Source: Sulfurimonas sp. (GTDB taxonomy: Bacteria; Campylobacterota; Campylobacteria; Campylobacterales; Sulfurimonadaceae). Taken from it: a DNA stretch of 56,472 nt. The stretch spans positions 1 through 56,472 of the forward strand of contig JALWTK010000108.1 in assembly GCA_027082875.1 (NCBI GenBank). Direction: 5' to 3'. The translations under genes and the position numbers were made by a program. The notes below the pieces were generated by a model, which worked only from the letters and a program-made list of their open reading frames with translations, did not search any database and was not told the origin of the DNA. The stretch's first letter is position 1. Each line of letters opens with the position of its first letter. Below, in pieces: positions 1 through 56,472 of this stretch.

Positions 1-1
1 C

Positions 2-142
2 GAAGAAGCAATTAAGTTCAGTAAAACACAAAAAGGTTTAGACAATACAATACAAGCTTCCCTAGTATATGATATTGTCTTTCAAGTTATTGATTTATAT
101 GCAATAAAGCATAATTTTGCATTAGATAAAAAAAAGTATTAA
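2..142 (+). CDS. C-terminal fragment of an unknown protein, cut by window start
   Basis: An open frame runs in from the left edge and stops with TAA at 140-142, giving the last 46 residues of a protein (start EEAIKFSKTQKG, end LDKKKY). It is Lys/Asn-rich with no motif I recognise. The next gene starts 10 bases after its stop in the same direction, so the two probably form one operon. No function can be given; without the upstream sequence even its status as a real gene rests only on the open frame and the tight spacing. Confidence 0.45.
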   Translation, partial: EEAIKFSKTQKGLDNTIQASLVYDIVFQVIDLYAIKHNFALDKKKY

Positions 143-152
143 ACATAAATCT

Positions 153-1376
153 TTGGGTAAAAAACTAAAGTGTTTAGAAAAAGACAATAATGAAAATCTT
201 AAAAAATCAATAAAAGAGTTTCGCTCTCTAAGATTAACATGTGAAAAAAGTCCATTAATATCTAACGATCTTTTAAATAAATTAATCACTTCAGCAAAAG
301 ATATTATATCTAATACAAGGATGGGAGCAGAAGTTTTTTATCCAAGTATACCTTTTCAAAATAAAGTGATCAACGAAGTTTCAATTGAAACAAATGATGG
401 GTATAAGAGTTTTGAATTAGTTCACGGCAATATTATTACTATTGATTCTGACTTACTCGTTGTTTCAACAAATGCACAAAAAGACAAGCCACTTACCGGA
501 CCATTAATTGGTTTATTAAAGAAAGAAGATATTGTTATCAACTCGCAAAAAGTACTTTATGTTGCAAGTCATGAAAAAATATGGACATGTTTTCAAACTT
601 CATCTACAAGAAAAAATTTGAATGCAATATTAACATTAAGAATGAATCAAAGTGAAAATATAGAAAAGGAAAAATCCTTTTTTGATGATTCAATTAAATG
701 TATTTTTTCCTCTCTCTCAGCTTTAGAATACCAGGGATATAAATTTAGCGAAATATCTTTACCAGTCATTGGCAATACAACTGACTACAATAGTACGATA
801 GAATCTCTTGTCAGAAATAGCATATTATGGTTAAAAAAATCTTCTTTCACAAAAAAAATAATTTTTGTTGTTTACGATCATTCTGACCTTCTAATATGGG
901 ACGAAGCATTAGATAAAATAATGGGGTGCTCCTATAGTGCTCCAGGAAATAGTTTATCGCTAGAAGGTATAATTAAAGAAGTTGTTCACCTCCTTCATCA
1001 ATTAACAGAATCTAAACTACACACTGCAACAATTCCATTATTGCATGCCTTAGAAAAAAATGAAAATGTTTGTATTGAAAACATATGTGTTTTTGGAAGA
1101 AAGCTTTGTGAATTAATGTGTTTGGAACTACTTAAAAAACATGACTTAAATATTCATCCAATGCTTATGAATAATATAGAAACACTACAACAATCAAAAA
1201 TAATAGCTCCTTGGATTAGTTCCTATATGCATAGCTTGAGAATTTTTGGTAACGAAACGGTACATATGAAAGATGATGTAAAGTATAAACCAAATCATTT
1301 AAATGAAAATGACCTTATTGCATCACTCAGTGCTATTAAATCTTTAGTATCATTTTGGAAAACAGAAGTAGAATGA
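153..1376 (+). CDS. macro-like domain plus DUF4145-like domain protein
   Basis: 407 residues from a TTG start; the frame is closed by a stop at 123-125 and offers no better start. Residues about 86-255 follow the macro-domain plan: HGNIITIDSDLLVVSTNA resembles the G-D-I-T...VDAIVNAAN strand and loop, and SLPVIGNTTDYN resembles the later 'A-P-x-I-G-T' segment. The glycine-rich ADP-ribose loop is replaced by LTGPLIGLL, so binding may be altered or lost. Residues about 285-405 resemble DUF4145 (a helical domain ending in an R-x-x-GN-x-x-H motif, here LRIFGNETVH), which often occurs in accessory and defence loci. Very A+T-rich and unlike the housekeeping genes downstream, which suggests acquisition. 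Both domain calls come from pattern reading; a nucleotide-sensing or defence role is inference. Confidence 0.5.
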   Translation: MGKKLKCLEKDNNENLKKSIKEFRSLRLTCEKSPLISNDLLNKLITSAKDIISNTRMGAEVFYPSIPFQNKVINEVSIETNDGYKSFELVHGNIITIDSDLLVVSTNAQKDKPLTGPLIGLLKKEDIVINSQKVLYVASHEKIWTCFQTSSTRKNLNAILTLRMNQSENIEKEKSFFDDSIKCIFSSLSALEYQGYKFSEISLPVIGNTTDYNSTIESLVRNSILWLKKSSFTKKIIFVVYDHSDLLIWDEALDKIMGCSYSAPGNSLSLEGIIKEVVHLLHQLTESKLHTATIPLLHALEKNENVCIENICVFGRKLCELMCLELLKKHDLNIHPMLMNNIETLQQSKIIAPWISSYMHSLRIFGNETVHMKDDVKYKPNHLNENDLIASLSAIKSLVSFWKTEVE

Positions 1377-1516
1377 CTATCGTCACTTCATAGGCTCTTA
1401 AAAAACAATCCTCTACCTCTTGGAAATGAAGCAAACAAGGTTTCGGTGCTTGAAGAGATTTATTGAAAATCGACTTCATTAATATTTATTATAGTCGAAA
1501 TTAGCTACTATTTCAA
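1377..1516. other. intergenic gap with in-frame open tail
   Basis: No gene is supported here. In the same frame as the preceding gene, beyond its TGA, codons stay open for 29 residues to a TGA at 1464-1466, ending NEANKVSVLEEIY. This could be the remnant of an older gene end or chance. No hairpin terminator was recognised. Confidence 0.25.
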
Positions 1517-2617
1517 ATGCTAAAAAAATATTTCGCAATACCTGAAAATATACTGCCACACTCTCCAGAATATAGCAAATATCAGTATATTTATGGCTTT
1601 TCTCTTCTCTTTGAATTAGTCATGTTCTATTTTACATTTCACAATTTCTTCGTCACACAAATGTATAACCTTGCAGTATTAGATGCTGTCAGTTTTTTTA
1701 TGATGATTGGAATTTTACTAGATTTAAAAAGAAGAGATAATATTGTACATACATCTTATGCTGTAGTATTCCTCATCTTTATTTTAATTCTTACTGTTGA
1801 TGTCTTTTCTCTCAAGGAGAATTACTCTTTTTTATGGAACTTCTTTCTTCCCATGACTGCATTTTACTTACTAGGGAGTAAAAAAGGAAGTATCATTACC
1901 CTCTTTTTTTACTCTTTCTTCTTTTATTATGTTCTATCAATTATAGATGAATATATCACACAACATGCAGCGGCAAATATTATTATGAGCTATCTTATTT
2001 TTAGTGCAGTACTTTATACCTATGAAAGTTCAAGAGAAAAAAGTTATAGAACACTAGATGAATTACTAAGTAATGAAAAAAATGTAAGTACACAACTTAA
2101 AAAACTTTCCACAAGAGACAAACTAACTAATATCTATAATCGTGTCAAACTTGATGAGTATTTAGAAATGATCTACAACAGAGCTCTTAGATACAAAGAA
2201 GAATTCTCTATTATGATCGTAGATATAGACCATTTTAAAAATGTAAATGATTCTTATGGACATTTAGTTGGTGATGAGATACTTATAAAATTTACAACCT
2301 GTATTCAAAAGCATATAAGATCAAGTGATATATTTGGACGCTGGGGAGGCGAAGAGTTTATGCTCATCCTTCCAAATACAAGCTGCGCAGAAGCACATAC
2401 ACTAGCAGAACACATAAGAGCCTCCATTGAAAAATGCAATTTTGAGTATAAGTTTTCCAATAGTGCTAGTTTTGGGATTGCGACTTTCACAGATGAAGAG
2501 AGTGAAGCAGAACTTATAGAAATTGCAGATAAAGCACTGTATATAGCAAAAGATAGTGGTCGAAACTGTGTAAAATCAAAAAGGGATCTTATAAGTTCTA
2601 CAAAGGATTTTAAGTAA
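1517..2617 (+). CDS. membrane diguanylate cyclase (GGDEF)
   Basis: 366 residues. The first 180 residues hold about six hydrophobic helices, a short helical linker follows, and a GGDEF domain starts near residue 198 (RDKLTNIYNR). The active-site motif is GGEEF at residues 277-281, and an RSSD inhibitory (I-site) motif lies five residues before it, at 268-271. It should make cyclic-di-GMP from two GTP, with product feedback, under control of an unidentified membrane sensor. It converges on the second diguanylate cyclase. The ATG start at 1517 has no clear Shine-Dalgarno site, but the hydrophobic N-terminus fits it. Confidence 0.88.
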   Translation: MLKKYFAIPENILPHSPEYSKYQYIYGFSLLFELVMFYFTFHNFFVTQMYNLAVLDAVSFFMMIGILLDLKRRDNIVHTSYAVVFLIFILILTVDVFSLKENYSFLWNFFLPMTAFYLLGSKKGSIITLFFYSFFFYYVLSIIDEYITQHAAANIIMSYLIFSAVLYTYESSREKSYRTLDELLSNEKNVSTQLKKLSTRDKLTNIYNRVKLDEYLEMIYNRALRYKEEFSIMIVDIDHFKNVNDSYGHLVGDEILIKFTTCIQKHIRSSDIFGRWGGEEFMLILPNTSCAEAHTLAEHIRASIEKCNFEYKFSNSASFGIATFTDEESEAELIEIADKALYIAKDSGRNCVKSKRDLISSTKDFK

Positions 2618-2707
2618 CTTCTACTTCAAAACAGTTTTTTTAATAGGATCAGTTAAAATTGTAGATGATATAATACCTAGCGAAAATCAAACAATAACTT
2701 ACTATAA

Positions 2708-4459
2708 TCATATACTCGAGAGTATGATCCTATTTCTACCACTTATTTTTGCTTTATACAATGCTCTATCTGCCCTCTGTAGTGATTGATGCAGGGCATC
2801 AGGTTCATCTAAATTGAATAAGTCAACCCCGCCACTTACAGTAAAGTAAAGAGATTCATTTTCTTTAACCTCAATTTTCAGGTCCCTAGTGCTTTCAAGT
2901 ATTTTTATTGCTATCTTATATGCACCATCTTTATCTGTATTTGGTAATACTAAAACAAACTCTTCACCACCAATTCTAGCTACAATATCACTTTCTCTTG
3001 TGTTATTGATAAGATTAGCAAACTCTTTTATAACTATATCTCCTATAGCATGACCATATGTATCATTTACATTTTTAAATTTATCTATATCAAACATCAC
3101 TAAAGAGATATTCTGTTTTTCTCTTTTAGCACTATTTACCAAACTTTGCACTAGTTCAAAAAGTGATCTTCTATTGTATAAGTTTGTAAGGGGATCTTTA
3201 CTTGCCAACTCTTTTAATTTAATCTGTGAACGCTCAAGCTCTTTAGTTCTCTCTTTAACTTTTTCATCAAGCTCTAAATTTGCTTGACGAACGATCTGAA
3301 GTTTTTCATCTTGATTCAATTTTATTCTATATCCAAGTGCCAAAGAAAATAAGATAATTTCAATAAAGGAACCTAGAACTATTCCATGTCTTGTTAAAAG
3401 TGTGTACTCTAAGGTACCATTAGTCATCAGAGAAAAGAGTGTTGAGAGAGATAAAAAAGAGAGTTGTGCTACTATGAAGAATATAGCTGCTTTGTTACCA
3501 TTTTTATAACTTTTATATCCAATATAGAGTAAATATGGAGGGACAAATGTTGCTAAGGCATTGATAACTAGAAATGATTCATAAAGAAAAAACATAGAAG
3601 TAATTGCTAAGATTATGAATAGATAACTAATGTACTTTAAAAAAGTATCTATTTTGTGAGAAAGCTTTTCTGTTTCAAGTATGGCACGACTAAAGAAGAT
3701 CAACATAGATATCCACATTGGAATCGCATAACCCATCATATAAAAACTAAAACTACTATTGTATGTTTCAAATGGGAAAAATCCATTAACTGAAAGTTGC
3801 CATATCAATAAAGAAAGCACATATAAGACATAGTAGAGGTATGCTTTTTCTCGAATAATAATATAGATAAACAGGTTATACAGAAGAAGAGCAATCATAG
3901 CACCAAAATAGATACTATATATTTTATCGTGGATTAATTCACTTCTATGTAGTGCATCTTCATTGAGAATATCGAATGAGACAAAAATAGAATATTTACT
4001 ATGTAAACTTAGATAGATTGTTTTTGTTTCACCAACTGCTAAGTTAAACTCAAATGTTGGTTCATTCTTATGATAAGTTTCACCATCTTTTAAATAACCT
4101 ATCCCATGTGTTATTCTCTTATAAGTATTGTCCTCTTTTACAATATAGCAATCAGTTTTATCGGTAATTCTATCTTTAAATTTCACAAAATATTTTAGTT
4201 TTGTATCTGTAATATTCTTTATTTTAAATCGAAACCAAATTTTACTATGTGTGTAACCCATTGAAAGGTTATTTTTATGTGGTGTAAAATTGTGAATTTT
4301 TTGAATCTCTTCAAATGGGAGCTTTGCAGAGCTATCTTCATAGAGGTCAGCTTGAAAGTTAGTAAATACCATATCTTTTTTAGAGACTATCAAACTATCT
4401 TGAGAAAAAAGTATGGAAAAACCAAGAGTTAATATAAAAAACAGACGAAACATTGACAC
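2708..4459 (-). CDS. 7TMR-DISM diguanylate cyclase
   Basis: 583 residues with a cleavable-looking signal peptide (ends near residue 19), a periplasmic beta-rich domain of the 7TMR-DISMED2 type (about 28-165), seven transmembrane helices (about 185-380), a charged coiled coil, and a GGDEF domain from about residue 420. The active site reads GGEEF and is preceded by RESD, an intact I-site. It should sense a periplasmic ligand, often assumed to be carbohydrate-like, and make cyclic-di-GMP. Its 3' end faces the 3' end of the other GGDEF gene, so two c-di-GMP sources sit side by side but are transcribed separately. Confidence 0.88.
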   Translation of the reverse strand: MSMFRLFFILTLGFSILFSQDSLIVSKKDMVFTNFQADLYEDSSAKLPFEEIQKIHNFTPHKNNLSMGYTHSKIWFRFKIKNITDTKLKYFVKFKDRITDKTDCYIVKEDNTYKRITHGIGYLKDGETYHKNEPTFEFNLAVGETKTIYLSLHSKYSIFVSFDILNEDALHRSELIHDKIYSIYFGAMIALLLYNLFIYIIIREKAYLYYVLYVLSLLIWQLSVNGFFPFETYNSSFSFYMMGYAIPMWISMLIFFSRAILETEKLSHKIDTFLKYISYLFIILAITSMFFLYESFLVINALATFVPPYLLYIGYKSYKNGNKAAIFFIVAQLSFLSLSTLFSLMTNGTLEYTLLTRHGIVLGSFIEIILFSLALGYRIKLNQDEKLQIVRQANLELDEKVKERTKELERSQIKLKELASKDPLTNLYNRRSLFELVQSLVNSAKREKQNISLVMFDIDKFKNVNDTYGHAIGDIVIKEFANLINNTRESDIVARIGGEEFVLVLPNTDKDGAYKIAIKILESTRDLKIEVKENESLYFTVSGGVDLFNLDEPDALHQSLQRADRALYKAKISGRNRIILSSI

Positions 4460-4553
4460 CTCTATAGGATTATAGCTAATATCATTTTATCGAAATAATC
4501 TTAAAAAGTATATCTGTATTAAGTGTTGAAAATTAAAATCTAAAGTGCTATAA

Positions 4554-4747
4554 GAAGGTGTTACGGGATCTGGGAAAACACACACTATAGTACGGGTTAT
4601 AGAGAATGTGAAGATGCCTACTATCATTATGATGCATAACTAAACTTTAGCGGCTCAGTTGTATTCAGAGTTTCGTCAGTTCTTTCCGAATAATCATGTT
4701 GAGTACTTTGTTTCGTATTATGATTATTATCAGCCGGAGGCTTACAT
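4554..4747 (+). pseudogene. uvrB fragment (duplicate of codons 40-104)
   Basis: These 194 bases align without gaps to 5658-5851 of the intact uvrB (constant offset of 1104), with 10 mismatches by my count, about 95% identity. The copy spans the Walker A region to the [10 protein letters not shown] hairpin but has an in-frame TAA where uvrB has AAA, and no start or end. It is a non-functional relic. It lies on the other side of the toxin-antitoxin pair from uvrB, as expected if the pair arrived with, or between, duplicated uvrB DNA. Confidence 0.9.
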
Positions 4748-4900
4748 ACACTCTAGGTTAGCTGCTTAGACAGTTGTAGAAGTGTTTGATACTGAGGTAT
4801 TGAAAGTGTTTTAGCATTTCTTTTCGGATGGTTTAGGTAGCTTATTCACAACTAGTCTAAAACTTAAATGAATTATTTCAAAAACTTATTTGTATCTTTT

Positions 4901-4909
4901 TGCTATAAT
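4901..4909 (+). promoter_or_regulatory. extended -10 promoter of the toxin-antitoxin pair
   Basis: TGCTATAAT at 4901-4909 is an extended -10 box (TGnTATAAT). Transcription would start near 4916, upstream of the antitoxin ATG at 4944. No convincing -35 was found, which suits an extended -10. Confidence 0.55.
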
Positions 4910-4943
4910 AATCACATCAAATTTATTTATAAAAGGTAATACC

Positions 4944-5177
4944 ATGCACACTATGAAACTACAAGTTAATGAGTCTATCTACTCACAAGTTTTATCTTTT
5001 ATTAATCAATTTCAAACTAATGAACTTAGCTTAGTTCAAGATACCAAACATGAAGACTATATTGTATCATCTGTTGAAGAAGTTCAAAGAAGAGTTTTTA
5101 AGGCAGAAGAAAATGCTAATTACATTTCATCTGATGAGTTCTTCTCAGATATGGATAAAAAAATAGAAGCGTTATAA
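4944..5177 (+). CDS. antitoxin of RelE/ParE-type pair
   Basis: 77 residues from the ATG at 4944, chosen over an upstream in-frame start at 4890 because that one lies before the -10 box; AAAGGT at 4934-4939 can serve as ribosome site. The N-terminal half is probably the DNA-binding and dimer part, and the C-terminal part (EEVQRRVFKAEENANYISSDEFF) is the charged helical tail that usually wraps the toxin in such antitoxins. Its stop is one base before the toxin start. It should neutralise the toxin and repress the operon. I do not recognise the exact antitoxin family. Confidence 0.7.
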   Translation: MHTMKLQVNESIYSQVLSFINQFQTNELSLVQDTKHEDYIVSSVEEVQRRVFKAEENANYISSDEFFSDMDKKIEAL

Positions 5178-5178
5178 T

Positions 5179-5451
5179 TTGAAAATTATAATCGAAATAG
5201 GCTTTTCTGAACCTCTTTTAAAAATATTAACAACCATTGCTAAAGATAAAAAATCAGCTTCTAGAAAGTTCAATAAAGATTTAAAAGAAAAAATAAACTT
5301 GCTTCTTGAATCTCCTTTTATGTGCAGACCATCAATATATTTTGAAGATAAGAAATATAGAGATTTAATTTTTAAAGGCTACACAATTATTTATAAAGTT
5401 GAAGAAAATGAAATTAGAATTCTTGACATTTTCAAATGGCAAGATAGATAA
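5179..5451 (+). CDS. RelE/ParE superfamily toxin
   Basis: 90 residues from a TTG start. The order of elements is that of RelE/ParE toxins: an N-terminal beta strand (KIIIEIGFS), two long helices (residues about 12-50), then beta strands with YRDLIFKGYTIIYKVEENEIRILDIFKW and a terminal QDR. This class either cleaves mRNA on the ribosome (RelE-like) or inhibits gyrase (ParE-like); the sequence does not decide which. It is coupled to the antitoxin by a one-base gap. The pair sits between a uvrB relic and intact uvrB and is probably mobile or recently acquired. Confidence 0.82.
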   Translation: MKIIIEIGFSEPLLKILTTIAKDKKSASRKFNKDLKEKINLLLESPFMCRPSIYFEDKKYRDLIFKGYTIIYKVEENEIRILDIFKWQDR

Positions 5452-5527
5452 TCATATTTCTCAGCAGCATATAAACAGCCACATCTCTCATTTTCACTCA
5501 TTATCTCATCTATTTAAGCAATTAAGC

Positions 5528-5533
5528 TATAAT
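5528..5533 (+). promoter_or_regulatory. -10 box immediately before uvrB
   Basis: TATAAT at 5528-5533 ends seven bases before the uvrB ATG at 5541, which would put the transcript start at or within a base or two of the start codon. No Shine-Dalgarno sequence precedes that ATG. A -35 box is not obvious. If used, uvrB mRNA would be leaderless or nearly so. Confidence 0.45.
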
Positions 5534-5540
5534 TCCATCA

Positions 5541-7523
5541 ATGAAAAAGAAACCAGAATTTATAGTTACATCTCCTTACCAACCTGCAGGTGATCAGCCT
5601 ACTGCTATTAAAGAATTAACAGATTCTATACTTAAAGGGAATCGTTATCAAACCCTTGAAGGTGTTACGGGATCTGGGAAAACGCACACTATGGCACGGG
5701 TTATAGAGAACGTGAAGATGCCTACTATCATTATGACTCATAACAAAACTTTAGCGGCTCAGTTGTATTCAGAGTTTCGTCAGTTCTTTCCAAATAATCA
5801 TGTTGAGTATTTTGTTTCTTATTATGATTATTATCAGCCGGAGGCTTACATTCCTCGTCAGGATTTATTTATAGAAAAAGATTCTGCTATAAATGATGAG
5901 CTTGAGCGCATGCGTCTCTCTTCTACTGCAAATCTTCTCTCTTACGATGATGTTATAGTTATCGCTTCTGTTTCTGCCAACTATGGTTTAGGTGATCCAG
6001 AAGAGTACCTCAATATGGTTCAAGCCTTAGCTGTTGGAGATGAGATAAACCAGAAGAAACTTCTACTGCGTTTAGTGGAGATGGGTTACTCTCGTAACGA
6101 TACTTACTTTGACTCTGGGCACATCCGTGTTAATGGGGAGAGTTTAGATATCTATCCTCCTTATTTTGAGCAAGAGGCGATTCGTATTGAGTTTTTTGGG
6201 GATGAGATAGAAGCTATTTATACTTTTGAAATTATCGATAACAAAAAACTAGAAGATCATAAAGACATCACTATCTATGCCTGTTCTCAGTTTAGTGTTG
6301 GGCAAGAGAAGATGTCTCGTGCTATTAAACGAATAGAGGAAGAGCTTGATGAGAGACTTGCCTACTTCCAAAAAGAGGGAAAACTTGTGGAGTATCAGCG
6401 TTTAAAACAGCGTGTAGAGTTTGACCTTGAGATGCTTCAAACTACAGGAATGTGTAAGGGTGTAGAAAACTACTCGCGTCTGCTCACCAACAAAAAACCG
6501 GGAGAAGCTCCTTTTACACTTCTAGACTACTTTGCACAAAACAACAAAGAGTATCTTGTCATAGTAGATGAATCGCATGTCTCCCTTCCTCAGTACAGAG
6601 GCATGTATGCGGGAGATAGGGCTAGAAAAGAAGTGCTTGTGGATTATGGATTTCGCCTCCCCTCTGCACTTGATAATCGACCACTTAAAGCTGATGAGTA
6701 CATAGATAAGGCACCAAAGTATCTCTTTGTCTCAGCAACACCTGCAGAGTATGAACTTGAGATATCTAGTGTCACAGCAAAGCAAATCATCCGTCCAACT
6801 GGACTACTCGACCCACTCATAGAGATAAAAACCTCTGATAATCAAGTCGAAGATATCCATGATGAGATAAAAAAAGTTATCATCAAAAATGAGAGAGTTC
6901 TCATAACAGTACTGACAAAGAAGATGGCAGAAGCTCTTACAAAGTACCTTGCAGATTTAGGTATAAAAGTACAGTATATGCACTCCGACATCGATACTAT
7001 TGAGAGAAATCAAATCATTCGAGCCTTGCGTTTAGGGGAGTTTGATGTACTTATAGGGATTAATCTTTTAAGAGAAGGTCTTGACCTTCCAGAAGTAAGT
7101 TTAGTCGCGATACTCGATGCAGATAAAGAAGGATTTTTACGAAGTGAAACGGCACTTATCCAGACTATAGGTCGTGGAGCTAGAAATGCAAATGGTCGTG
7201 TTATTCTCTATGCAAACCGCATAACAGGCTCTATGCAAAGAGCTATGGATAAAACGACTGAGAGGAGAGAGATACAAGAAGCTCACAATAAAAAGCATGG
7301 CATCACTCCTACAACAACCATTAGAGCACTCGATGAAAATCTCAAACTAGAAGAGCATGGAGACCTTTATGCAAAACATAAGAAAAAAGATAAAATGCCA
7401 GCATCAGAGAAAAAAGCTATCACAAAAGAGCTCATGCTGAAGATGAAACAAGCGGCAAAAGAGCTAAACTTTGAAGAAGCCGCAAGACTTCGTGATGAGA
7501 TAATGAAGATAAAACAGTTATAA
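5541..7523 (+). CDS. uvrB: UvrABC excinuclease subunit B
   Basis: 660 residues, the normal length for UvrB, the damage-verifying helicase-like subunit of nucleotide excision repair. The N-terminus has the hallmark [13 protein letters not shown]; Walker A GVTGSGKT is at residues 41-48; the beta-hairpin [12 protein letters not shown] follows; then DESHVSLPQ (motif II region), helicase motifs V-VI ([29 protein letters not shown]), and a C-terminal UVR domain ([12 protein letters not shown]) that contacts UvrC. The ATG at 5541 fits the family N-terminus. Part of the gene is duplicated as a relic upstream. A DedA gene follows 15 bases later. Confidence 0.98.
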
Positions 7524-7538
7524 AACACAGGAAGATTA

Positions 7539-8105
7539 ATGGAAGACACTTTTACAAACTTGGAAACATACGGATACATAGGACTTTTTCTTTACTCACT
7601 CGGTGGTGGTTTTGTGGCACTCTTAGGTGCTGGAGTACTCTCATACATGGGGAAAATGGATTTAACTACATCTATGAGTATCGCTTTTGTTGCAAATGCC
7701 ATAGGAGATATACTGCTTGTCTATCTTGCTCGTTATCAAAAGAGTATGATGATGGAAGGACTTGGTAAACATAGACGCAAACTCGCCCTTGCTCATGTCT
7801 ATATGAAAAAATATGGCTCTTGGATTATTCTTATACAGAAATTTGTCTATGGCATAAAAACACTTATCCCCATCGCTATCGGTCTTACAAAATACGACTT
7901 TAAAAAATTTATAGTACTCAATATAGGAAGCTCTACTATATGGGTACTTGTGGTTGGTTTAGGAAGTTACTACTCTGGAGGTGTTCTTGTGAAATTAGCT
8001 GAGTCTGTGAGTGACAAACCTTGGATTGCACCTATTGTTTTAGTTGTGTTAGGTGGTGGGTTATGGCTCTATATGGAACAGGCTACTAAGAAAAAATTTA
8101 GGTAA
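7539..8105 (+). CDS. DedA / SNARE-associated family membrane protein
   Basis: 188 residues with about five hydrophobic segments. The central part matches the DedA pattern: a reentrant loop with GDILLVYLARYQ, then KYGSWIILIQKFVYGIKTLIPIAIGL, which replaces the usual 'F-R-F-x-P-x-x-R' with a Lys-rich variant. DedA proteins act as lipid scramblases/flippases (undecaprenyl phosphate or phospholipids) or affect proton-motive force. It follows uvrB by 15 bases, so it is likely co-transcribed with it, and a terminator lies 40 bases downstream. Confidence 0.8.
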   Translation: MEDTFTNLETYGYIGLFLYSLGGGFVALLGAGVLSYMGKMDLTTSMSIAFVANAIGDILLVYLARYQKSMMMEGLGKHRRKLALAHVYMKKYGSWIILIQKFVYGIKTLIPIAIGLTKYDFKKFIVLNIGSSTIWVLVVGLGSYYSGGVLVKLAESVSDKPWIAPIVLVVLGGGLWLYMEQATKKKFR

Positions 8106-8144
8106 AGGCTATATCTTTTAGAGAGGCAGGGAATAGTGCAAAAT

Positions 8145-8189
8145 ATCCAACTAAGATAAGGCTAAAAACCTATCGTGTTGGATTTTTTT
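8145..8189. terminator. bidirectional intrinsic terminator between dedA and pckA
   Basis: The outer stem ATCCAAC (8145-8151) pairs with GTTGGAT (8177-8183), and an inner stem GATAAGG/CCTATC closes the loop. Seven T residues run from 8183 on the plus strand. On the minus strand the stem is followed by ATTTT, so it can end both the uvrB-dedA and the pckA transcripts. Confidence 0.8.
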
Positions 8190-8247
8190 GTGCTAGTGTG
8201 CCCGACCGCAGGGACAAATGCCCTTGGGGTACGGTAAAGATGAATCC

Positions 8248-9831
8248 TTAAGAACCTACGATTGGACCGAATGGGGCATAATCTGTGTGTTCCCCATCCT
8301 GATACTTCTTGTAATTAGCGATAAACATCTCAGCAAGATTATCTCTAGTTGTATCAAAAAGATCTTTATCTTCCCAAGCATTACGAGGGTTAAGAATCTC
8401 TGGTTTGATATCTCCAAGAGTTTTAGGAACATGAAGTCTAAATGTTTTTGTCGTATCAAACTCACTTTCGTTGATACTACCATCTAAAATAGCATTAATA
8501 CAAGCACGTGTATTTTTGATACTCATACGCTTTCCAACACCATAAGCACCACCAGTCCAACCAGTGTTTACTAGGTAAACATTTACATTGTGCTTGTCTA
8601 TCTTCTCACCAAGAAGTTTCGCATAAACTGTTGGATGAAGAGTCATAAAGGCTTCTCCAAAACATGCAGAGAAAGTAGCAACTGGCTCAGTGATACCACG
8701 CTCAGTTCCAGCAACTTTCGCAGTATATCCACTTAAGAAGTAGTACATTGCTTGCTCTTTAGTAAGTTTTGATACTGGAGGAAGCACACCAAAAGCATCA
8801 GCAGTTAAGAAGATGATATTTTCAGGATGTCCTGCCATAAGATCTTCTTTATGGTTCACTATATGCTCGATAGGGTAAGAAACACGAGTATTTTCAGTTT
8901 TTGAACCATCTTCATAATCTACCTCACCCTCACCATACATAACAACATTTTCTAAAAGTGCATCCTTACGGATAGCACCATAAATCTCAGGTTCACTTTT
9001 ACCATCAAGGTTAATTACTTTTGCATAGCATCCACCCTCAAAGTTAAAGACACCATAGTTATCCCAACCATGCTCATCATCACCGATTAAAGCACGATGA
9101 GGATCAGTAGAGAGAGTTGTTTTTCCAGTTCCACTGAGTCCAAAGAAAAGTGCAGTATCACCACGTTCACCAACATTTGCAGAACAATGCATAGAAAGTT
9201 TACCCTCAAGTGGTAACCAGTAGTTCATCATAGAGAAGATACCTTTTTTAAGCTCTCCACCATACCAAGTACCACCTATAATACAGATATTTCGCTCAAC
9301 ATCAAAAAGAACAAATACTTCAGAGTTAAGACCATGTTCTTTCCATTTGTCATTAACTGCTTTACAAGCATTTAGCACTACAAAGTCAGATTTAAACACT
9401 TCTAGTTCTGGCTCTGTTGGACGAATGAACATATTTTTTACAAAATGTGACTGCCAAGCTATCTCTGTTACAAAGCGAATTGACTTTTTAGATGCGGCAC
9501 TCGCTCCACTATAAACATCAGTAACATAAAGATCTTTCCCAGAAAGTTGCTCTTGTGCAACTTCTAAAAGTTCATCAAATACTTCAGCACTTACTTTCTG
9601 ATTTACATCACCCCAAGCAATATATTTATTAGATGGATCACGATCCACAAAATACTTATCCTTTGGAGAACGTCCAGTAAAGATACCAGTGTCAACTGCT
9701 GTTGCACCTGTTTTGGTTTGAGCCACTTCACCATTGTCTAACTCATGTTTGATAAGATCATCATAACTTAAGTTGTGAAAAACTTCTCCCACATTTTTAA
9801 GTCCTAATGCTTCTAATTCTGATATATTCAT
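8248..9831 (-). CDS. pckA: phosphoenolpyruvate carboxykinase (ATP)
   Basis: 527 residues, usual length for the ATP-dependent enzyme, which converts oxaloacetate and ATP to phosphoenolpyruvate, CO2 and ADP in gluconeogenesis. It shows the kinase-1a P-loop [11 protein letters not shown], kinase-2 [23 protein letters not shown], the oxaloacetate-binding R-S-P-K-D-K-Y ([10 protein letters not shown]), and the C-terminal adenine-binding region (TRACINAIL). An AAGGT ribosome site precedes the ATG, and a -10-like TATAAT lies on the minus strand at 9871-9866. It stands alone, consistent with a mainly autotrophic organism that builds sugars from TCA intermediates. Confidence 0.97.
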
Positions 9832-10014
9832 AGTTTACCTTGTACTATTGTATTTATATTTTGAAATTATACACCTAACAAACATAAATTAAAAGTAAAT
9901 ATTTAATATTTATCAAAAGTTTTATAAAATTTCAGAGAGATTGAAAATTTATTAAAAATTGAAAATTACTTTAAGTATTGTTTGGTAAAATTTCGTTCTT
10001 TCTATTTATAAATT
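9832..10014. other. A+T-rich intergenic region upstream of pckA and tRNA-Val
   Basis: No gene is visible. It contains the minus-strand pckA promoter region (TATAAT at 9871-9866 on the minus strand) and the plus-strand promoter region of the tRNA, with a possible -10 TAAAAT at 9986-9991. Otherwise it is featureless A+T-rich DNA. Confidence 0.6.
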
Positions 10015-10089
10015 GCTCGATTAACTCAGTGGTAGAGTATCACCTCGACAAGGTGGGAGTCACTGGTTCAAATCCAGTATCGAGCACCA
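10015..10089 (+). tRNA. tRNA-Val (GAC anticodon)
   Basis: A complete cloverleaf: acceptor GCTCGAT (10015-10021) pairs with ATCGAGC (10079-10085), with A as discriminator and an encoded CCA (10087-10089). The D arm is ACTC/GAGT, and the anticodon stem TCACC/GGTGG encloses the loop TCGACAA with anticodon GAC. The T arm is ACTGG-TTCAAAT-CCAGT. It reads GUC and GUU. It stands alone, 88 bases upstream of purL, with no sign of an integrated element at its 3' end. Confidence 0.97.
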
Positions 10090-10177
10090 TTCACTCATAA
10101 ACTTCAACTCTTTAAAATAACTCTAACAACTTTTTTGATATAATCCATTTTTAAATTCAAATTTTTAGGATTCCTCC

Positions 10178-12394
10178 GTGAGCCAACAACTAGAAAACAT
10201 CGAAGAACAACTAGCAAATCATAAATTAAGTCAAGATGACTATACACACATAAAAGAGATACTTAAACGCGAGCCAAATCTCGTTGAACTTGGTATTTTC
10301 TCTGCAATGTGGTCTGAACACTGTTCTTACAAATCTTCAAAAGTACACTTAAAAGGTTTCCCTACAAAAGCTCCTTGGGTTATTCAAGGTCCTGGTGAAA
10401 ATGCTGGTGTCATTGACATCGGTGATGGTTATGCTGCTGTCTTTAAGATGGAGTCACATAACCACCCTTCATTTATAGAGCCTTATCAAGGTGCTGCTAC
10501 TGGTGTTGGTGGGATTATGCGTGATGTATTTACTATGGGTGCTCGCCCTGTCGCTTCACTGAATGCTCTTCGTTTTGGAAATATCACAAATGATGATGAT
10601 ATCTCAAAGCACCAACGCTATTTAGTTCGTGGTGTAACTGAGGGTATCGGTGGTTATGGGAATTGTATGGGTGTCCCTACTATCGGTGGAGAAGTAAGTT
10701 TTGATGAGTGTTACAATGGTAACATCTTAGTAAATGCTTTTAACCTTGGTATAGCAAAATCTGATGAGATATTTTTAGGTCTAGCTGAAGGTCTTGGGAA
10801 TCCAGTTATGTATGTTGGTGCAAAAACTGGTCGTGATGGTCTTGGTGGAGCTGTGATGAGTTCTGACTCATTTACAGAAGAGAGTAAATCTCTTCGCCCT
10901 ACTGTTCAAGTTGGTGATCCTTTTACTGAAAAACTTCTTCTTGAAGCTTGTATGGAACTTTTCAAAACTGACCATGTTGTTGGTATCCAAGATATGGGTG
11001 CAGCGGGTCTTACATCTTCTGCATTTGAGATGGCTGGGCGTTCTGGTTCGGGTATGATTATGCACCTTGACAAGGTTCCTGCTCGTGAAGAAAATATGAC
11101 TCCTTATGACTTTATGCTTTCAGAGTCTCAAGAGCGTATGCTTCTTTGTGCGAAAAAAGGAAGTGAGCAAGCTATTATAGATATCTTTGAGAAGTGGGAC
11201 TTAGATGCTGCTGTTGTTGGTGAAGTAACGGCAACGGGAAATATGGAACTCTTCTGGCATGGTGAAAAATGTGCAGAAGTTCCTGTTGATCCTGTAAGTG
11301 AAGAGGCTCCTGAACTCAATCGCCCTATGAGTAAACCTGCATATCTTGCTGACTTAGCATCTATAACTATCAACGACTTTGACAAAGTTTCTAACCAAGC
11401 TGCATTTGAGACACTTACTAAGTCTATGGAAGTAGTAGATAAGTCATGGATCTATACTCAGTATGACTCTATGGTTCAAACAAACACTATCAAAAAAGGT
11501 GGGATGCTTGATGCTTCTGTTATCCGTGTAAAAGAAAATGGTAAAGCCTTAGCAATGTCTGCTGATTGTAATGTACGTTACTGTTATGTTGACCCCAGAA
11601 ATGGTGGTGCAGCAGCAGTTATAGAGGCTGGGCGTAATGTCGCTATGAGTGGTGCTAGACCTTTAGCCGTAACGGATTGTCTGAACTATGGAAACCCTGA
11701 GAACTCAGAAGTTATGTGGCAGTTCTCTGAGGGTTGTCTTGGTATCAAAGAAGCCTGTGCAGAGCTTACTACACCAGTTATCGGTGGAAATGTTTCACTT
11801 TACAACGAGACAAATGGTGTTTCAGTTTTCCCAACGCCATCTATAGCAACTGTTGGTGTAAATGATGATCAGAATAATGTTCTTATGTCAAGCTTCCAAA
11901 GTGCTGGTAATGCACTCTACCTAGTAGGTGAGTCTAAGTCAGAGTTTGGTGGTTCTCTTTACATGAAAGAGATCTGTGATACAGTTGCTGGTGTTATGCC
12001 AGAAATCGACTACAAGGCAGAACTTGCTCTTTGGGACTTAGTTATCGAGGGCAATAAGAAAAACTTACTCGAGTGTGCTAAAGATGCAAGTAGTGGTGGT
12101 GTGGCTATCGCGTTAGCAAAAATGGTTGCAACTTCAGGTCTGGGATGTGATGTTGAGATGAGTGTGGCAGATGAGAGAGATATCTTTGCTGAGTCTATGA
12201 GCCGTGCTATCATCGAGGTAAAACCTGAGAACTGTGCTGCGTTTGAAGCTATGCTTGATGAGTCAATGGCAGTTGAGAAGATAGGTACTGTTGGCAGTGA
12301 TAACATCAAAGTTAACGATGTAGAGATGAGTCTTGAACAGTTACAAGATAACTACTTCAATACTTTCAAACGTGTTATAGAACGCGACGTATAA
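10178..12394 (+). CDS. purL: phosphoribosylformylglycinamidine synthase II
   Basis: 738 residues from a GTG start preceded by TAGGA. This is the 'small' PurL type, which works with separate PurQ and PurS subunits to convert FGAR, glutamine and ATP into FGAM in purine synthesis. Signature segments include [12 protein letters not shown] near residue 45, [20 protein letters not shown] with the catalytic His, and the later glycine-rich [14 protein letters not shown] of the second AIRS-like half. A TATAAT at 10139-10144 is a likely -10 box. purS and purQ are not next to it. Confidence 0.97.
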
Positions 12395-12420
12395 TATTAA
12401 ACTTAAGAATAAGGAAAAAC

Positions 12421-12990
12421 ATGATCAAAAATATACTCGCACTCATTGGTGCTATTGTTTTGCTAATAGGTGCTGGGGCTTACATAAAGATGGGTTCTGC
12501 TGTTGAGAAATTAGATGCTGGTGCATTACCTGCTTATATGGATATGTTTAATAAAGTACTCAAAGATGGTGACCCTGCAAAGTCTATGATGAAAGAGTTC
12601 AAGGTAGAAGAAGATGTGAGTGGTGATGATGTAAAAGAGTCTATTACCGCTCTTGTAGAAGAGTATAACATGAGACTTACAGGTTATGTAAAAATGTTTA
12701 CAAAAGAGGATGCAAAACCAGATGAAGTAAAAGAAGCTAGAATTTATTCTCTATGTTCTTTACCAATCGCTCATGTATTCTTAAATCACTCTCGTTACTT
12801 TGGTGGTTTTATGCCTTGTAGAATTATGTATGTTCAGTATGGAAATGGTGATGCTTACCTAATCACAATGGACTTAACTTTAGCTATTCATGGTGGATTC
12901 CCACTTGATGGTAAAATGTCAAAAATGGCGCAGAAAGTAGACACTGCACTAACTGAAATTCCTGAACGTGCAGCTAAAGGTGATTTTTAA
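12421..12990 (+). CDS. DUF302-like protein, membrane-anchored paralogue
   Basis: 189 residues with one N-terminal transmembrane helix (residues about 4-23) and a soluble domain that looks like DUF302: it ends with MPCRIMYVQY...YLITMDL...IHGG, the usual 'L-P-C-R-I...M-D...G-G-K-P' pattern, and has two Cys in the conserved core. DUF302 proteins have no settled function; the soluble part should face the periplasm. It is followed after 58 bases by a paralogue that shares 254 identical bases with it (12658-12911). RBS AAGGAA precedes the ATG. Confidence 0.7.
   Translation: MIKNILALIGAIVLLIGAGAYIKMGSAVEKLDAGALPAYMDMFNKVLKDGDPAKSMMKEFKVEEDVSGDDVKESITALVEEYNMRLTGYVKMFTKEDAKPDEVKEARIYSLCSLPIAHVFLNHSRYFGGFMPCRIMYVQYGNGDAYLITMDLTLAIHGGFPLDGKMSKMAQKVDTALTEIPERAAKGDF
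12658..12911 (+). repeat. 254-bp exact direct repeat, copy 1
   Basis: Base-for-base identical by eye to 13301-13554 (offset 643), in the same direction and the same reading frame of two adjacent paralogues. The flanks on both sides diverge. This pattern points to recent gene conversion. Confidence 0.93.
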
Positions 12991-13048
12991 TCTCTCTTTA
13001 ATTTTAAAGTAGTAAAATTTAGCCGAAATTATAATAAAAAGGAATATA

Positions 13049-13633
13049 ATGAAAAAAATTATATTAGGTATTACAACGTTATTAGCAATGATGACATTTT
13101 CTGGATGTGCGACAACACATATGGGTTGGACAGCAGTAACACAGCAACATAAGTTAGATGATGGTGCAATGGAAGCATATGATAAGTTATTCTCAAATGT
13201 TGCAGAATATGGTGATCCAGCAAAAGCGATGATGAAAGAATTCAAAGTATCAGAAGATGTTAGTGGTGATGATGTAAAAGAGTCTATTACAGCACTTACT
13301 GAAGAGTATAACATGAGACTTACAGGTTATGTAAAAATGTTTACAAAAGAGGATGCAAAACCAGATGAAGTAAAAGAAGCTAGAATTTATTCTCTATGTT
13401 CTTTACCAATCGCTCATGTATTCTTAAATCACTCTCGTTACTTTGGTGGTTTTATGCCTTGTAGAATTATGTATGTTCAGTATGGAAATGGTGATGCTTA
13501 CCTAATCACAATGGACTTAACTTTAGCTATTCATGGTGGATTCCCACTTGATGGAGAGATGTTAAAACTTGCTAATAAAGTAGATACAGCAATGACTGAA
13601 ATTCCAGCACGTGCGGCAGAAGGTGACTTCTAG
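13049..13633 (+). CDS. DUF302-like lipoprotein paralogue
   Basis: 194 residues with a lipoprotein signal (MTFSGC, lipobox Cys at residue 20), so it is probably lipid-anchored in the periplasm. The rest matches the preceding gene: the middle is similar, and the block encoded by 13301-13554 is identical. The two genes therefore place the same domain on a transmembrane anchor and on a lipid anchor. A TATAAT-like box and AAAAGGAAT lie just upstream, so it may have its own promoter. Function unknown. Confidence 0.72.
   Translation: MKKIILGITTLLAMMTFSGCATTHMGWTAVTQQHKLDDGAMEAYDKLFSNVAEYGDPAKAMMKEFKVSEDVSGDDVKESITALTEEYNMRLTGYVKMFTKEDAKPDEVKEARIYSLCSLPIAHVFLNHSRYFGGFMPCRIMYVQYGNGDAYLITMDLTLAIHGGFPLDGEMLKLANKVDTAMTEIPARAAEGDF
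13301..13554 (+). repeat. 254-bp exact direct repeat, copy 2
   Basis: Second copy of the block at 12658-12911. It encodes the segment from EEYNMRLTGYV to HGGFPLDG, which includes the conserved Cys residues and the PCRI motif. Confidence 0.93.
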
Positions 13634-13648
13634 TCCCTGCCCCACTTC

Positions 13649-13679
13649 TTACTCTCTATCTTTATAGATAAGAGAGTAA
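13649..13679. terminator. hairpin between convergent DUF302 gene and pfkA
   Basis: TTACTCTC-TATCT pairs with AGATA-AGAGAGTAA around a TTAT loop, with one bulged base. It overlaps the pfkA stop codon. There is no T tract on either side, so it may be a hairpin roadblock or a 3'-end stabiliser rather than a classic intrinsic terminator. Confidence 0.45.
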
Positions 13680-14609
13680 CTCCTTATCTAACTCTTTTTT
13701 TTTCCCAGTAACCTCTTCAATACTTTTAAAATTAAAACCAAATCTATCATAACAGATAACAGACTCTTCCCTTCCATCTAAAAGAGTATCTATAGCATTT
13801 ACAACAAACTTATAAGCCATCAATCTATCTTTTACAGTAGGATTGCCACCTCTTTGAATATGTCCAAGAATAGATACTCGAGCTTCAATCCCTATCTTCT
13901 TTTCGAACCAATCAGCTATCTCTTGAGACTCCTGTTGTATCCCTTCTGAAACAATAGCAATAAAATATCTACGACCATTTTGTATTTGCTTTTTAAATTC
14001 TACTTCATACTTAGTTAAATCATATTCTATCTCTGGAATCAAGCAGAGTTCAGAGCCTGATGTAAGATGAGAGATAAGAGCAAGAAAGCCACAATCTCTT
14101 CCCATTGTCTCAATAACAAATGCCCTAGAGAAAGATGAGGCAGTATCACGAATAGCATCTATAGAAGTTTTAATGATGTTAAGTGCACTATCAACACCTA
14201 AGCAGTAGTCAGTACCATTTATATCATTATCTATTGTAGAAGGAATAGCACAAAATTTGACACCATGCTCTTTATAAAAAATATCCAAGCCTCGAAAAGA
14301 ACCATCTCCTCCGAGAACAAGTAACATACCTATCTCAAGTTGATCTAAATTTTTTTTAGCAATTTTTCGATACTTTGATTCCATAAATCGTTTACTACGT
14401 GCACTCCCTATCTTAGTTCCACCACGTGTGATGATACCAGCAACATCAGAGTAATTTGCCTCATTAATATTATTATCAATAAGCCCCTCGTAACCATCAT
14501 AAATAAAGTAAGGTGTTAAACTCTTTTCTTTTGCATACTCCACAAATCTTTTTAAAGCTGGATTCATTCCCGATACGTCACCACCTGAGCATAAAATAGC
14601 AATATTCAT
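13662..14609 (-). CDS. pfkA: 6-phosphofructokinase
   Basis: 315 residues, close to the bacterial PfkA length. Motifs: an N-terminal GGDVSGMNPALKRF (usually GGDAPGMN), the GGDGS loop (Gly at the position that is Asp in PPi-dependent enzymes, favouring ATP), PSTIDNDINGTD with the catalytic Asp, the MGRDCGFLAL substrate loop, and the LGHIQRGG C-terminal motif. The residue before TIDND is Ser, where ATP enzymes usually have Gly and PPi enzymes Lys. It would commit fructose-6-phosphate to glycolysis. Some Campylobacterota such as Campylobacter lack this enzyme. Confidence 0.9.
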   Translation of the reverse strand: MNIAILCSGGDVSGMNPALKRFVEYAKEKSLTPYFIYDGYEGLIDNNINEANYSDVAGIITRGGTKIGSARSKRFMESKYRKIAKKNLDQLEIGMLLVLGGDGSFRGLDIFYKEHGVKFCAIPSTIDNDINGTDYCLGVDSALNIIKTSIDAIRDTASSFSRAFVIETMGRDCGFLALISHLTSGSELCLIPEIEYDLTKYEVEFKKQIQNGRRYFIAIVSEGIQQESQEIADWFEKKIGIEARVSILGHIQRGGNPTVKDRLMAYKFVVNAIDTLLDGREESVICYDRFGFNFKSIEEVTGKKKELDKELLSYL

Positions 14610-14701
14610 ATTTTAATTCCTTATTATTAGTATAACTATTTTACCATCATCTAAACTCTATTTAGATAAAATATCGTAATTTATTTTCCAAAGGAATTTT
14701 T

Positions 14702-16240
14702 GTGGCAAAAAGAGCATTAGTAAGTGTAAGTGATAAAGCAGGCATAGTTGAGTTTTGTTCCTCTCTCGTAAAAAACGGTTATGAGATTATCTCAACTGGT
14801 GGAACATATAAGAAGTTAGTTGAAGCTGGTATTGCAGCTATTGAGATAGATGAAGTTACAAAATTTCCTGAGTGTTTTGAGGGGCGTGTAAAAACTTTAA
14901 ACCCTTATGTTCATGGTGGTATTTTACACCGTCGTGACAAGCAAAGTCACCTTGACCAAGCCAAAGAACTTGGGGTTGAGTCTATAGACTTAGTATGTGT
15001 AAACCTCTACCCATTTAAAGAGACTATAGAGCGTACTGATGATTTTGATGACATCATTGAGAACATCGACATCGGTGGACCTGCTATGGTTCGTTCTGCT
15101 GCTAAAAACTTCGATGCGGTTATCATTGTTACTAATGTAGCTGATTATGATGAAGTTATCGATGCTATTGAGAATGAGAAAAACACTAAAGATTTCCGTC
15201 GTGGTTACATGATAAAAGCTTACGAGCACACTGCTGCTTATGACTCTATGATAGCAAACTACATGAATGAGCGTTTTAACGAAGGCTCTGGAGAGAAGCA
15301 GTTTATCGTTGGAAACAAGGTAATGGATACTCGTTATGGAGAGAACCCTCACCAAAAAGGTGCTCTTTATGAGTTTGACATACACTTCACAAACAACTTT
15401 AAAACACTCAAGGGTGAAGCAAGTTTTAACAACTTAAATGACCTTAATGGTGCAGTCAAAATCGCTGCTGGTTTTGGTGATGATAATGCAGTATGTATCT
15501 CTAAGCATGGAAATCCTTGTGGTTTTGCTATCAAAGACACACTTCTAGAAGCTTATACAGAAGCACTCAAGTGTGACCCTGTTTCTGCGTTTGGTGGTGT
15601 TGTTGCAGTAAATGGTACAGTTGATGTAGCACTTGCTGAGAAGATGAATGAGATCTTCTTAGAGGTAGTTATCGCTGGACGTATCACTCCTGAAGCGCAA
15701 GAGGTGTTTGCTAAGAAAAAACGTATCAAACTCTTTGAGATGGGTGCAGATAAGTTAGTGCTTGCAAATGATAAAAAAGACTTCAAACATATCGATGGTG
15801 GATTTGTTTTCCAAGATGCTGATATTGTAGGTGCAGATGAAGTAAAAAATGCAAAGTTAGTTTCTAAAAATACAGCAACACCAGCCGAGATGAAAGACTT
15901 AGAGATAGCATATAAAGTAGCATCTCTTACAAAATCAAACTGTGTTGTTTATGTAAAAGATGCAGCGATGGTAGCTGTTGGTATGGGTATGACTTCTCGC
16001 GTTGATGCTGCTCAGTGTGCTCTGAAAAAAGCTAAAGAGATGGGTCTTGATGTAACTGGTGCAGCATTAGCATCTGAAGCATTCTTTCCATTCCGTGACA
16101 GCATAGATGCAGCAGCATCTGCTGGTGTTAAAAATGTTATAGAGCCTGGTGGATCTATTCGTGATGAAGAGATCATTGATGCGGCTAATGAGTTTGGTAT
16201 GAGCTTATATTTCTCAGAAATTCGTCATTTTTTACATTAA
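14702..16240 (+). CDS. purH: bifunctional AICAR transformylase / IMP cyclohydrolase
   Basis: 512 residues from a GTG start. The N-terminal MGS-like IMP cyclohydrolase domain starts with [16 protein letters not shown] and includes STGGTYKKL and [15 protein letters not shown]; the C-terminal transformylase domain includes [20 protein letters not shown] and the final [24 protein letters not shown]. It carries out the last two steps of IMP synthesis. A strong hairpin terminator follows 18 bases after the stop. Confidence 0.97.
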
Positions 16241-16257
16241 GTCTACATTAAAAATTA

Positions 16258-16298
16258 AAATAGCAACATACTTTCTATGTTGCTATTTCCTCTTTTTC
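16258..16298 (+). terminator. intrinsic terminator after purH
   Basis: A 13-bp perfect stem, AAATAGCAACATA (16258-16270) with TATGTTGCTATTT (16276-16288), around a CTTTC loop and followed by a T-rich run (CCTCTTTTTC). It separates purH from the cbpA promoter. Confidence 0.85.
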
Positions 16299-16304
16299 TA
16301 GAAC

Positions 16305-16339
16305 CTTGATTGACATAGGCTCAACTCTTGTGATATAAT
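16305..16339 (+). promoter_or_regulatory. cbpA-hspR promoter with HAIR-like HspR operator
   Basis: A near-perfect sigma70 promoter: TTGACA at 16310-16315, an 18-base spacer, TATAAT at 16334-16339. Overlapping its -35 is an inverted repeat, CTTGA (16305-16309), 11 bases, TCAAC (16321-16325). The known HAIR consensus for HspR is CTTGAGT-N7-ACTCAAG, which has the same 11-base spacing; only the last base of the second half differs. HspR bound here would block RNA polymerase, giving autorepression of the cbpA-hspR operon. Confidence 0.75.
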
Positions 16340-16389
16340 TCCGCTAAATAATAAAAAACAAACAATTATGTACTAAAAAGGAGTCAGTA

Positions 16390-17292
16390 ATGGCAAAATC
16401 GTTATATGAAACATTAGAAATAAATGACAATGCAAGTGAAGCAGAAATAAAAAAAGCATATAGAAAGCTTGCACGAAAATACCACCCAGATGTAAATAAA
16501 GAGGTGTCTGCTGAAGAGAAGTTCAAAGAGATAAATGCGGCCTACGAGATACTCAGTGACAAAGAGAAAAAGCAACAGTATGATATGCATGGAGACTCTA
16601 TGTTTGGTGGTCAAAACTTCCATGACTTTTCTCGTAGTCATGGCGGTGCTGGTGCTGGAAATATGGAAGATATACTTCGTGAAATGTTTGGCGGTGGCGG
16701 TGCGCAATTTGGTGGAGGAGGCAATCCATTTGGTGGAGGAGGCAATCCTTTTGGCGGTGGCTTTGGTGGTGGAGGTTTCCAGCAAGAAGTAAATCTTGAT
16801 ATGGAAACTAAAGTTACTATCCCTTTTATCGTTTCAGTTTTAGGTGGTAGCCACTCTGTTGCAGTCAATGGCGATAGATTTGACATAAAAATTCCAGCTG
16901 GTGTAAATAGCGGTGAGAAGATGCGAGTCAAGGGAAAAGGTCATACACAAGGTGGTCGCACGGGAGATCTTTTCTTAAAGATAACGGTTGCAAGCTCACC
17001 TGAGTATGAACGCGAAGGAGATGACCTTGTAAAATCTTTCGATGTGCCACTCCATGCAGCACTTTTTGGTGATAAGATAGCCATAGAGACACTAGAAAAA
17101 GAGATAAAACTCAAAGTACCTCAAAACACAAAAAATGGTCAGCGTTTTCGTGTAAAAGAGATGGGTGCAATGAATAGAAAAACAAAAACTCGTGGTAATC
17201 TTTACCTCAAAGCTAATATTGTACTACCAAATGTAGATGATCTTGATGAGGACTTAGTAGAACTTATGAAAGAGAAGCTTCCTAAGGAGTAA
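16390..17292 (+). CDS. cbpA: DnaJ-family co-chaperone (CbpA type)
   Basis: 300 residues. The J domain (residues about 4-70) holds the HPD motif in KYHPDVNK; a Gly/Phe-rich stretch with three imperfect copies of a 21-base unit (encoding FGGGGNP-like repeats) follows; then the C-terminal substrate-binding domains. There is no zinc-finger CxxCxGxG set, which marks it as CbpA-type rather than full DnaJ. It stimulates DnaK ATPase. It lies 3 bases before hspR, the conserved Campylobacterota order, under the HAIR-like operator. RBS AAAAGGAG. Confidence 0.93.
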
Positions 17293-17295
17293 AAA

Positions 17296-17676
17296 ATGAT
17301 ACACAACTATGATGAACCTGTATATCTTATAAGTATCGTTGCAAAGATTCTTGACATACACCCTCAAACACTAAGACAGTATGAACGCGAGAATCTTATA
17401 TGCCCTTCGCGTTCAAACGGCCGTATACGCCTCTACTCCCAACGCGACATAGACAAGATAAAGCTTATCTTGCGTTTAACGAGAGAGCTTGGTGTCAACC
17501 TTGCTGGAGTAGACATCATACTGCGTTTAAAAGATAATGTAGATGGAATGGAAAAAGAGATAGCAGAACTTCGTCATGAAGTGCAAAAGGCAAAAAGTTC
17601 TCATTCTGTCGCTCCAGATAAAGCACTTGTCACAACGAGAAGTATTTATGAGATGATTATATTTGAAGACAAATAA
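17296..17676 (+). CDS. hspR: MerR-family heat-shock repressor HspR
   Basis: 126 residues. An N-terminal MerR-type winged helix begins YLISIVAKILDIHPQTLRQYERENLICPSRSNGRIRLYS, the standard HspR signature with helix-turn-helix and wing. Residues 75-100 form a coiled coil. HspR represses chaperone genes, usually with DnaK as co-repressor. Two HAIR-like sites in this window, before cbpA-hspR and before grpE-dnaK, are its probable targets. It converges on murA with a 7-base gap. Confidence 0.93.
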   Translation: MIHNYDEPVYLISIVAKILDIHPQTLRQYERENLICPSRSNGRIRLYSQRDIDKIKLILRLTRELGVNLAGVDIILRLKDNVDGMEKEIAELRHEVQKAKSSHSVAPDKALVTTRSIYEMIIFEDK

Positions 17677-17683
17677 GTGGCGA

Positions 17684-18946
17684 CTACTCTTTGAGTCGCT
17701 CTATCTTTGCTCCCACACCCTCAAGCTTTGTTTCTAGTGAATCATAACCACGATCAAGATGATAAATTCTATGAATATTAGTCTCTCCTTCAGCTACAAG
17801 AGCAGCTAAAACTAGTGCTGAAGAGGCACGAAGATCAGTAGCCATAACATCTGCACCACTGAGTTGTGTTTTACCATTTACTGTAGCTGTATGACCATTG
17901 AGTGTCACATCTGCACCCATACGTTGTAGTTCACTTACATGCATAAAACGATTTTCAAAGAGTCTCTCCTCTATGATGGACACACCATCTGCCTGTGTAG
18001 CTAATGCTAAAAACTGTGCTTGCATATCTGTAGGGAATGCAGGGTACTCTTGAGTGATTATCTTCACAGGTTTTATCGTTTCTGCTGGATAAATAGTAAT
18101 ACTATCTTCTCTTATTGTAAAACTATTTCCCATCTCTTCAAGTTTTGAGAGTACTGCACCAAGATGTTTCGGTTCTACACTGCTCAATGTGATTTCCGAC
18201 TTAGTAATAGCACCAGCACATAAATATGTCCCAGCTTCTATACGATCAGGAATGATAGCAAAATCTACAATATTTACAAGTTTACCTTGAGTTCCTTCTA
18301 TTGTAAGAATAGCAGTACCTACACCCTCTATCTTTACACCACTTACTTGGAGTACTTCACAGAGTTGTACTACTTCAGGCTCACGCGCAGCATTTGTGAT
18401 AGTCGTCACTCCATGAGCTAAGGCCGCTGCCATCACAATATTTGCAGTTCCAGTAACTGTAATCTTATCGAAGATGATATTTGCACCTTGTAGACCTTTT
18501 GGTGCTCTAGCTTCGATATATCCAGCTTTTATCTCTATCTCTGCACCCATCTGCTCTAATGCTTTGAGATGAAGATCAATAGGTCGTTGTCCTATAGCAC
18601 AGCCACCAGGAAGAGAAACCTCACAGTGTCCAAAACGAGCAAGTATTGGACCAAGAACTAAGATAGAAGCCCGCATAGTTTTTACGATGTCATACGTCGC
18701 TTTTGTCTCATGTAAAGGCATAGTGTCTACTACTACTTGTTCTTTTTCAAAAGAGACAGCGGCCCCAAGGTTTGTTAGTAGTTTTAAAAGAGTTTTTATG
18801 TCTGCCACATCAGGTAAGTTTTTAATATTTACACTGTTTTTTGCTAAAATAGTCATAGCGATAAGTGGGAGTGATGCATTTTTTGCACCGGAAATATCTA
18901 TCGTACCCTTGAGTGATTTAACACTCTGTGCTTTTAAGTAGTCCAT
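17684..18946 (-). CDS. murA: UDP-N-acetylglucosamine 1-carboxyvinyltransferase
   Basis: 420 residues, usual MurA length. It transfers enolpyruvate from PEP to UDP-GlcNAc, the first committed step of peptidoglycan synthesis. The N-terminal [18 protein letters not shown] (Lys and Asn of the substrate site) and the loop [13 protein letters not shown] carrying the fosfomycin-target Cys (residue 116) are intact, and the C-terminal [19 protein letters not shown] is typical. It is divergent from the next gene; the shared upstream region is 83 bases. Confidence 0.97.
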
Positions 18947-19029
18947 AATTCTCTTTATATAGTTAAATTACTAGTATTATATCGAATTAATTTTGATATA
19001 ATTTGAAGAGAAGATAGTTCAAGGAAGTT

Positions 19030-19464
19030 ATGATGAGTTCAGCACTAGATAGATTAAAAAACTTAACAAATAAAATATCGAGTTATGAACTTGCACGTAA
19101 GACAAATAGACTACAACTCAAAAAACTTTTTTCTGAAATAGGTATAGATAAAAAAGTTGAAAACTTTGAAGATATTTTTCTTTTTAAGGCTATCAACCTC
19201 TCGGGAGCTTCACTTTTAGAAGAGAGTCTCGGTGAGATAAAAGAGGGAAAATATCTGCAAGTTTTAGCTATCAGCTATGACAAAACAGCAAAAGTAAAAA
19301 GTAAAAACACCTCACTTGCCTACTTTGGTCGTGTTGAAAATGTAGACACACCATTTAAAGACAAAGTTGTTGAGTTTATCATCCGTTATAGATTTGAGAA
19401 AAGTTTTATTACTTTAGAACACTACCATGGTATGATTGAGAGTATGGGATCAAGTAGTGAGTAA
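19030..19464 (+). CDS. conserved hypothetical protein, 144 aa
   Basis: Soluble protein with no motif I know. The first 50 residues are helical and charged (LDRLKNLTNKISSYELARKT); the rest alternates strands and helices. A good ribosome site (AAGGAAG) precedes the ATG, and a TATAAT at 18997-19002 is a likely -10 box. The next gene overlaps its stop, so they are translationally coupled; the run 19030-21663 looks like one operon ending in rsmD. Probably a lineage-specific protein; no function is assigned. Confidence 0.7.
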   Translation: MMSSALDRLKNLTNKISSYELARKTNRLQLKKLFSEIGIDKKVENFEDIFLFKAINLSGASLLEESLGEIKEGKYLQVLAISYDKTAKVKSKNTSLAYFGRVENVDTPFKDKVVEFIIRYRFEKSFITLEHYHGMIESMGSSSE

Positions 19465-20014
19465 ATTTTATCTACACCTTTGGTTTGCCTGGGCACTACG
19501 TTTAACTCTTAGCACCTTCAGTTTAGCACTCTTTCTCTCTGTTAGCGTAACATTTTTTCTTTTTGCAAAACAGGGTTTTCCTGCACTAAATGAAGATGTA
19601 ATCAAAGCCCTACTCTCTATTTTAAAGTTTTGGTTCGCTCCCCTTTGGGGAATCACCCTACTTTATTCTCTCTTTCTAGGGATAAAATATATTTTTAATA
19701 ATTGTAAAAAAGGCTATAAGCTTGAGTTATTAACCTGTCAAAAAGAGGGAAGAGTCGAGTCTATTGAAGTAGTAGGCTATGGAGACTTAGTAAAAGTCTG
19801 GAGGAAGTGGCTAATGCTTATTATCTGGCTTGTAGGTGCTCAAATGATTATAGCTATGGCGTTTAACTATCTCCTAAGCAGTAGTAACTTTTCTCTTTCC
19901 TGGTTTAATATCTACATACTCTATTGTTTTCTTCTCTTATCGGGGTACTTCTCCTTTATGATACTAAGTGTACGATGCAAACGTGTAAGGTTGGTAAAAT
20001 GCTCCTATTTATAG
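19457..20014 (+). CDS. small polytopic membrane protein
   Basis: 185 residues from the GTG at 19457, chosen because it overlaps the previous stop by 8 bases and opens directly into the protein; an ATG in frame at 19436 would overlap further. Four hydrophobic segments are visible (around residues 14-38, 58-76, 112-134, 144-166) with a basic cytoplasmic loop between the second and third. No family recognised. It overlaps the exonuclease gene start, consistent with one operon. Confidence 0.6.
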   Translation: MSKFYLHLWFAWALRLTLSTFSLALFLSVSVTFFLFAKQGFPALNEDVIKALLSILKFWFAPLWGITLLYSLFLGIKYIFNNCKKGYKLELLTCQKEGRVESIEVVGYGDLVKVWRKWLMLIIWLVGAQMIIAMAFNYLLSSSNFSLSWFNIYILYCFLLLSGYFSFMILSVRCKRVRLVKCSYL

Positions 20015-20697
20015 ATACAGAAACTACAGGTTTAGAAGAGTCAGACAAAATCTGTTCTCTCGCTCTTTTAGAAAATAATCATGCTCATTATGAACTGATA
20101 AACGAGAAAAAAAAGATTCCCTCTGAAGCCTCTGCTATTCATCACATCACCAAAGAGATGCTTGAGGGAAAACCTACACTTATAGAGAGTGAAACAATAG
20201 AGTTCTTGCAAAAATATAATAATAGTGAACATACTCTCATTGCTCATAATATTTCATTTGATATTGCTATGCTCAAATCTAGTGGCTTTTCATGGAATGG
20301 TGGGGTTATAGATACACTTCGTGTTACGAAGCATCTTATTCCTGAGTGTGAACAGTTTTCTTTGCAATTTCTACGTTATGAACTACGACTTTATAAGCAA
20401 GAGAATTTACTGTTAAAAAAGTATGGAATTAAAGATGCTTTGTATGCACATCATGCACTCAGTGATGCACTTGTGAATGAGCTACTTTTTGAGTATCTAT
20501 TAGAGATGAGCAGTGTCGAGAAGATGCTCGAGCTGACATTTAAAAATGTACTTTTAGAGAAGTTTAACTTTGGAAAATATAAGGGTCGTTATATAGAAGA
20601 GATCTGTCTTAACGATCTTTCCTATGCCCAGTGGCTCTTAAACTCAAGCAGTGATGAAGATATGATATATAGTTTAAATTACTATCTACAAGGATAA
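19999..20697 (+). CDS. DEDDh 3'-5' exonuclease (DnaQ family) with C-terminal DUF3820-like domain
   Basis: 232 residues from the ATG at 19999, chosen because the DnaQ fold starts there (MLLFIDTETTG). The three exonuclease motifs are present: FIDTETTG (Asp, Glu), HNISFDIAML (Asp), and HHALSDAL with the DEDDh His and final Asp. The C-terminal 45 residues, starting FGKYKGRYIEEI and ending in AQWLL, match the small domain seen at the end of exonuclease X-like proteins (DUF3820). This suggests a repair or RNA/DNA trimming exonuclease rather than the Pol III epsilon subunit. It overlaps the preceding gene by 16 bases and is followed after 2 bases by the next. Confidence 0.85.
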   Translation: MLLFIDTETTGLEESDKICSLALLENNHAHYELINEKKKIPSEASAIHHITKEMLEGKPTLIESETIEFLQKYNNSEHTLIAHNISFDIAMLKSSGFSWNGGVIDTLRVTKHLIPECEQFSLQFLRYELRLYKQENLLLKKYGIKDALYAHHALSDALVNELLFEYLLEMSSVEKMLELTFKNVLLEKFNFGKYKGRYIEEICLNDLSYAQWLLNSSSDEDMIYSLNYYLQG

Positions 20698-20699
20698 AA

Positions 20700-21077
20700 A
20701 TGCAAGTTGCAGTTTCATGTACCTCACCACTTCTACAAAAATCTCTAGAACTTTTTTTAGATAAGCATCTCAGCTCAGCTTCTAAAGCAGACATTATTAT
20801 TAGAGATGAGAAATGTTTAGAAAATGATAAATGCTTCTATATAGGTATAGATGAGAGTGCTGACCTGAAAAAACCATTTTCAAAGTCACAGCTAATCCTT
20901 GCACTTGAAAAGCGATATAAAATATTGAATCCTCAAGAGTGGATTATCTCACAACAAGAACGATCAGAGACTCAAGGGAGTATGGACTTCTCCATATTAG
21001 AAAACCGCATAGAGTCACTCACACAAGAGTACCAAGAAAACATACTACGAACAGTAAGAGCATTTTATGAAAAATAA
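20700..21077 (+). CDS. conserved hypothetical protein, 125 aa
   Basis: An N-terminal alpha/beta part (residues 1-80: QVAVSCTSPLLQKSLE, then ADIIIRD, then CFYIGID, KPFSKSQLILALEKR) resembles a degenerate response-regulator receiver fold, with KPFSKSQLILAL like the 'K-P-f' end of a receiver; the phospho-acceptor site is not convincing. A C-terminal helix follows. It overlaps rsmD by 11 bases, so the two are co-expressed. The receiver idea is inference. Confidence 0.6.
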   Translation: MQVAVSCTSPLLQKSLELFLDKHLSSASKADIIIRDEKCLENDKCFYIGIDESADLKKPFSKSQLILALEKRYKILNPQEWIISQQERSETQGSMDFSILENRIESLTQEYQENILRTVRAFYEK

Positions 21078-21663
21078 TAAGAAAAAATTTACAAAAAAAA
21101 TTATCGCTGGCATGTACAAGGGAAAAGTTCTCAAACTCCCAAGTAAAACAACTACACGAAGTTCAAAAACAATAGTTCTAGAATCTTTTTTTAACACTCT
21201 ACAGTTTGATATAGTCGATGCAAACTTTGTAGAGGTTTTCTCAGGAAGTGGCAGTATTGGTCTTGAGGCACTCAGCCGTGGGGCAAAAGCTATTCATTTT
21301 ATGGAGAAAGATCGGGATGCACTCTCTACACTCAAGTCAAATATCTCACAGCTAGACCCTAGTAAGTGTAGCGTTTATGGTGGTGATAGTTTTAGTAATA
21401 TAAAAAGTGTAATCAGTAAACTCAAGAAAGCGGATGAAGATGCTTACTTTTATGTAGATCCTCCTTTTAGTATCCGAGATGGAATGGAAGATATTTACGA
21501 TAAGACAATGAAGCTCATATCAAATCTTCCCCAAGAAAATGTCAAAATGGTTATCATAGAGTATATGACAGGCCTCGAAATTCCAGAAATATTAGGATCA
21601 TTTTCTCTTACTAAAAATAAAAAATTTGGAAATACTTCCCTCGCCTACTTTACAGCAGAATAA
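21067..21663 (+). CDS. rsmD: 16S rRNA (guanine966-N2)-methyltransferase
   Basis: 198 residues. Rossmann methyltransferase with motif I EVFSGSGSIGLEALSRGA, motif II FMEKD, and the N2-guanine catalytic motif DPPF in YFYVDPPFS. The N-terminal IIAGMYKGKVLKLP is the RsmD start. It methylates G966 of 16S rRNA using S-adenosylmethionine. It closes the operon that starts at 19030; the sigma54-type promoter of flgI begins directly after its stop. Confidence 0.92.
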   Translation: MKNNKKKFTKKIIAGMYKGKVLKLPSKTTTRSSKTIVLESFFNTLQFDIVDANFVEVFSGSGSIGLEALSRGAKAIHFMEKDRDALSTLKSNISQLDPSKCSVYGGDSFSNIKSVISKLKKADEDAYFYVDPPFSIRDGMEDIYDKTMKLISNLPQENVKMVIIEYMTGLEIPEILGSFSLTKNKKFGNTSLAYFTAE

Positions 21664-21665
21664 AC

Positions 21666-21681
21666 TGGAATAAAAATTGCT
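21666..21681 (+). promoter_or_regulatory. sigma54 (RpoN) -24/-12 promoter of flgI-flgJ
   Basis: TGGAATAAAAATTGCT has the invariant GG (21667-21668) and GC (21679-21680) separated by exactly 10 bases, the sigma54 rule. It lies 29 bases before the flgI ATG. Rod, ring and hook genes of Campylobacterota are known sigma54 targets under the FlgSR system. Confidence 0.78.
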
Positions 21682-21708
21682 GTTCCTTAAGTAATCAAGG
21701 ACAATATT

Positions 21709-22752
21709 ATGAAATATTTTTTACTTTTACTACTTTTTTTATCCTCACTCAATGCAACAAAAATCAATGATGTTTCTAACATCGTTGGAGTTCGTGAAAA
21801 CCAGATAATCGGCTACTCTCTTGTAGTGGGTCTGGAAAAAACTGGTGATGGAACAACTTCAAAGTTTACACTCCAGTCTATCTCAAACATGTTAAAAGCC
21901 ATGAATATCGATATGAAACCCATAGACATCAAGTCTAAAAATGTTGCAGCAGTTGTTGTTACTGCGACTATGAAACCTTTTGCTAGACAGGGGGACCAGT
22001 TTGATGTTACCGTCTCTTCTATCGGTGATGCAAAATCTTTAGAGGGTGGAACACTTCTTATGACTCCACTGAAAGGGGTCGATGGAAAGATATATGCACT
22101 TGCTCAAGGAAGTATAAGTATCGGTGGTAGAAACACTCGTGGAGCAACACCTACTCACCCCACGACAGGAACTGTGTTCCAAGGTGGTTTAATAGAACGT
22201 GAAATAAATATCAATCTTTTTAACCAAGAGTATGCAACACTTTCACTCAAAGAGGCTGACTTTAAAAATGCAGTGGCCGTACAAAAAGCAATTAATAGCT
22301 TTTACAGTACACAAGTAGCTGTTGCAATAGACTCACGAAGTGTGAAGCTTAAATGCCCAAAAAATCGTTCTATGATAGAGTTTTTAGCTGAAGTTCAGAA
22401 TATTGATATGGATTATAAACCAAAAAATAAGATTATTATTAATGAGCGTACAGGAACTATTGTTGCTGGTGTTGACATAGAACTAAAGCCTATTATCCTT
22501 ACACATGGGGATATCACGATAAAGATAGTTGAGCAAAAAAATGTGAGTGCACCAACAGGCTCTATGGCAGTAGATAAAAATCTTGTTATAGGACTTAATG
22601 AAGATGAAATCTATACAAAAAAAGGAACAACAACAGTTGCCAATCTTGTAAGGTCTCTACAGAAAATGGGTGCCTCTCCAAAGGATATCATCTCTATACT
22701 CGAAGCTATGAAAACAGCTGGAAGTATAGCAGCTGATTTAGAGGTGATGTAA
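21709..22752 (+). CDS. flgI: flagellar P-ring protein FlgI
   Basis: 347 residues with a signal peptide (ends near SLNA, residue 16). It forms the periplasmic P ring around the flagellar rod. Family motifs: KINDVSNIVGVRENQIIGYSLVVGL, GDQFDVTVSSIGDAKSLEGGTLL, the TGTVFQGGLIEREI loop, and NERTGTIVAGVDI. The RBS CAAGGA lies upstream and a sigma54-type promoter precedes it. flgJ starts one base after its stop. Confidence 0.97.
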   Translation: MKYFLLLLLFLSSLNATKINDVSNIVGVRENQIIGYSLVVGLEKTGDGTTSKFTLQSISNMLKAMNIDMKPIDIKSKNVAAVVVTATMKPFARQGDQFDVTVSSIGDAKSLEGGTLLMTPLKGVDGKIYALAQGSISIGGRNTRGATPTHPTTGTVFQGGLIEREININLFNQEYATLSLKEADFKNAVAVQKAINSFYSTQVAVAIDSRSVKLKCPKNRSMIEFLAEVQNIDMDYKPKNKIIINERTGTIVAGVDIELKPIILTHGDITIKIVEQKNVSAPTGSMAVDKNLVIGLNEDEIYTKKGTTTVANLVRSLQKMGASPKDIISILEAMKTAGSIAADLEVM

Positions 22753-22753
22753 G

Positions 22754-23059
22754 ATGAGTTATGGCATGAATGCACTCCAAGCACAGTCCCAACTTCTAAC
22801 GCAAAACAGTGCTATTCCTAAAATAAACCCAAAAAGTGAGGATAAAGAACTCCGTAAACAGACAGATGCCTTTGAAGCTGTTATAGTAAAAATGCTTATG
22901 GATAATGCAGCAAAAAACGATAAAGATCTCTTCTCTTCACAGAAAGATCCAGGAGATAAAATCTATAAATCTATGTACAGGGATGAACTTTCAAAAGCAA
23001 GTGCTGGTAGTTTTGGATTTTCACAAATGCTTTATGACTATTTGAGTGAAAAAAGATAG
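22754..23059 (+). CDS. flgJ: rod-binding protein FlgJ-like (N-terminal domain only)
   Basis: 101 residues. It carries the rod-binding domain of FlgJ (KQTDAFEAVIVKMLMDNA, then DKIYKSMYRDELSKA), which caps rod assembly, but has no C-terminal muramidase domain. This short form is common in Campylobacterota and in alphaproteobacteria, where a separate lytic enzyme opens peptidoglycan. It is coupled to flgI with a one-base gap. Confidence 0.87.
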   Translation: MSYGMNALQAQSQLLTQNSAIPKINPKSEDKELRKQTDAFEAVIVKMLMDNAAKNDKDLFSSQKDPGDKIYKSMYRDELSKASAGSFGFSQMLYDYLSEKR

Positions 23060-23067
23060 ATTTTTAC

Positions 23068-23094
23068 TAAAGAAAATCACTTATTTGCCGATGT
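23068..23094 (+). promoter_or_regulatory. sigma28 (FliA) promoter of flgM
   Basis: TAAAGAAA at 23068-23075, 11 bases, then GCCGATGT at 23087-23094. The known sigma28 consensus is TAAAGTTT-N11-GCCGATAA, so the spacing is exact and most positions match. Transcription would start near 23101, about 15 bases before the flgM ATG. Control of flgM by sigma28 is the standard feedback loop. Confidence 0.8.
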
Positions 23095-23115
23095 ATTGAG
23101 TATAAAGGATAAATT

Positions 23116-23319
23116 ATGATTTCACAGACAACAAACACTGCTATTCGTGCGGCTTATCCAAGCAAAACACAGGAAGCAAAAGAGACAAAACAAAATACTC
23201 AATCTACAACTCAGAATGAGCGTAGCCGAGTAGACCAGCTCAAAGAGTCAATAGACTCTGGAACATACAAAGTAAACCTTGAAGCCACTGCACAAAAAAT
23301 GGCGGAGAACTTACTTTAA
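23116..23319 (+). CDS. flgM: anti-sigma28 factor FlgM
   Basis: 67 residues. The N-terminal half is polar and probably disordered (Gln/Thr/Lys-rich); the C-terminal half has the FlgM signature SRVDQLKESIDSGTYKVNLEATAQKMAENLL. FlgM binds FliA and blocks late flagellar genes; in E. coli/Salmonella it is exported when the hook is complete, while in Campylobacterota control can be less export-dependent. RBS AAAGGA; sigma28 promoter upstream. Confidence 0.92.
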   Translation: MISQTTNTAIRAAYPSKTQEAKETKQNTQSTTQNERSRVDQLKESIDSGTYKVNLEATAQKMAENLL

Positions 23320-23349
23320 ATAAAAAGATAAAGTAATCAGGAGTTAGAT

Positions 23350-23778
23350 ATGTTATCACAACACTTACAAAATGCCTTAAATGATTTAAGAGACATTATA
23401 AACATAACAAAATCTGACATAGAAGATATCAAAAGAGCTGAACATGAGACTCAGTTTGAAAGACTCTCACTTAAAGAAGAAAAACTTAAAAGCTTTGAAG
23501 CAAAAAAAGCGATCATTGATCATGAAATTTCCTCTTTGATGACTGCTAATCCTGATACTGACCTTCCCAATCTTCTTAACCAAGAACAACATCAACTCCT
23601 AGATGAGCTTAAAGACGAACTTAACAATCTCAGAGAAGTAAACAAACACTATGCAAAACTTGTCTTAGTCATCAGTAATTTATACAATACATTTTTAGAA
23701 AGGTTAGTACCTACAGAGATGCAAGGTTACAATAAAGTAGCCTCAAAAAACCCCTCTATTCTTGAAGTGAGAGTCTAA
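23350..23778 (+). CDS. flgN: FlgN-like flagellar chaperone
   Basis: 142 residues, almost entirely helical with heptad patterns (residues 1-60 and 75-120). Its position between flgM and flgK, the helical content and length match FlgN, the export chaperone for the hook-filament junction proteins FlgK and FlgL. Sequence similarity in this family is weak, so the call rests largely on context. Its stop is one base before flgK. Confidence 0.75.
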   Translation: MLSQHLQNALNDLRDIINITKSDIEDIKRAEHETQFERLSLKEEKLKSFEAKKAIIDHEISSLMTANPDTDLPNLLNQEQHQLLDELKDELNNLREVNKHYAKLVLVISNLYNTFLERLVPTEMQGYNKVASKNPSILEVRV

Positions 23779-23779
23779 G

Positions 23780-25663
23780 ATGTCTTCTATATTTAACACT
23801 CTTAGCATCGGATATAGTGGTTTAAGTGCTGCACAAGTTGGGATAAATACTACTGGTAATAACATTTCAAATGCTGAAGTTGAGGGCTACTCTCGCCAAC
23901 GTGTTATCCAGTCTACACAAACTCCACTATTTAGTGGTGCTGGCAATGTAGGTAATGGTACACAAGTTCAAGATATCAAACGAGTTTTTGATAATTTTGT
24001 ATTTGATAGGTATGTCAGTGTTTCCTCCGATAAAGAGTACACCGATTTTACTCAAAAAAGCTTAGAAGAACTCTCTACATACTTTCCGGAGGTAGATGGA
24101 GTAGGTATAAAAGCTGACCTCAATGAGTTTTATAATATGTGGCAAACATTTGCAGACAATCCAAACAATGATGCTATCAAAGTAGCACTTGCAAAACAGA
24201 CAGAAACACTTTCACAGCATATAAACCAGACTCAATCACAAGTAAAAGCACTACAAAGTAGTATCAATGAACAGTTAAAAACAAATGTAGATGAAGTAAA
24301 TACTTTAGCAAAACAGCTAGCTGACCTCAATGGATCTATAGATACTGCTGAATCTGGCGACGTATATACAGCAAGTGACCTAAGAGATAGAAGAAATGTG
24401 TTAGAACGTTCTTTAGCCCGTCTTATAGGATCAAAAGTAAATCAGGGACAACTAGAATCTAATATGCAGATAGATTCTAACTCTAACACGAGAACAGGAA
24501 GTTATACTCTCAGTGTCAATGGCTTTAATATTGTAGATGGAAAAACTTTTCACCCCATTAGTATCTCCAATGAAAATAATAAAGATGGCTTTTACTCTGT
24601 CTCTTACGAGAGACAAGATGGTGCATTAATTCCTATGGAGGAGTCAATAAATGGTGGTAAAATTGGTGCCATCTTTGACCTTCGTGGTGGGGTTGTCGAT
24701 ACTACAACAGGGGTACCAAAAGATGGAACTATTCAAAATGTTGTAGCACAACTTGATGCATTCTCAAAGGGATTAATAGAGGCTACAAATAACCTCTATG
24801 CCTCAAGCTCTACAACTCGTATGCAATCAAACCCTCAAGAGGTAGATCCATCAAGCCCTCTTTTAAACTCAAATCTTAACATAAATAAAGGCACTTTTGA
24901 TCTTGTTGTATATGATGTAAATGGGAATGAAGTCGCTCGAAGAAGTATAAACATTGATCAAGCAACTTCGATGAGTGGAACTGCAGGTGGAGACTCAATA
25001 CAGGGGCAAATTGAAGATCCTACAATAGATGACAATAACGATGGAAATGCGAACAACAATATAGATGACTTCATCCAGTTCAACTACCAGAAATCAGCAG
25101 ATGGTATCACTAGACTAGAGTTAAATATGGAGCCTCTCTCTCAATCACAAGGCTATACTTTTTCACTTGAAGACAAACTCCCTGAAACAGGTTTTTCCTC
25201 AGGGACAAATTTTGCTGGTGCCTTAGGTATGGGAAGATTTTTTGATGGAGACAGTGCAAGCAATATTGACCTAACATCTTCCATTAAAAATAACTCTACT
25301 CTACTCAATGCAGGTTATTCGGGAACAGATGGAGATAGTAGAGTTGCATTAAATATGGTACAGCAACAGTTTGAGAAATACAACTTTGAAGTCGGTCAAG
25401 ATAATTATAACAGTACAATATATGGTATGTTTGATATCACCTCAACATTTGTTGGTATAGCCACAAACGCAGCAATCACAAAAAATGAGACTACACAGAC
25501 ACAGTTTAATGCAGTAAAGCTTGAGTATAATTCAGTATCAAAAGTAAGTGTTGATGAGGAATTAACAAACCTCATTAAATACCAAACATCTTATGGAGCC
25601 TCGGCAAAAGTTATTACAGCAGTAGATCAGATGATGCAGACACTTTTAGGGATTAAACAATAG
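23780..25663 (+). CDS. flgK: flagellar hook-associated protein 1
   Basis: 627 residues. The N-terminal rod/hook motif is clear (FNTLSIGYSGLSAAQVGINTTGNNISNAEVEGYSRQRV) and so is the C-terminal helix (LTNLIKYQTSYGASAKVITAVDQMMQTLLGI). The middle part is variable, with an Asp/Asn-rich stretch (DDNNDGNANNNIDD). It joins hook and filament. It completes the flgM-flgN-flgK unit likely read from the sigma28 promoter. It ends 6 bases before an ABC permease gene that is functionally unrelated. Confidence 0.95.
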   Translation: MSSIFNTLSIGYSGLSAAQVGINTTGNNISNAEVEGYSRQRVIQSTQTPLFSGAGNVGNGTQVQDIKRVFDNFVFDRYVSVSSDKEYTDFTQKSLEELSTYFPEVDGVGIKADLNEFYNMWQTFADNPNNDAIKVALAKQTETLSQHINQTQSQVKALQSSINEQLKTNVDEVNTLAKQLADLNGSIDTAESGDVYTASDLRDRRNVLERSLARLIGSKVNQGQLESNMQIDSNSNTRTGSYTLSVNGFNIVDGKTFHPISISNENNKDGFYSVSYERQDGALIPMEESINGGKIGAIFDLRGGVVDTTTGVPKDGTIQNVVAQLDAFSKGLIEATNNLYASSSTTRMQSNPQEVDPSSPLLNSNLNINKGTFDLVVYDVNGNEVARRSINIDQATSMSGTAGGDSIQGQIEDPTIDDNNDGNANNNIDDFIQFNYQKSADGITRLELNMEPLSQSQGYTFSLEDKLPETGFSSGTNFAGALGMGRFFDGDSASNIDLTSSIKNNSTLLNAGYSGTDGDSRVALNMVQQQFEKYNFEVGQDNYNSTIYGMFDITSTFVGIATNAAITKNETTQTQFNAVKLEYNSVSKVSVDEELTNLIKYQTSYGASAKVITAVDQMMQTLLGIKQ

Positions 25664-25669
25664 TCTAAG

Positions 25670-26467
25670 ATGCCTTTTTTTAGCATATTTATCTTACTTT
25701 TTGTATTTCTCTTCTCTTTTTTAGGGAATGTAGTTTTTGGTCTGGATGCATATACATTGCATCGCAATTCTATCCTCCTTGCACCCTCCTCTGAGTTTCT
25801 TTTAGGTACAGATAGACTTGGTCGAGATATCTTAGCACGACTTATAGAAGGTGGGAAAGTTTCACTTATCATAGGGGTAGGTTCTGCATTTATAGCTTCA
25901 TTTACAGGTTTACTTTTAGGATCTTTCGCTGGTTATTTTAGAGGAAACAGTGACAAGATTTTCATAGTCGTCGTTGACCTTTTTTTAACATTTCCAACAT
26001 TTTTTTTGCTCCTAGCTCTCGTCAGTTATGTCAATGCTTCAGTATGGGTACTCATAGTGATTATCTCTATTACAGGATGGATGACAACCGCTAGACTCAT
26101 AAGAAGTGAGAGTTTTAAAATCACTTCACAACCTTACATTAAGATACTTAACATTGCCCAGGTAAGCAGTTTTAAGATTTTACTCAAGTACTATGCACCT
26201 ATCCTTGCTCCTATCTTCTTTGTGAGTTTTACCTTTGGGGTAGGTGGTGCTATTCTTGCTGAGTCTGGCTTAAGCTTTTTAGGGCTTGGTATTGTAGCTC
26301 CTCAAATGAGCTGGGGTACTATACTTAGCGGTGGTAAAGATGTTGTAGAGATAGCATGGTGGGTAAGTTTTTTTCCTGGTCTTCTCATATTTCTCGTGAC
26401 ATTTTCACTTATCAACATATCTAACTATCTCCAGCAATTAACAAACACAAAAGAGATACAAAAATAA
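25670..26467 (+). CDS. peptide/nickel-type ABC transporter permease (DppC/OppC family)
   Basis: 265 residues with six transmembrane segments. The N-terminal LGTDRLGRDILARLIEGGKVSL is the hallmark of DppC/OppC inner-membrane subunits. The cytoplasmic EAA loop is present in altered form (ILNIAQVSSFKILLKYYAPILAP), and ESGLSFLGLGIVAPQMSWGTIL is the conserved second loop. No partner permease, ATPase or binding protein is nearby, so the rest of the transporter must lie elsewhere. Substrate unknown (peptides, nickel or another small solute). Confidence 0.87.
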   Translation: MPFFSIFILLFVFLFSFLGNVVFGLDAYTLHRNSILLAPSSEFLLGTDRLGRDILARLIEGGKVSLIIGVGSAFIASFTGLLLGSFAGYFRGNSDKIFIVVVDLFLTFPTFFLLLALVSYVNASVWVLIVIISITGWMTTARLIRSESFKITSQPYIKILNIAQVSSFKILLKYYAPILAPIFFVSFTFGVGGAILAESGLSFLGLGIVAPQMSWGTILSGGKDVVEIAWWVSFFPGLLIFLVTFSLINISNYLQQLTNTKEIQK

Positions 26468-26476
26468 GGATATTTT

Positions 26477-27517
26477 ATGCAAAAACAACAAGAACAAAAG
26501 ATAGGTTATTATTTTATTATTATGGCTAGTGTTGTTATTATTCTCGCTGGTATTAAAAGTGCCTCTGCTATTTTGGTACCTTTTTTACTCTCGCTCTTTA
26601 TTGCCATTATCCTTGCACCACTCTATACATACTTCACAAAAAAAAGAGTGCCTAGTGCTCTTGCTCTACTCATAGTTATGACTCTCTTTTTAATCCTCAT
26701 AGCACTTGTTGCTAAACTCATTGGAACTTCTATAACAGATTTTAGTGCTAACATTGACATCTATACTCAAAAACTCAGTCTCCAGTATAAAGAATTCTCT
26801 GTTTATGCGACAAATATAGGTTTGGAAATTCCAGAAGATGCCTTTGCAAATATTTTTGATACAAAACGTATTATGACCTTTAGTACCACTATTTTGCAAA
26901 GCCTTGGTGGCTTATTCACCAACGGCTTTGTAATAATTTTGACTGTCATCTTTATGCTTTTAGAATTTACACACTTTATGACTAAAATAGATCGTGCTGA
27001 TGGAGAGAAAGATACACTGAAACATATAGAGATGATTGCAACAAATATTAAACACTATATGGTTATAAAAACACTTATCTCTATTGGGACAGGTCTTATT
27101 GTATGGATTGTGCTACTTATGATTGGTACTGATTATGCATTTTTATGGGCTGTTCTCGCATTTTTATTTAACTTTATTCCAAATATTGGCTCCATCATTG
27201 CAGCTGTTCCCGCAGTGCTCATGACCCTTGTACAACTCGGTAGTTTTAGTGCACTACTTGTCACAGGCCTATATGTAGGAGTTAATGTTGTGATGGGTTC
27301 TATAGTAGAGCCAAAAGTGATGGGAAAAGGCTTAGGTCTTTCAACTTTAGTAGTCTTTCTCTCACTTCTTTTTTGGGGTTGGCTACTTGGTATAGTAGGT
27401 ATGCTTCTTTCTATACCTCTTACAATAATGGCAAAAATCATCTGTGAGGCCCATCCAAATACAAGATGGATATCCACACTACTAGGTTCAGGTGAGCATC
27501 TTATTCAAAGAGCTTGA
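26477..27517 (+). CDS. AI-2E family transporter
   Basis: 346 residues with about eight membrane helices in the AI-2 exporter/TerC-like permease pattern (PF01594 type): the N-terminal pair ILVPFLLSLFIAIILAPLY, a hydrophilic middle (residues 90-140), and the conserved FLFNFIPNIGSIIAAVPAVL plus EPKVMGKGLGLSTLVVFLSLLFWGWLLG. The family includes exporters of autoinducer-2 and Na+/H+ antiporters, so the substrate is not known. It starts 9 bases after the permease, and ends immediately before the convergent greA. Confidence 0.88.
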   Translation: MQKQQEQKIGYYFIIMASVVIILAGIKSASAILVPFLLSLFIAIILAPLYTYFTKKRVPSALALLIVMTLFLILIALVAKLIGTSITDFSANIDIYTQKLSLQYKEFSVYATNIGLEIPEDAFANIFDTKRIMTFSTTILQSLGGLFTNGFVIILTVIFMLLEFTHFMTKIDRADGEKDTLKHIEMIATNIKHYMVIKTLISIGTGLIVWIVLLMIGTDYAFLWAVLAFLFNFIPNIGSIIAAVPAVLMTLVQLGSFSALLVTGLYVGVNVVMGSIVEPKVMGKGLGLSTLVVFLSLLFWGWLLGIVGMLLSIPLTIMAKIICEAHPNTRWISTLLGSGEHLIQRA

Positions 27518-28042
27518 TTAGTGAAAAGTAAACTCTTTTTTAGTACGAATATTTTTTTTAAGTGAAAAAATATTTTTATAAAAAACCTTCTCTATCTCAT
27601 ACTCTTTACTCTCTTTTGGAAGTTTTACTTTAAACTCATCACCTTCAGACTTCCCTATCATTGCTCTTGCTAATGGTGAATGAATAGAGATGAGACCATT
27701 TTCTGGTTCACTCTCTAAAACACCACAAAGAGTATAGCTCTCTTCTTCATCTGTATCAATATTTATTACCTCTACACTACTACCAAAAGAGATTTTTTCA
27801 TGTGCATGTAAAGAGGGGTCAATGATTTTAGAGTTTTGAATCATTTTGTTGAGATAAAAGAGCCGTTTATCTATAAAACGAAGCTTCTCCTTCGCAGCAT
27901 GATAATCTGCATTTTCACTTCTATCACCCTGAGCAGCAGCCACAAGTTTTTCATGAGCAACTTTTGGTTTCTCCTCTTCTAGTAAATATTTGAATTCCTC
28001 AACTAGAAGATCATATCCCTCTATGCTCATAGGCTCTAGCAT
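27518..28042 (-). CDS. greA: transcription elongation factor GreA/GreB
   Basis: 174 residues. It starts MLEPMSIEGYDLLVEEFKYL, the Gre start, then an antiparallel coiled coil with the catalytic tip QGDRSENADYHAAKE (acidic residues that hold the second Mg2+ and drive RNA cleavage in backtracked polymerase), and the FKBP-like C-terminal domain (SPLARAMIGKSEGDEFKVKLP). A basic tail of about 20 residues (KNIFSLKKNIRTKKEFTFH) extends beyond the usual end. It shares an operon with the upstream 108-residue gene. Confidence 0.88.
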   Translation of the reverse strand: MLEPMSIEGYDLLVEEFKYLLEEEKPKVAHEKLVAAAQGDRSENADYHAAKEKLRFIDKRLFYLNKMIQNSKIIDPSLHAHEKISFGSSVEVINIDTDEEESYTLCGVLESEPENGLISIHSPLARAMIGKSEGDEFKVKLPKESKEYEIEKVFYKNIFSLKKNIRTKKEFTFH

Positions 28043-28050
28043 AAACTACA

Positions 28051-28377
28051 CTACTCCTCAAACCCGAGTATATAGTAAGTCTCTTTCTTATCTAACTTTT
28101 CAATATCTACCTTGAACTTTTCACTAAAGTGTGCTACTTTTTCATGTGCTTCTTCGGCTAGTGCAGGTGTAGGAGACTCTATTTTTATCTTGAAATGTTT
28201 GTTAGAGTTTGACATAGCGATATAAGCATTATTTACTTTAAGATGATCATTAAGATCCATAATATGCTTCTGAATTTTCTCATACCCAGGTGTACTCTCT
28301 ATAATATCATCCAACTGTTTTACTAGTGCTTCATTTGGTATATAACCTAACTGTGTTAACATTGCTTCTCTTTGCAT
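28051..28377 (-). CDS. conserved hypothetical protein, 108 aa
   Basis: Small soluble alpha/beta protein, 8 bases before greA in the same direction. The middle has two strands (KHFKIKIESPTPAL and DIEKLDKKETYYILGF) around helices. I do not recognise a family. No cysteines, metal motif or signal peptide. The tight spacing suggests co-expression with greA. Confidence 0.6.
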   Translation of the reverse strand: MQREAMLTQLGYIPNEALVKQLDDIIESTPGYEKIQKHIMDLNDHLKVNNAYIAMSNSNKHFKIKIESPTPALAEEAHEKVAHFSEKFKVDIEKLDKKETYYILGFEE

Positions 28378-28508
28378 TTCATTCTATCCTTTAGGGTTGC
28401 CCTTAATTATTTTAAAAAATAATATCAGTTTTTTGTAAATATTCAGTCTGAATTTATCTCATATGACTATAATTATGAAATAAGTAAATTTGTAATAAGG
28501 CAAAAAAT

Positions 28509-29309
28509 ATGACTGAAGAGATACTCAAAAAAATAAAACAACTCCCCCCACTGCCAGAATCTGCAATGCAGATTGAAGCAGTCTATCAAGATCCAGATAG
28601 TAGTTTTAATGATATGGTGAAAATTTTAGAGAAAGATCCTCTCTTAACAGCAGATATTCTCAAAGCAGCAAACTCTCCTTTATATGGTTTTAGTCGTGAG
28701 ATAAATGCCATCTCTCAAGCAGTTGGTCTCTTCGGGATGGGAACAGTACGTGGTTTTGCCCTTGCTTCTATAGTGAAAAAAAGTTTTTCACTCGATCTAT
28801 CACCTTATGGTATAAACAACGATATGTTCTCAGCACTCTCAAAAAACCAACATGCACTTATGACTGCATGGTGTCTTAAAAAAGAGAACAAGTTAATGGG
28901 TGTACTCTCTCCTGCAGCATTTCTTGTAGAGATAGGAAAGGTTTTAATTGCTCAACAAATTATGTCTGATAACAAACAAGATGAATTTGCTTCAGTACTT
29001 AAAGAGTTAGGTGATGTTGAAGAAGCAGAGAGAGAAATTGTAGGTGTTGATACACCAGAAGTAAGTGCAACTATCTTTGCTCAGTGGAAGTTTGAGGAGG
29101 GTCTTGTTGATGTTATCAGAAACTGCCAAAACCCTGAAAAAGCGGCAGAAGATGATCAGCGTGCAGCCCAGATTTTACATGTGGTACGTGTTGCTGTTCC
29201 GATTAGTGGTGTAATGACTGAAGAGAGTATAAAGATGGCTAAAGAGCTAATAGAGAAATACTCTTTAGACCTTACAAGCTTTGAAACTGCGTTAGAAAAT
29301 AACGCCTAA
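28509..29309 (+). CDS. HDOD domain protein
   Basis: 266 residues, nearly all HDOD (a non-catalytic relative of HD phosphohydrolases): LPPLPESAMQIEAVYQDPDSSFNDMVKILEKDPLLTADILKAANSPLYG is the standard N-terminal segment, and AISQAVGLFGMGTVRGFALAS the second. HDOD proteins act as scaffolds in signalling, often with two-component or c-di-GMP systems and motility. No enzyme domain is fused. RBS TAAGG lies upstream with a TATAAT-like box at about 28467. It precedes rnr by 7 bases. Confidence 0.9.
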   Translation: MTEEILKKIKQLPPLPESAMQIEAVYQDPDSSFNDMVKILEKDPLLTADILKAANSPLYGFSREINAISQAVGLFGMGTVRGFALASIVKKSFSLDLSPYGINNDMFSALSKNQHALMTAWCLKKENKLMGVLSPAAFLVEIGKVLIAQQIMSDNKQDEFASVLKELGDVEEAEREIVGVDTPEVSATIFAQWKFEEGLVDVIRNCQNPEKAAEDDQRAAQILHVVRVAVPISGVMTEESIKMAKELIEKYSLDLTSFETALENNA

Positions 29310-29316
29310 TATATAA

Positions 29317-31251
29317 TTGAAATCTCTACTTATAAGACTCACACTTGGTGTGAGTGAACTGGATATCACTCCTGATGAAGCAAAAATAGTTGCCCAGTGG
29401 CTCTCAAAAAAATATCTTACAAAAAAAGACTCTATTTATAAATTTAACTCTAAGTACCGTGCTGGAACATTAGGTCTCGTTCAAAAAGAGACAGCCTACC
29501 TACATGTTATAGGAGAGAATGTTCGTGATCTATTTATAGAAGAGCTTGGTATTGCTACAGAGGGTGACCTTATCATCGCCCAGCGCCTACTCGGCAAACG
29601 CGGTACACCCTCAGCAAAAATAGTTGAGATAGTTGGTCGTGAGCAGAGCTTTAGTATTGCTTACATTATATTTAAAGAAAACCACAAGGCACTTGTAGAT
29701 TTAAGAACTGATTTTCCTATCGGTGCAGAGCTGACTCATGAGGAGTTGGCAAAGTATAAAACAGGGGATATTTTTAAGATAGACAACCAAGAGAACAGAG
29801 TCCTAGAGTGTTTAGGCAATATCTCCGACCCTCTCGTAGATGAAAAAATCGTAATGGCTCAGTTTAACAAACACGATGCGTTTGAAGAGGATGTACTAGA
29901 GATAGCAAGATCTTTCCCTCCAGTCGATGCAAAAAAATATCCTGATCGCAAAGATTTACGAGAGCTAGACTTCTGTACCATTGATCCTGTAACTGCAAAA
30001 GATTATGATGATGCTATCTGCTGGGATGACGAGAATTCTACGCTCTATGTCGCTATTGCCGATGTAAGTGAGTATGTCAAGCCTTTTGGTGCATTAGATA
30101 ATGAGGCGATTTACAGAAGTTTCTCTATCTACCTCCCACATCGTTCTATCCCTATGCTCCCAAGAGAGTTAAGTGAAACACTCTGCTCCTTGCAGCCTCA
30201 TGTAGATAGACTCGCTTATGTTTTTGAGATAAAGCTAAACCTAAAAACCTTAGAAGTGGCAAGTTCTCAAGTTTATGAGGCTCTTATTCACTCCAAACGC
30301 CGATTTAACTATGAAGAGATAGATGCCTACTTTGGAGGAAAACTTAAAGCAGAAGATAGAGAAGAGCAGAGAGTGTTTGACTCCCTTACAAAGCTACGTT
30401 TTGTGACAGATAGCCTTAAGATAAAACGTCTTAAAGTTGGCTATGATTTCCACTCTGTTGAGATAGATATGAAGATAGATGAGAACTCAAATCTCATTTC
30501 AACTACCGAAGCAGAGGAGACACCATCACACTCCCTCATAGAAGACTGTATGCTTCTCGCCAACAAAGAGGCAGCCTCACAATATGAGAGAGGACTCTTT
30601 AGAATCCATGAGCAACCGACTCAAAACAAACTCCAAATTCTCTATCAAGAGTTAGCTGGAATTGGGATGCAGATAGAGATTAAAAAATCTACAAAAGAGA
30701 CTATCACAAACATCCAGGAACAGGCAAAAGCTATGGGGCTAGAGTCTGAGGTCGATACTCTCATCATCCAGTCACAGATGCAAGCGAGATATGCACCGCT
30801 GAACTCTGGACACTTTGGTTTAGGTTTTGAGTGCTATACACATTTCACTTCCCCAATACGACGCTACTCCGACCTTATCGTCCATAGACTCCTCAAAGCC
30901 ATCAATGCAGGAGACACCCAAGAGGGTTCTTATGTTCTTCGCAACATCGAAGCACTCGCTATGGCTATCAGTGAAAAAGAGAGAGAAGCGAGTAAAATAG
31001 AGACTGAATTTAAGGCTCGAAAATATGCAAGATGGGCAAACGAGAATTTAGGCAAAGAGTTCAAAGCAAGAATTACAGCTACAGAAGTAGAGGTAAAAGC
31101 AGAAATCCACGACACTATCTCTGGCGCTCGTGTACTTATAAGCTCTAGCGATGACATAGCCCTTTTTGAAGATGTTATCATTCGCATAGAGTCTGTAGAT
31201 ATTCCTCGTGCAAAAATCTCTGCCGTTGTGGTGGGCAAGCAGGATGTATAA
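29317..31251 (+). CDS. rnr: ribonuclease R
   Basis: 644 residues from a TTG start that gives the shortest gap to the HDOD gene; no strong ribosome site is visible. An N-terminal OB/cold-shock part is followed by the RNB catalytic domain with FCTIDPVTAKDYDDAICW (Asp residues of the Mg2+ site) and the C-terminal active-site motif HFTSPIRRYSDLIVHRLL, then a short S1-like tail. It is shorter than the E. coli enzyme, as is usual in this phylum. It degrades structured RNA from the 3' end. The next gene overlaps its stop by 8 bases. Confidence 0.93.
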   Translation: MKSLLIRLTLGVSELDITPDEAKIVAQWLSKKYLTKKDSIYKFNSKYRAGTLGLVQKETAYLHVIGENVRDLFIEELGIATEGDLIIAQRLLGKRGTPSAKIVEIVGREQSFSIAYIIFKENHKALVDLRTDFPIGAELTHEELAKYKTGDIFKIDNQENRVLECLGNISDPLVDEKIVMAQFNKHDAFEEDVLEIARSFPPVDAKKYPDRKDLRELDFCTIDPVTAKDYDDAICWDDENSTLYVAIADVSEYVKPFGALDNEAIYRSFSIYLPHRSIPMLPRELSETLCSLQPHVDRLAYVFEIKLNLKTLEVASSQVYEALIHSKRRFNYEEIDAYFGGKLKAEDREEQRVFDSLTKLRFVTDSLKIKRLKVGYDFHSVEIDMKIDENSNLISTTEAEETPSHSLIEDCMLLANKEAASQYERGLFRIHEQPTQNKLQILYQELAGIGMQIEIKKSTKETITNIQEQAKAMGLESEVDTLIIQSQMQARYAPLNSGHFGLGFECYTHFTSPIRRYSDLIVHRLLKAINAGDTQEGSYVLRNIEALAMAISEKEREASKIETEFKARKYARWANENLGKEFKARITATEVEVKAEIHDTISGARVLISSSDDIALFEDVIIRIESVDIPRAKISAVVVGKQDV

Positions 31252-32212
31252 AAACGAGTTAGACAGTGCCATACGAAGTGGCAAAGTCAGTAACTCTTTT
31301 ATCTTCTTTGGGGAGAGTTCTTTTCTTATAGATATGTACACAACTATGATGAGCAATGTAGAAGATGCCAACACAGTCGCGTTTTATCACGATGAGTATG
31401 ACTTCAACTCTGCAAAAGCACATCTCTCACAAGGTTCTCTCTTTGGCGATAGAAACATTCTTATCATCAAAAGCACCAAAAAAGTACCTAAAAAAGAGCT
31501 AGATATACTCCTAGAGTTTTGCCAAAAAAACCCTGACAATATCTTCATCTATGCCTACTACGGAACAGACCACAAAACCTATAACAACAAAAAAGCCTTT
31601 GCTAAAACAGACGCGATGGCAGTACGTTTTTTCCACCCCAAAGATTTTGAAGCACAGAACATTGTACTACAAGTTGCTCAAGAAAAAAAAGTAAATATAG
31701 ATAAGTACACAGTCGCTCATCTCTTAGGAGTGCATAATGGTGACGTCGCATTAGCATGCAACGAGATAGAGAAGTTCCGTGTCTTCGATCGTACTATCAC
31801 AACAAAAGATATAGACACTCTTGTCTATGGTTTAGGCGAAGTAAACTTAGATGATTTTATACTCAAACTCTTAAATAAAAAAGATTTCAAAGATGATTTA
31901 GCTTCTATCTTAGAACACGGTGAAGATGAGATACGAGTCCTCACAGCAACAACAGCTTACATCACCCAACTCTATATGTTCAACATCTACATCAGAGTAA
32001 ACGGGGCTCCAAATGCCTTAGAAATCCTCGGTTACCCTGCCCCAAAGTTCGTAGTTGATGCAAAAGCAACACAATCCATAAAAATAAAACCTGCTATCTA
32101 CGCAAAACTACACGAACTATTACTGACTAGTGAGCTCAAAATGAAGAGTGCGAACATCGATAAAGGTGCCATACTACTCTCAACTTTTATTCGCATGCAA
32201 AAACTCCTCTAA
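31244..32212 (+). CDS. holA: DNA polymerase III delta subunit
   Basis: 322 residues from the ATG at 31244, preceded by GCAGG; an upstream in-frame ATG at 31208 lies inside rnr and would add an unlikely N-terminus. The pattern is HolA: SFIFFGESSFLIDMYTT near the start, RNILIIKSTKKVPKKELDILLEF, the nucleotide-lacking AAA+ segment with LLGVHNGDVALACNEIEKF, and a C-terminal helical collar. It opens the sliding clamp within the clamp loader. Coupled to rnr by an 8-base overlap. Confidence 0.87.
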   Translation: MYKNELDSAIRSGKVSNSFIFFGESSFLIDMYTTMMSNVEDANTVAFYHDEYDFNSAKAHLSQGSLFGDRNILIIKSTKKVPKKELDILLEFCQKNPDNIFIYAYYGTDHKTYNNKKAFAKTDAMAVRFFHPKDFEAQNIVLQVAQEKKVNIDKYTVAHLLGVHNGDVALACNEIEKFRVFDRTITTKDIDTLVYGLGEVNLDDFILKLLNKKDFKDDLASILEHGEDEIRVLTATTAYITQLYMFNIYIRVNGAPNALEILGYPAPKFVVDAKATQSIKIKPAIYAKLHELLLTSELKMKSANIDKGAILLSTFIRMQKLL

Positions 32213-32291
32213 TTAATCTCCTACTTTTAACAACTACTCAGCACACTTCTTGTATAATCGCAATAATTATTTCTCCATATAAGGAATTGCC

Positions 32292-33218
32292 ATGCGCGGT
32301 TATAAAGTATTTGCTGGAAGTGCCAGTGTTGAGTTTGCACAAGAAATTTGTAGTGTTTTAGATATTCCATTAGGAAATGCTGATGTGAAAAAGTTTAGTG
32401 ATGGTGAGATTTCAGTACAGATTGCTGAGTCAGTTCGTGGTCGTGATGTATTTATCGTTCAGAGTACTGGTGCTCCATCAAACGACAACTTAATGGAACT
32501 TCTTATCATGACAGACGCACTTAAGCGCTCTTCTGCTTCAAGTATTACAGCTGTGGTTCCTTACTATGGTTATGCTCGTCAAGACCGTAAGGCAGCTCCA
32601 CGTGTACCTATTACTGCAAAACTTGTTGCGAATCTTTATGAGACTGCTGGAATTGACCGTGTTGTTACTATTGACCTTCATGCTGGTCAGATTCAAGGTT
32701 TCTTTGATATTCCAGTTGACAACCTTTATGGTTCTGTAACATTTGAGCACTACATTAAGTCTAAAAACTTGAAAAACCCTATCATCGCTAGTCCAGATAT
32801 CGGTGGTGTTGCTCGTGCTCGTTACTTTGCAAAACGCATGGGTCTTGAGATGGTTATCGTTGATAAACGCCGTGAAAAAGCGAATGAAGCTGAAGTTATG
32901 GGTATCATAGGTGATGTCGAGGGTTATGATGTTATCATGATTGATGATATGGTTGATACTGCTGGAACTATGGTCAAAGCGGCAACTGCTCTGAAAAACA
33001 AGGGTGCGACATCAGTTATGGCTTGTGCTACTCACGGTGTTCTTAGTGGAAAAGCTTATGAAAATTTAGAAAATGGTGAGCTAGACGAGCTTATAATCAC
33101 CAATACACTAGATACAAAAGAGCACAAAAAAATAAAAGTTTTAACTGTTGCTCCTCTCTTTGCTGAAGTAATTCGTCGCGTTTATCACAATGAAAGCGTT
33201 AATGGACTTTTTGCATAA
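32292..33218 (+). CDS. prs: ribose-phosphate pyrophosphokinase
   Basis: 308 residues. It makes PRPP from ribose-5-phosphate and ATP for purine, pyrimidine, His and Trp synthesis. The N-terminal YKVFAGSASVEFAQEI, the catalytic flexible loop region PYYGYARQDRKAAPR, the DLHAGQIQGFFDIPVDNL motif and the PRPP-binding loop MIDDMVDTAGTM are all present. RBS AAGGAA precedes the ATG, and a TATAAT at 32253-32258 is a likely -10 box. Confidence 0.97.
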   Translation: MRGYKVFAGSASVEFAQEICSVLDIPLGNADVKKFSDGEISVQIAESVRGRDVFIVQSTGAPSNDNLMELLIMTDALKRSSASSITAVVPYYGYARQDRKAAPRVPITAKLVANLYETAGIDRVVTIDLHAGQIQGFFDIPVDNLYGSVTFEHYIKSKNLKNPIIASPDIGGVARARYFAKRMGLEMVIVDKRREKANEAEVMGIIGDVEGYDVIMIDDMVDTAGTMVKAATALKNKGATSVMACATHGVLSGKAYENLENGELDELIITNTLDTKEHKKIKVLTVAPLFAEVIRRVYHNESVNGLFA

Positions 33219-33244
33219 TTAAAATTTTATCGACAGGAATATAA

Positions 33245-35035
33245 TTGGAAAATATTAGAAACTTCTCTATTATCGCTCATATTGATCATGGGAAAAGTAC
33301 CTTAGCTGATCGTATCATTCAAGAGTGTGGCTCAGTCACAGAACGTGAAATGAGCTCGCAGATGATGGACACTATGGACATAGAACAAGAACGCGGTATT
33401 ACCATCAAAGCTCAATCTGTAAGACTTGATTATGTCAAAGATGGTAAGCCCTATGTACTTAACCTCATAGACACTCCGGGACATGTTGACTTCTCTTATG
33501 AAGTAAGTAAATCTCTTGCTTCCTCTGATGGGGCACTTCTTATCGTAGATGCGGCACAAGGTGTAGAAGCACAAACTATTGCAAATGTTTACTTGGCATT
33601 AGACAATGATCTTGAGCTTATTCCTGTTATAAACAAAATAGACCTTCCAGCTGCTGAGCCTGAACGTGTTGCTGAAGAGATTGAAGAGGCAATAGGTATC
33701 GATGCTACTGATGCTTGTTTAGTCTCTGCAAAGTCTGGGCTAGGAATCCGTGAGCTTATAGACTCCATAGTAGATCGTGTACCTGCACCAGTTGGAGACC
33801 CAGAGGCTACTACAAAAGCTATCATTTATGACTCTTGGTTTGATACTTACCTTGGAGCACTTGCACTGGTACGTGTTTTTGATGGTGAGATACAAAAAGG
33901 GCAAAACATCAAACTTATGAGTAGTGGAGAGGAGCATCAAGTCTTAGACCTAATGTACCCACACCCTATGAAAAAGATCAAAACAAACGCCATCAAGTCT
34001 GGTGAGATTGGTATCGTTGTTCTAGGTCTTAAAGAGGTTGCTGTTATCAATGTTGGTGATACTATCACTGATGCGAAAAATCCTACTGCTGAGCCTGTTG
34101 GAGACTACGAGCCTGCCAAGCCTTTTGTATTTGCTGGAATCTACCCAATAGATACTGATAAGTTTGAAGATCTTCGTGATGCTCTTGATAAGCTGCGTTT
34201 AAATGACTCTTCACTCTCCTTTGAGCCTGAGACATCTGTGGCGTTAGGGTTTGGTTTTCGTGTAGGTTTTCTTGGAATGCTTCACATGGAAGTGATAAAA
34301 GAGCGACTAGAACGCGAGTACAACCTTGATCTTATTGCTTCTGCTCCTTCAGTTGTTTACAATGTCTATCTTACAAATGGCGATATGGTAGAAGTACAGA
34401 ACCCTTCCCAGCTCCCAGAGATTCAAAAAATAGACCATATTGAAGAGCCTTATGTGCGTGCTACAGTTATAACGCCAGCCGAGTATCTTGGAAATATCAT
34501 CACACTTTTAGTCTCTAAACGCGGTAACCAAACAAAGATGACTTATCTTAATGAAGATAGAGTTATGCTTGAGTATGAGATCCCAATGAATGAAATCGTG
34601 ATGGACTTTTATGATACACTCAAGTCTATCTCTAAGGGTTATGCATCATTTGACTATGAGCCTATTGACTTCAAAACTGGTGACCTTGTCAAGCTTGACA
34701 TCAAGGTAGCTGGTGAGGCTGTTGATGCACTTAGTGTCGTCGTTCCTCGTAACCAAGCACTCCCTCGTGGTCGTGTTCTTGTAAAAAATATGAAAGAGCT
34801 TATCCCTAGACAACTCTTTGAGGTGGCTGTTCAAGCCTCTTTAGGAAGCCAGATTATTGCTCGTGAGACTGTGAAGTCTATGGGTAAGAATGTTACTGCT
34901 AAGTGTTACGGTGGAGATATCACTCGTAAACGTAAGCTTTTAGAGAAACAAAAAGCTGGTAAGAAGAGAATGAAGTCTATAGGAAAGGTACAACTTCCAC
35001 AAGAGGCCTTTATGTCTGTTCTTAAGATGGACTAA
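33245..35035 (+). CDS. lepA: elongation factor 4 (LepA)
   Basis: 596 residues from a TTG start with CAGGA upstream. G motifs: [13 protein letters not shown] (G1), the [13 protein letters not shown] switch [14 protein letters not shown] (G3), [11 protein letters not shown] (G4). The C-terminal domain ends [19 protein letters not shown], the LepA-specific tail. This ribosome-associated GTPase acts in ribosome biogenesis or back-translocation. It starts 26 bases after prs. Confidence 0.97.
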
Positions 35036-35046
35036 GCGACTCTCTT

Positions 35047-35622
35047 GTGCGATGTTTACTGTGTGAGAACTTATCTCTCACACATATCTGCTCACACTGC
35101 CAAACTACTTTTTTAAAACCCTCACGCTATAAACGCCAGCTGGAAAACGGTATAGAAGTTTTCTCTTTTTACAAATATAACGACATTAAAGAACTTCTCC
35201 ATACTAAACATACAGACTTAGGCTTTTATATCTACAAGATTTTAGCTATAAATTCTCTTAAACTTTTTGCCGAATCTTTTGAGTTCACACAAAAACTAGC
35301 TTCCCTATGTATAGATGACACTATAAAAAGTGGCTATTCTCACACTGCCATACTCAATGCCACTCTCAAATCAAGAGTTATAAAACCCTACTACTCTAAA
35401 CTAAGAGCAAGAAATCCTATCTCTTACTCAGGAAAAGATCGTGCTTTTAGACTCAACAACCCTCGAGACTTCCAGTTTAAAAACTTTAAAGAGAAAGAGC
35501 TTATCCTAGTAGATGATATCATTACAACAGGAAGTACATTGACGCAAGCTATCAAGCTATTGCAAAAACAGAATAAAGAAGTACTTTTTTGTCTTACACT
35601 CTGTGATGTCGCGAATAGATAA
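35047..35622 (+). CDS. ComF-like phosphoribosyltransferase
   Basis: 191 residues from a GTG start. An N-terminal Cys-rich knuckle (CLLCENLSLTHICSHC) precedes a type I phosphoribosyltransferase fold with the PRPP loop LILVDDIITTGSTLTQAI, the ComF/GntX arrangement. In naturally competent bacteria ComF is needed for DNA uptake, but the homologues occur widely, so competence is not shown here. It follows lepA by 11 bases and precedes the grpE promoter. Confidence 0.82.
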   Translation: MRCLLCENLSLTHICSHCQTTFLKPSRYKRQLENGIEVFSFYKYNDIKELLHTKHTDLGFYIYKILAINSLKLFAESFEFTQKLASLCIDDTIKSGYSHTAILNATLKSRVIKPYYSKLRARNPISYSGKDRAFRLNNPRDFQFKNFKEKELILVDDIITTGSTLTQAIKLLQKQNKEVLFCLTLCDVANR

Positions 35623-35676
35623 TCATACTTGATGTATATAGACTCAACTTTATTAATTTTTTAAACTAAACTATTA

Positions 35677-35706
35677 CTTGACATTATTACACTCAATTAG
35701 TATAAT
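35677..35706 (+). promoter_or_regulatory. grpE-dnaK promoter with HAIR-like HspR operator
   Basis: A perfect consensus promoter: TTGACA (35678-35683), 17 bases, TATAAT (35701-35706). Overlapping the -35 is CTTGA (35677-35681), 11 bases, TCAAT (35693-35697), the same inverted-repeat geometry as before cbpA-hspR and as the HAIR consensus, with one mismatch in the second half. No CIRCE element (HrcA operator) was seen, and hrcA is not in this operon. This argues that HspR controls grpE-dnaK. Confidence 0.75.
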
Positions 35707-35743
35707 ACACTCAACTTTTAAAAAAAGGAGTCATGTAACTATT

Positions 35744-36307
35744 ATGTCTAAAGAAGAATTACAAGATGAGAACCTCATTAAAGAGGAAGAGATCGTAGAA
35801 GAACAAGAGATTCTTGATCAAGAAGCTGAGGCTGATGCAGAAGCTGTTGAGAATGAGTTTGATCTGCTTCAAACTGAATTAACAGAGCTTAAAGATAAAT
35901 ATGCTCGTGTTCATGCTGACTTTGATAATATCAAAAAAAGACTTGAGCGTGAGAAATACACAGCTGTTGAGTATGCAAATGAAAAATTTGCTAAAGATAT
36001 GATTCCAGTGATGGATGCACTTGATGGTGCGATGAAGTCTGTTGAGATAGATGGAGATAAAGCAGAACTCTTTGATAAACTTAAAGAGGGAATAGAACTT
36101 ACACATAAGCAATTTCTCACTCAACTAGAGAAGCATGGGGTAACTATGGTTGCACATGATGAACCATTTGATCCAAATATCCACAATGCTGTTCAAGCAG
36201 TAGATAATGAAAAAGTGGAGTCTGGACAAATCGTACAAACTTTTCAAACTGGATACAAGTATAAAAATCGCCCACTTCGTGAAGCGATGGTCATAGTCGC
36301 GAATTAA
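35744..36307 (+). CDS. grpE: nucleotide exchange factor GrpE
   Basis: 187 residues from the ATG at 35744. A longer in-frame TTG start at 35678 is rejected because it overlaps the promoter. The N-terminal part is acidic and helical, then a long dimer coiled coil, then the beta domain (PFDPNIHNAVQAVDNEKVESGQIVQTFQTGYKYKNRPLREAMVIVAN). It releases ADP from DnaK. A strong ribosome site AAAAAAGGAG lies 13 bases upstream. It is followed by dnaK. Confidence 0.95.
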   Translation: MSKEELQDENLIKEEEIVEEQEILDQEAEADAEAVENEFDLLQTELTELKDKYARVHADFDNIKKRLEREKYTAVEYANEKFAKDMIPVMDALDGAMKSVEIDGDKAELFDKLKEGIELTHKQFLTQLEKHGVTMVAHDEPFDPNIHNAVQAVDNEKVESGQIVQTFQTGYKYKNRPLREAMVIVAN

Positions 36308-36411
36308 TGTCGCTTCTGCTACTTAGGTGGCAAAACTAATTTTTAAAACATACTATACTTTCACTGTTTTAAAAAATAAAATAACAAAAAATACAAATTA
36401 AGGAAATAATA

Positions 36412-38298
36412 ATGAGTAAAGTAATTGGAATAGATTTAGGAACTACAAATAGTTGTGTTGCAGTATATGAGGGTGGTGAAGCGAAAATCATCCCTAATGC
36501 AGAGGGTAAAAATACTACTCCTTCAGTAGTAGCATTTACAGATAAGGGTGAGGTTCTTGTTGGAGATCCTGCAAAACGTCAAGCGATCACTAACCCAGAG
36601 AAGACTATTTCTTCTATTAAGAGAATTATGGGTCTTATGATGGATGAGGAAAATGCTAAAGCTGCACACGATAAAGTTACGTATAACATCGTAAACAAAG
36701 ATGGTGCTGCCTGTGTTGATGTTGCTGGTAAAGTTTACACGCCACAAGAGATCTCTGCAAAGATTCTTACAAAGCTAAAAGAAGATGCTGAAGCTTACAT
36801 CGGTGGAAAAGTTACTGATGCAGTTATCACAGTACCTGCATACTTCAACGACAGCCAACGTAAAGCGACTAAAGATGCTGGTACTATTGCTGGTCTTAAT
36901 GTTTTAAGAATTATCAATGAGCCAACTGCATCTGCACTTGCTTATGGTCTAGAGTCAAAGTCAGAAGAGAATGTACTTGTTTATGACCTTGGTGGTGGTA
37001 CATTTGATGTAACAACTCTCGAGATCTCTGATGGTACTTTTGAGGTTCTTTCAACTGATGGTAATGCATTCCTCGGTGGTGATGATTTTGATAATAAAAT
37101 CGTTGACTTCTTAAATGATGAGTTCAAGAACTCTCACGGTATAGAGCTTAAAAACGATAAGATGGCACTACAACGTCTAAAAGATTCTGCTGAAAATGCT
37201 AAAAAAGAGTTATCTTCTGCAACTGAAACAGAGATTAACTTACCATTTATCACTATGACAGAAGCTGGACCACAACACTTAGTTGTAAAACTTACTCGTG
37301 CTAAGTTTGAGGGTATGATTAGCGGTCTTATCGATGAGACTATCGAGCATATCAAAACAGCTATGAAAGAGGCTGACTTAGATAATAACGAGATCAAAGA
37401 GATCATCATGGTTGGTGGATCTACTCGTGTACCAGCTGCACAAGAAGCAGTTTCTAAATACTTCGGTGGAAAAGACCTTAACAAAGGTGTAAACCCTGAT
37501 GAAGTTGTTGCTGCTGGTGCTGCTATCCAAGGCGGTGTTTTAAGAGGAGATGTTAAAGATGTTCTTTTACTTGATGTAACACCATTATCACTTGGTATTG
37601 AGACTCTTGGTGGAGTTGCTACGAAGATTATTGAAAAAGGAACAACTATCCCTGTAAAAAAATCTCAAGTATTTTCAACTGCAGAAGACAACCAACCAGC
37701 AGTAAGTATCTCAGTAGTACAAGGTGAGCGTGAGTTTGCTAAAGATAATAAGTCTCTTGGTCTTTTTGAGCTTGGTGACATTCCAGCAGCACCACGTGGT
37801 GTACCACAAATTGAAGTAACTTTTGACATCGATGCAAATGGAATCTTAACTGTTAGCTCAACTGATAAAGGCACTGGTAAAAGCCAGTCTATCACAATCT
37901 CTGGATCATCTGGACTAAGTGAAGAAGAGATCAACAAAATGGTTCAAGATGCAGAAGAGAATAAGGTTGCTGATGAAGAGAGAAAAGCACTAGTTGATCT
38001 TAAAAACCAAGCTGATGCACTAATCGTTCAAACTGAAAAATCTGTAGAAGAGATGGGTGATAAACTTGAAGCTGAAGAAAAAGCTAAAATAGAAACTGCA
38101 GTAGCAGACTTAAAAGAGACTTTAAAAGATGAAGCTGCTACTAAAGAGCAAATCGAAGAGAAAGTAAAAGCTCTCACAGAAGCTGCACATAAAATGGCAG
38201 AAGAGATGTACAAACAAGAACAAGACCCTGCAAAAGCTGAAGCTGATGCTAAGAAAAAGAAAGAAGAGGACGATGTAATAGACGCAGAGATTGAATAG
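36412..38298 (+). CDS. dnaK: molecular chaperone DnaK (Hsp70)
   Basis: 628 residues, typical length. Nucleotide-binding motifs [47 protein letters not shown]; substrate-binding domain ([15 protein letters not shown]); helical lid; a conserved tail reading DDVIDAEIE. It stops at a TAG (38296-38298). Directly after, in the same frame, 16 codons run to TAA (38347-38349) and end EDIIDAEIE, a second copy of the tail motif. So the C-terminus has been duplicated or truncated by this TAG. Regulated with grpE from the HAIR-like promoter. Confidence 0.97.
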
Positions 38299-38349
38299 AG
38301 TTCAAACATCTCTAGCACTGAAGACATTATCGATGCTGAGATAGAGTAA
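38299..38349 (+). pseudogene. untranslated second copy of the DnaK C-terminal tail
   Basis: In frame with dnaK after its TAG: SSNISSTEDIIDAEIE then TAA. Nine residues match the true tail (DDVIDAEIE vs EDIIDAEIE) with two conservative changes, and the codons differ, so it is not a very recent duplication. Normally not translated unless the TAG is read through. Confidence 0.75.
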
Positions 38350-38365
38350 GTTTTACTCTTTCTCT

Positions 38366-38396
38366 CTTATAACACTGACTTTATCGGTGTTATAAG
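38366..38396 (+). terminator. long hairpin downstream of dnaK
   Basis: CTTATAACACTGA (38366-38378) pairs with TCGGTGTTATAAG (38384-38396) over 13 bp with one G-T pair and a five-base loop. No T tract follows, so termination strength is uncertain; it may instead protect the 3' end of the grpE-dnaK mRNA. Confidence 0.5.
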
Positions 38397-38472
38397 CCAA
38401 CTCCCATAAAATATACTTTTCTCATTTTCTATTGAATACTATAATATCTTTATACAATCACTAGGAAAATAT

Positions 38473-38970
38473 TTGAAAGCTAAAATCAAACACTATATTA
38501 AAGAGATACTTCTTTTCATTTTTGTTATGAGCATATTTGCCAATGTCATAAGTCTTTACAAGGCACGAGATCTTAACAAATCCACACTTTCACTCCAAAC
38601 ACAAAAACTCATCGATGCTTCAACTTATACAATTCCAAATAATAAACCTTTAATGCTCCATTTTTGGGCAACTTGGTGTCCTATTTGTAAGGCAGAAGCT
38701 GACAATGTTGAGAGACTCTCTCACTACTATAATGTCGTAACAGTAGCAGTAAATTCTGGAACTGATTATGAGATAAAAAAGTATTTAGATGAGCGAGATT
38801 TAACATTTAAAGTGATAAACGATAAAGATGGTAGCCTCGCTAAACACCTCAATGTCAATGTTTACCCAACAACTTTTATTTATAATAAAAATAAAACACT
38901 TCTCTTTAGTGAAGTAGGCTATACTAGTAGTTTTGGTCTATGGATACGAATGCTCTGGGCTAGTTTATGA
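38473..38970 (+). CDS. membrane-anchored TlpA/ResA-like thioredoxin
   Basis: 165 residues from a TTG start. One N-terminal membrane helix (residues about 10-29) anchors a periplasmic thioredoxin fold with the active site WATWCPICKAE (Cys69 and Cys72) and the cis-Pro loop VYPTTFIYNKNK. Such proteins reduce disulfides, for example in apocytochrome c maturation. It converges with a cytochrome c gene, overlapping by 6 bases at the 3' ends, a context that fits a cytochrome c role. Confidence 0.85.
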   Translation: MKAKIKHYIKEILLFIFVMSIFANVISLYKARDLNKSTLSLQTQKLIDASTYTIPNNKPLMLHFWATWCPICKAEADNVERLSHYYNVVTVAVNSGTDYEIKKYLDERDLTFKVINDKDGSLAKHLNVNVYPTTFIYNKNKTLLFSEVGYTSSFGLWIRMLWASL

Positions 38971-39321
38971 ACCCACCCCTCCTAGATAGGCATCATTCAT
39001 ATCTTCTATCTTTTCTCCCTTATGATGTGAAAGAAAATAGACTAAATCATTAATATTTTTATCACTTAACTCTTCTACAAACTGAGCCATCATCTGTTGC
39101 GAAACACTTTGTGCTTTTCCTGCTCTAAAATCTTTTAATTTTTTTTCAAGATAAGCACTTTTTTTGTTTGCGAGTCGAGGATATGAGGTGCTTCCCTCTG
39201 CCGATGGGCCATGACAACTTGAACAACTCTTGGCAAAAAAGAGCATCTCTCCACGATTATAGGATGCTTCATCTGCTAATAAAATATTTATAAATAAAAC
39301 AAATAGTGTAATCAATCTCAT
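38965..39321 (-). CDS. periplasmic class I cytochrome c
   Basis: 118 residues with a signal peptide (cleavage near residue 16, after LLA). One haem-binding motif, CSSCH at residues 33-37, followed by P-R-L-A-N-K and a likely distal Met in QQMMAQF. The pattern matches small monohaem cytochromes c553 / sulfide-chain type. A strong RBS (AGAGGAG) precedes the ATG. It is divergent from the BatA-like gene and shares a 45-base promoter region with it. Confidence 0.9.
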   Translation of the reverse strand: MRLITLFVLFINILLADEASYNRGEMLFFAKSCSSCHGPSAEGSTSYPRLANKKSAYLEKKLKDFRAGKAQSVSQQMMAQFVEELSDKNINDLVYFLSHHKGEKIEDMNDAYLGGVGS

Positions 39322-39336
39322 ATTTATCTCCTCTTT

Positions 39337-39350
39337 GGTATAATAATACC
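39337..39350. promoter_or_regulatory. divergent promoter region, palindromic -10
   Basis: GGTATAATAATACC forms a GGTAT/ATACC inverted repeat with a 4-base centre and contains a plus-strand -10 TATAAT (39339-39344) for the BatA-like gene. The same symmetry offers a -10-like sequence toward the cytochrome gene. It could also be an operator; only the palindrome is seen. Confidence 0.4.
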
Positions 39351-39366
39351 AAAAAGTAGCCTTATA

Positions 39367-40278
39367 TTGAATAATTTTGAGTTTGTTTATCCTTATACTT
39401 TTGCACTACTGTTACTCATTATCTGTATTTACAAGTGCCCTGCCATACTCAAAAAAATATATTTTCCCCATTTAACATTTTTTACGAAACAAACATACTC
39501 CATGCATAAAGAGAAACTCTTTTACTCTCTCATCATCGCACTACTTATTACAGCCCTTGCTTCTCCTATCTCCTATGACCAAAAAGAGTCCTCTAAACGC
39601 AAGGGTCGTGATCTTGTTTTTGCACTTGATACTAGTGGCTCTATGGCAGAGAGTGGTTTTGACAAAGAACATCCTCAAAAGGAGAAGTTCACTGCCCTTA
39701 AAGAGCTTCTCTCCACCTTCGTAAAGCATCGTTATAATGACAATGTCGGAGTAAGTATCTTTGGTACCTTCGCCTATGGAGCGATTCCTCTAAGTTATGA
39801 TATGAAAAGTGTCACCTTTTTACTCAATTTTTTTGATGTAGGTATTGCAGGAGATAGTACAGCTATAGGAGAGGGGATAGAGAGTGCTTTAAAGATTCTC
39901 AAAAAGGGTGAAGCAAAAGAGAAAGTCATAATTCTCATAACAGATGGTTATCAAAATAGTGGTGCCATTTCAGTCAAAACTGCAGTAGCTCATGCAAAAG
40001 AGATGGGTGTAAAAATCTATCCTATTGGTCTGGGAGAAGAGAGTGATTTTGATGCTAACCTTCTAAGGTTAATCGCAAAAAATACCGATGCTAAAATGTT
40101 TGCAGCCAGGAATAGCCAAGATTTAGCAGATGTTTACAGTGAACTCAACTCTCTTGAGCCTAGTACTATTCGTTCACAACATTATCTCAACAAAAAAGAG
40201 CTTTATCTCTTCCCACTTGCCCTTGCTACACTACTGCTAAGTTCTTTACTTTTAAGACAAGAGAAGGAAGAACTATGA
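39367..40278 (+). CDS. batA: BatA-like von Willebrand factor A protein
   Basis: 303 residues from a TTG start; the family N-terminus (FEFVYPYTFALLLL) follows at once. Two N-terminal membrane helices, a VWA domain (residues about 80-265) with the metal-ion site DTSGSM (MIDAS), and a C-terminal membrane helix. BatA proteins are inner-membrane proteins linked to aerotolerance and envelope stress and normally work with a MoxR ATPase. The gene overlaps the next one by 4 bases (ATGA). No moxR or DUF58 gene is seen upstream. Confidence 0.87.
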   Translation: MNNFEFVYPYTFALLLLIICIYKCPAILKKIYFPHLTFFTKQTYSMHKEKLFYSLIIALLITALASPISYDQKESSKRKGRDLVFALDTSGSMAESGFDKEHPQKEKFTALKELLSTFVKHRYNDNVGVSIFGTFAYGAIPLSYDMKSVTFLLNFFDVGIAGDSTAIGEGIESALKILKKGEAKEKVIILITDGYQNSGAISVKTAVAHAKEMGVKIYPIGLGEESDFDANLLRLIAKNTDAKMFAARNSQDLADVYSELNSLEPSTIRSQHYLNKKELYLFPLALATLLLSSLLLRQEKEEL

Positions 40279-41852
40279 GTCTACTCTACCCTTTTATACT
40301 CTTTTTTCTACTCCCACTTTTTTTTCTTTACAAGAGAAGTAAAAACTTTGACCAAAAGAAAAGAGTACGTCAAAAAAATCTACTCTATATCTCCCTCTTT
40401 TTTATGCTACTTGCACTAGCAAGACCAGTCATACCAAATGCTCTGGAAGAGCAAAATATTGATGCTAAAGATTATATTATTGCTCTTGATGCCTCTTTTT
40501 CTATGCAGGCAAGTGATCTCACCCCAAGTCGATACGGCGTTGCTAAAGAAAACATAGAAAAGATAGTCACTACTCTTAAGAAGGATAGATTTAGTATTTT
40601 TGCTTTTACAACTAATACTATGCTTATCTCACCCCCGACAACAGACTCTACTATCTCTATGCAAGCACTCAACTCACTAGAACCTAAGTACATTCTTACT
40701 AAGGGAACTTCTCTACTTGGACTTTTCAAAACTCTTGCAAAGACTTCCTACAGGAGTAAAGAGGTAATTATATTTAGCGATGGAGGCGAAGATCAAAACT
40801 TAGCACATTTAGTTTCACTTTGTAAAAAAAATAATATCATTCCTTACATTGTAGCAACTGCTTCAAGTAGAGGCTCAACTCTTATGAAAGAAGATAAACT
40901 CCTGCTAGATGATAAGAAAAATCTTGTTATCTCAAGAGAAAATCCACTGCTGAAACCTTTAGCCTCAGAGTGTGGTGGCAAGTACTATCAACTTCAATCA
41001 AACAAGGATATATCGCAAAATATCATTGCTGATTTGCAGAAAGAAAAAAATACCATTGCAGTTAAAACTAAGATACGAAGTTATAAAGAGCTCTATTTTA
41101 TTCCACTTCTTTTAGCTCTATTTACTTTTTTCTTAGCCGTTACAAAACTACATCAACTTTACATCTTTATCCCTCTTTTACTACTGCCACACCCTAGTGA
41201 AGCCTCTATGCTTTTTGATTTTTATCATCATACTCAAGCAAAAAGTGCTTATGAAAACAAAGATTTTCTTCGTAGTGCGGAGGAGTTTCAAGATCTATCA
41301 CCCTCTGTACAGAGCTATTATAACACTGGAGTCGCTTACTATAAAGCAGGAGCTTATAAAAAAGCGATGCGGTACTTTTCTCAAATCAAAACCCCAAATA
41401 GCATACTCAAAAGTAAACTCTTTTATAATATGGGTAATGTAGCGATAAAGCTTAAACATTACAAACTTGCTATAGCTTATTACAAAAAATCTCTTACTTT
41501 ACATGATGATACAGATGCCATTTATAATCTCAGCCTCCTTTATAAACTTGCACCTAAAGAGCAAAAAGATCTCTCAAAAATGTTAGCTCACAAAGCAAAA
41601 AAACAGAAAAAAGAGGAAGAGAAGAACAAACAAAAGAGTAAAAAATCAAAAAAGACGAAAAAATCCGGTTCAGGAGCAAATCAAAAAGCTTCACAAAAAT
41701 CTGCTGGAAGTGGCAGCAATAAGAAGAAAAAGAAAAAAGAGAATGAAAATCTTCAACTTGTAAAAAAGAAAAACACATCAAAATACAAACTCGGCTACCA
41801 TGCCTATGAGCTCATCAACAAAGGATATACAAATGAAATACACCCTTGGTAA
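40275..41852 (+). CDS. batB: BatB/BatC-like VWA plus TPR protein
   Basis: 525 residues. Two N-terminal membrane helices, a VWA domain (about 65-255) with the MIDAS variant DASFSMQ, two hydrophobic segments near residue 280-305, then TPR repeats (about 330-430: VQSYYNTGVAYYKAGAYKKAMRYFSQI, then SKLFYNMGNVAIKLKHYKLAIAYYKKSL) and a long Lys/Ser-rich low-complexity tail. BatB and BatC are fused here, as in several Campylobacterota. The tail may be unstructured and periplasmic. It overlaps the next gene. Confidence 0.87.
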   Translation: MSLLYPFILFFLLPLFFLYKRSKNFDQKKRVRQKNLLYISLFFMLLALARPVIPNALEEQNIDAKDYIIALDASFSMQASDLTPSRYGVAKENIEKIVTTLKKDRFSIFAFTTNTMLISPPTTDSTISMQALNSLEPKYILTKGTSLLGLFKTLAKTSYRSKEVIIFSDGGEDQNLAHLVSLCKKNNIIPYIVATASSRGSTLMKEDKLLLDDKKNLVISRENPLLKPLASECGGKYYQLQSNKDISQNIIADLQKEKNTIAVKTKIRSYKELYFIPLLLALFTFFLAVTKLHQLYIFIPLLLLPHPSEASMLFDFYHHTQAKSAYENKDFLRSAEEFQDLSPSVQSYYNTGVAYYKAGAYKKAMRYFSQIKTPNSILKSKLFYNMGNVAIKLKHYKLAIAYYKKSLTLHDDTDAIYNLSLLYKLAPKEQKDLSKMLAHKAKKQKKEEEKNKQKSKKSKKTKKSGSGANQKASQKSAGSGSNKKKKKKENENLQLVKKKNTSKYKLGYHAYELINKGYTNEIHPW

Positions 41853-42975
41853 TATACTCCTGCTTCTTCTCTTTTGCAACTCCTATCTCTTAGCGGATAG
41901 CACTTTAGCTTCTTACACGCTCAAGGCTAATAAAACTACTGCCGTTATCAAAGAGCCTGTAGTTATTACCTTTACAGCAAAGCAAAAAGACCATAGAGAC
42001 CATATGTTCTTCGCACTAGAGCCAAAAAGGAATAAAGAGTATAGTATTGTACTTTTAAATAAAAAGGTTGATGACAGCAGATACCATGATTCATCAGCTA
42101 CTTTTACCTATCTTTTATTTCCTCTTAGTGAAAAAGATTTACATGTGCATTTTAACTTGACCATAAAAACTGCAAGTGATAAGGCAATAAAACAGAGTTA
42201 TGTTGATGATCATGATGATAGTATCGCCATTAGTACCTATGATACAAAAGTAAAGATGCAAGCAGTTTATATTCATATGAAACCTCTCAAGCATCCAGTA
42301 GACTTAGTAGGTGATTTCAGACTTAGTGAGAGTATTGACAAAACGGAAATCTCTCAGTTTGAGAACCTCAATGTACATTATCTTCTTATAGGAAAAGGAT
42401 ATAAGGCAGAAAAGTTAAAGCTACTTAATAGTGCTAATCAAACTATCTCTCTCTTTGAAAAAGAGAACATCCTACAAAATCGTTTAACAACAGAGGGATA
42501 CATTTTAAAAAAAGAGTATATTTATGCCATAACAGCTAAAGAAAATTTCAACATACCAGCAGTCACTCTTCAGGCTTACTCACCTACAAAGCATATATAC
42601 TACACACTGAGTACTCAAAAGAAGAGCATTAAGGTCACAAAAATAGATACTACAGTACTCTTAGATAAAGAGGAGTTTCCAAAAAAGAATGAGCTTGATT
42701 TTACTCTTTATAAAAATATTTTAATTGCCTGTATCATATTTTTCGCTGGATTTTTAACAGCAAAAATGAGTGAAAGTTTTAGATTTAAACGCAAGGATAG
42801 AAAATTTTTAGATATACAGAACAGTACATCTACACAAGGCTTAATACTTCTACTTATGCATAAATATAAAAACAGAGATATAGTAAAATTTATTGATAAG
42901 CTTGAGATGATACAGTATAACAGATCATCCCAAACCTTAGAAGAGGTAAAGAAGCAGATACTCGAAGAGTTTTAA
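41833..42975 (+). CDS. batD: BatD-like protein
   Basis: 380 residues from the ATG at 41833, which opens a signal peptide (KYTLGNILLLLLFCNSYLLADS); a longer in-frame ATG at 41800 lies inside the preceding gene and would add a polar leader. Periplasmic beta-rich domain with one C-terminal membrane helix (ILIACIIFFAGFLTAKM) and a short cytoplasmic part. Position, length and topology fit BatD/BatE rather than a clear motif. It overlaps batB by 20 bases and converges on the molybdoenzyme operon. Confidence 0.78.
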   Translation: MKYTLGNILLLLLFCNSYLLADSTLASYTLKANKTTAVIKEPVVITFTAKQKDHRDHMFFALEPKRNKEYSIVLLNKKVDDSRYHDSSATFTYLLFPLSEKDLHVHFNLTIKTASDKAIKQSYVDDHDDSIAISTYDTKVKMQAVYIHMKPLKHPVDLVGDFRLSESIDKTEISQFENLNVHYLLIGKGYKAEKLKLLNSANQTISLFEKENILQNRLTTEGYILKKEYIYAITAKENFNIPAVTLQAYSPTKHIYYTLSTQKKSIKVTKIDTTVLLDKEEFPKKNELDFTLYKNILIACIIFFAGFLTAKMSESFRFKRKDRKFLDIQNSTSTQGLILLLMHKYKNRDIVKFIDKLEMIQYNRSSQTLEEVKKQILEEF

Positions 42976-42982
42976 TATAATT

Positions 42983-43441
42983 CTATGTAAAGAACTCTAC
43001 ATATACCTTGTCTAAGTATTTTTTTGCTTTTTCAGCCTTTGCAATCTTTACATCAAAAATCTCTTTTGATGATGGGTATTTCTCACCATACTCACGGTAA
43101 AGATCAGACTTCATATCCATATGCTCTTTAAAAACACCAACAACTGCTTTCATATCTTCAGGAGTAGCTATCCACTGCATAAAGTTCTTAAACATTCTCT
43201 CACGAACATCAAGAGCAAAAGACTCATCAAGTTGTGCTGCCATTCTTTTTAAATCCCAACGTGATATAGTTATTCCCGACTTTGAGGGAGGCATAATCTC
43301 TGCATAGATAGCACGCAGATAATCTGGATAGTCTTCATACTCATCCTCTACACATCCCTCGTCATTACATGAACCCTGCATTGCCTGTTGTTGCATCGCT
43401 TCAAATTCACTTCTAAATTCATTTAAATCTTTTATATCCAT
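42983..43441 (-). CDS. unknown protein, last gene of the molybdoenzyme operon
   Basis: 152 residues, acidic and largely helical (DEYEDYPDYLRAIYAEIMPP, RWDLKRMAAQL, MFKNFMQWIATPEDMKAVVGVFKEHM). No signal peptide. Two Cys near the N-terminus (C-N-D-E-G-C) could bind metal. I do not recognise it. The start ATG lies 2 bases after the stop of the preceding gene, and all seven operon genes are this tight except for one hairpin gap, so a role in maturation or assembly of the molybdoenzyme is inferred. A helical chaperone-like fold similar to TorD is possible but unproven. Confidence 0.65.
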   Translation of the reverse strand: MDIKDLNEFRSEFEAMQQQAMQGSCNDEGCVEDEYEDYPDYLRAIYAEIMPPSKSGITISRWDLKRMAAQLDESFALDVRERMFKNFMQWIATPEDMKAVVGVFKEHMDMKSDLYREYGEKYPSSKEIFDVKIAKAEKAKKYLDKVYVEFFT

Positions 43442-43443
43442 AA

Positions 43444-43875
43444 TTAACTCTCTTTTATATAGTTTGTAAATATTTCATGAGCTAAGGCTTCACCCTCTAG
43501 CACACCATTTTTTCCTAAGTAAGTTCCTATTAGTCGCTCACCCTCTCTCAGTACAAAATCACATCTGTTGTAGACCTGTACAAACTCATCCGCTTCATCT
43601 AAAAGTTCTACTGCAGCTGTTTGGTACTCTTCAGCTATATAAGCACCATTCACATGAGATTTTTTCATATTAGCTAAGGTAAAGTAAAAATCATCCTCTC
43701 GTATGTTCATAGGAATCATCATAGCATCTTCACCAGATTTCTTTATATCTTTATTAAGCATGACAAAAAGTCTATTTGGACTTGCATGTTCTGCTATAAG
43801 TCCAAAAAGTTTTGTTTGTACTTTAATAGAATCATCTGCATTCATAGTATCTACTTCTTGCATATTTTCATTCAT
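43444..43875 (-). CDS. unknown protein of the molybdoenzyme operon
   Basis: 143 residues from the ATG at 43875, which overlaps the previous stop as ATGA and has GGGG just upstream; an in-frame ATG 12 bases earlier is possible. Mixed alpha/beta, acidic, no signal peptide and no membrane segment: KVQTKLFGLIAEHASPNRLFVMLNK, then MMIPMNIREDDFYFTLANMK. I do not recognise a family. Translational coupling to the ferredoxin gene suggests a complex or joint assembly role. Function inferred from context only. Confidence 0.62.
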   Translation of the reverse strand: MNENMQEVDTMNADDSIKVQTKLFGLIAEHASPNRLFVMLNKDIKKSGEDAMMIPMNIREDDFYFTLANMKKSHVNGAYIAEEYQTAAVELLDEADEFVQVYNRCDFVLREGERLIGTYLGKNGVLEGEALAHEIFTNYIKES

Positions 43876-44972
43876 GACATCCCCCATAATTCTCTAGCTT
43901 CTTCTTCTTCAATACGACAACGATCACACATCATTTCACCACCACGATATGTAAAGTAGTTACCACACTCATCACAGCGTTTTATATCAAAACGAACTAA
44001 GGTCTCTATCTTTGGCTGAAAAAAGCTTGAGAGAGAAAAAGTTTTTCTCAGAGTAAGAGCATCTGGTTCACAGACATCATGACAGCTATGACACTGCACA
44101 CAAGCAAGTGGATTAAAGTTTATCATACTTCCACGATTGTCTGAGCTTAAAGCACCTGTAGGGCATATCCTATAACACATCTGACAATTTGTACAAGTAG
44201 TCTCATCTAAATCTTTTTGAGAAACAAAAGAGATATCTGCTATATCAATAGTATGAAACTCTTTTGGAATAGATGCCCGTTTCATTGCCATCATAAGAAG
44301 ACTTCTTCTATCGGGCAACTTTTTTTCTTTTATTTTAAGAATATCTGCTGGACTTACTGCATGCTCTTTTACAACTGCATCACTAGCCGCAATCTCATTC
44401 TCAAGTTGTTGCTTTATGCCTATAGCGGACTTGACACCCTGTTTTGAAAGAAGTTGACGTCGAGATAGACTCTCTCCACTCTTGTCAATTACATAATTTA
44501 TCTCATCAACAATAACCTGCTTTTCTTGTAGCATAGCTTCAAGTAAAAAGTTTACCTCTTCTGCTCTGTCTTTAATTATTCGCAGATTTGTATGTGCGAT
44601 TGGGCACTCTTTACAAGGACCAATATCTAAAGAAATATTTTGCGAAGATATAAGTGCAATACTGAGTATCTCTTCACTGCTAAGAGCGGCAATACAAGGA
44701 AATTCTGTATCCTTGCAGGTCAAAATATTATGATCACTCTCTAAAAATTTAAAGATATAATTTATAGGATTAAAAGTATCAAGTGAATAAGCTGATGTAG
44801 GACAAGCTGCATTACATCCACCACATCCTACACAGTCTGCTGGGGTAAAGGAGAGCTGTGAATTTTCAAGTTTAATAGTCTCAACAGGACAAACATCTAC
44901 ACACTTAGTACAAATGGCGAACTTATTTGAAGTATGAACACACTTAGATATATCTAAAGTTAGTAGACTCAT
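43872..44972 (-). CDS. cytoplasmic multi-cluster ferredoxin-type accessory protein
   Basis: 366 residues. Two ferredoxin-type pairs: an N-terminal set (CTKCVDVCP, CVGCGGCNAACP) and a C-terminal set (CTNCQMCYRICP, CVQCHSCHDVCEP), with a linker of about 170 residues carrying C-K-E-C and a helical stretch. The end is a zinc-ribbon-like CDECGNYFTYRGGEMMCDRC followed by ELWGMS. No Tat or Sec signal, so it is cytoplasmic and probably delivers electrons or helps build Fe-S centres of the enzyme. Its architecture resembles NapF-like accessory ferredoxins but is longer. It overlaps torD by 4 bases. Confidence 0.75.
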   Translation of the reverse strand: MSLLTLDISKCVHTSNKFAICTKCVDVCPVETIKLENSQLSFTPADCVGCGGCNAACPTSAYSLDTFNPINYIFKFLESDHNILTCKDTEFPCIAALSSEEILSIALISSQNISLDIGPCKECPIAHTNLRIIKDRAEEVNFLLEAMLQEKQVIVDEINYVIDKSGESLSRRQLLSKQGVKSAIGIKQQLENEIAASDAVVKEHAVSPADILKIKEKKLPDRRSLLMMAMKRASIPKEFHTIDIADISFVSQKDLDETTCTNCQMCYRICPTGALSSDNRGSMINFNPLACVQCHSCHDVCEPDALTLRKTFSLSSFFQPKIETLVRFDIKRCDECGNYFTYRGGEMMCDRCRIEEEEARELWGMS

Positions 44973-45619
44973 GCTTCGTAATTATATCCACTATTTTTCA
45001 ACTCTGTTAAATACTCAAAGTCACTCAATATAAACTCTAAACCTAAATCAGCGACATCATAATAAAATGCGGTACCCGCTTCACTTTTTACATTAAGCAA
45101 ATACATTGGTGCCCACTCCATAATATGATCTTTCATAAAACCATACTGAATTCTAGCAATCTCAGCAGCTGCTTCAAAGTCTTTATTTTCTAAAGCTTTT
45201 CTTTCAGAATCACAAAGCATATACATAAATTCAAGTTCAATACCAATATGATCAGCACTCATCACTCTTGCTTTGTCTAATTCTACACGAAAATCAAGAG
45301 CCATAAAGACTTGTTGTACAGGGTTGTCTCCACCAGTTTCCATCATCTGATCATCTCTTATATAAAATGATTCATAAGGAATAAGGTGTAGTAAGAAAAG
45401 GTTAGTAAAATCAACATTAAGATATTTTTCGATTAAATCTGTTCTACTCATTTTATCCTTTTTTTCCCATGTTTTATATGTAGGAAAGAAAGAGAGCATA
45501 TTCTCATCTTCTTCTATTGATTTTAATAGCCCTTCATCTATTTCACTCATCATAACACGTGATAATAGTGCATAAAAATTTATACGTGCAGTCTGTTCTT
45601 GTTGTAAATCATTATTCAT
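44969..45619 (-). CDS. TorD/DmsD-family molybdoenzyme chaperone
   Basis: 216 residues, all-helical. ARINFYALLSRVMMSEID and YESFYIRDDQMMETGGDNPVQQVFMALDFRVELDKARVMSADHIGIELEFMYMLCDSE match TorD-like proteins, which bind the Tat signal of the catalytic subunit and hold it until the Mo cofactor is inserted. It sits directly downstream of the catalytic gene, separated by a hairpin that may lower its expression. Overlaps the next gene by 4 bases. Confidence 0.85.
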   Translation of the reverse strand: MNNDLQQEQTARINFYALLSRVMMSEIDEGLLKSIEEDENMLSFFPTYKTWEKKDKMSRTDLIEKYLNVDFTNLFLLHLIPYESFYIRDDQMMETGGDNPVQQVFMALDFRVELDKARVMSADHIGIELEFMYMLCDSERKALENKDFEAAAEIARIQYGFMKDHIMEWAPMYLLNVKSEAGTAFYYDVADLGLEFILSDFEYLTELKNSGYNYEA

Positions 45620-45660
45620 TAATTTTGTACCTTATTATGGAAAATATTCTGTGGAAGTAT

Positions 45661-45690
45661 AGTAAAGCAGCACTTGAAGTGTGCTTTACT
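45661..45690 (-). terminator. intercistronic hairpin between catalytic subunit and chaperone
   Basis: AGTAAAGCA (45661-45669) pairs with TGCTTTACT (45682-45690), and CACTT/AAGTG extends the stem. On the minus (coding) strand it directly follows the stop of the catalytic gene at 45698. No good T tract follows on that strand, so partial termination or RNA-end protection is more likely than full termination, which would reduce expression of torD and later genes. Confidence 0.55.
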
Positions 45691-45697
45691 TTTTGGA

Positions 45698-48600
45698 TTA
45701 AACGTCTTTAATTGTAACTTCGTAAGCTTTTTGACTTGGCTTAACTGGGCGTTTGATATGGTAAGGACGACGTAACGTATCACCTGCTTCAAGTGGGCGA
45801 GTAAGTTGATCTCTCCACTCTCTGTAGACTTTAAAGTTATTTTCGTAATTAACATGGATATCACCAATTTTATCATTAGCACCTGCTTTAGTGATAATAA
45901 CTTTTTGATGCCAACCGTGGTTACCCGCAATTGGATCTGGATGACAGGGAGCAACAGCATTTTGCCATGCACCTGAGAGACCATTCCACCAGATATCATC
46001 TAAATCTTTGTTGTACTCTTTGAACTGCCATGCTTCATGAGGTTTAATACCCTCAGTAGTTGTCATAGTTCCAATTTTACCATCATTTGTCATATCCACC
46101 TTAGGTGAACCTAGACTCATAATACCAAGTGAGTGTTCAAACCCTGGAATATTAACAGCATCTTTAAGTTTCCAACGACCAGCATGGTGTGAACAAGCTA
46201 AAACACCTGGACGAGTTGCTTCAGTTGGTACAGCCATAGCTACGAAGTAACCACTTTTTATACCAGTTAAAGTATCTTGTATTTGTACTTTTATTGCATC
46301 ACCACGTTTAATGCCAAGTTTTTCAGCATCTTTTGTGTATATCCAAACAGGATTATGATTTTGTGAAATCTCCATAAGGTGCTTAGAGTTCACAGAACGT
46401 GTGTGAATATTATATGGTAAACGATAAATCGTATTCAATGCAAATTCATTTTCTGCATTCATATGCTTATGGTGAACTTGAGTTACAAGGTGAACCATTT
46501 TATCGTTTTCTGCATCATTTCGTGGATAGATAGGAACAGCATATTCAGGCCACTTCCACTCATCAGCTAACCACTCAGAGAAGAACTCTAGTTTTTTACT
46601 TAATGTGTGGAAACCTTCTTTCAGTTCGCCATCAATATCTACACCAATAGATTTTTTGAAATCACCATCTTTTACCCATAGTGCACCAAACTCATCTTTT
46701 GTTACTTCAGATTTCGCATACTTATGTCCGTGCGCATGGTAGTATTTACCATCGAACTCAAGCTCTTCTTCTTGAGGCTTATAGACATCAGTTTTCTCAG
46801 TCCAAGCACCATGATCTCTCATATAGCTATATACTGGATACTCTTCTTCCGGATACATTTTATGTGCTGCATCGTTAAGTTTTGGTAAAAGACTCATCGC
46901 AGTATCAAACCATTCTGGAACAGTAACACAACGTGATGGATCTTTTTTACTTGCCCAGTATTTAGCAACACCAAGACTACCATCTGGATCCACATGGTGC
47001 ATAATAAGGTTAGGCCAGAATTCTGACTCTTCCCATACTTCACCAAGACCAAACTTCATATGTGCTTCAAGAGTAGCACGAGTTGGATCTTTTGCTTTCC
47101 ATCCCATCTTCTCTGCAGCTACGCGAAGTACTGCTTGACGGAACTCTATACGTTGTTCTGGTTTAGATGGAGTTGACTGTTGGTCATTTCTCTCACCTGC
47201 AAGTCCAACTGGAAGAACATAATCACAGTACCAGTTAGTCTCAGACCAAGTTGGAGATAAGTTAAATGTTACTTCAAATTTCGACTCATCTTTAAGTGCT
47301 TCCATCCAACGGAAACCATCTGGATTAATCCAGAGTGGATTGTGCATTCTTGGAACATATACAGCTATAGATTTAGGAATCTTCAGACCTTTTTTTGTCC
47401 ATTTCGCATGCCACTTATCATCCATCATCATCTGAGGTAACATAAAGCCCATCTCATAAGTAGAAATTGGATACTCAGGTGGCCATGCCAACTCATTCCA
47501 TGCATCAGTTTTTCCAGGATGTTCTCCAGCTACTGTAGCCTTATCACCTTTACCTGCAACTGAAATCTCATGCCAGTGGTGCATACCAACACCACCAATG
47601 TCACCACGCATAGCTCCAACAAGAGCAAGAGGTAAGAAACCAGCACGAGTATTCATCCAACCACCACGGTGACCAATAGCTCCTGCACGCCATAAGTAAG
47701 ATGCTATCTTAGCACCAGCTGGAACAAAAAGTTCCCATAACTCATCAAGTTTATACTCCATGCCTTCAAGTTTACACTCTTTAACAACAAATTCTTTAGT
47801 ATACGGTGAGTAAAGTTCTTGTGCTAACTCAATAAATGACTCATAAGAATCATCTTTTGGCATTTTAGAAATATAGCCATAACCAATCATCTTTTTAAGA
47901 TAATCTTTATTTGCCATCAATCTATCCCAGTTCATCCACTCTTTTACATACTCATGATCTACTATATCTGAACCATCTTTTTTCTTTTCATGGAAAATAC
48001 GATTAGCTAAATAGAGATAAAGGGCTGCTTCAGTTCCCGGCCATGCAGGAATCCATAAATCAGCCATACCAGCAGAGTTAGACATACGAGGGTCAATAAC
48101 AACCATTTTTGCACCACGTTTACGTGAATCAGCGATTAAACCAGCTGATTGTTGGAAGTAGTGACCAGCATCTGCAGCATGAGATGATTGTAAGAAGATT
48201 AAATCTGCATTTCCCCAATCTGGAGAGTTTCTATCATCATTTGCCCACTGAATAGTGCCTTCACGAGCACCTGCAGAACAGATGTTCGTATGAGAGTTGT
48301 ACCCATCAATACCTAGTGATTGTGGAACACGTGGTCCAAAACCATTTTCATTTGGACGACCAACATGATACATGATTTGTTTTTTAGAAATTTCATCACC
48401 CTTAGCAAGTGTATCATGCATTTTCTTACCGATGACACCCATCGCTTCATCCCAAGTTACACGAACCCACTTACCTTCACCACGTTTAGAACCTGGTGCA
48501 CGCTTGATTGGGAAAGGAATACGATCTGGATCATACATTTGAGAAGTTACAGCATATCCTTTTGCACAGTTTCTACCACGAGAACCTGTGTGAAGTGGAT

Positions 48601-48988
48601 TACCCATATATTTACGTACTGTTAATATACCTTTTTCAAACTCATTAGTATTTACCCATGCTGTAAGACCACAACCAGCTTCACAGTTTGAACAAACTGT
48701 AGGAACGATTGTATAGTCATTTACTTGGATACCATCAGGGTTAGATTCGCTACGAACACCGTGACGCTCAATACCACCACGTTTCCAGTCTGTACCATCT
48801 AACTCTTTAAAACTATCCCACTCTTTTACATCTGGGTAAAAAGAGAGAGTGTCTGGAGTATTTGTAAACTTACTGTCGCTAACAGATTCTGCAGCTGCAT
48901 CAGTTGCAAAAACTCCCTTAGCAATAGCTACACCAGCAACGCTGAATGCAGCACCTTTTAAAAATGTTCTTCTACTTTGTAAATACAT
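45698..48988 (-). CDS. Tat-exported molybdopterin oxidoreductase, catalytic subunit
   Basis: 1096 residues. Twin-arginine signal SRRTFLKGAAF at residues 5-15, then the [4Fe-4S] motif C99-x2-C102-x3-C106-x34-C141, then a molybdopterin domain. The segment NSHTNICSAGAREG (around residue 231) matches the position where this family supplies the Mo ligand, with C237 the likely ligand, as in polysulfide, thiosulfate, tetrathionate and arsenate enzymes. It is longer than typical PsrA/PhsA (about 750). The C-terminal molybdopterin-dinucleotide domain (LNTIYRLPYNIHTRSVNSKHL, GVLACSHHAGRW) is complete. Exported with a FeS subunit and an NrfD anchor. Substrate unresolved: polysulfide, sulfite or other sulfur compound most likely. 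Confidence 0.85.
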   Translation of the reverse strand: MYLQSRRTFLKGAAFSVAGVAIAKGVFATDAAAESVSDSKFTNTPDTLSFYPDVKEWDSFKELDGTDWKRGGIERHGVRSESNPDGIQVNDYTIVPTVCSNCEAGCGLTAWVNTNEFEKGILTVRKYMGNPLHTGSRGRNCAKGYAVTSQMYDPDRIPFPIKRAPGSKRGEGKWVRVTWDEAMGVIGKKMHDTLAKGDEISKKQIMYHVGRPNENGFGPRVPQSLGIDGYNSHTNICSAGAREGTIQWANDDRNSPDWGNADLIFLQSSHAADAGHYFQQSAGLIADSRKRGAKMVVIDPRMSNSAGMADLWIPAWPGTEAALYLYLANRIFHEKKKDGSDIVDHEYVKEWMNWDRLMANKDYLKKMIGYGYISKMPKDDSYESFIELAQELYSPYTKEFVVKECKLEGMEYKLDELWELFVPAGAKIASYLWRAGAIGHRGGWMNTRAGFLPLALVGAMRGDIGGVGMHHWHEISVAGKGDKATVAGEHPGKTDAWNELAWPPEYPISTYEMGFMLPQMMMDDKWHAKWTKKGLKIPKSIAVYVPRMHNPLWINPDGFRWMEALKDESKFEVTFNLSPTWSETNWYCDYVLPVGLAGERNDQQSTPSKPEQRIEFRQAVLRVAAEKMGWKAKDPTRATLEAHMKFGLGEVWEESEFWPNLIMHHVDPDGSLGVAKYWASKKDPSRCVTVPEWFDTAMSLLPKLNDAAHKMYPEEEYPVYSYMRDHGAWTEKTDVYKPQEEELEFDGKYYHAHGHKYAKSEVTKDEFGALWVKDGDFKKSIGVDIDGELKEGFHTLSKKLEFFSEWLADEWKWPEYAVPIYPRNDAENDKMVHLVTQVHHKHMNAENEFALNTIYRLPYNIHTRSVNSKHLMEISQNHNPVWIYTKDAEKLGIKRGDAIKVQIQDTLTGIKSGYFVAMAVPTEATRPGVLACSHHAGRWKLKDAVNIPGFEHSLGIMSLGSPKVDMTNDGKIGTMTTTEGIKPHEAWQFKEYNKDLDDIWWNGLSGAWQNAVAPCHPDPIAGNHGWHQKVIITKAGANDKIGDIHVNYENNFKVYREWRDQLTRPLEAGDTLRRPYHIKRPVKPSQKAYEVTIKDV

Positions 48989-49001
48989 TTATATATTCTC
49001 C

Positions 49002-49925
49002 TTAACTCAACGGTAATAATTGTGGGATGACAAGCCATACATGCTTAACTACCCATAGACCTGCGATAGCTAAAATAGCTGCAAGTGTTAAAATACTGTT
49101 ACTTTTACTTACTCTGTAAAGTGCAACAAGAATCATCGGTAAGATATAAGCTACCCATTGTCCTATCCAGAACATAGTTGCATATTCACCGTCACCTTTA
49201 ACATAAGCTAAAATTGCTGTTACTTCTTCTGCTTTCATTGAACCGAAAATATACTCTGACATGTAGATAATAAATGCAAGTAATGCACTTAGCCCTAAGA
49301 TAGAAGCAAAGAAGTTCTTTGTCTCATCGCTAAGCTTAGAACCACCAAGTAAGATAATCGCTGCAGAACCACTAAGTGTAGCTGCTAAAATCATCTGCAC
49401 TGATTCAGTTGGCATTTGCCATAGTTCACGTGCTGTTGCTTCTGCCATGATACCCGCAGTATAAAGAGTAACTGGAATCGCTAAAAGTGTTACCCAAAAA
49501 AGTAATTTATCAAAAGTTGCATTTGCATCACTTGTTAATAAGCACTTATCTTTTCTAATCATCATTGCAGCCATTAGAAACTCGAGACCAACAAAAACAG
49601 TTGCCATCCATGCACCAACAGTAATTGCTGAAGTCCAGTGAGGATAGAAAAAGATATGCCACATTCTAAATGGTTGATGTAAGTCAGCCAATGTAAAAAG
49701 TAAGAAAACATTCATCATAACAAATGAAACGATAATTGCAGAAGTTCTTACTCCACTCATTTCACTAGCATTTTTTCTAAGTAATAAGAAAAGCATAAAT
49801 ACTAGACCTGTACCTATACTTTTCGCCCACATATTCATAGTAACAAACCAGCCCCAAAATACGTCTGGTAATGGTACATCCAAAGTAACTACAGCATTTG
49901 TTGCTGCTAAAGTTTCATGTATCAT
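49002..49925 (-). CDS. NrfD/PsrC-type quinone-linked membrane anchor
   Basis: 307 residues with about eight membrane helices (for example WGWFVTMNMWAKSIGTGLVFMLFLLL, then WHIFFYPHWTSAITVGAWMATVFVGLEFL). The pattern, length and position match PsrC/NrfD, which exchange electrons with menaquinone. No haem-ligand motif is obvious, as expected for NrfD. It starts 4 bases inside the FeS subunit gene and is followed by the catalytic gene after 13 bases. Confidence 0.9.
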   Translation of the reverse strand: MIHETLAATNAVVTLDVPLPDVFWGWFVTMNMWAKSIGTGLVFMLFLLLRKNASEMSGVRTSAIIVSFVMMNVFLLFTLADLHQPFRMWHIFFYPHWTSAITVGAWMATVFVGLEFLMAAMMIRKDKCLLTSDANATFDKLLFWVTLLAIPVTLYTAGIMAEATARELWQMPTESVQMILAATLSGSAAIILLGGSKLSDETKNFFASILGLSALLAFIIYMSEYIFGSMKAEEVTAILAYVKGDGEYATMFWIGQWVAYILPMILVALYRVSKSNSILTLAAILAIAGLWVVKHVWLVIPQLLPLS

Positions 49926-50560
49926 TCGTGATGCCCTCCTAATGGAAGTGTTGTGATTTTATTAAATAAGTTATACCCTTCTTCTCTTCTTGATGCGAGA
50001 GGATTAAGATTAACTTGACTTGCTCCAACATAGAAGTGATGAGGATTTGTGCCTTTTTCTGGTTTACGCACCTGAACATCTCTATGGTCTTGGATATACA
50101 TTGAAATATTTGATTTTGGATCTTCAAGGTCACCAAAAATATTTGCACCAACTGGACAAGCAACAACACATGCTGGCATCATAGATGAAGCAATACGGTG
50201 TGCACAGTAAGTACATTTATCAGCTGTTTGAGTCTCTGGGTCAATATAGATCGCTCCATAAGGACAAGCCATAACACAACCAGCACAACCGATACAACGC
50301 TCTTTATCGATATTTACAATACCGTTTTCAATATAGTGAAGAGCAGATACTGGACAAATTCTCTCACAAGGAGCATTTTCACAGTGATTACATCTCAGAG
50401 GTGTAAAAGTTCTCTTCGTTTCTGGGAAAGTTCCCACATCTACATACTTAACACGTAATCTCCATGTACTAAGTGGCACTTCATTCTCCACTTTACATGC
50501 GATCTCACATCCTTTACAACCCATACACAGGTGTAAATCAACTAGGAAACCTAATTGCAT
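49922..50560 (-). CDS. four-cluster ferredoxin subunit (DmsB/PsrB type)
   Basis: 212 residues from the ATG at 50560, chosen because AAAGGAG lies 5 bases before it; a TTG 18 bases upstream is in frame but lacks such a site. It has four [4Fe-4S] motifs: CMGCKGCEIAC, CNHCENAPCERICP, CIGCAGCVMACP, CTYCAHRIASSMMPACVVACP. It should pass electrons between the Mo subunit and the NrfD anchor. No Sec or Tat signal is seen, so it is probably co-exported with the catalytic subunit. First gene of the operon. Confidence 0.92.
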   Translation of the reverse strand: MQLGFLVDLHLCMGCKGCEIACKVENEVPLSTWRLRVKYVDVGTFPETKRTFTPLRCNHCENAPCERICPVSALHYIENGIVNIDKERCIGCAGCVMACPYGAIYIDPETQTADKCTYCAHRIASSMMPACVVACPVGANIFGDLEDPKSNISMYIQDHRDVQVRKPEKGTNPHHFYVGASQVNLNPLASRREEGYNLFNKITTLPLGGHHE

Positions 50561-50624
50561 ATATTCTCCTTTGGCCAATCACGGCTTATTTAGATTTATA
50601 ACTACGACTAATTTTTATTAAAAG

Positions 50625-50657
50625 AAGCCCTTATGCACGGCATTTAGGGCTTTTTTT
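50625..50657. terminator. intrinsic terminator between hisD and the molybdoenzyme operon
   Basis: AAGCCCT (50625-50631) pairs with AGGGCTT (50646-50652), with an inner TGC/GCA stem. On the plus strand seven T follow (50651-50657). On the minus strand, the direction of hisD transcription, the stem is followed by CTTTTA, so it can end the hisD operon before the molybdoenzyme promoter. Confidence 0.7.
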
Positions 50658-50742
50658 ACTGTTCTAATATTAGCTAAGTTACCTTAAGCAACTAATAAAT
50701 TGAAAGAAAAATTATGTGATTTTTTTGTTATATGGGTAATTT

Positions 50743-50770
50743 AAGCAGTACTGAAGATTTAGTACTGCTT
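50743..50770. terminator. 10-bp hairpin just after hisD
   Basis: AAGCAGTACT (50743-50752) pairs perfectly with AGTACTGCTT (50761-50770) around an eight-base loop, 12 bases past the hisD stop. It has TTTTG after it on the plus strand and only weak T runs on the minus strand. It probably acts with the second hairpin 90 bases further on. Confidence 0.55.
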
Positions 50771-50781
50771 TTGTGATATGG

Positions 50782-52074
50782 TTATTTGTTAAGTCTTACG
50801 CGAACAGATTGCTCATGAGCTGTTAATCCCTCTGTATTTGCAATGAGAGCACACTCTTCACCTATCTCATTAATAGCTGCATGACTAAATGAGATAATAG
50901 AAGTTTTCTTCATAAAGTTCTCTACTCCAAGTGGTGAGTAAAACTTCGCAGTCCCTCCTGTTGGGAGAGTATGATTAGGACCTGCAACATAGTCACCTAT
51001 AGCTTCAGGAGTGTTGTGCCCTAAGAAGATAGCACCGGCATGCTTGATAAGGGGAAGAAGTTCAAAAGGGCTAAGTGTTGCTACTTCTAAGTGCTCCGGA
51101 GCGATATCGTTCATAAGTTTAATAGCTTCCTCCATATCAGTAGTCACAATAATTGCACCACGCTCTTCTATACTCTTACGAGCAATCTCTTGACGAGGGA
51201 GTGTTACAAGCCAATTTTCTATCTCTCTCTTTACTGCATCAGCTAACTCTTGTGATGGTGTTATAAGTATAGAACTTGCCATTTCATCATGCTCTGCCTG
51301 AGAGAGTAAGTCTATCGCTAAGTGATTAGCATTTGCACTGTCATCAGCCAAAACACCTATCTCACTTGGTCCTGCTATCATGTCAATATTGACTTCACCA
51401 AAAACCATCTTTTTTGCAGTTGCAACGAAGATATTTCCTGGTCCTGTAATCACATCTACCTTAGGGATGGTCTCAGTTCCATAAGCCATAGCGGCGATCG
51501 CACTCGCCCCACCTACTTTGTAAACCTGTGTCACACCACAAAGATGACAAGCTGCTAAGAGCAGTTCATTTGGCTCATTATCTGGTGTTGGTGTACATAC
51601 AACTATATTTTGAACCCCTGCAACTTGAGCAGGTATAACATTCATAAGAAGAGAAGATGGGTAAGCAGCTTTACCTCCAGGGATGTAAAGCCCTGCACTA
51701 TCCACAGCAGTCACTTTCTGTCCTAATATAGTCCCATTATCCTCTGTATCAAACCATGACTTTGGTTTTTGTTTCTCATGATAAGCTTTGATACGATCAT
51801 ATGCAAGATGTAGAGAAGCCTTGAGTTTTTCATCCAGTAGATTATAAGCCCTACGCATAGAGTCTGTAGAGATTTGAAGATCTGCATCACTTGCTGGTAT
51901 CCAGTTATCAAACTTTGCTATATGCTCTTTTAGTGCACCATTTTTTCTCTCTTGAATCTCAGAGATAATACCACCTACGATATTGCCAACATGAGCCATA
52001 TCCATCTTTCCACGTCCTAATAACTCTTCAAACTTTGTGTTAAAATCACTTTCACTTGATTTAATAAACATCAT
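50782..52074 (-). CDS. hisD: histidinol dehydrogenase
   Basis: 430 residues, standard length. It oxidises L-histidinol to histidine with NAD. Signature: [54 protein letters not shown], the zinc-site segment [18 protein letters not shown], and the C-terminal [45 protein letters not shown] (fragments). Its start overlaps the previous stop by one base. It is the last gene of an operon that is otherwise unrelated to histidine synthesis. Confidence 0.97.
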
Positions 52075-52505
52075 TATTTTTTTGCTCTCTTTGTTTTTGT
52101 TTTACTGAACTCTTGCTTCACTATACTCAGTGCACGTAAAAAGTCTTCTGGTCCTACTGCACCCATTAGTGGTTGATACATAGGCTCTCCATTAGAATAT
52201 AGGAACCATATAGTAGGTGTACCTGGTCTCCATAGTTCTTTAGGCATTGCATCATTCTCGTCACTGTAAGCGATTATAGGGATGAAGTCTCTATTTAGCC
52301 CTTTTATAACTCTCGTATCTGAAAAGGTAGTTTTCTCTAGTACTTTACAATATTTACAAGTATGACGAGAAAATACAAAAAGTACTGGTTTCTTTTCAGC
52401 TTTTGCCTGTGCAATACCACTATCAAAATCTTTTGCCCACTTTATCCCATCTGCCATCACTGTTGTGGCTAGAAATAGAGCTATATAGAAAAATATTTTA
52501 CGCAT
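52074..52505 (-). CDS. periplasmic thioredoxin-fold protein
   Basis: 143 residues. A signal peptide (MRKIFFYIALFLATTVMADG) precedes a thioredoxin-like fold with FSRHTCKYCKVLEKTTF (Cys50 and Cys53) and a cis-Pro loop (RPGTPTIWFLYSNGEPM). The Cx2C site and size match thiol-disulfide proteins of the DUF255/SoxW-like type. It should reduce or repair a periplasmic disulfide or haem-binding Cys pair. It overlaps aroK by 8 bases and hisD by one, so it is tightly coupled to both. Confidence 0.85.
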   Translation of the reverse strand: MRKIFFYIALFLATTVMADGIKWAKDFDSGIAQAKAEKKPVLFVFSRHTCKYCKVLEKTTFSDTRVIKGLNRDFIPIIAYSDENDAMPKELWRPGTPTIWFLYSNGEPMYQPLMGAVGPEDFLRALSIVKQEFSKTKTKRAKK

Positions 52506-53019
52506 GTTTTTTTACCTTTTTAAGAAGTTCCTTCGAGCAAGCCTCTCCACTCTTATCTGTGACATCAATGACGATATCTGCCAGTTTTAAGTACTCTGGA
52601 CGACGTGCATCATAAAGTTCTTTTGCTTTTTTTAAGTCAGCTAAAAGTGGTCTTTTTTTTAACTTTTTAGCTGCATTCGGATGTTCTTTAATACGTTTAA
52701 TTATCGCATCAAAAGGAGAATCTAAAAGCACTATTATACCTATTTTTTTCAGATTTGTCTGTTTATAAAAACCACCACCGGTAGAGATAAGTGTATTTTT
52801 TACACTAGACTCTAGCCATTTGGCAACATTTTTCTCTAGTTTACGAAAATAAGCCTCGCCTTCCTCTGCAAAAACAGTTTTTATCTTTCTATTTTCCATA
52901 GATTCTATAAGGTCATCAGTATCGATAGTCATATACTTTGAATGCTTTATCACTTCACGAGCCACACTCCCTTTACCTACACCCATAAAGCCTATTAAAA
53001 TTATATTATTAGTTTTCAT
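52498..53019 (-). CDS. aroK: shikimate kinase
   Basis: 173 residues. It phosphorylates shikimate in aromatic amino-acid synthesis. LIGFMGVGKGSVARE gives the P-loop (residues 10-18), followed by IDTDDLIE (shikimate-binding Asp), FAEEGEAYFRKLE (Arg site) and ISTGGGFY (glycine loop); the lid region is Lys-rich. The residue after the P-loop Lys is Gly, where the family normally has Ser or Thr, with Ser one place later. The other signatures are intact, so I keep the call. It overlaps the thioredoxin gene by 8 bases. Confidence 0.9.
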   Translation of the reverse strand: MKTNNIILIGFMGVGKGSVAREVIKHSKYMTIDTDDLIESMENRKIKTVFAEEGEAYFRKLEKNVAKWLESSVKNTLISTGGGFYKQTNLKKIGIIVLLDSPFDAIIKRIKEHPNAAKKLKKRPLLADLKKAKELYDARRPEYLKLADIVIDVTDKSGEACSKELLKKVKKHA

Positions 53020-53020
53020 A

Positions 53021-54319
53021 TTAGTTTTTTCCTTGAATGCTAAATACGCTCATATCAAAATCTGGTTTTTTCTTTTTTATTTTCTTATAAATGAGAACTG
53101 GTGTCAAAACATTGTACTCTAAAAGAAGCATACTAATAATGAAATAGACTGCTGATGGAGCTAATAACTGTGGGATATAAAAAGCAAATATAAATCCTAT
53201 AAGTGAGAGTATCAGCAAGGTAAACTGGATCTTAGCAAGCCCCTTATCTATCATCTCATTTATAGTTGGGATACTCATATATCCCATCGCATTTAAGTGA
53301 AACCAGACTAAAAAAGGTACAATTTTATAAAGCATACCTATCATTATTGAAAGTACAAAACCACCACCTACTAAGACACCTACCATCACAATATACTCAT
53401 GTTTAAAAAACTCGTCAAATATCCAGAGAAAAGAACCAAGTGTCAAGAAAATACTAGATGTTCTCCAGTACCAAACAGTTACATCACTTATTGGACGTTT
53501 GCGTTTGTTAAACTTTAGCCAAACAGTAGTTGCAAATGCCCAGAAAAAAAGTGCTATCCATATCTTCGCAATAAGTTCATATTGCTCATAAAACTGATTT
53601 AAAACAAGCCATATTACAAGGCCAGTACTAATAAGTACAACAACTCTTTTTTTGCAGAACTGCTTAAACTTAGGAGCTACATAAAACATGGGAAGGACTT
53701 GAAATGCCACCCCAATAATAAGCAGACCACAGAACCCAAATATAGCCCAAACACTATGAACATTTGCCACTAAATAATGGTACTGAGATATACTTTTTGT
53801 CGCATATTCATAAAGTAAAAAAATACCCATAGATGCAATAAAAAAAGCGAAGAAAAGACTTGCTACCATTCCTTTTATAGTTGCAGTAAAATTTTCCACA
53901 TTTCGCATAGCATAAACTATAGATAGTATCATCGTGAAAAAGCCAAGGCCTAAGCCTATATAAGCGAAAGATGTAAAACTAGGAAGCTCATACTTCAAAC
54001 CAATTATCATTGCTAAAAGTCCAAGGGTAAGCATAAGGTAGGCGAATAGAGTTACTTGTTTGACTCTCTCTATCTTCGCACCAGCTAAAACAGGAAGCAT
54101 CTGTGTGAGTGCCCCAAACATGATAAAAGCAAAGATACCTATAGTAATAGCATGTGTTACTACGATAGAGTCGATAGAATATCTACTCATAAGGGTTGAA
54201 GAGTCACTCAGTAGAATCAAAATTCCTGCTATCATCCCGAAAAGTGGTGCGGTTAAAAAGAAACGCAATGGTGCTGATATTGGAGGTGCTTGATCAACTG
54301 ATAAACCGCTTAACTTCAT
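53021..54319 (-). CDS. polytopic membrane protein related to haem-copper oxidase subunit I / NnrS
   Basis: 432 residues with about 12 membrane helices. THAITIGIFAFIMFGALTQMLPVLAG and VHSVWAIFGFCGLLIIGVAFQVLPMFYVAP resemble the His-containing helices of NnrS and CcoN-like proteins, in which a His near the helix start and a 'GAL-x-Q-x-x-P' turn recur; a third segment has VPFLVWFHLNAMG. Haem binding is probable but inferred from these His only. NnrS-type proteins are linked to nitric-oxide stress. It follows a hemerythrin gene by 4 bases, which supports a role in O2 or NO handling. Confidence 0.6.
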   Translation of the reverse strand: MKLSGLSVDQAPPISAPLRFFLTAPLFGMIAGILILLSDSSTLMSRYSIDSIVVTHAITIGIFAFIMFGALTQMLPVLAGAKIERVKQVTLFAYLMLTLGLLAMIIGLKYELPSFTSFAYIGLGLGFFTMILSIVYAMRNVENFTATIKGMVASLFFAFFIASMGIFLLYEYATKSISQYHYLVANVHSVWAIFGFCGLLIIGVAFQVLPMFYVAPKFKQFCKKRVVVLISTGLVIWLVLNQFYEQYELIAKIWIALFFWAFATTVWLKFNKRKRPISDVTVWYWRTSSIFLTLGSFLWIFDEFFKHEYIVMVGVLVGGGFVLSIMIGMLYKIVPFLVWFHLNAMGYMSIPTINEMIDKGLAKIQFTLLILSLIGFIFAFYIPQLLAPSAVYFIISMLLLEYNVLTPVLIYKKIKKKKPDFDMSVFSIQGKN

Positions 54320-54323
54320 CTAT

Positions 54324-54764
54324 CTACTCAACTATCAAAGAGTCCATCATAGCCACAATACGATCAGACTCTGCACTCAAGTGTTGCTGAGCCATAGCAT
54401 AGAGCATCTGCTCCTCTTTCATATTGTGTTGCTGAAGTAAAATCATAAGTGTTTCACTTGTTCCAAAAAATCTGTCATTATTATTTTCATTTATAGCATT
54501 TAGAAGTTGTGAAAAAAGAGAACGCATTTGGGTATGCTCTTGTCTCATCATTTCTGTTGGTCCTTGAGTCATACCAGTTTTTTGTTCAAACTCAGGAAAC
54601 ATTACTCTCTCTTCCATTTGAAAGTGGTGCTCCATATCTGCTACAAACTCCTCAGCAAATGTACGAGTACTCTCTAGTGAAGAACCCGCTTGCTCTTCCA
54701 TCTTGGCAAAAATTTCATCACATTTTCTATGATCATTTGTTAGGTATTCTTGAATTGTGCTCAT
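54324..54764 (-). CDS. hemerythrin HHE domain protein
   Basis: 146 residues from the ATG at 54764, chosen for its GGGAGAA ribosome site; an ATG four codons upstream is possible. Di-iron ligand positions: H12 in NDHRKCD, H46/H47 with E51 in HHFQMEE, H77 in EHTQM, and H113-x3-E117 in QHNMKEE. This matches cytoplasmic single-domain hemerythrins that bind O2 or NO or sense them. A -10-like TATAAT lies on the minus strand (54800-54795). First gene of the operon down to hisD. Confidence 0.9.
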   Translation of the reverse strand: MSTIQEYLTNDHRKCDEIFAKMEEQAGSSLESTRTFAEEFVADMEHHFQMEERVMFPEFEQKTGMTQGPTEMMRQEHTQMRSLFSQLLNAINENNNDRFFGTSETLMILLQQHNMKEEQMLYAMAQQHLSAESDRIVAMMDSLIVE

Positions 54765-54896
54765 ATTTTCTCCCATATATAATATATTTTTGACATTATA
54801 TAGGAATAAAGTAATTTAAAAGTGAATTTCTAGTAAATTGGTAAAATAAATGTAGAAGTTTGGAAATAAGAGTTTCGTCTAGCTTACGAATGAAGA

Positions 54897-54925
54897 TTGA
54901 TATTCTCATAAATATAGAGTATAAT
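54897..54925 (+). promoter_or_regulatory. promoter of the zeta-kinase operon
   Basis: TTGATA (54897-54902), 17 bases, then TATAAT (54920-54925): a good sigma70-type promoter 26 bases before the ATG at 54951. Confidence 0.65.
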
Positions 54926-54950
54926 TACTGATAATGAAAATGAGATAATC

Positions 54951-55619
54951 ATGAAAGATAATAAAGAACAGCTTGAAATAGCATCTATACAATATCTAAA
55001 TACTCACAAACAAGAGTTTTTAGAGGAGTATACAAAGAATATCGTTACTTCAGATGAAAAGATAGCAATTTTTACGGCTGGCATGAGTGGCGTAGGTAAA
55101 ACAGAATTTGCTATATATCTTAAAGAAACAACTCGGAACTTACTGCATATTGATACTGATGAGATTAGAAACTTTTTTCAAGAAGTGGGCTACAATGGGC
55201 AAAATTCTGATGTTTTTCAAAAGGTTGCTAGTCGTGGGTTTAATGAACTTTTTAATTTTGCAATTAAAGAAGGCTATTCACTCATTTTAGACTCTAATTT
55301 TGCTAATAAAACTCAAGCTGTACAAAATATTGAGAGGTTATTAAAAAGAGGCTATATTGTACAAATATATTATCTCTATAATGATCCAAAAGTCTGTTTT
55401 TCTTATGCAGCAACGAGAGAAGTTGTAACGAAAAGAAAAGTACCAAAAGATGTGTTTTTACGAAGTAATATAAACTCATATAGAACAATAATCGAGATAA
55501 AATCTCTTTTTCAGGACAAGATTGTTCTTAACTTTTTTAACAAAAGAGATAATACTTACTATACAGATGTAGCTGTGGAGTTTATAAATAAAACAATAGG
55601 AGAAGATTTTGATATTTGA
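54951..55619 (+). CDS. zeta-toxin-like P-loop kinase
   Basis: 222 residues. Walker A GMSGVGKT at residues 44-51, then HIDTDEIRNFF (D68 and D70 at the position of the zeta substrate-binding Asp), AIKEGYSLILDSNFAN (typical 'g-x-s-f-i-x-E/D-x-t' strand), and VTKRKVPKDVFLRSN, the C-terminal Arg-rich part. Zeta toxins phosphorylate UDP-N-acetylglucosamine and block wall synthesis. No epsilon antitoxin precedes it; instead a 71-residue gene overlaps its 3' end and a HigA-like antidote follows, so the neutralising partner is open. Confidence 0.78.
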   Translation: MKDNKEQLEIASIQYLNTHKQEFLEEYTKNIVTSDEKIAIFTAGMSGVGKTEFAIYLKETTRNLLHIDTDEIRNFFQEVGYNGQNSDVFQKVASRGFNELFNFAIKEGYSLILDSNFANKTQAVQNIERLLKRGYIVQIYYLYNDPKVCFSYAATREVVTKRKVPKDVFLRSNINSYRTIIEIKSLFQDKIVLNFFNKRDNTYYTDVAVEFINKTIGEDFDI

Positions 55620-55824
55620 TGATGAATTTATGCAAAAAGCCATGATACGAATAGATGAGTTACAGCAAGAAACAATAGATAAAGCGAAATCAATAAAAGG
55701 TGCCAAAGAGTATATTGAAAAAAAGATAGAGCTTTATGAGAGAGATGAGGAATTGCGAAAAAGTTCAAAAGCTATACAGATTGAAGAAGCAAAATTAGCT
55801 GATGAGTTTTTTGAGGCTAGCTAA
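55609..55824 (+). CDS. small helical protein in zeta operon, candidate antitoxin
   Basis: 71 residues from a TTG that overlaps the stop of the zeta-like gene by 11 bases. It is almost all helix and highly charged (QQETIDKAKSIKGAKEYIEKKIELYERDEEL). No motif recognised. The size, charge and coupled position would suit an antitoxin of the zeta-like kinase. The DNA-binding partner could be the next gene, one base further on. Function inferred from position only. Confidence 0.55.
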   Translation: MIFDDEFMQKAMIRIDELQQETIDKAKSIKGAKEYIEKKIELYERDEELRKSSKAIQIEEAKLADEFFEAS

Positions 55825-55825
55825 A

Positions 55826-56095
55826 ATGACAACATTTGATGTAGCACAATATTTAAATTCAAAAGAGATGATAGCAGAATATCTCTCTCAAATTCTAGCT
55901 GATGGCAATACAAATGAACTTCTTATAGCTATGGGTCATATTGCTAAAGCTAAAGGGATGAGTCAAATAGCAAAAGATACAGGTTTAGATAGAGAGAGTC
56001 TTTACAAAACATTTAATCCTGATGCTAAATCACGATTTGAGACTATAATGAAAGTATTAAATAGTTTTGGTGTGAAGTTACAAGCTAGTACTTAG
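55826..56095 (+). CDS. HigA-family addiction-module antidote protein
   Basis: 89 residues from the ATG at 55826; a longer in-frame start at 55802 lies inside the preceding gene. The pattern FDVAQYLNSKEMIAEYLSQIL, then GHIAKAKGMSQIAKDTGLDRESLYKTF, then MKVLNSFGVKLQA is that of the antidote (TIGR02684-type) normally paired with a HigB/Gp49-like RelE-fold toxin encoded just upstream. The helix-turn-helix is intact. That toxin is missing: its place is taken by the zeta-like gene and the 71-residue gene. It probably represses the operon. Confidence 0.85.
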   Translation: MTTFDVAQYLNSKEMIAEYLSQILADGNTNELLIAMGHIAKAKGMSQIAKDTGLDRESLYKTFNPDAKSRFETIMKVLNSFGVKLQAST

Positions 56096-56105
56096 ATTAA
56101 CAAAC

Positions 56106-56472
56106 TTATAACTTCATATACATCCACTCATGTTTATTTGTTGCATAAGAGAAGCCCATTGATTTATAATATTCTACTAAATTGATATTTTCTTTTCCAC
56201 CATCTGGGTATAAAATAAGATAGCTAACTCCAATGTGTTCTCTTACTTCATAAAACTGTGAAGCAGCATATTCTAATAATAGTTGGGATATTTTAGAGTT
56301 ATCAAGGTGTTCATATATTTTGGAGCGGTAATTATTATTCACAAGTGTCAACCGCGGAGTTAAACCCAAATCTCGAAATAGAAATTTAGTAAAATACTCG
56401 AAAGACCTTTTTAGATAGTCTTTTGAAAGAACATTGAAGAAAAAAATATCTTAAAGCTAATAATGTAAAGAG
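56106..56472 (-). pseudogene. frameshifted GNAT acetyltransferase, cut by window end
   Basis: The C-terminal part reads as GNAT: VREHIGVSYLILYP, then NLVEYYKSMGF and KHEWMYMKL, like toxin-type (TacT-like) acetyltransferases. The coding frame continues upstream past the only start available (TTG at 56369) as convincing protein (SKDYLKRSFEYFTKFLFRDLGL) to a stop near 56451, with no start. Adding one T to the seven-T tract (A56440-56446 on the plus strand) restores the frame to LYIISFKIFF further upstream. So the gene is broken by a one-base deletion, or is phase-variable, or the base is an assembly error. Confidence 0.65.

Follow-up and report, generated by a model that had tools for sequence, protein, structure and literature searches.

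The PSRLC3 complex of green sulfur bacteria is a two-gene system that has been proposed as an alternative route of sulfite oxidation (PMC5473276, PMC6338057). Sulfite chemistry has also been proposed for SoeABC, the sulfite:quinone oxidoreductase of A. vinosum and A. aeolicus, which combines a Mo-bisPGD subunit, an FeS subunit and an NrfD-type anchor (PMC8076601). Enzymes of the PsrA/PhsA type have a periplasmic Mo subunit with a Cys ligand, an FeS subunit and an NrfD anchor. A further operon, termed 'PsrABC group I' or psrA1B1C(DE) in the literature, has been labelled polysulfide reductase by homology, and its chaperone is named psrE in Nitrosophilus (PMC11539149).

The DNA analysed here (the window) is a 56,472-nt stretch from Sulfurimonas sp. 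It carries a seven-gene operon, conserved among sulfur bacteria of the vent type, encoding a membrane-bound molybdenum enzyme of the kind usually labelled 'polysulfide reductase', together with a maturation set. An ORF check of the window recovered all seven genes at 42983-50560 on the minus strand, in the order that had been claimed for them (FeS subunit, NrfD anchor, Tat-exported 1096-residue Mo subunit, TorD chaperone, ferredoxin and two small proteins):

49922..50560, minus strand: FeS subunit, a ferredoxin-like electron-transfer subunit of the 16-Cys type, 212 aa from ATG 50560
49002..49925, minus strand: NrfD/PsrC-type membrane anchor, 307 aa, 8 TM segments, PF03916
45698..48988, minus strand: Mo-bisPGD catalytic subunit, 1096 aa, Tat signal, Cys237 as Mo ligand
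45661..45690, minus strand: hairpin AGTAAAGCACACTTCAAGTGCTGCTTTACT, separating the structural from the maturation genes
44969..45619, minus strand: TorD/NarJ-type chaperone, 216 aa, PF02613
43872..44972, minus strand: ferredoxin Fd, NapF-like, 366 aa, two pairs of 4Fe-4S motifs and a C-terminal 4-Cys tail
43444..43887, minus strand: u1, 147 aa, a shikimate dehydrogenase homologue reduced to the substrate-binding domain
42983..43441, minus strand: u2, 152 aa, helical; fused TorD chaperones in related operons carry its homologue as their C-terminal domain

The junctions between the seven genes are operon-like, with overlaps of 4 nt (NrfD/FeS), 4 nt (Fd/chaperone) and 16 nt (u1/Fd), and gaps of 13 nt (Mo/NrfD), 78 nt (chaperone/Mo) and 2 nt (u2/u1). 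The hairpin keeps its location among loci but not its sequence. ATG 50560 is the preferred start of the FeS subunit, the mechanical ORF opening at TTG 50578, and this subunit has no export signal of its own. Pfam models identified Fer4 domains in the FeS subunit, NrfD (PF03916, 67 bits) in the anchor, and Molybdopterin, Fe4S4 and dinucleotide-binding domains in the Mo subunit. An Rfam scan of the window returned one tRNA and no other element.

The Mo subunit has the Tat signal MYLQSRRTFLKG, and an RRxF[LI] Tat motif is present in 21/21 Campylobacterota orthologues. The Cys of NSHTNICSAG, named as the likely Mo ligand in the original prediction, is Cys237; upon alignment it coincides with the Cys of Thermus PSR, ArrA, NapA and PhsA, in a column occupied by Ser in DmsA and by an in-frame stop (Sec) codon in FdnG, which bears out the assignment. 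The unusual length attributed to the protein holds against the PhsA/PsrA-type proteins compared (1096 versus 757-884 aa), though its own clade normally has about 940-1000 aa. In layout (predicted periplasmic Mo subunit with Cys ligand, FeS subunit, NrfD anchor) the window complex agrees with the PsrA/PhsA type, whereas the PhsA model scored 111 bits against a cut-off of 694. The TtrA, TtrB and TtrC models also fell below their curated cut-offs (44/1750, 210/416 and 34/314 bits, respectively); the TtrA match covers partial stretches of the Mo subunit, and TtrB is the top NCBIfam match of the FeS subunit.

In phylogenetic trees, the Mo subunit lies outside PhsA, PsrA, Thermus PSR, ArrA, DmsA, FdnG and NapA, and its grouping with PhsA equivalogs, PsrA-type proteins or Thermus PSR was excluded in both trees. 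It is no orphan: the catalytic subunit and the PSRLC3-type complex, which occurs in Chlorobi and many other phyla, form a joint clade with UFBoot 100 in both the N-domain and the full-length tree. The phylogeny that had been suggested for this protein separates it from PsrA, PhsA and ArrA, and places beside it a sister clade missing from the references then listed. Within the joint clade, Campylobacterota (UFBoot 100) and their relatives (94) form separate sister branches. The relatives are non-exported and widespread over many phyla, and their Chlorobium members match PSRLC3. A candidate Tat signal in three Thermomicrobium-type relatives was rejected, the N-terminal RR lacking a hydrophobic stretch. 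The motif NSHTN[IV]CS is common to both branches, and 218 positions are at least 90% conserved and identical across them. At a further 43 positions each branch has its own fixed residue; some of these cluster at 265-287, shortly past the Mo ligand, so the substrate may differ between the branches.

The window complex resembles PSRLC3 in its catalytic subunit (about 40-45% identity over the full length) and in its homologous FeS and NrfD parts. PSRLC3, however, is a two-gene complex in which FeS and NrfD form a single protein; it is non-exported, is predicted to have the opposite membrane orientation, and comes without Fd or u1 and rarely with a chaperone. The window complex shares the PSRLC3 clade, but has neither the two-gene fusion nor the cytoplasmic features (no Tat signal, N-in NrfD). 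Among Campylobacterota, FeS and NrfD are unfused in 20/20 loci. The K+R count of odd versus even NrfD loops is 11.6:3.9 in Campylobacterota, predicting a periplasmic face in 21/21, and 1.2:11.6 in the relatives, of which 69/69 predict a cytoplasmic face. Periplasmic controls gave 7:3 (DmsC), 12:3 and 11:2 (NrfD of PhsA operons) and 9:2 (KH32C), and the charge pattern of the window NrfD itself predicts an N-out protein with a periplasmic face. From these opposite NrfD charge patterns, the two complexes are predicted to be oppositely oriented, and resemble a single enzyme in two mirror-image orientations.

The window operon is probably the psrA1B1C(DE) of the literature: the Mo-ligand Cys at 247 matches, and the gene-tag order of S. 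indicum ST-419 agrees with the Mo-gene positions in one sampled genome (G225). That label presumes polysulfide reduction and, in ST-419, a cytoplasmic location, whereas the sequence has a Tat signal and falls in a non-Psr clade. SoeABC, compared by description, differs in its predicted cytoplasmic SoeAB and inverted SoeC, the window complex being predicted periplasmic, with a Tat signal in 21/21 Campylobacterota orthologues. Among the plasmid matches listed when SoeA was sought, only FDH, DMSO or PhsA types were found. The nearest outgroup is an unnamed PhsA-like plasmid operon of Azoarcus sp. KH32C, which shares the order FeS-NrfD-Mo-TorD, the same ferredoxin type and the periplasmic charge pattern. 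Its Mo subunit differs (879 aa, 24.7% identical), and DUF309-like and rhodanese-like small genes take the place of u1 and u2. The accessory set is accordingly only in part peculiar to the window operon, as TorD and the ferredoxin type recur in KH32C.

Full-length Mo orthologues were found in 52/298 sampled Campylobacterota genomes and u1 in 48, with 47 in common, so the ORFs of the operon are not chance occurrences; a single Mo-negative genome carries u1. The enzyme is present in every sampled genome of the window's family. FeS orthologues occur in 20/20 neighbourhoods examined, and the operon is syntenic over several Campylobacterota families; in genomes that split it, the chaperone gene usually forms a separate operon with Fd, u1 and u2. 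The distinct maturation module of the original prediction is thereby supported, as is the conservation it proposed to test. A strict link between the Mo enzyme and Sox was rejected, SoxB scoring above the family cut-off in just 16/28 Mo-positive genomes scored and below it in 12/28.

The original prediction left the substrate open, and our analysis still divides chiefly between sulfite and polysulfide. We favour a periplasmic sulfite:menaquinone oxidoreductase over a polysulfide reductase, tentatively and at somewhat less than an even chance. The joint clade and common motif with PSRLC3-type proteins speak for sulfite. In 31/56 well-flanked loci, the relatives adjoin SulP sulfate permease, DsrE2, TusA, SQR or the sulfite-forming persulfide dioxygenase, and TauE adjoins the Chlorobium relatives. 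These neighbours are those of the cytoplasmic branch; at the Campylobacterota loci themselves, no sulfite-specific neighbour genes were found. Many hosts lack SoxB, and some relatives of this sort grow by sulfur reduction, which speaks against sulfite, as do the positions fixed differently between the branches. A periplasmic polysulfide or elemental-sulfur reductase, oxidising menaquinol at NrfD and reducing polysulfide to sulfide outside the membrane, is a lesser but serious possibility. It would suit the predicted periplasmic orientation expected of Psr, the complete genomes that have the enzyme and no SoxB, the clade-specific residues close to the Mo site, and the annotation as Psr and expression in sulfur-reducing Campylobacterota (PMC10045233, PMC11539149). 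The strongly supported position of the Mo subunit outside Thermus PSR and PsrA-type proteins argues against it, as does the sister relationship to a complex proposed to oxidise sulfite. In S. indicum, moreover, sulfur reduction induces a different cluster, psrA3B3C3, rather than psrA1B1C1 (PMC10045233). In favour of the sulfite reading, psrA1B1C1, as the likely orthologue in Sulfurovum, shows high expression whether or not sulfur is being reduced, with no significant regulation (PMC10045233).

We consider it unlikely that the substrate is a different sulfur oxyanion (thiosulfate or tetrathionate), or that the enzyme works reversibly, with a role on the oxidative or the reductive side of the sulfur disproportionation of Sulfurimonas and Sulfurovum. 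Disproportionation has been reported in both genera without a known pathway (PMC9948710, PMC12998232), and the family-wide presence of the enzyme and the TtrB match of the FeS subunit are in line with such a role; no neighbour or motif indicates either substrate, however, and the TtrA match is weak and partial. Very improbable is the suggestion that the accessory genes are mere neighbours, with Fd, u1 and u2 serving unrelated functions. Although u1 evolves fast and is absent from one related genus, it occurs in 47/52 Mo-positive genomes versus one Mo-negative genome, the four-gene unit remains intact where it is detached from the enzyme genes, and TorD-u2 fusions adjoin related enzymes.

Under the favoured sulfite reading, the complex would belong to the complex iron-sulfur molybdoenzyme superfamily as a quinone-linked sulfur oxidoreductase of three subunits with its own maturation set, an outward-facing sister of cytoplasmic PSRLC3 that may convert sulfite to sulfate and pass electrons to menaquinone. 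With more reserve, we suggest that such a periplasmic oxidoreductase stands behind the PsrA1 label that the literature applies across nearly all vent Campylobacterota. One family would then occur in two opposite membrane orientations, the outward form having a Tat signal, split FeS/NrfD genes and a maturation operon of its own. In Sulfurimonas and Sulfurovum, the enzyme would provide the sulfite oxidation that is still missing from sulfur disproportionation. Campylobacterota are the dominant group at sulfidic vents and redoxclines, and the enzyme, almost universal in several of their families, owes its sulfur-reduction label to weak similarity. Were sulfite its substrate, this step would change sign in energy models and in gene-based surveys of these communities. 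The NrfD homologues, with their predicted mirror orientation, offer a clean natural pair for studying how such anchors link proton movement to quinone chemistry.

The Mo subunit would fold in the cytoplasm, assisted by TorD, u2, Fd and u1. The accessory trio had been called uncharacterised, which is too strong; as a conserved set, these formerly unknown genes can now be tested as maturation factors. The chaperone matches Nitrate_red_del (PF02613) at 55.4 bits (cut-off 22.2). Fd, with four Fer4 motifs in Pfam, is NapF-like, and its tail (C333, C336, C349, C352), invariant even in a betaproteobacterial homologue, is zinc-ribbon-like; it probably serves Fe-S supply or a redox step, as proposed for NapF. 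Judged by its profile matches, u1 is a degenerate shikimate-dehydrogenase homologue: aroE-type models match 8/14 members (best 1.4e-19), and every match of the window u1 is shikimate dehydrogenase. The alignment lacks the catalytic NVTxPxK and NTD motifs, with the catalytic Lys/Asp lost. The window u1 has no Rossmann domain, many orthologues are full length (250-300 aa) with one, and an ordinary AroE is encoded elsewhere in the genome. This dead domain is probably a binding or scaffold protein. From the fusion of TorD and u2 beside related enzymes, u2 is identified as the detached C-terminal domain of a TorD chaperone, which would work alongside TorD as a split chaperone domain. Assignment of u1/u2 to DUF3305/DUF3306 (formate dehydrogenase cluster) was dropped, as no profile match supports it. 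The single-sequence fold of u2 is helical (mean pLDDT 59), and a RhoGEF match (E 4e-4, below cut-off) was set aside as spurious helical similarity.

In the window, the molybdoenzyme genes and their accessory genes meet at 4-nt and 16-nt overlaps and gaps of 2-78 nt, which fit a single operon:

42983-50560, minus strand: seven co-directed genes, in the order FeS (ferredoxin-like electron-transfer subunit), NrfD (membrane anchor), Mo (Mo-bisPGD catalytic subunit, 1096 aa), TorD chaperone, Fd (ferredoxin with a 4-Cys tail), u1 and u2 (small accessory proteins)

NCBIfam models of known enzymes gave weak, partial matches to Mo, the best of them, at 112 bits, falling well short of every cut-off, and the best match among solved structures, Thermus PSR, extended across 265 residues only. 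In a plasmid search, Thermomicrobium, Rhodococcus and haloarchaea had full-length relatives at 34-37% identity; with these as seeds, a genome scan gave 80 named loci, spread over Chloroflexota, Chlorobi, Bacteroidota, Planctomycetota, Acidobacteriota and other groups. Two trees, one of the N-domain over 237 columns and one of the full-length protein over 819, each placed the window protein, its Campylobacterota orthologues and these relatives in one clade (UFBoot 100), excluding PhsA, PsrA-type enzymes, Thermus PSR, ArrA, DmsA, FdnG and NapA, the last five of which were only partly included in the full-length tree. Within this clade, Campylobacterota (100) and the relatives (94) are sister branches; immediately outside the clade comes the PhsA-like enzyme of the Azoarcus KH32C plasmid. 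The operon encoding that enzyme (L090:6275-14588) adjoins genes for arsenic resistance as well as a PhnD-like sensor set; it carries TorD, a ferredoxin of the type shared with Fd, and more small genes of unassigned role.

The NrfD subunits of both branches align across 283 columns at an hhalign probability of 100 (E 9e-41), and their charge patterns differ. Lys and Arg are enriched in the odd loops of the Campylobacterota anchor (11.6 vs 3.9, 21/21 proteins), and in the even loops and termini of the relatives' FeS-NrfD fusions (1.2 in odd loops vs 11.6, 69/69). Controls with periplasm-facing catalytic subunits (the NrfD proteins from two PhsA operons, and E. coli DmsC) shared the Campylobacterota pattern, as did the Azoarcus KH32C anchor; all 21 Campylobacterota Mo subunits carried a Tat signal. 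The charge counts and Tat signals thus predict a periplasmic location for the window complex and a cytoplasmic one for the PSRLC3 (polysulfide-reductase-like complex 3) type. An inverted SoeC was proposed earlier in a review on functional grounds (PMC8076601), whereas here both orientations are predicted within one family. With periplasmic outgroups, it is simpler to take the cytoplasmic form as derived. All cytoplasmic relatives came from searches seeded with cytoplasmic-type proteins, so the family may also have unseen periplasmic members in phyla other than Campylobacterota.

The Chlorobium members of the sister branch consist of two genes, encoding an FeS-NrfD fusion (about 520 aa) and Mo (about 955 aa); at one such locus (L148), TauE, DsrE2, rhodanese and TusA genes come after them. 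We take these loci to be PSRLC3 from its two-gene description and general knowledge, not from accession numbers. PSRLC3 is encoded by two genes in a Prosthecochloris genome (PMC5473276) and has been termed an alternative sulfite-oxidising system in green sulfur bacteria (PMC6338057). Enough flank was available for 56 relatives; 31 of these had persulfide dioxygenase, sulfate permease, DsrE2, TusA, SQR or a related MBL protein nearby, a setting that would be expected of a sulfite-removing enzyme. In two Flavobacteriaceae loci (L171, L167), the region downstream of Mo carries two tandem sulfate permease genes and then persulfide dioxygenase.

Sulfite oxidation is favoured as the candidate activity of the window enzyme by the active-site motif common to both branches and by these sister-branch neighbourhoods. 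Polysulfide reduction is nearly as likely, given the predicted periplasmic position of the complex, its presence in SoxB-lacking genomes and 43 branch-specific residues in Mo.

Sulfurovum indicum ST-419 has four psr clusters (PMC10045233). Their tags (RS03620, 06785, 07170 and 08440) follow the same order as the molybdoenzyme genes at 703, 1348, 1432 and 1716 kb of genome G225. The Cys position reported for ST-419, 247, is that of the G225 orthologue, which lies about 31 kb from soxB, in agreement with about 32 tags in ST-419. We infer that the window-type operon of G225 corresponds to psrA1B1C1. The ST-419 paper puts Cys 247 second in its listing (PMC10045233), which we take to be an order mix-up. 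Expression of psrA1B1C1 was high whether or not sulfur was being reduced, without significant change, and psrA3B3C3 was induced by sulfur reduction (PMC10045233). In Nitrosophilus, a set of the window-operon kind was called psrA1B1CD, with the chaperone as psrE (PMC11539149).

Among 298 evenly drawn Campylobacterota genomes, 52 had a full-length Mo orthologue (counted from the match list), including every sampled member of the window's own family; most others gave only short partial matches to other molybdoenzymes, and 23 gave none. u1 occurred in 48 genomes, 47 of which carry Mo. FeS, NrfD and Mo were contiguous in all 20 fetched neighbourhoods, with the accessory genes directly next in most. 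Where these do not adjoin Mo, chaperone, Fd, u1 and u2 usually form their own operon (L172, L173, L176 and L178-L181; partial in L174, L175 and L177). The accessory genes thus accompany the enzyme as a unit, adjacency not being required.

u1 (147 aa) matched shikimate dehydrogenase models only, weakly for the window copy (2.7e-5) and up to 1.4e-19 for longer orthologues; the catalytic motifs are lost, and the window copy comprises the substrate-binding domain only. A normal aroE is retained in the same genome (Campylobacterota, 2.34 Mb, 204 contigs), which by its gene content probably belongs to Sulfurimonas-like bacteria. Profile search assigned no family to u2 (152 aa), and the u2 profile matched the C-terminal region of TorD proteins that have PF02613 as their N-terminal half and are encoded close to Mo genes of the PSRLC3 type in Chloroflexota and Acidobacteriota (E 1.9e-9 for L098, weaker for the others).

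TorD-type chaperones extended by a C-terminal u2-like domain
L098:14105-15202
L117:10621-11751
L163:10834-11664
L168:10685-11683
L144:12276-13148

u2 is therefore best read as a detached chaperone domain, and the occurrence of TorD-u2 with some cytoplasmic relatives shows that the link between chaperone and export is not strict. Fd (366 aa) is NapF-like, with an invariant second 4Fe-4S pair and 4-Cys tail; Sulfurovum-type versions (L072, L073) keep both and have lost several Cys of the first cluster pair. Neither Fd nor u1 was found in the cytoplasmic-branch loci examined.

Directly past the Mo stop codon lies a hairpin (45661-45690), present at 9 of the 10 Campylobacterota loci inspected. It has no T-run and its sequence varies between families, so it may give the enzyme and maturation genes unequal expression. 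Another hairpin, AAATGCCGTGCATAAGGGCTTCTTTTAAT (about 50615-50660), upstream of the FeS gene and common to two same-genus loci (L066, L068), could be the hisD terminator or a leader element. A convergent gene (41800-42975, plus strand) ends 7 nt from the operon; its 391-aa product had no clear match in a Pfam search. It recurs adjoining the operon in several related genomes, and its product is suspected to be a BatD-like protein.
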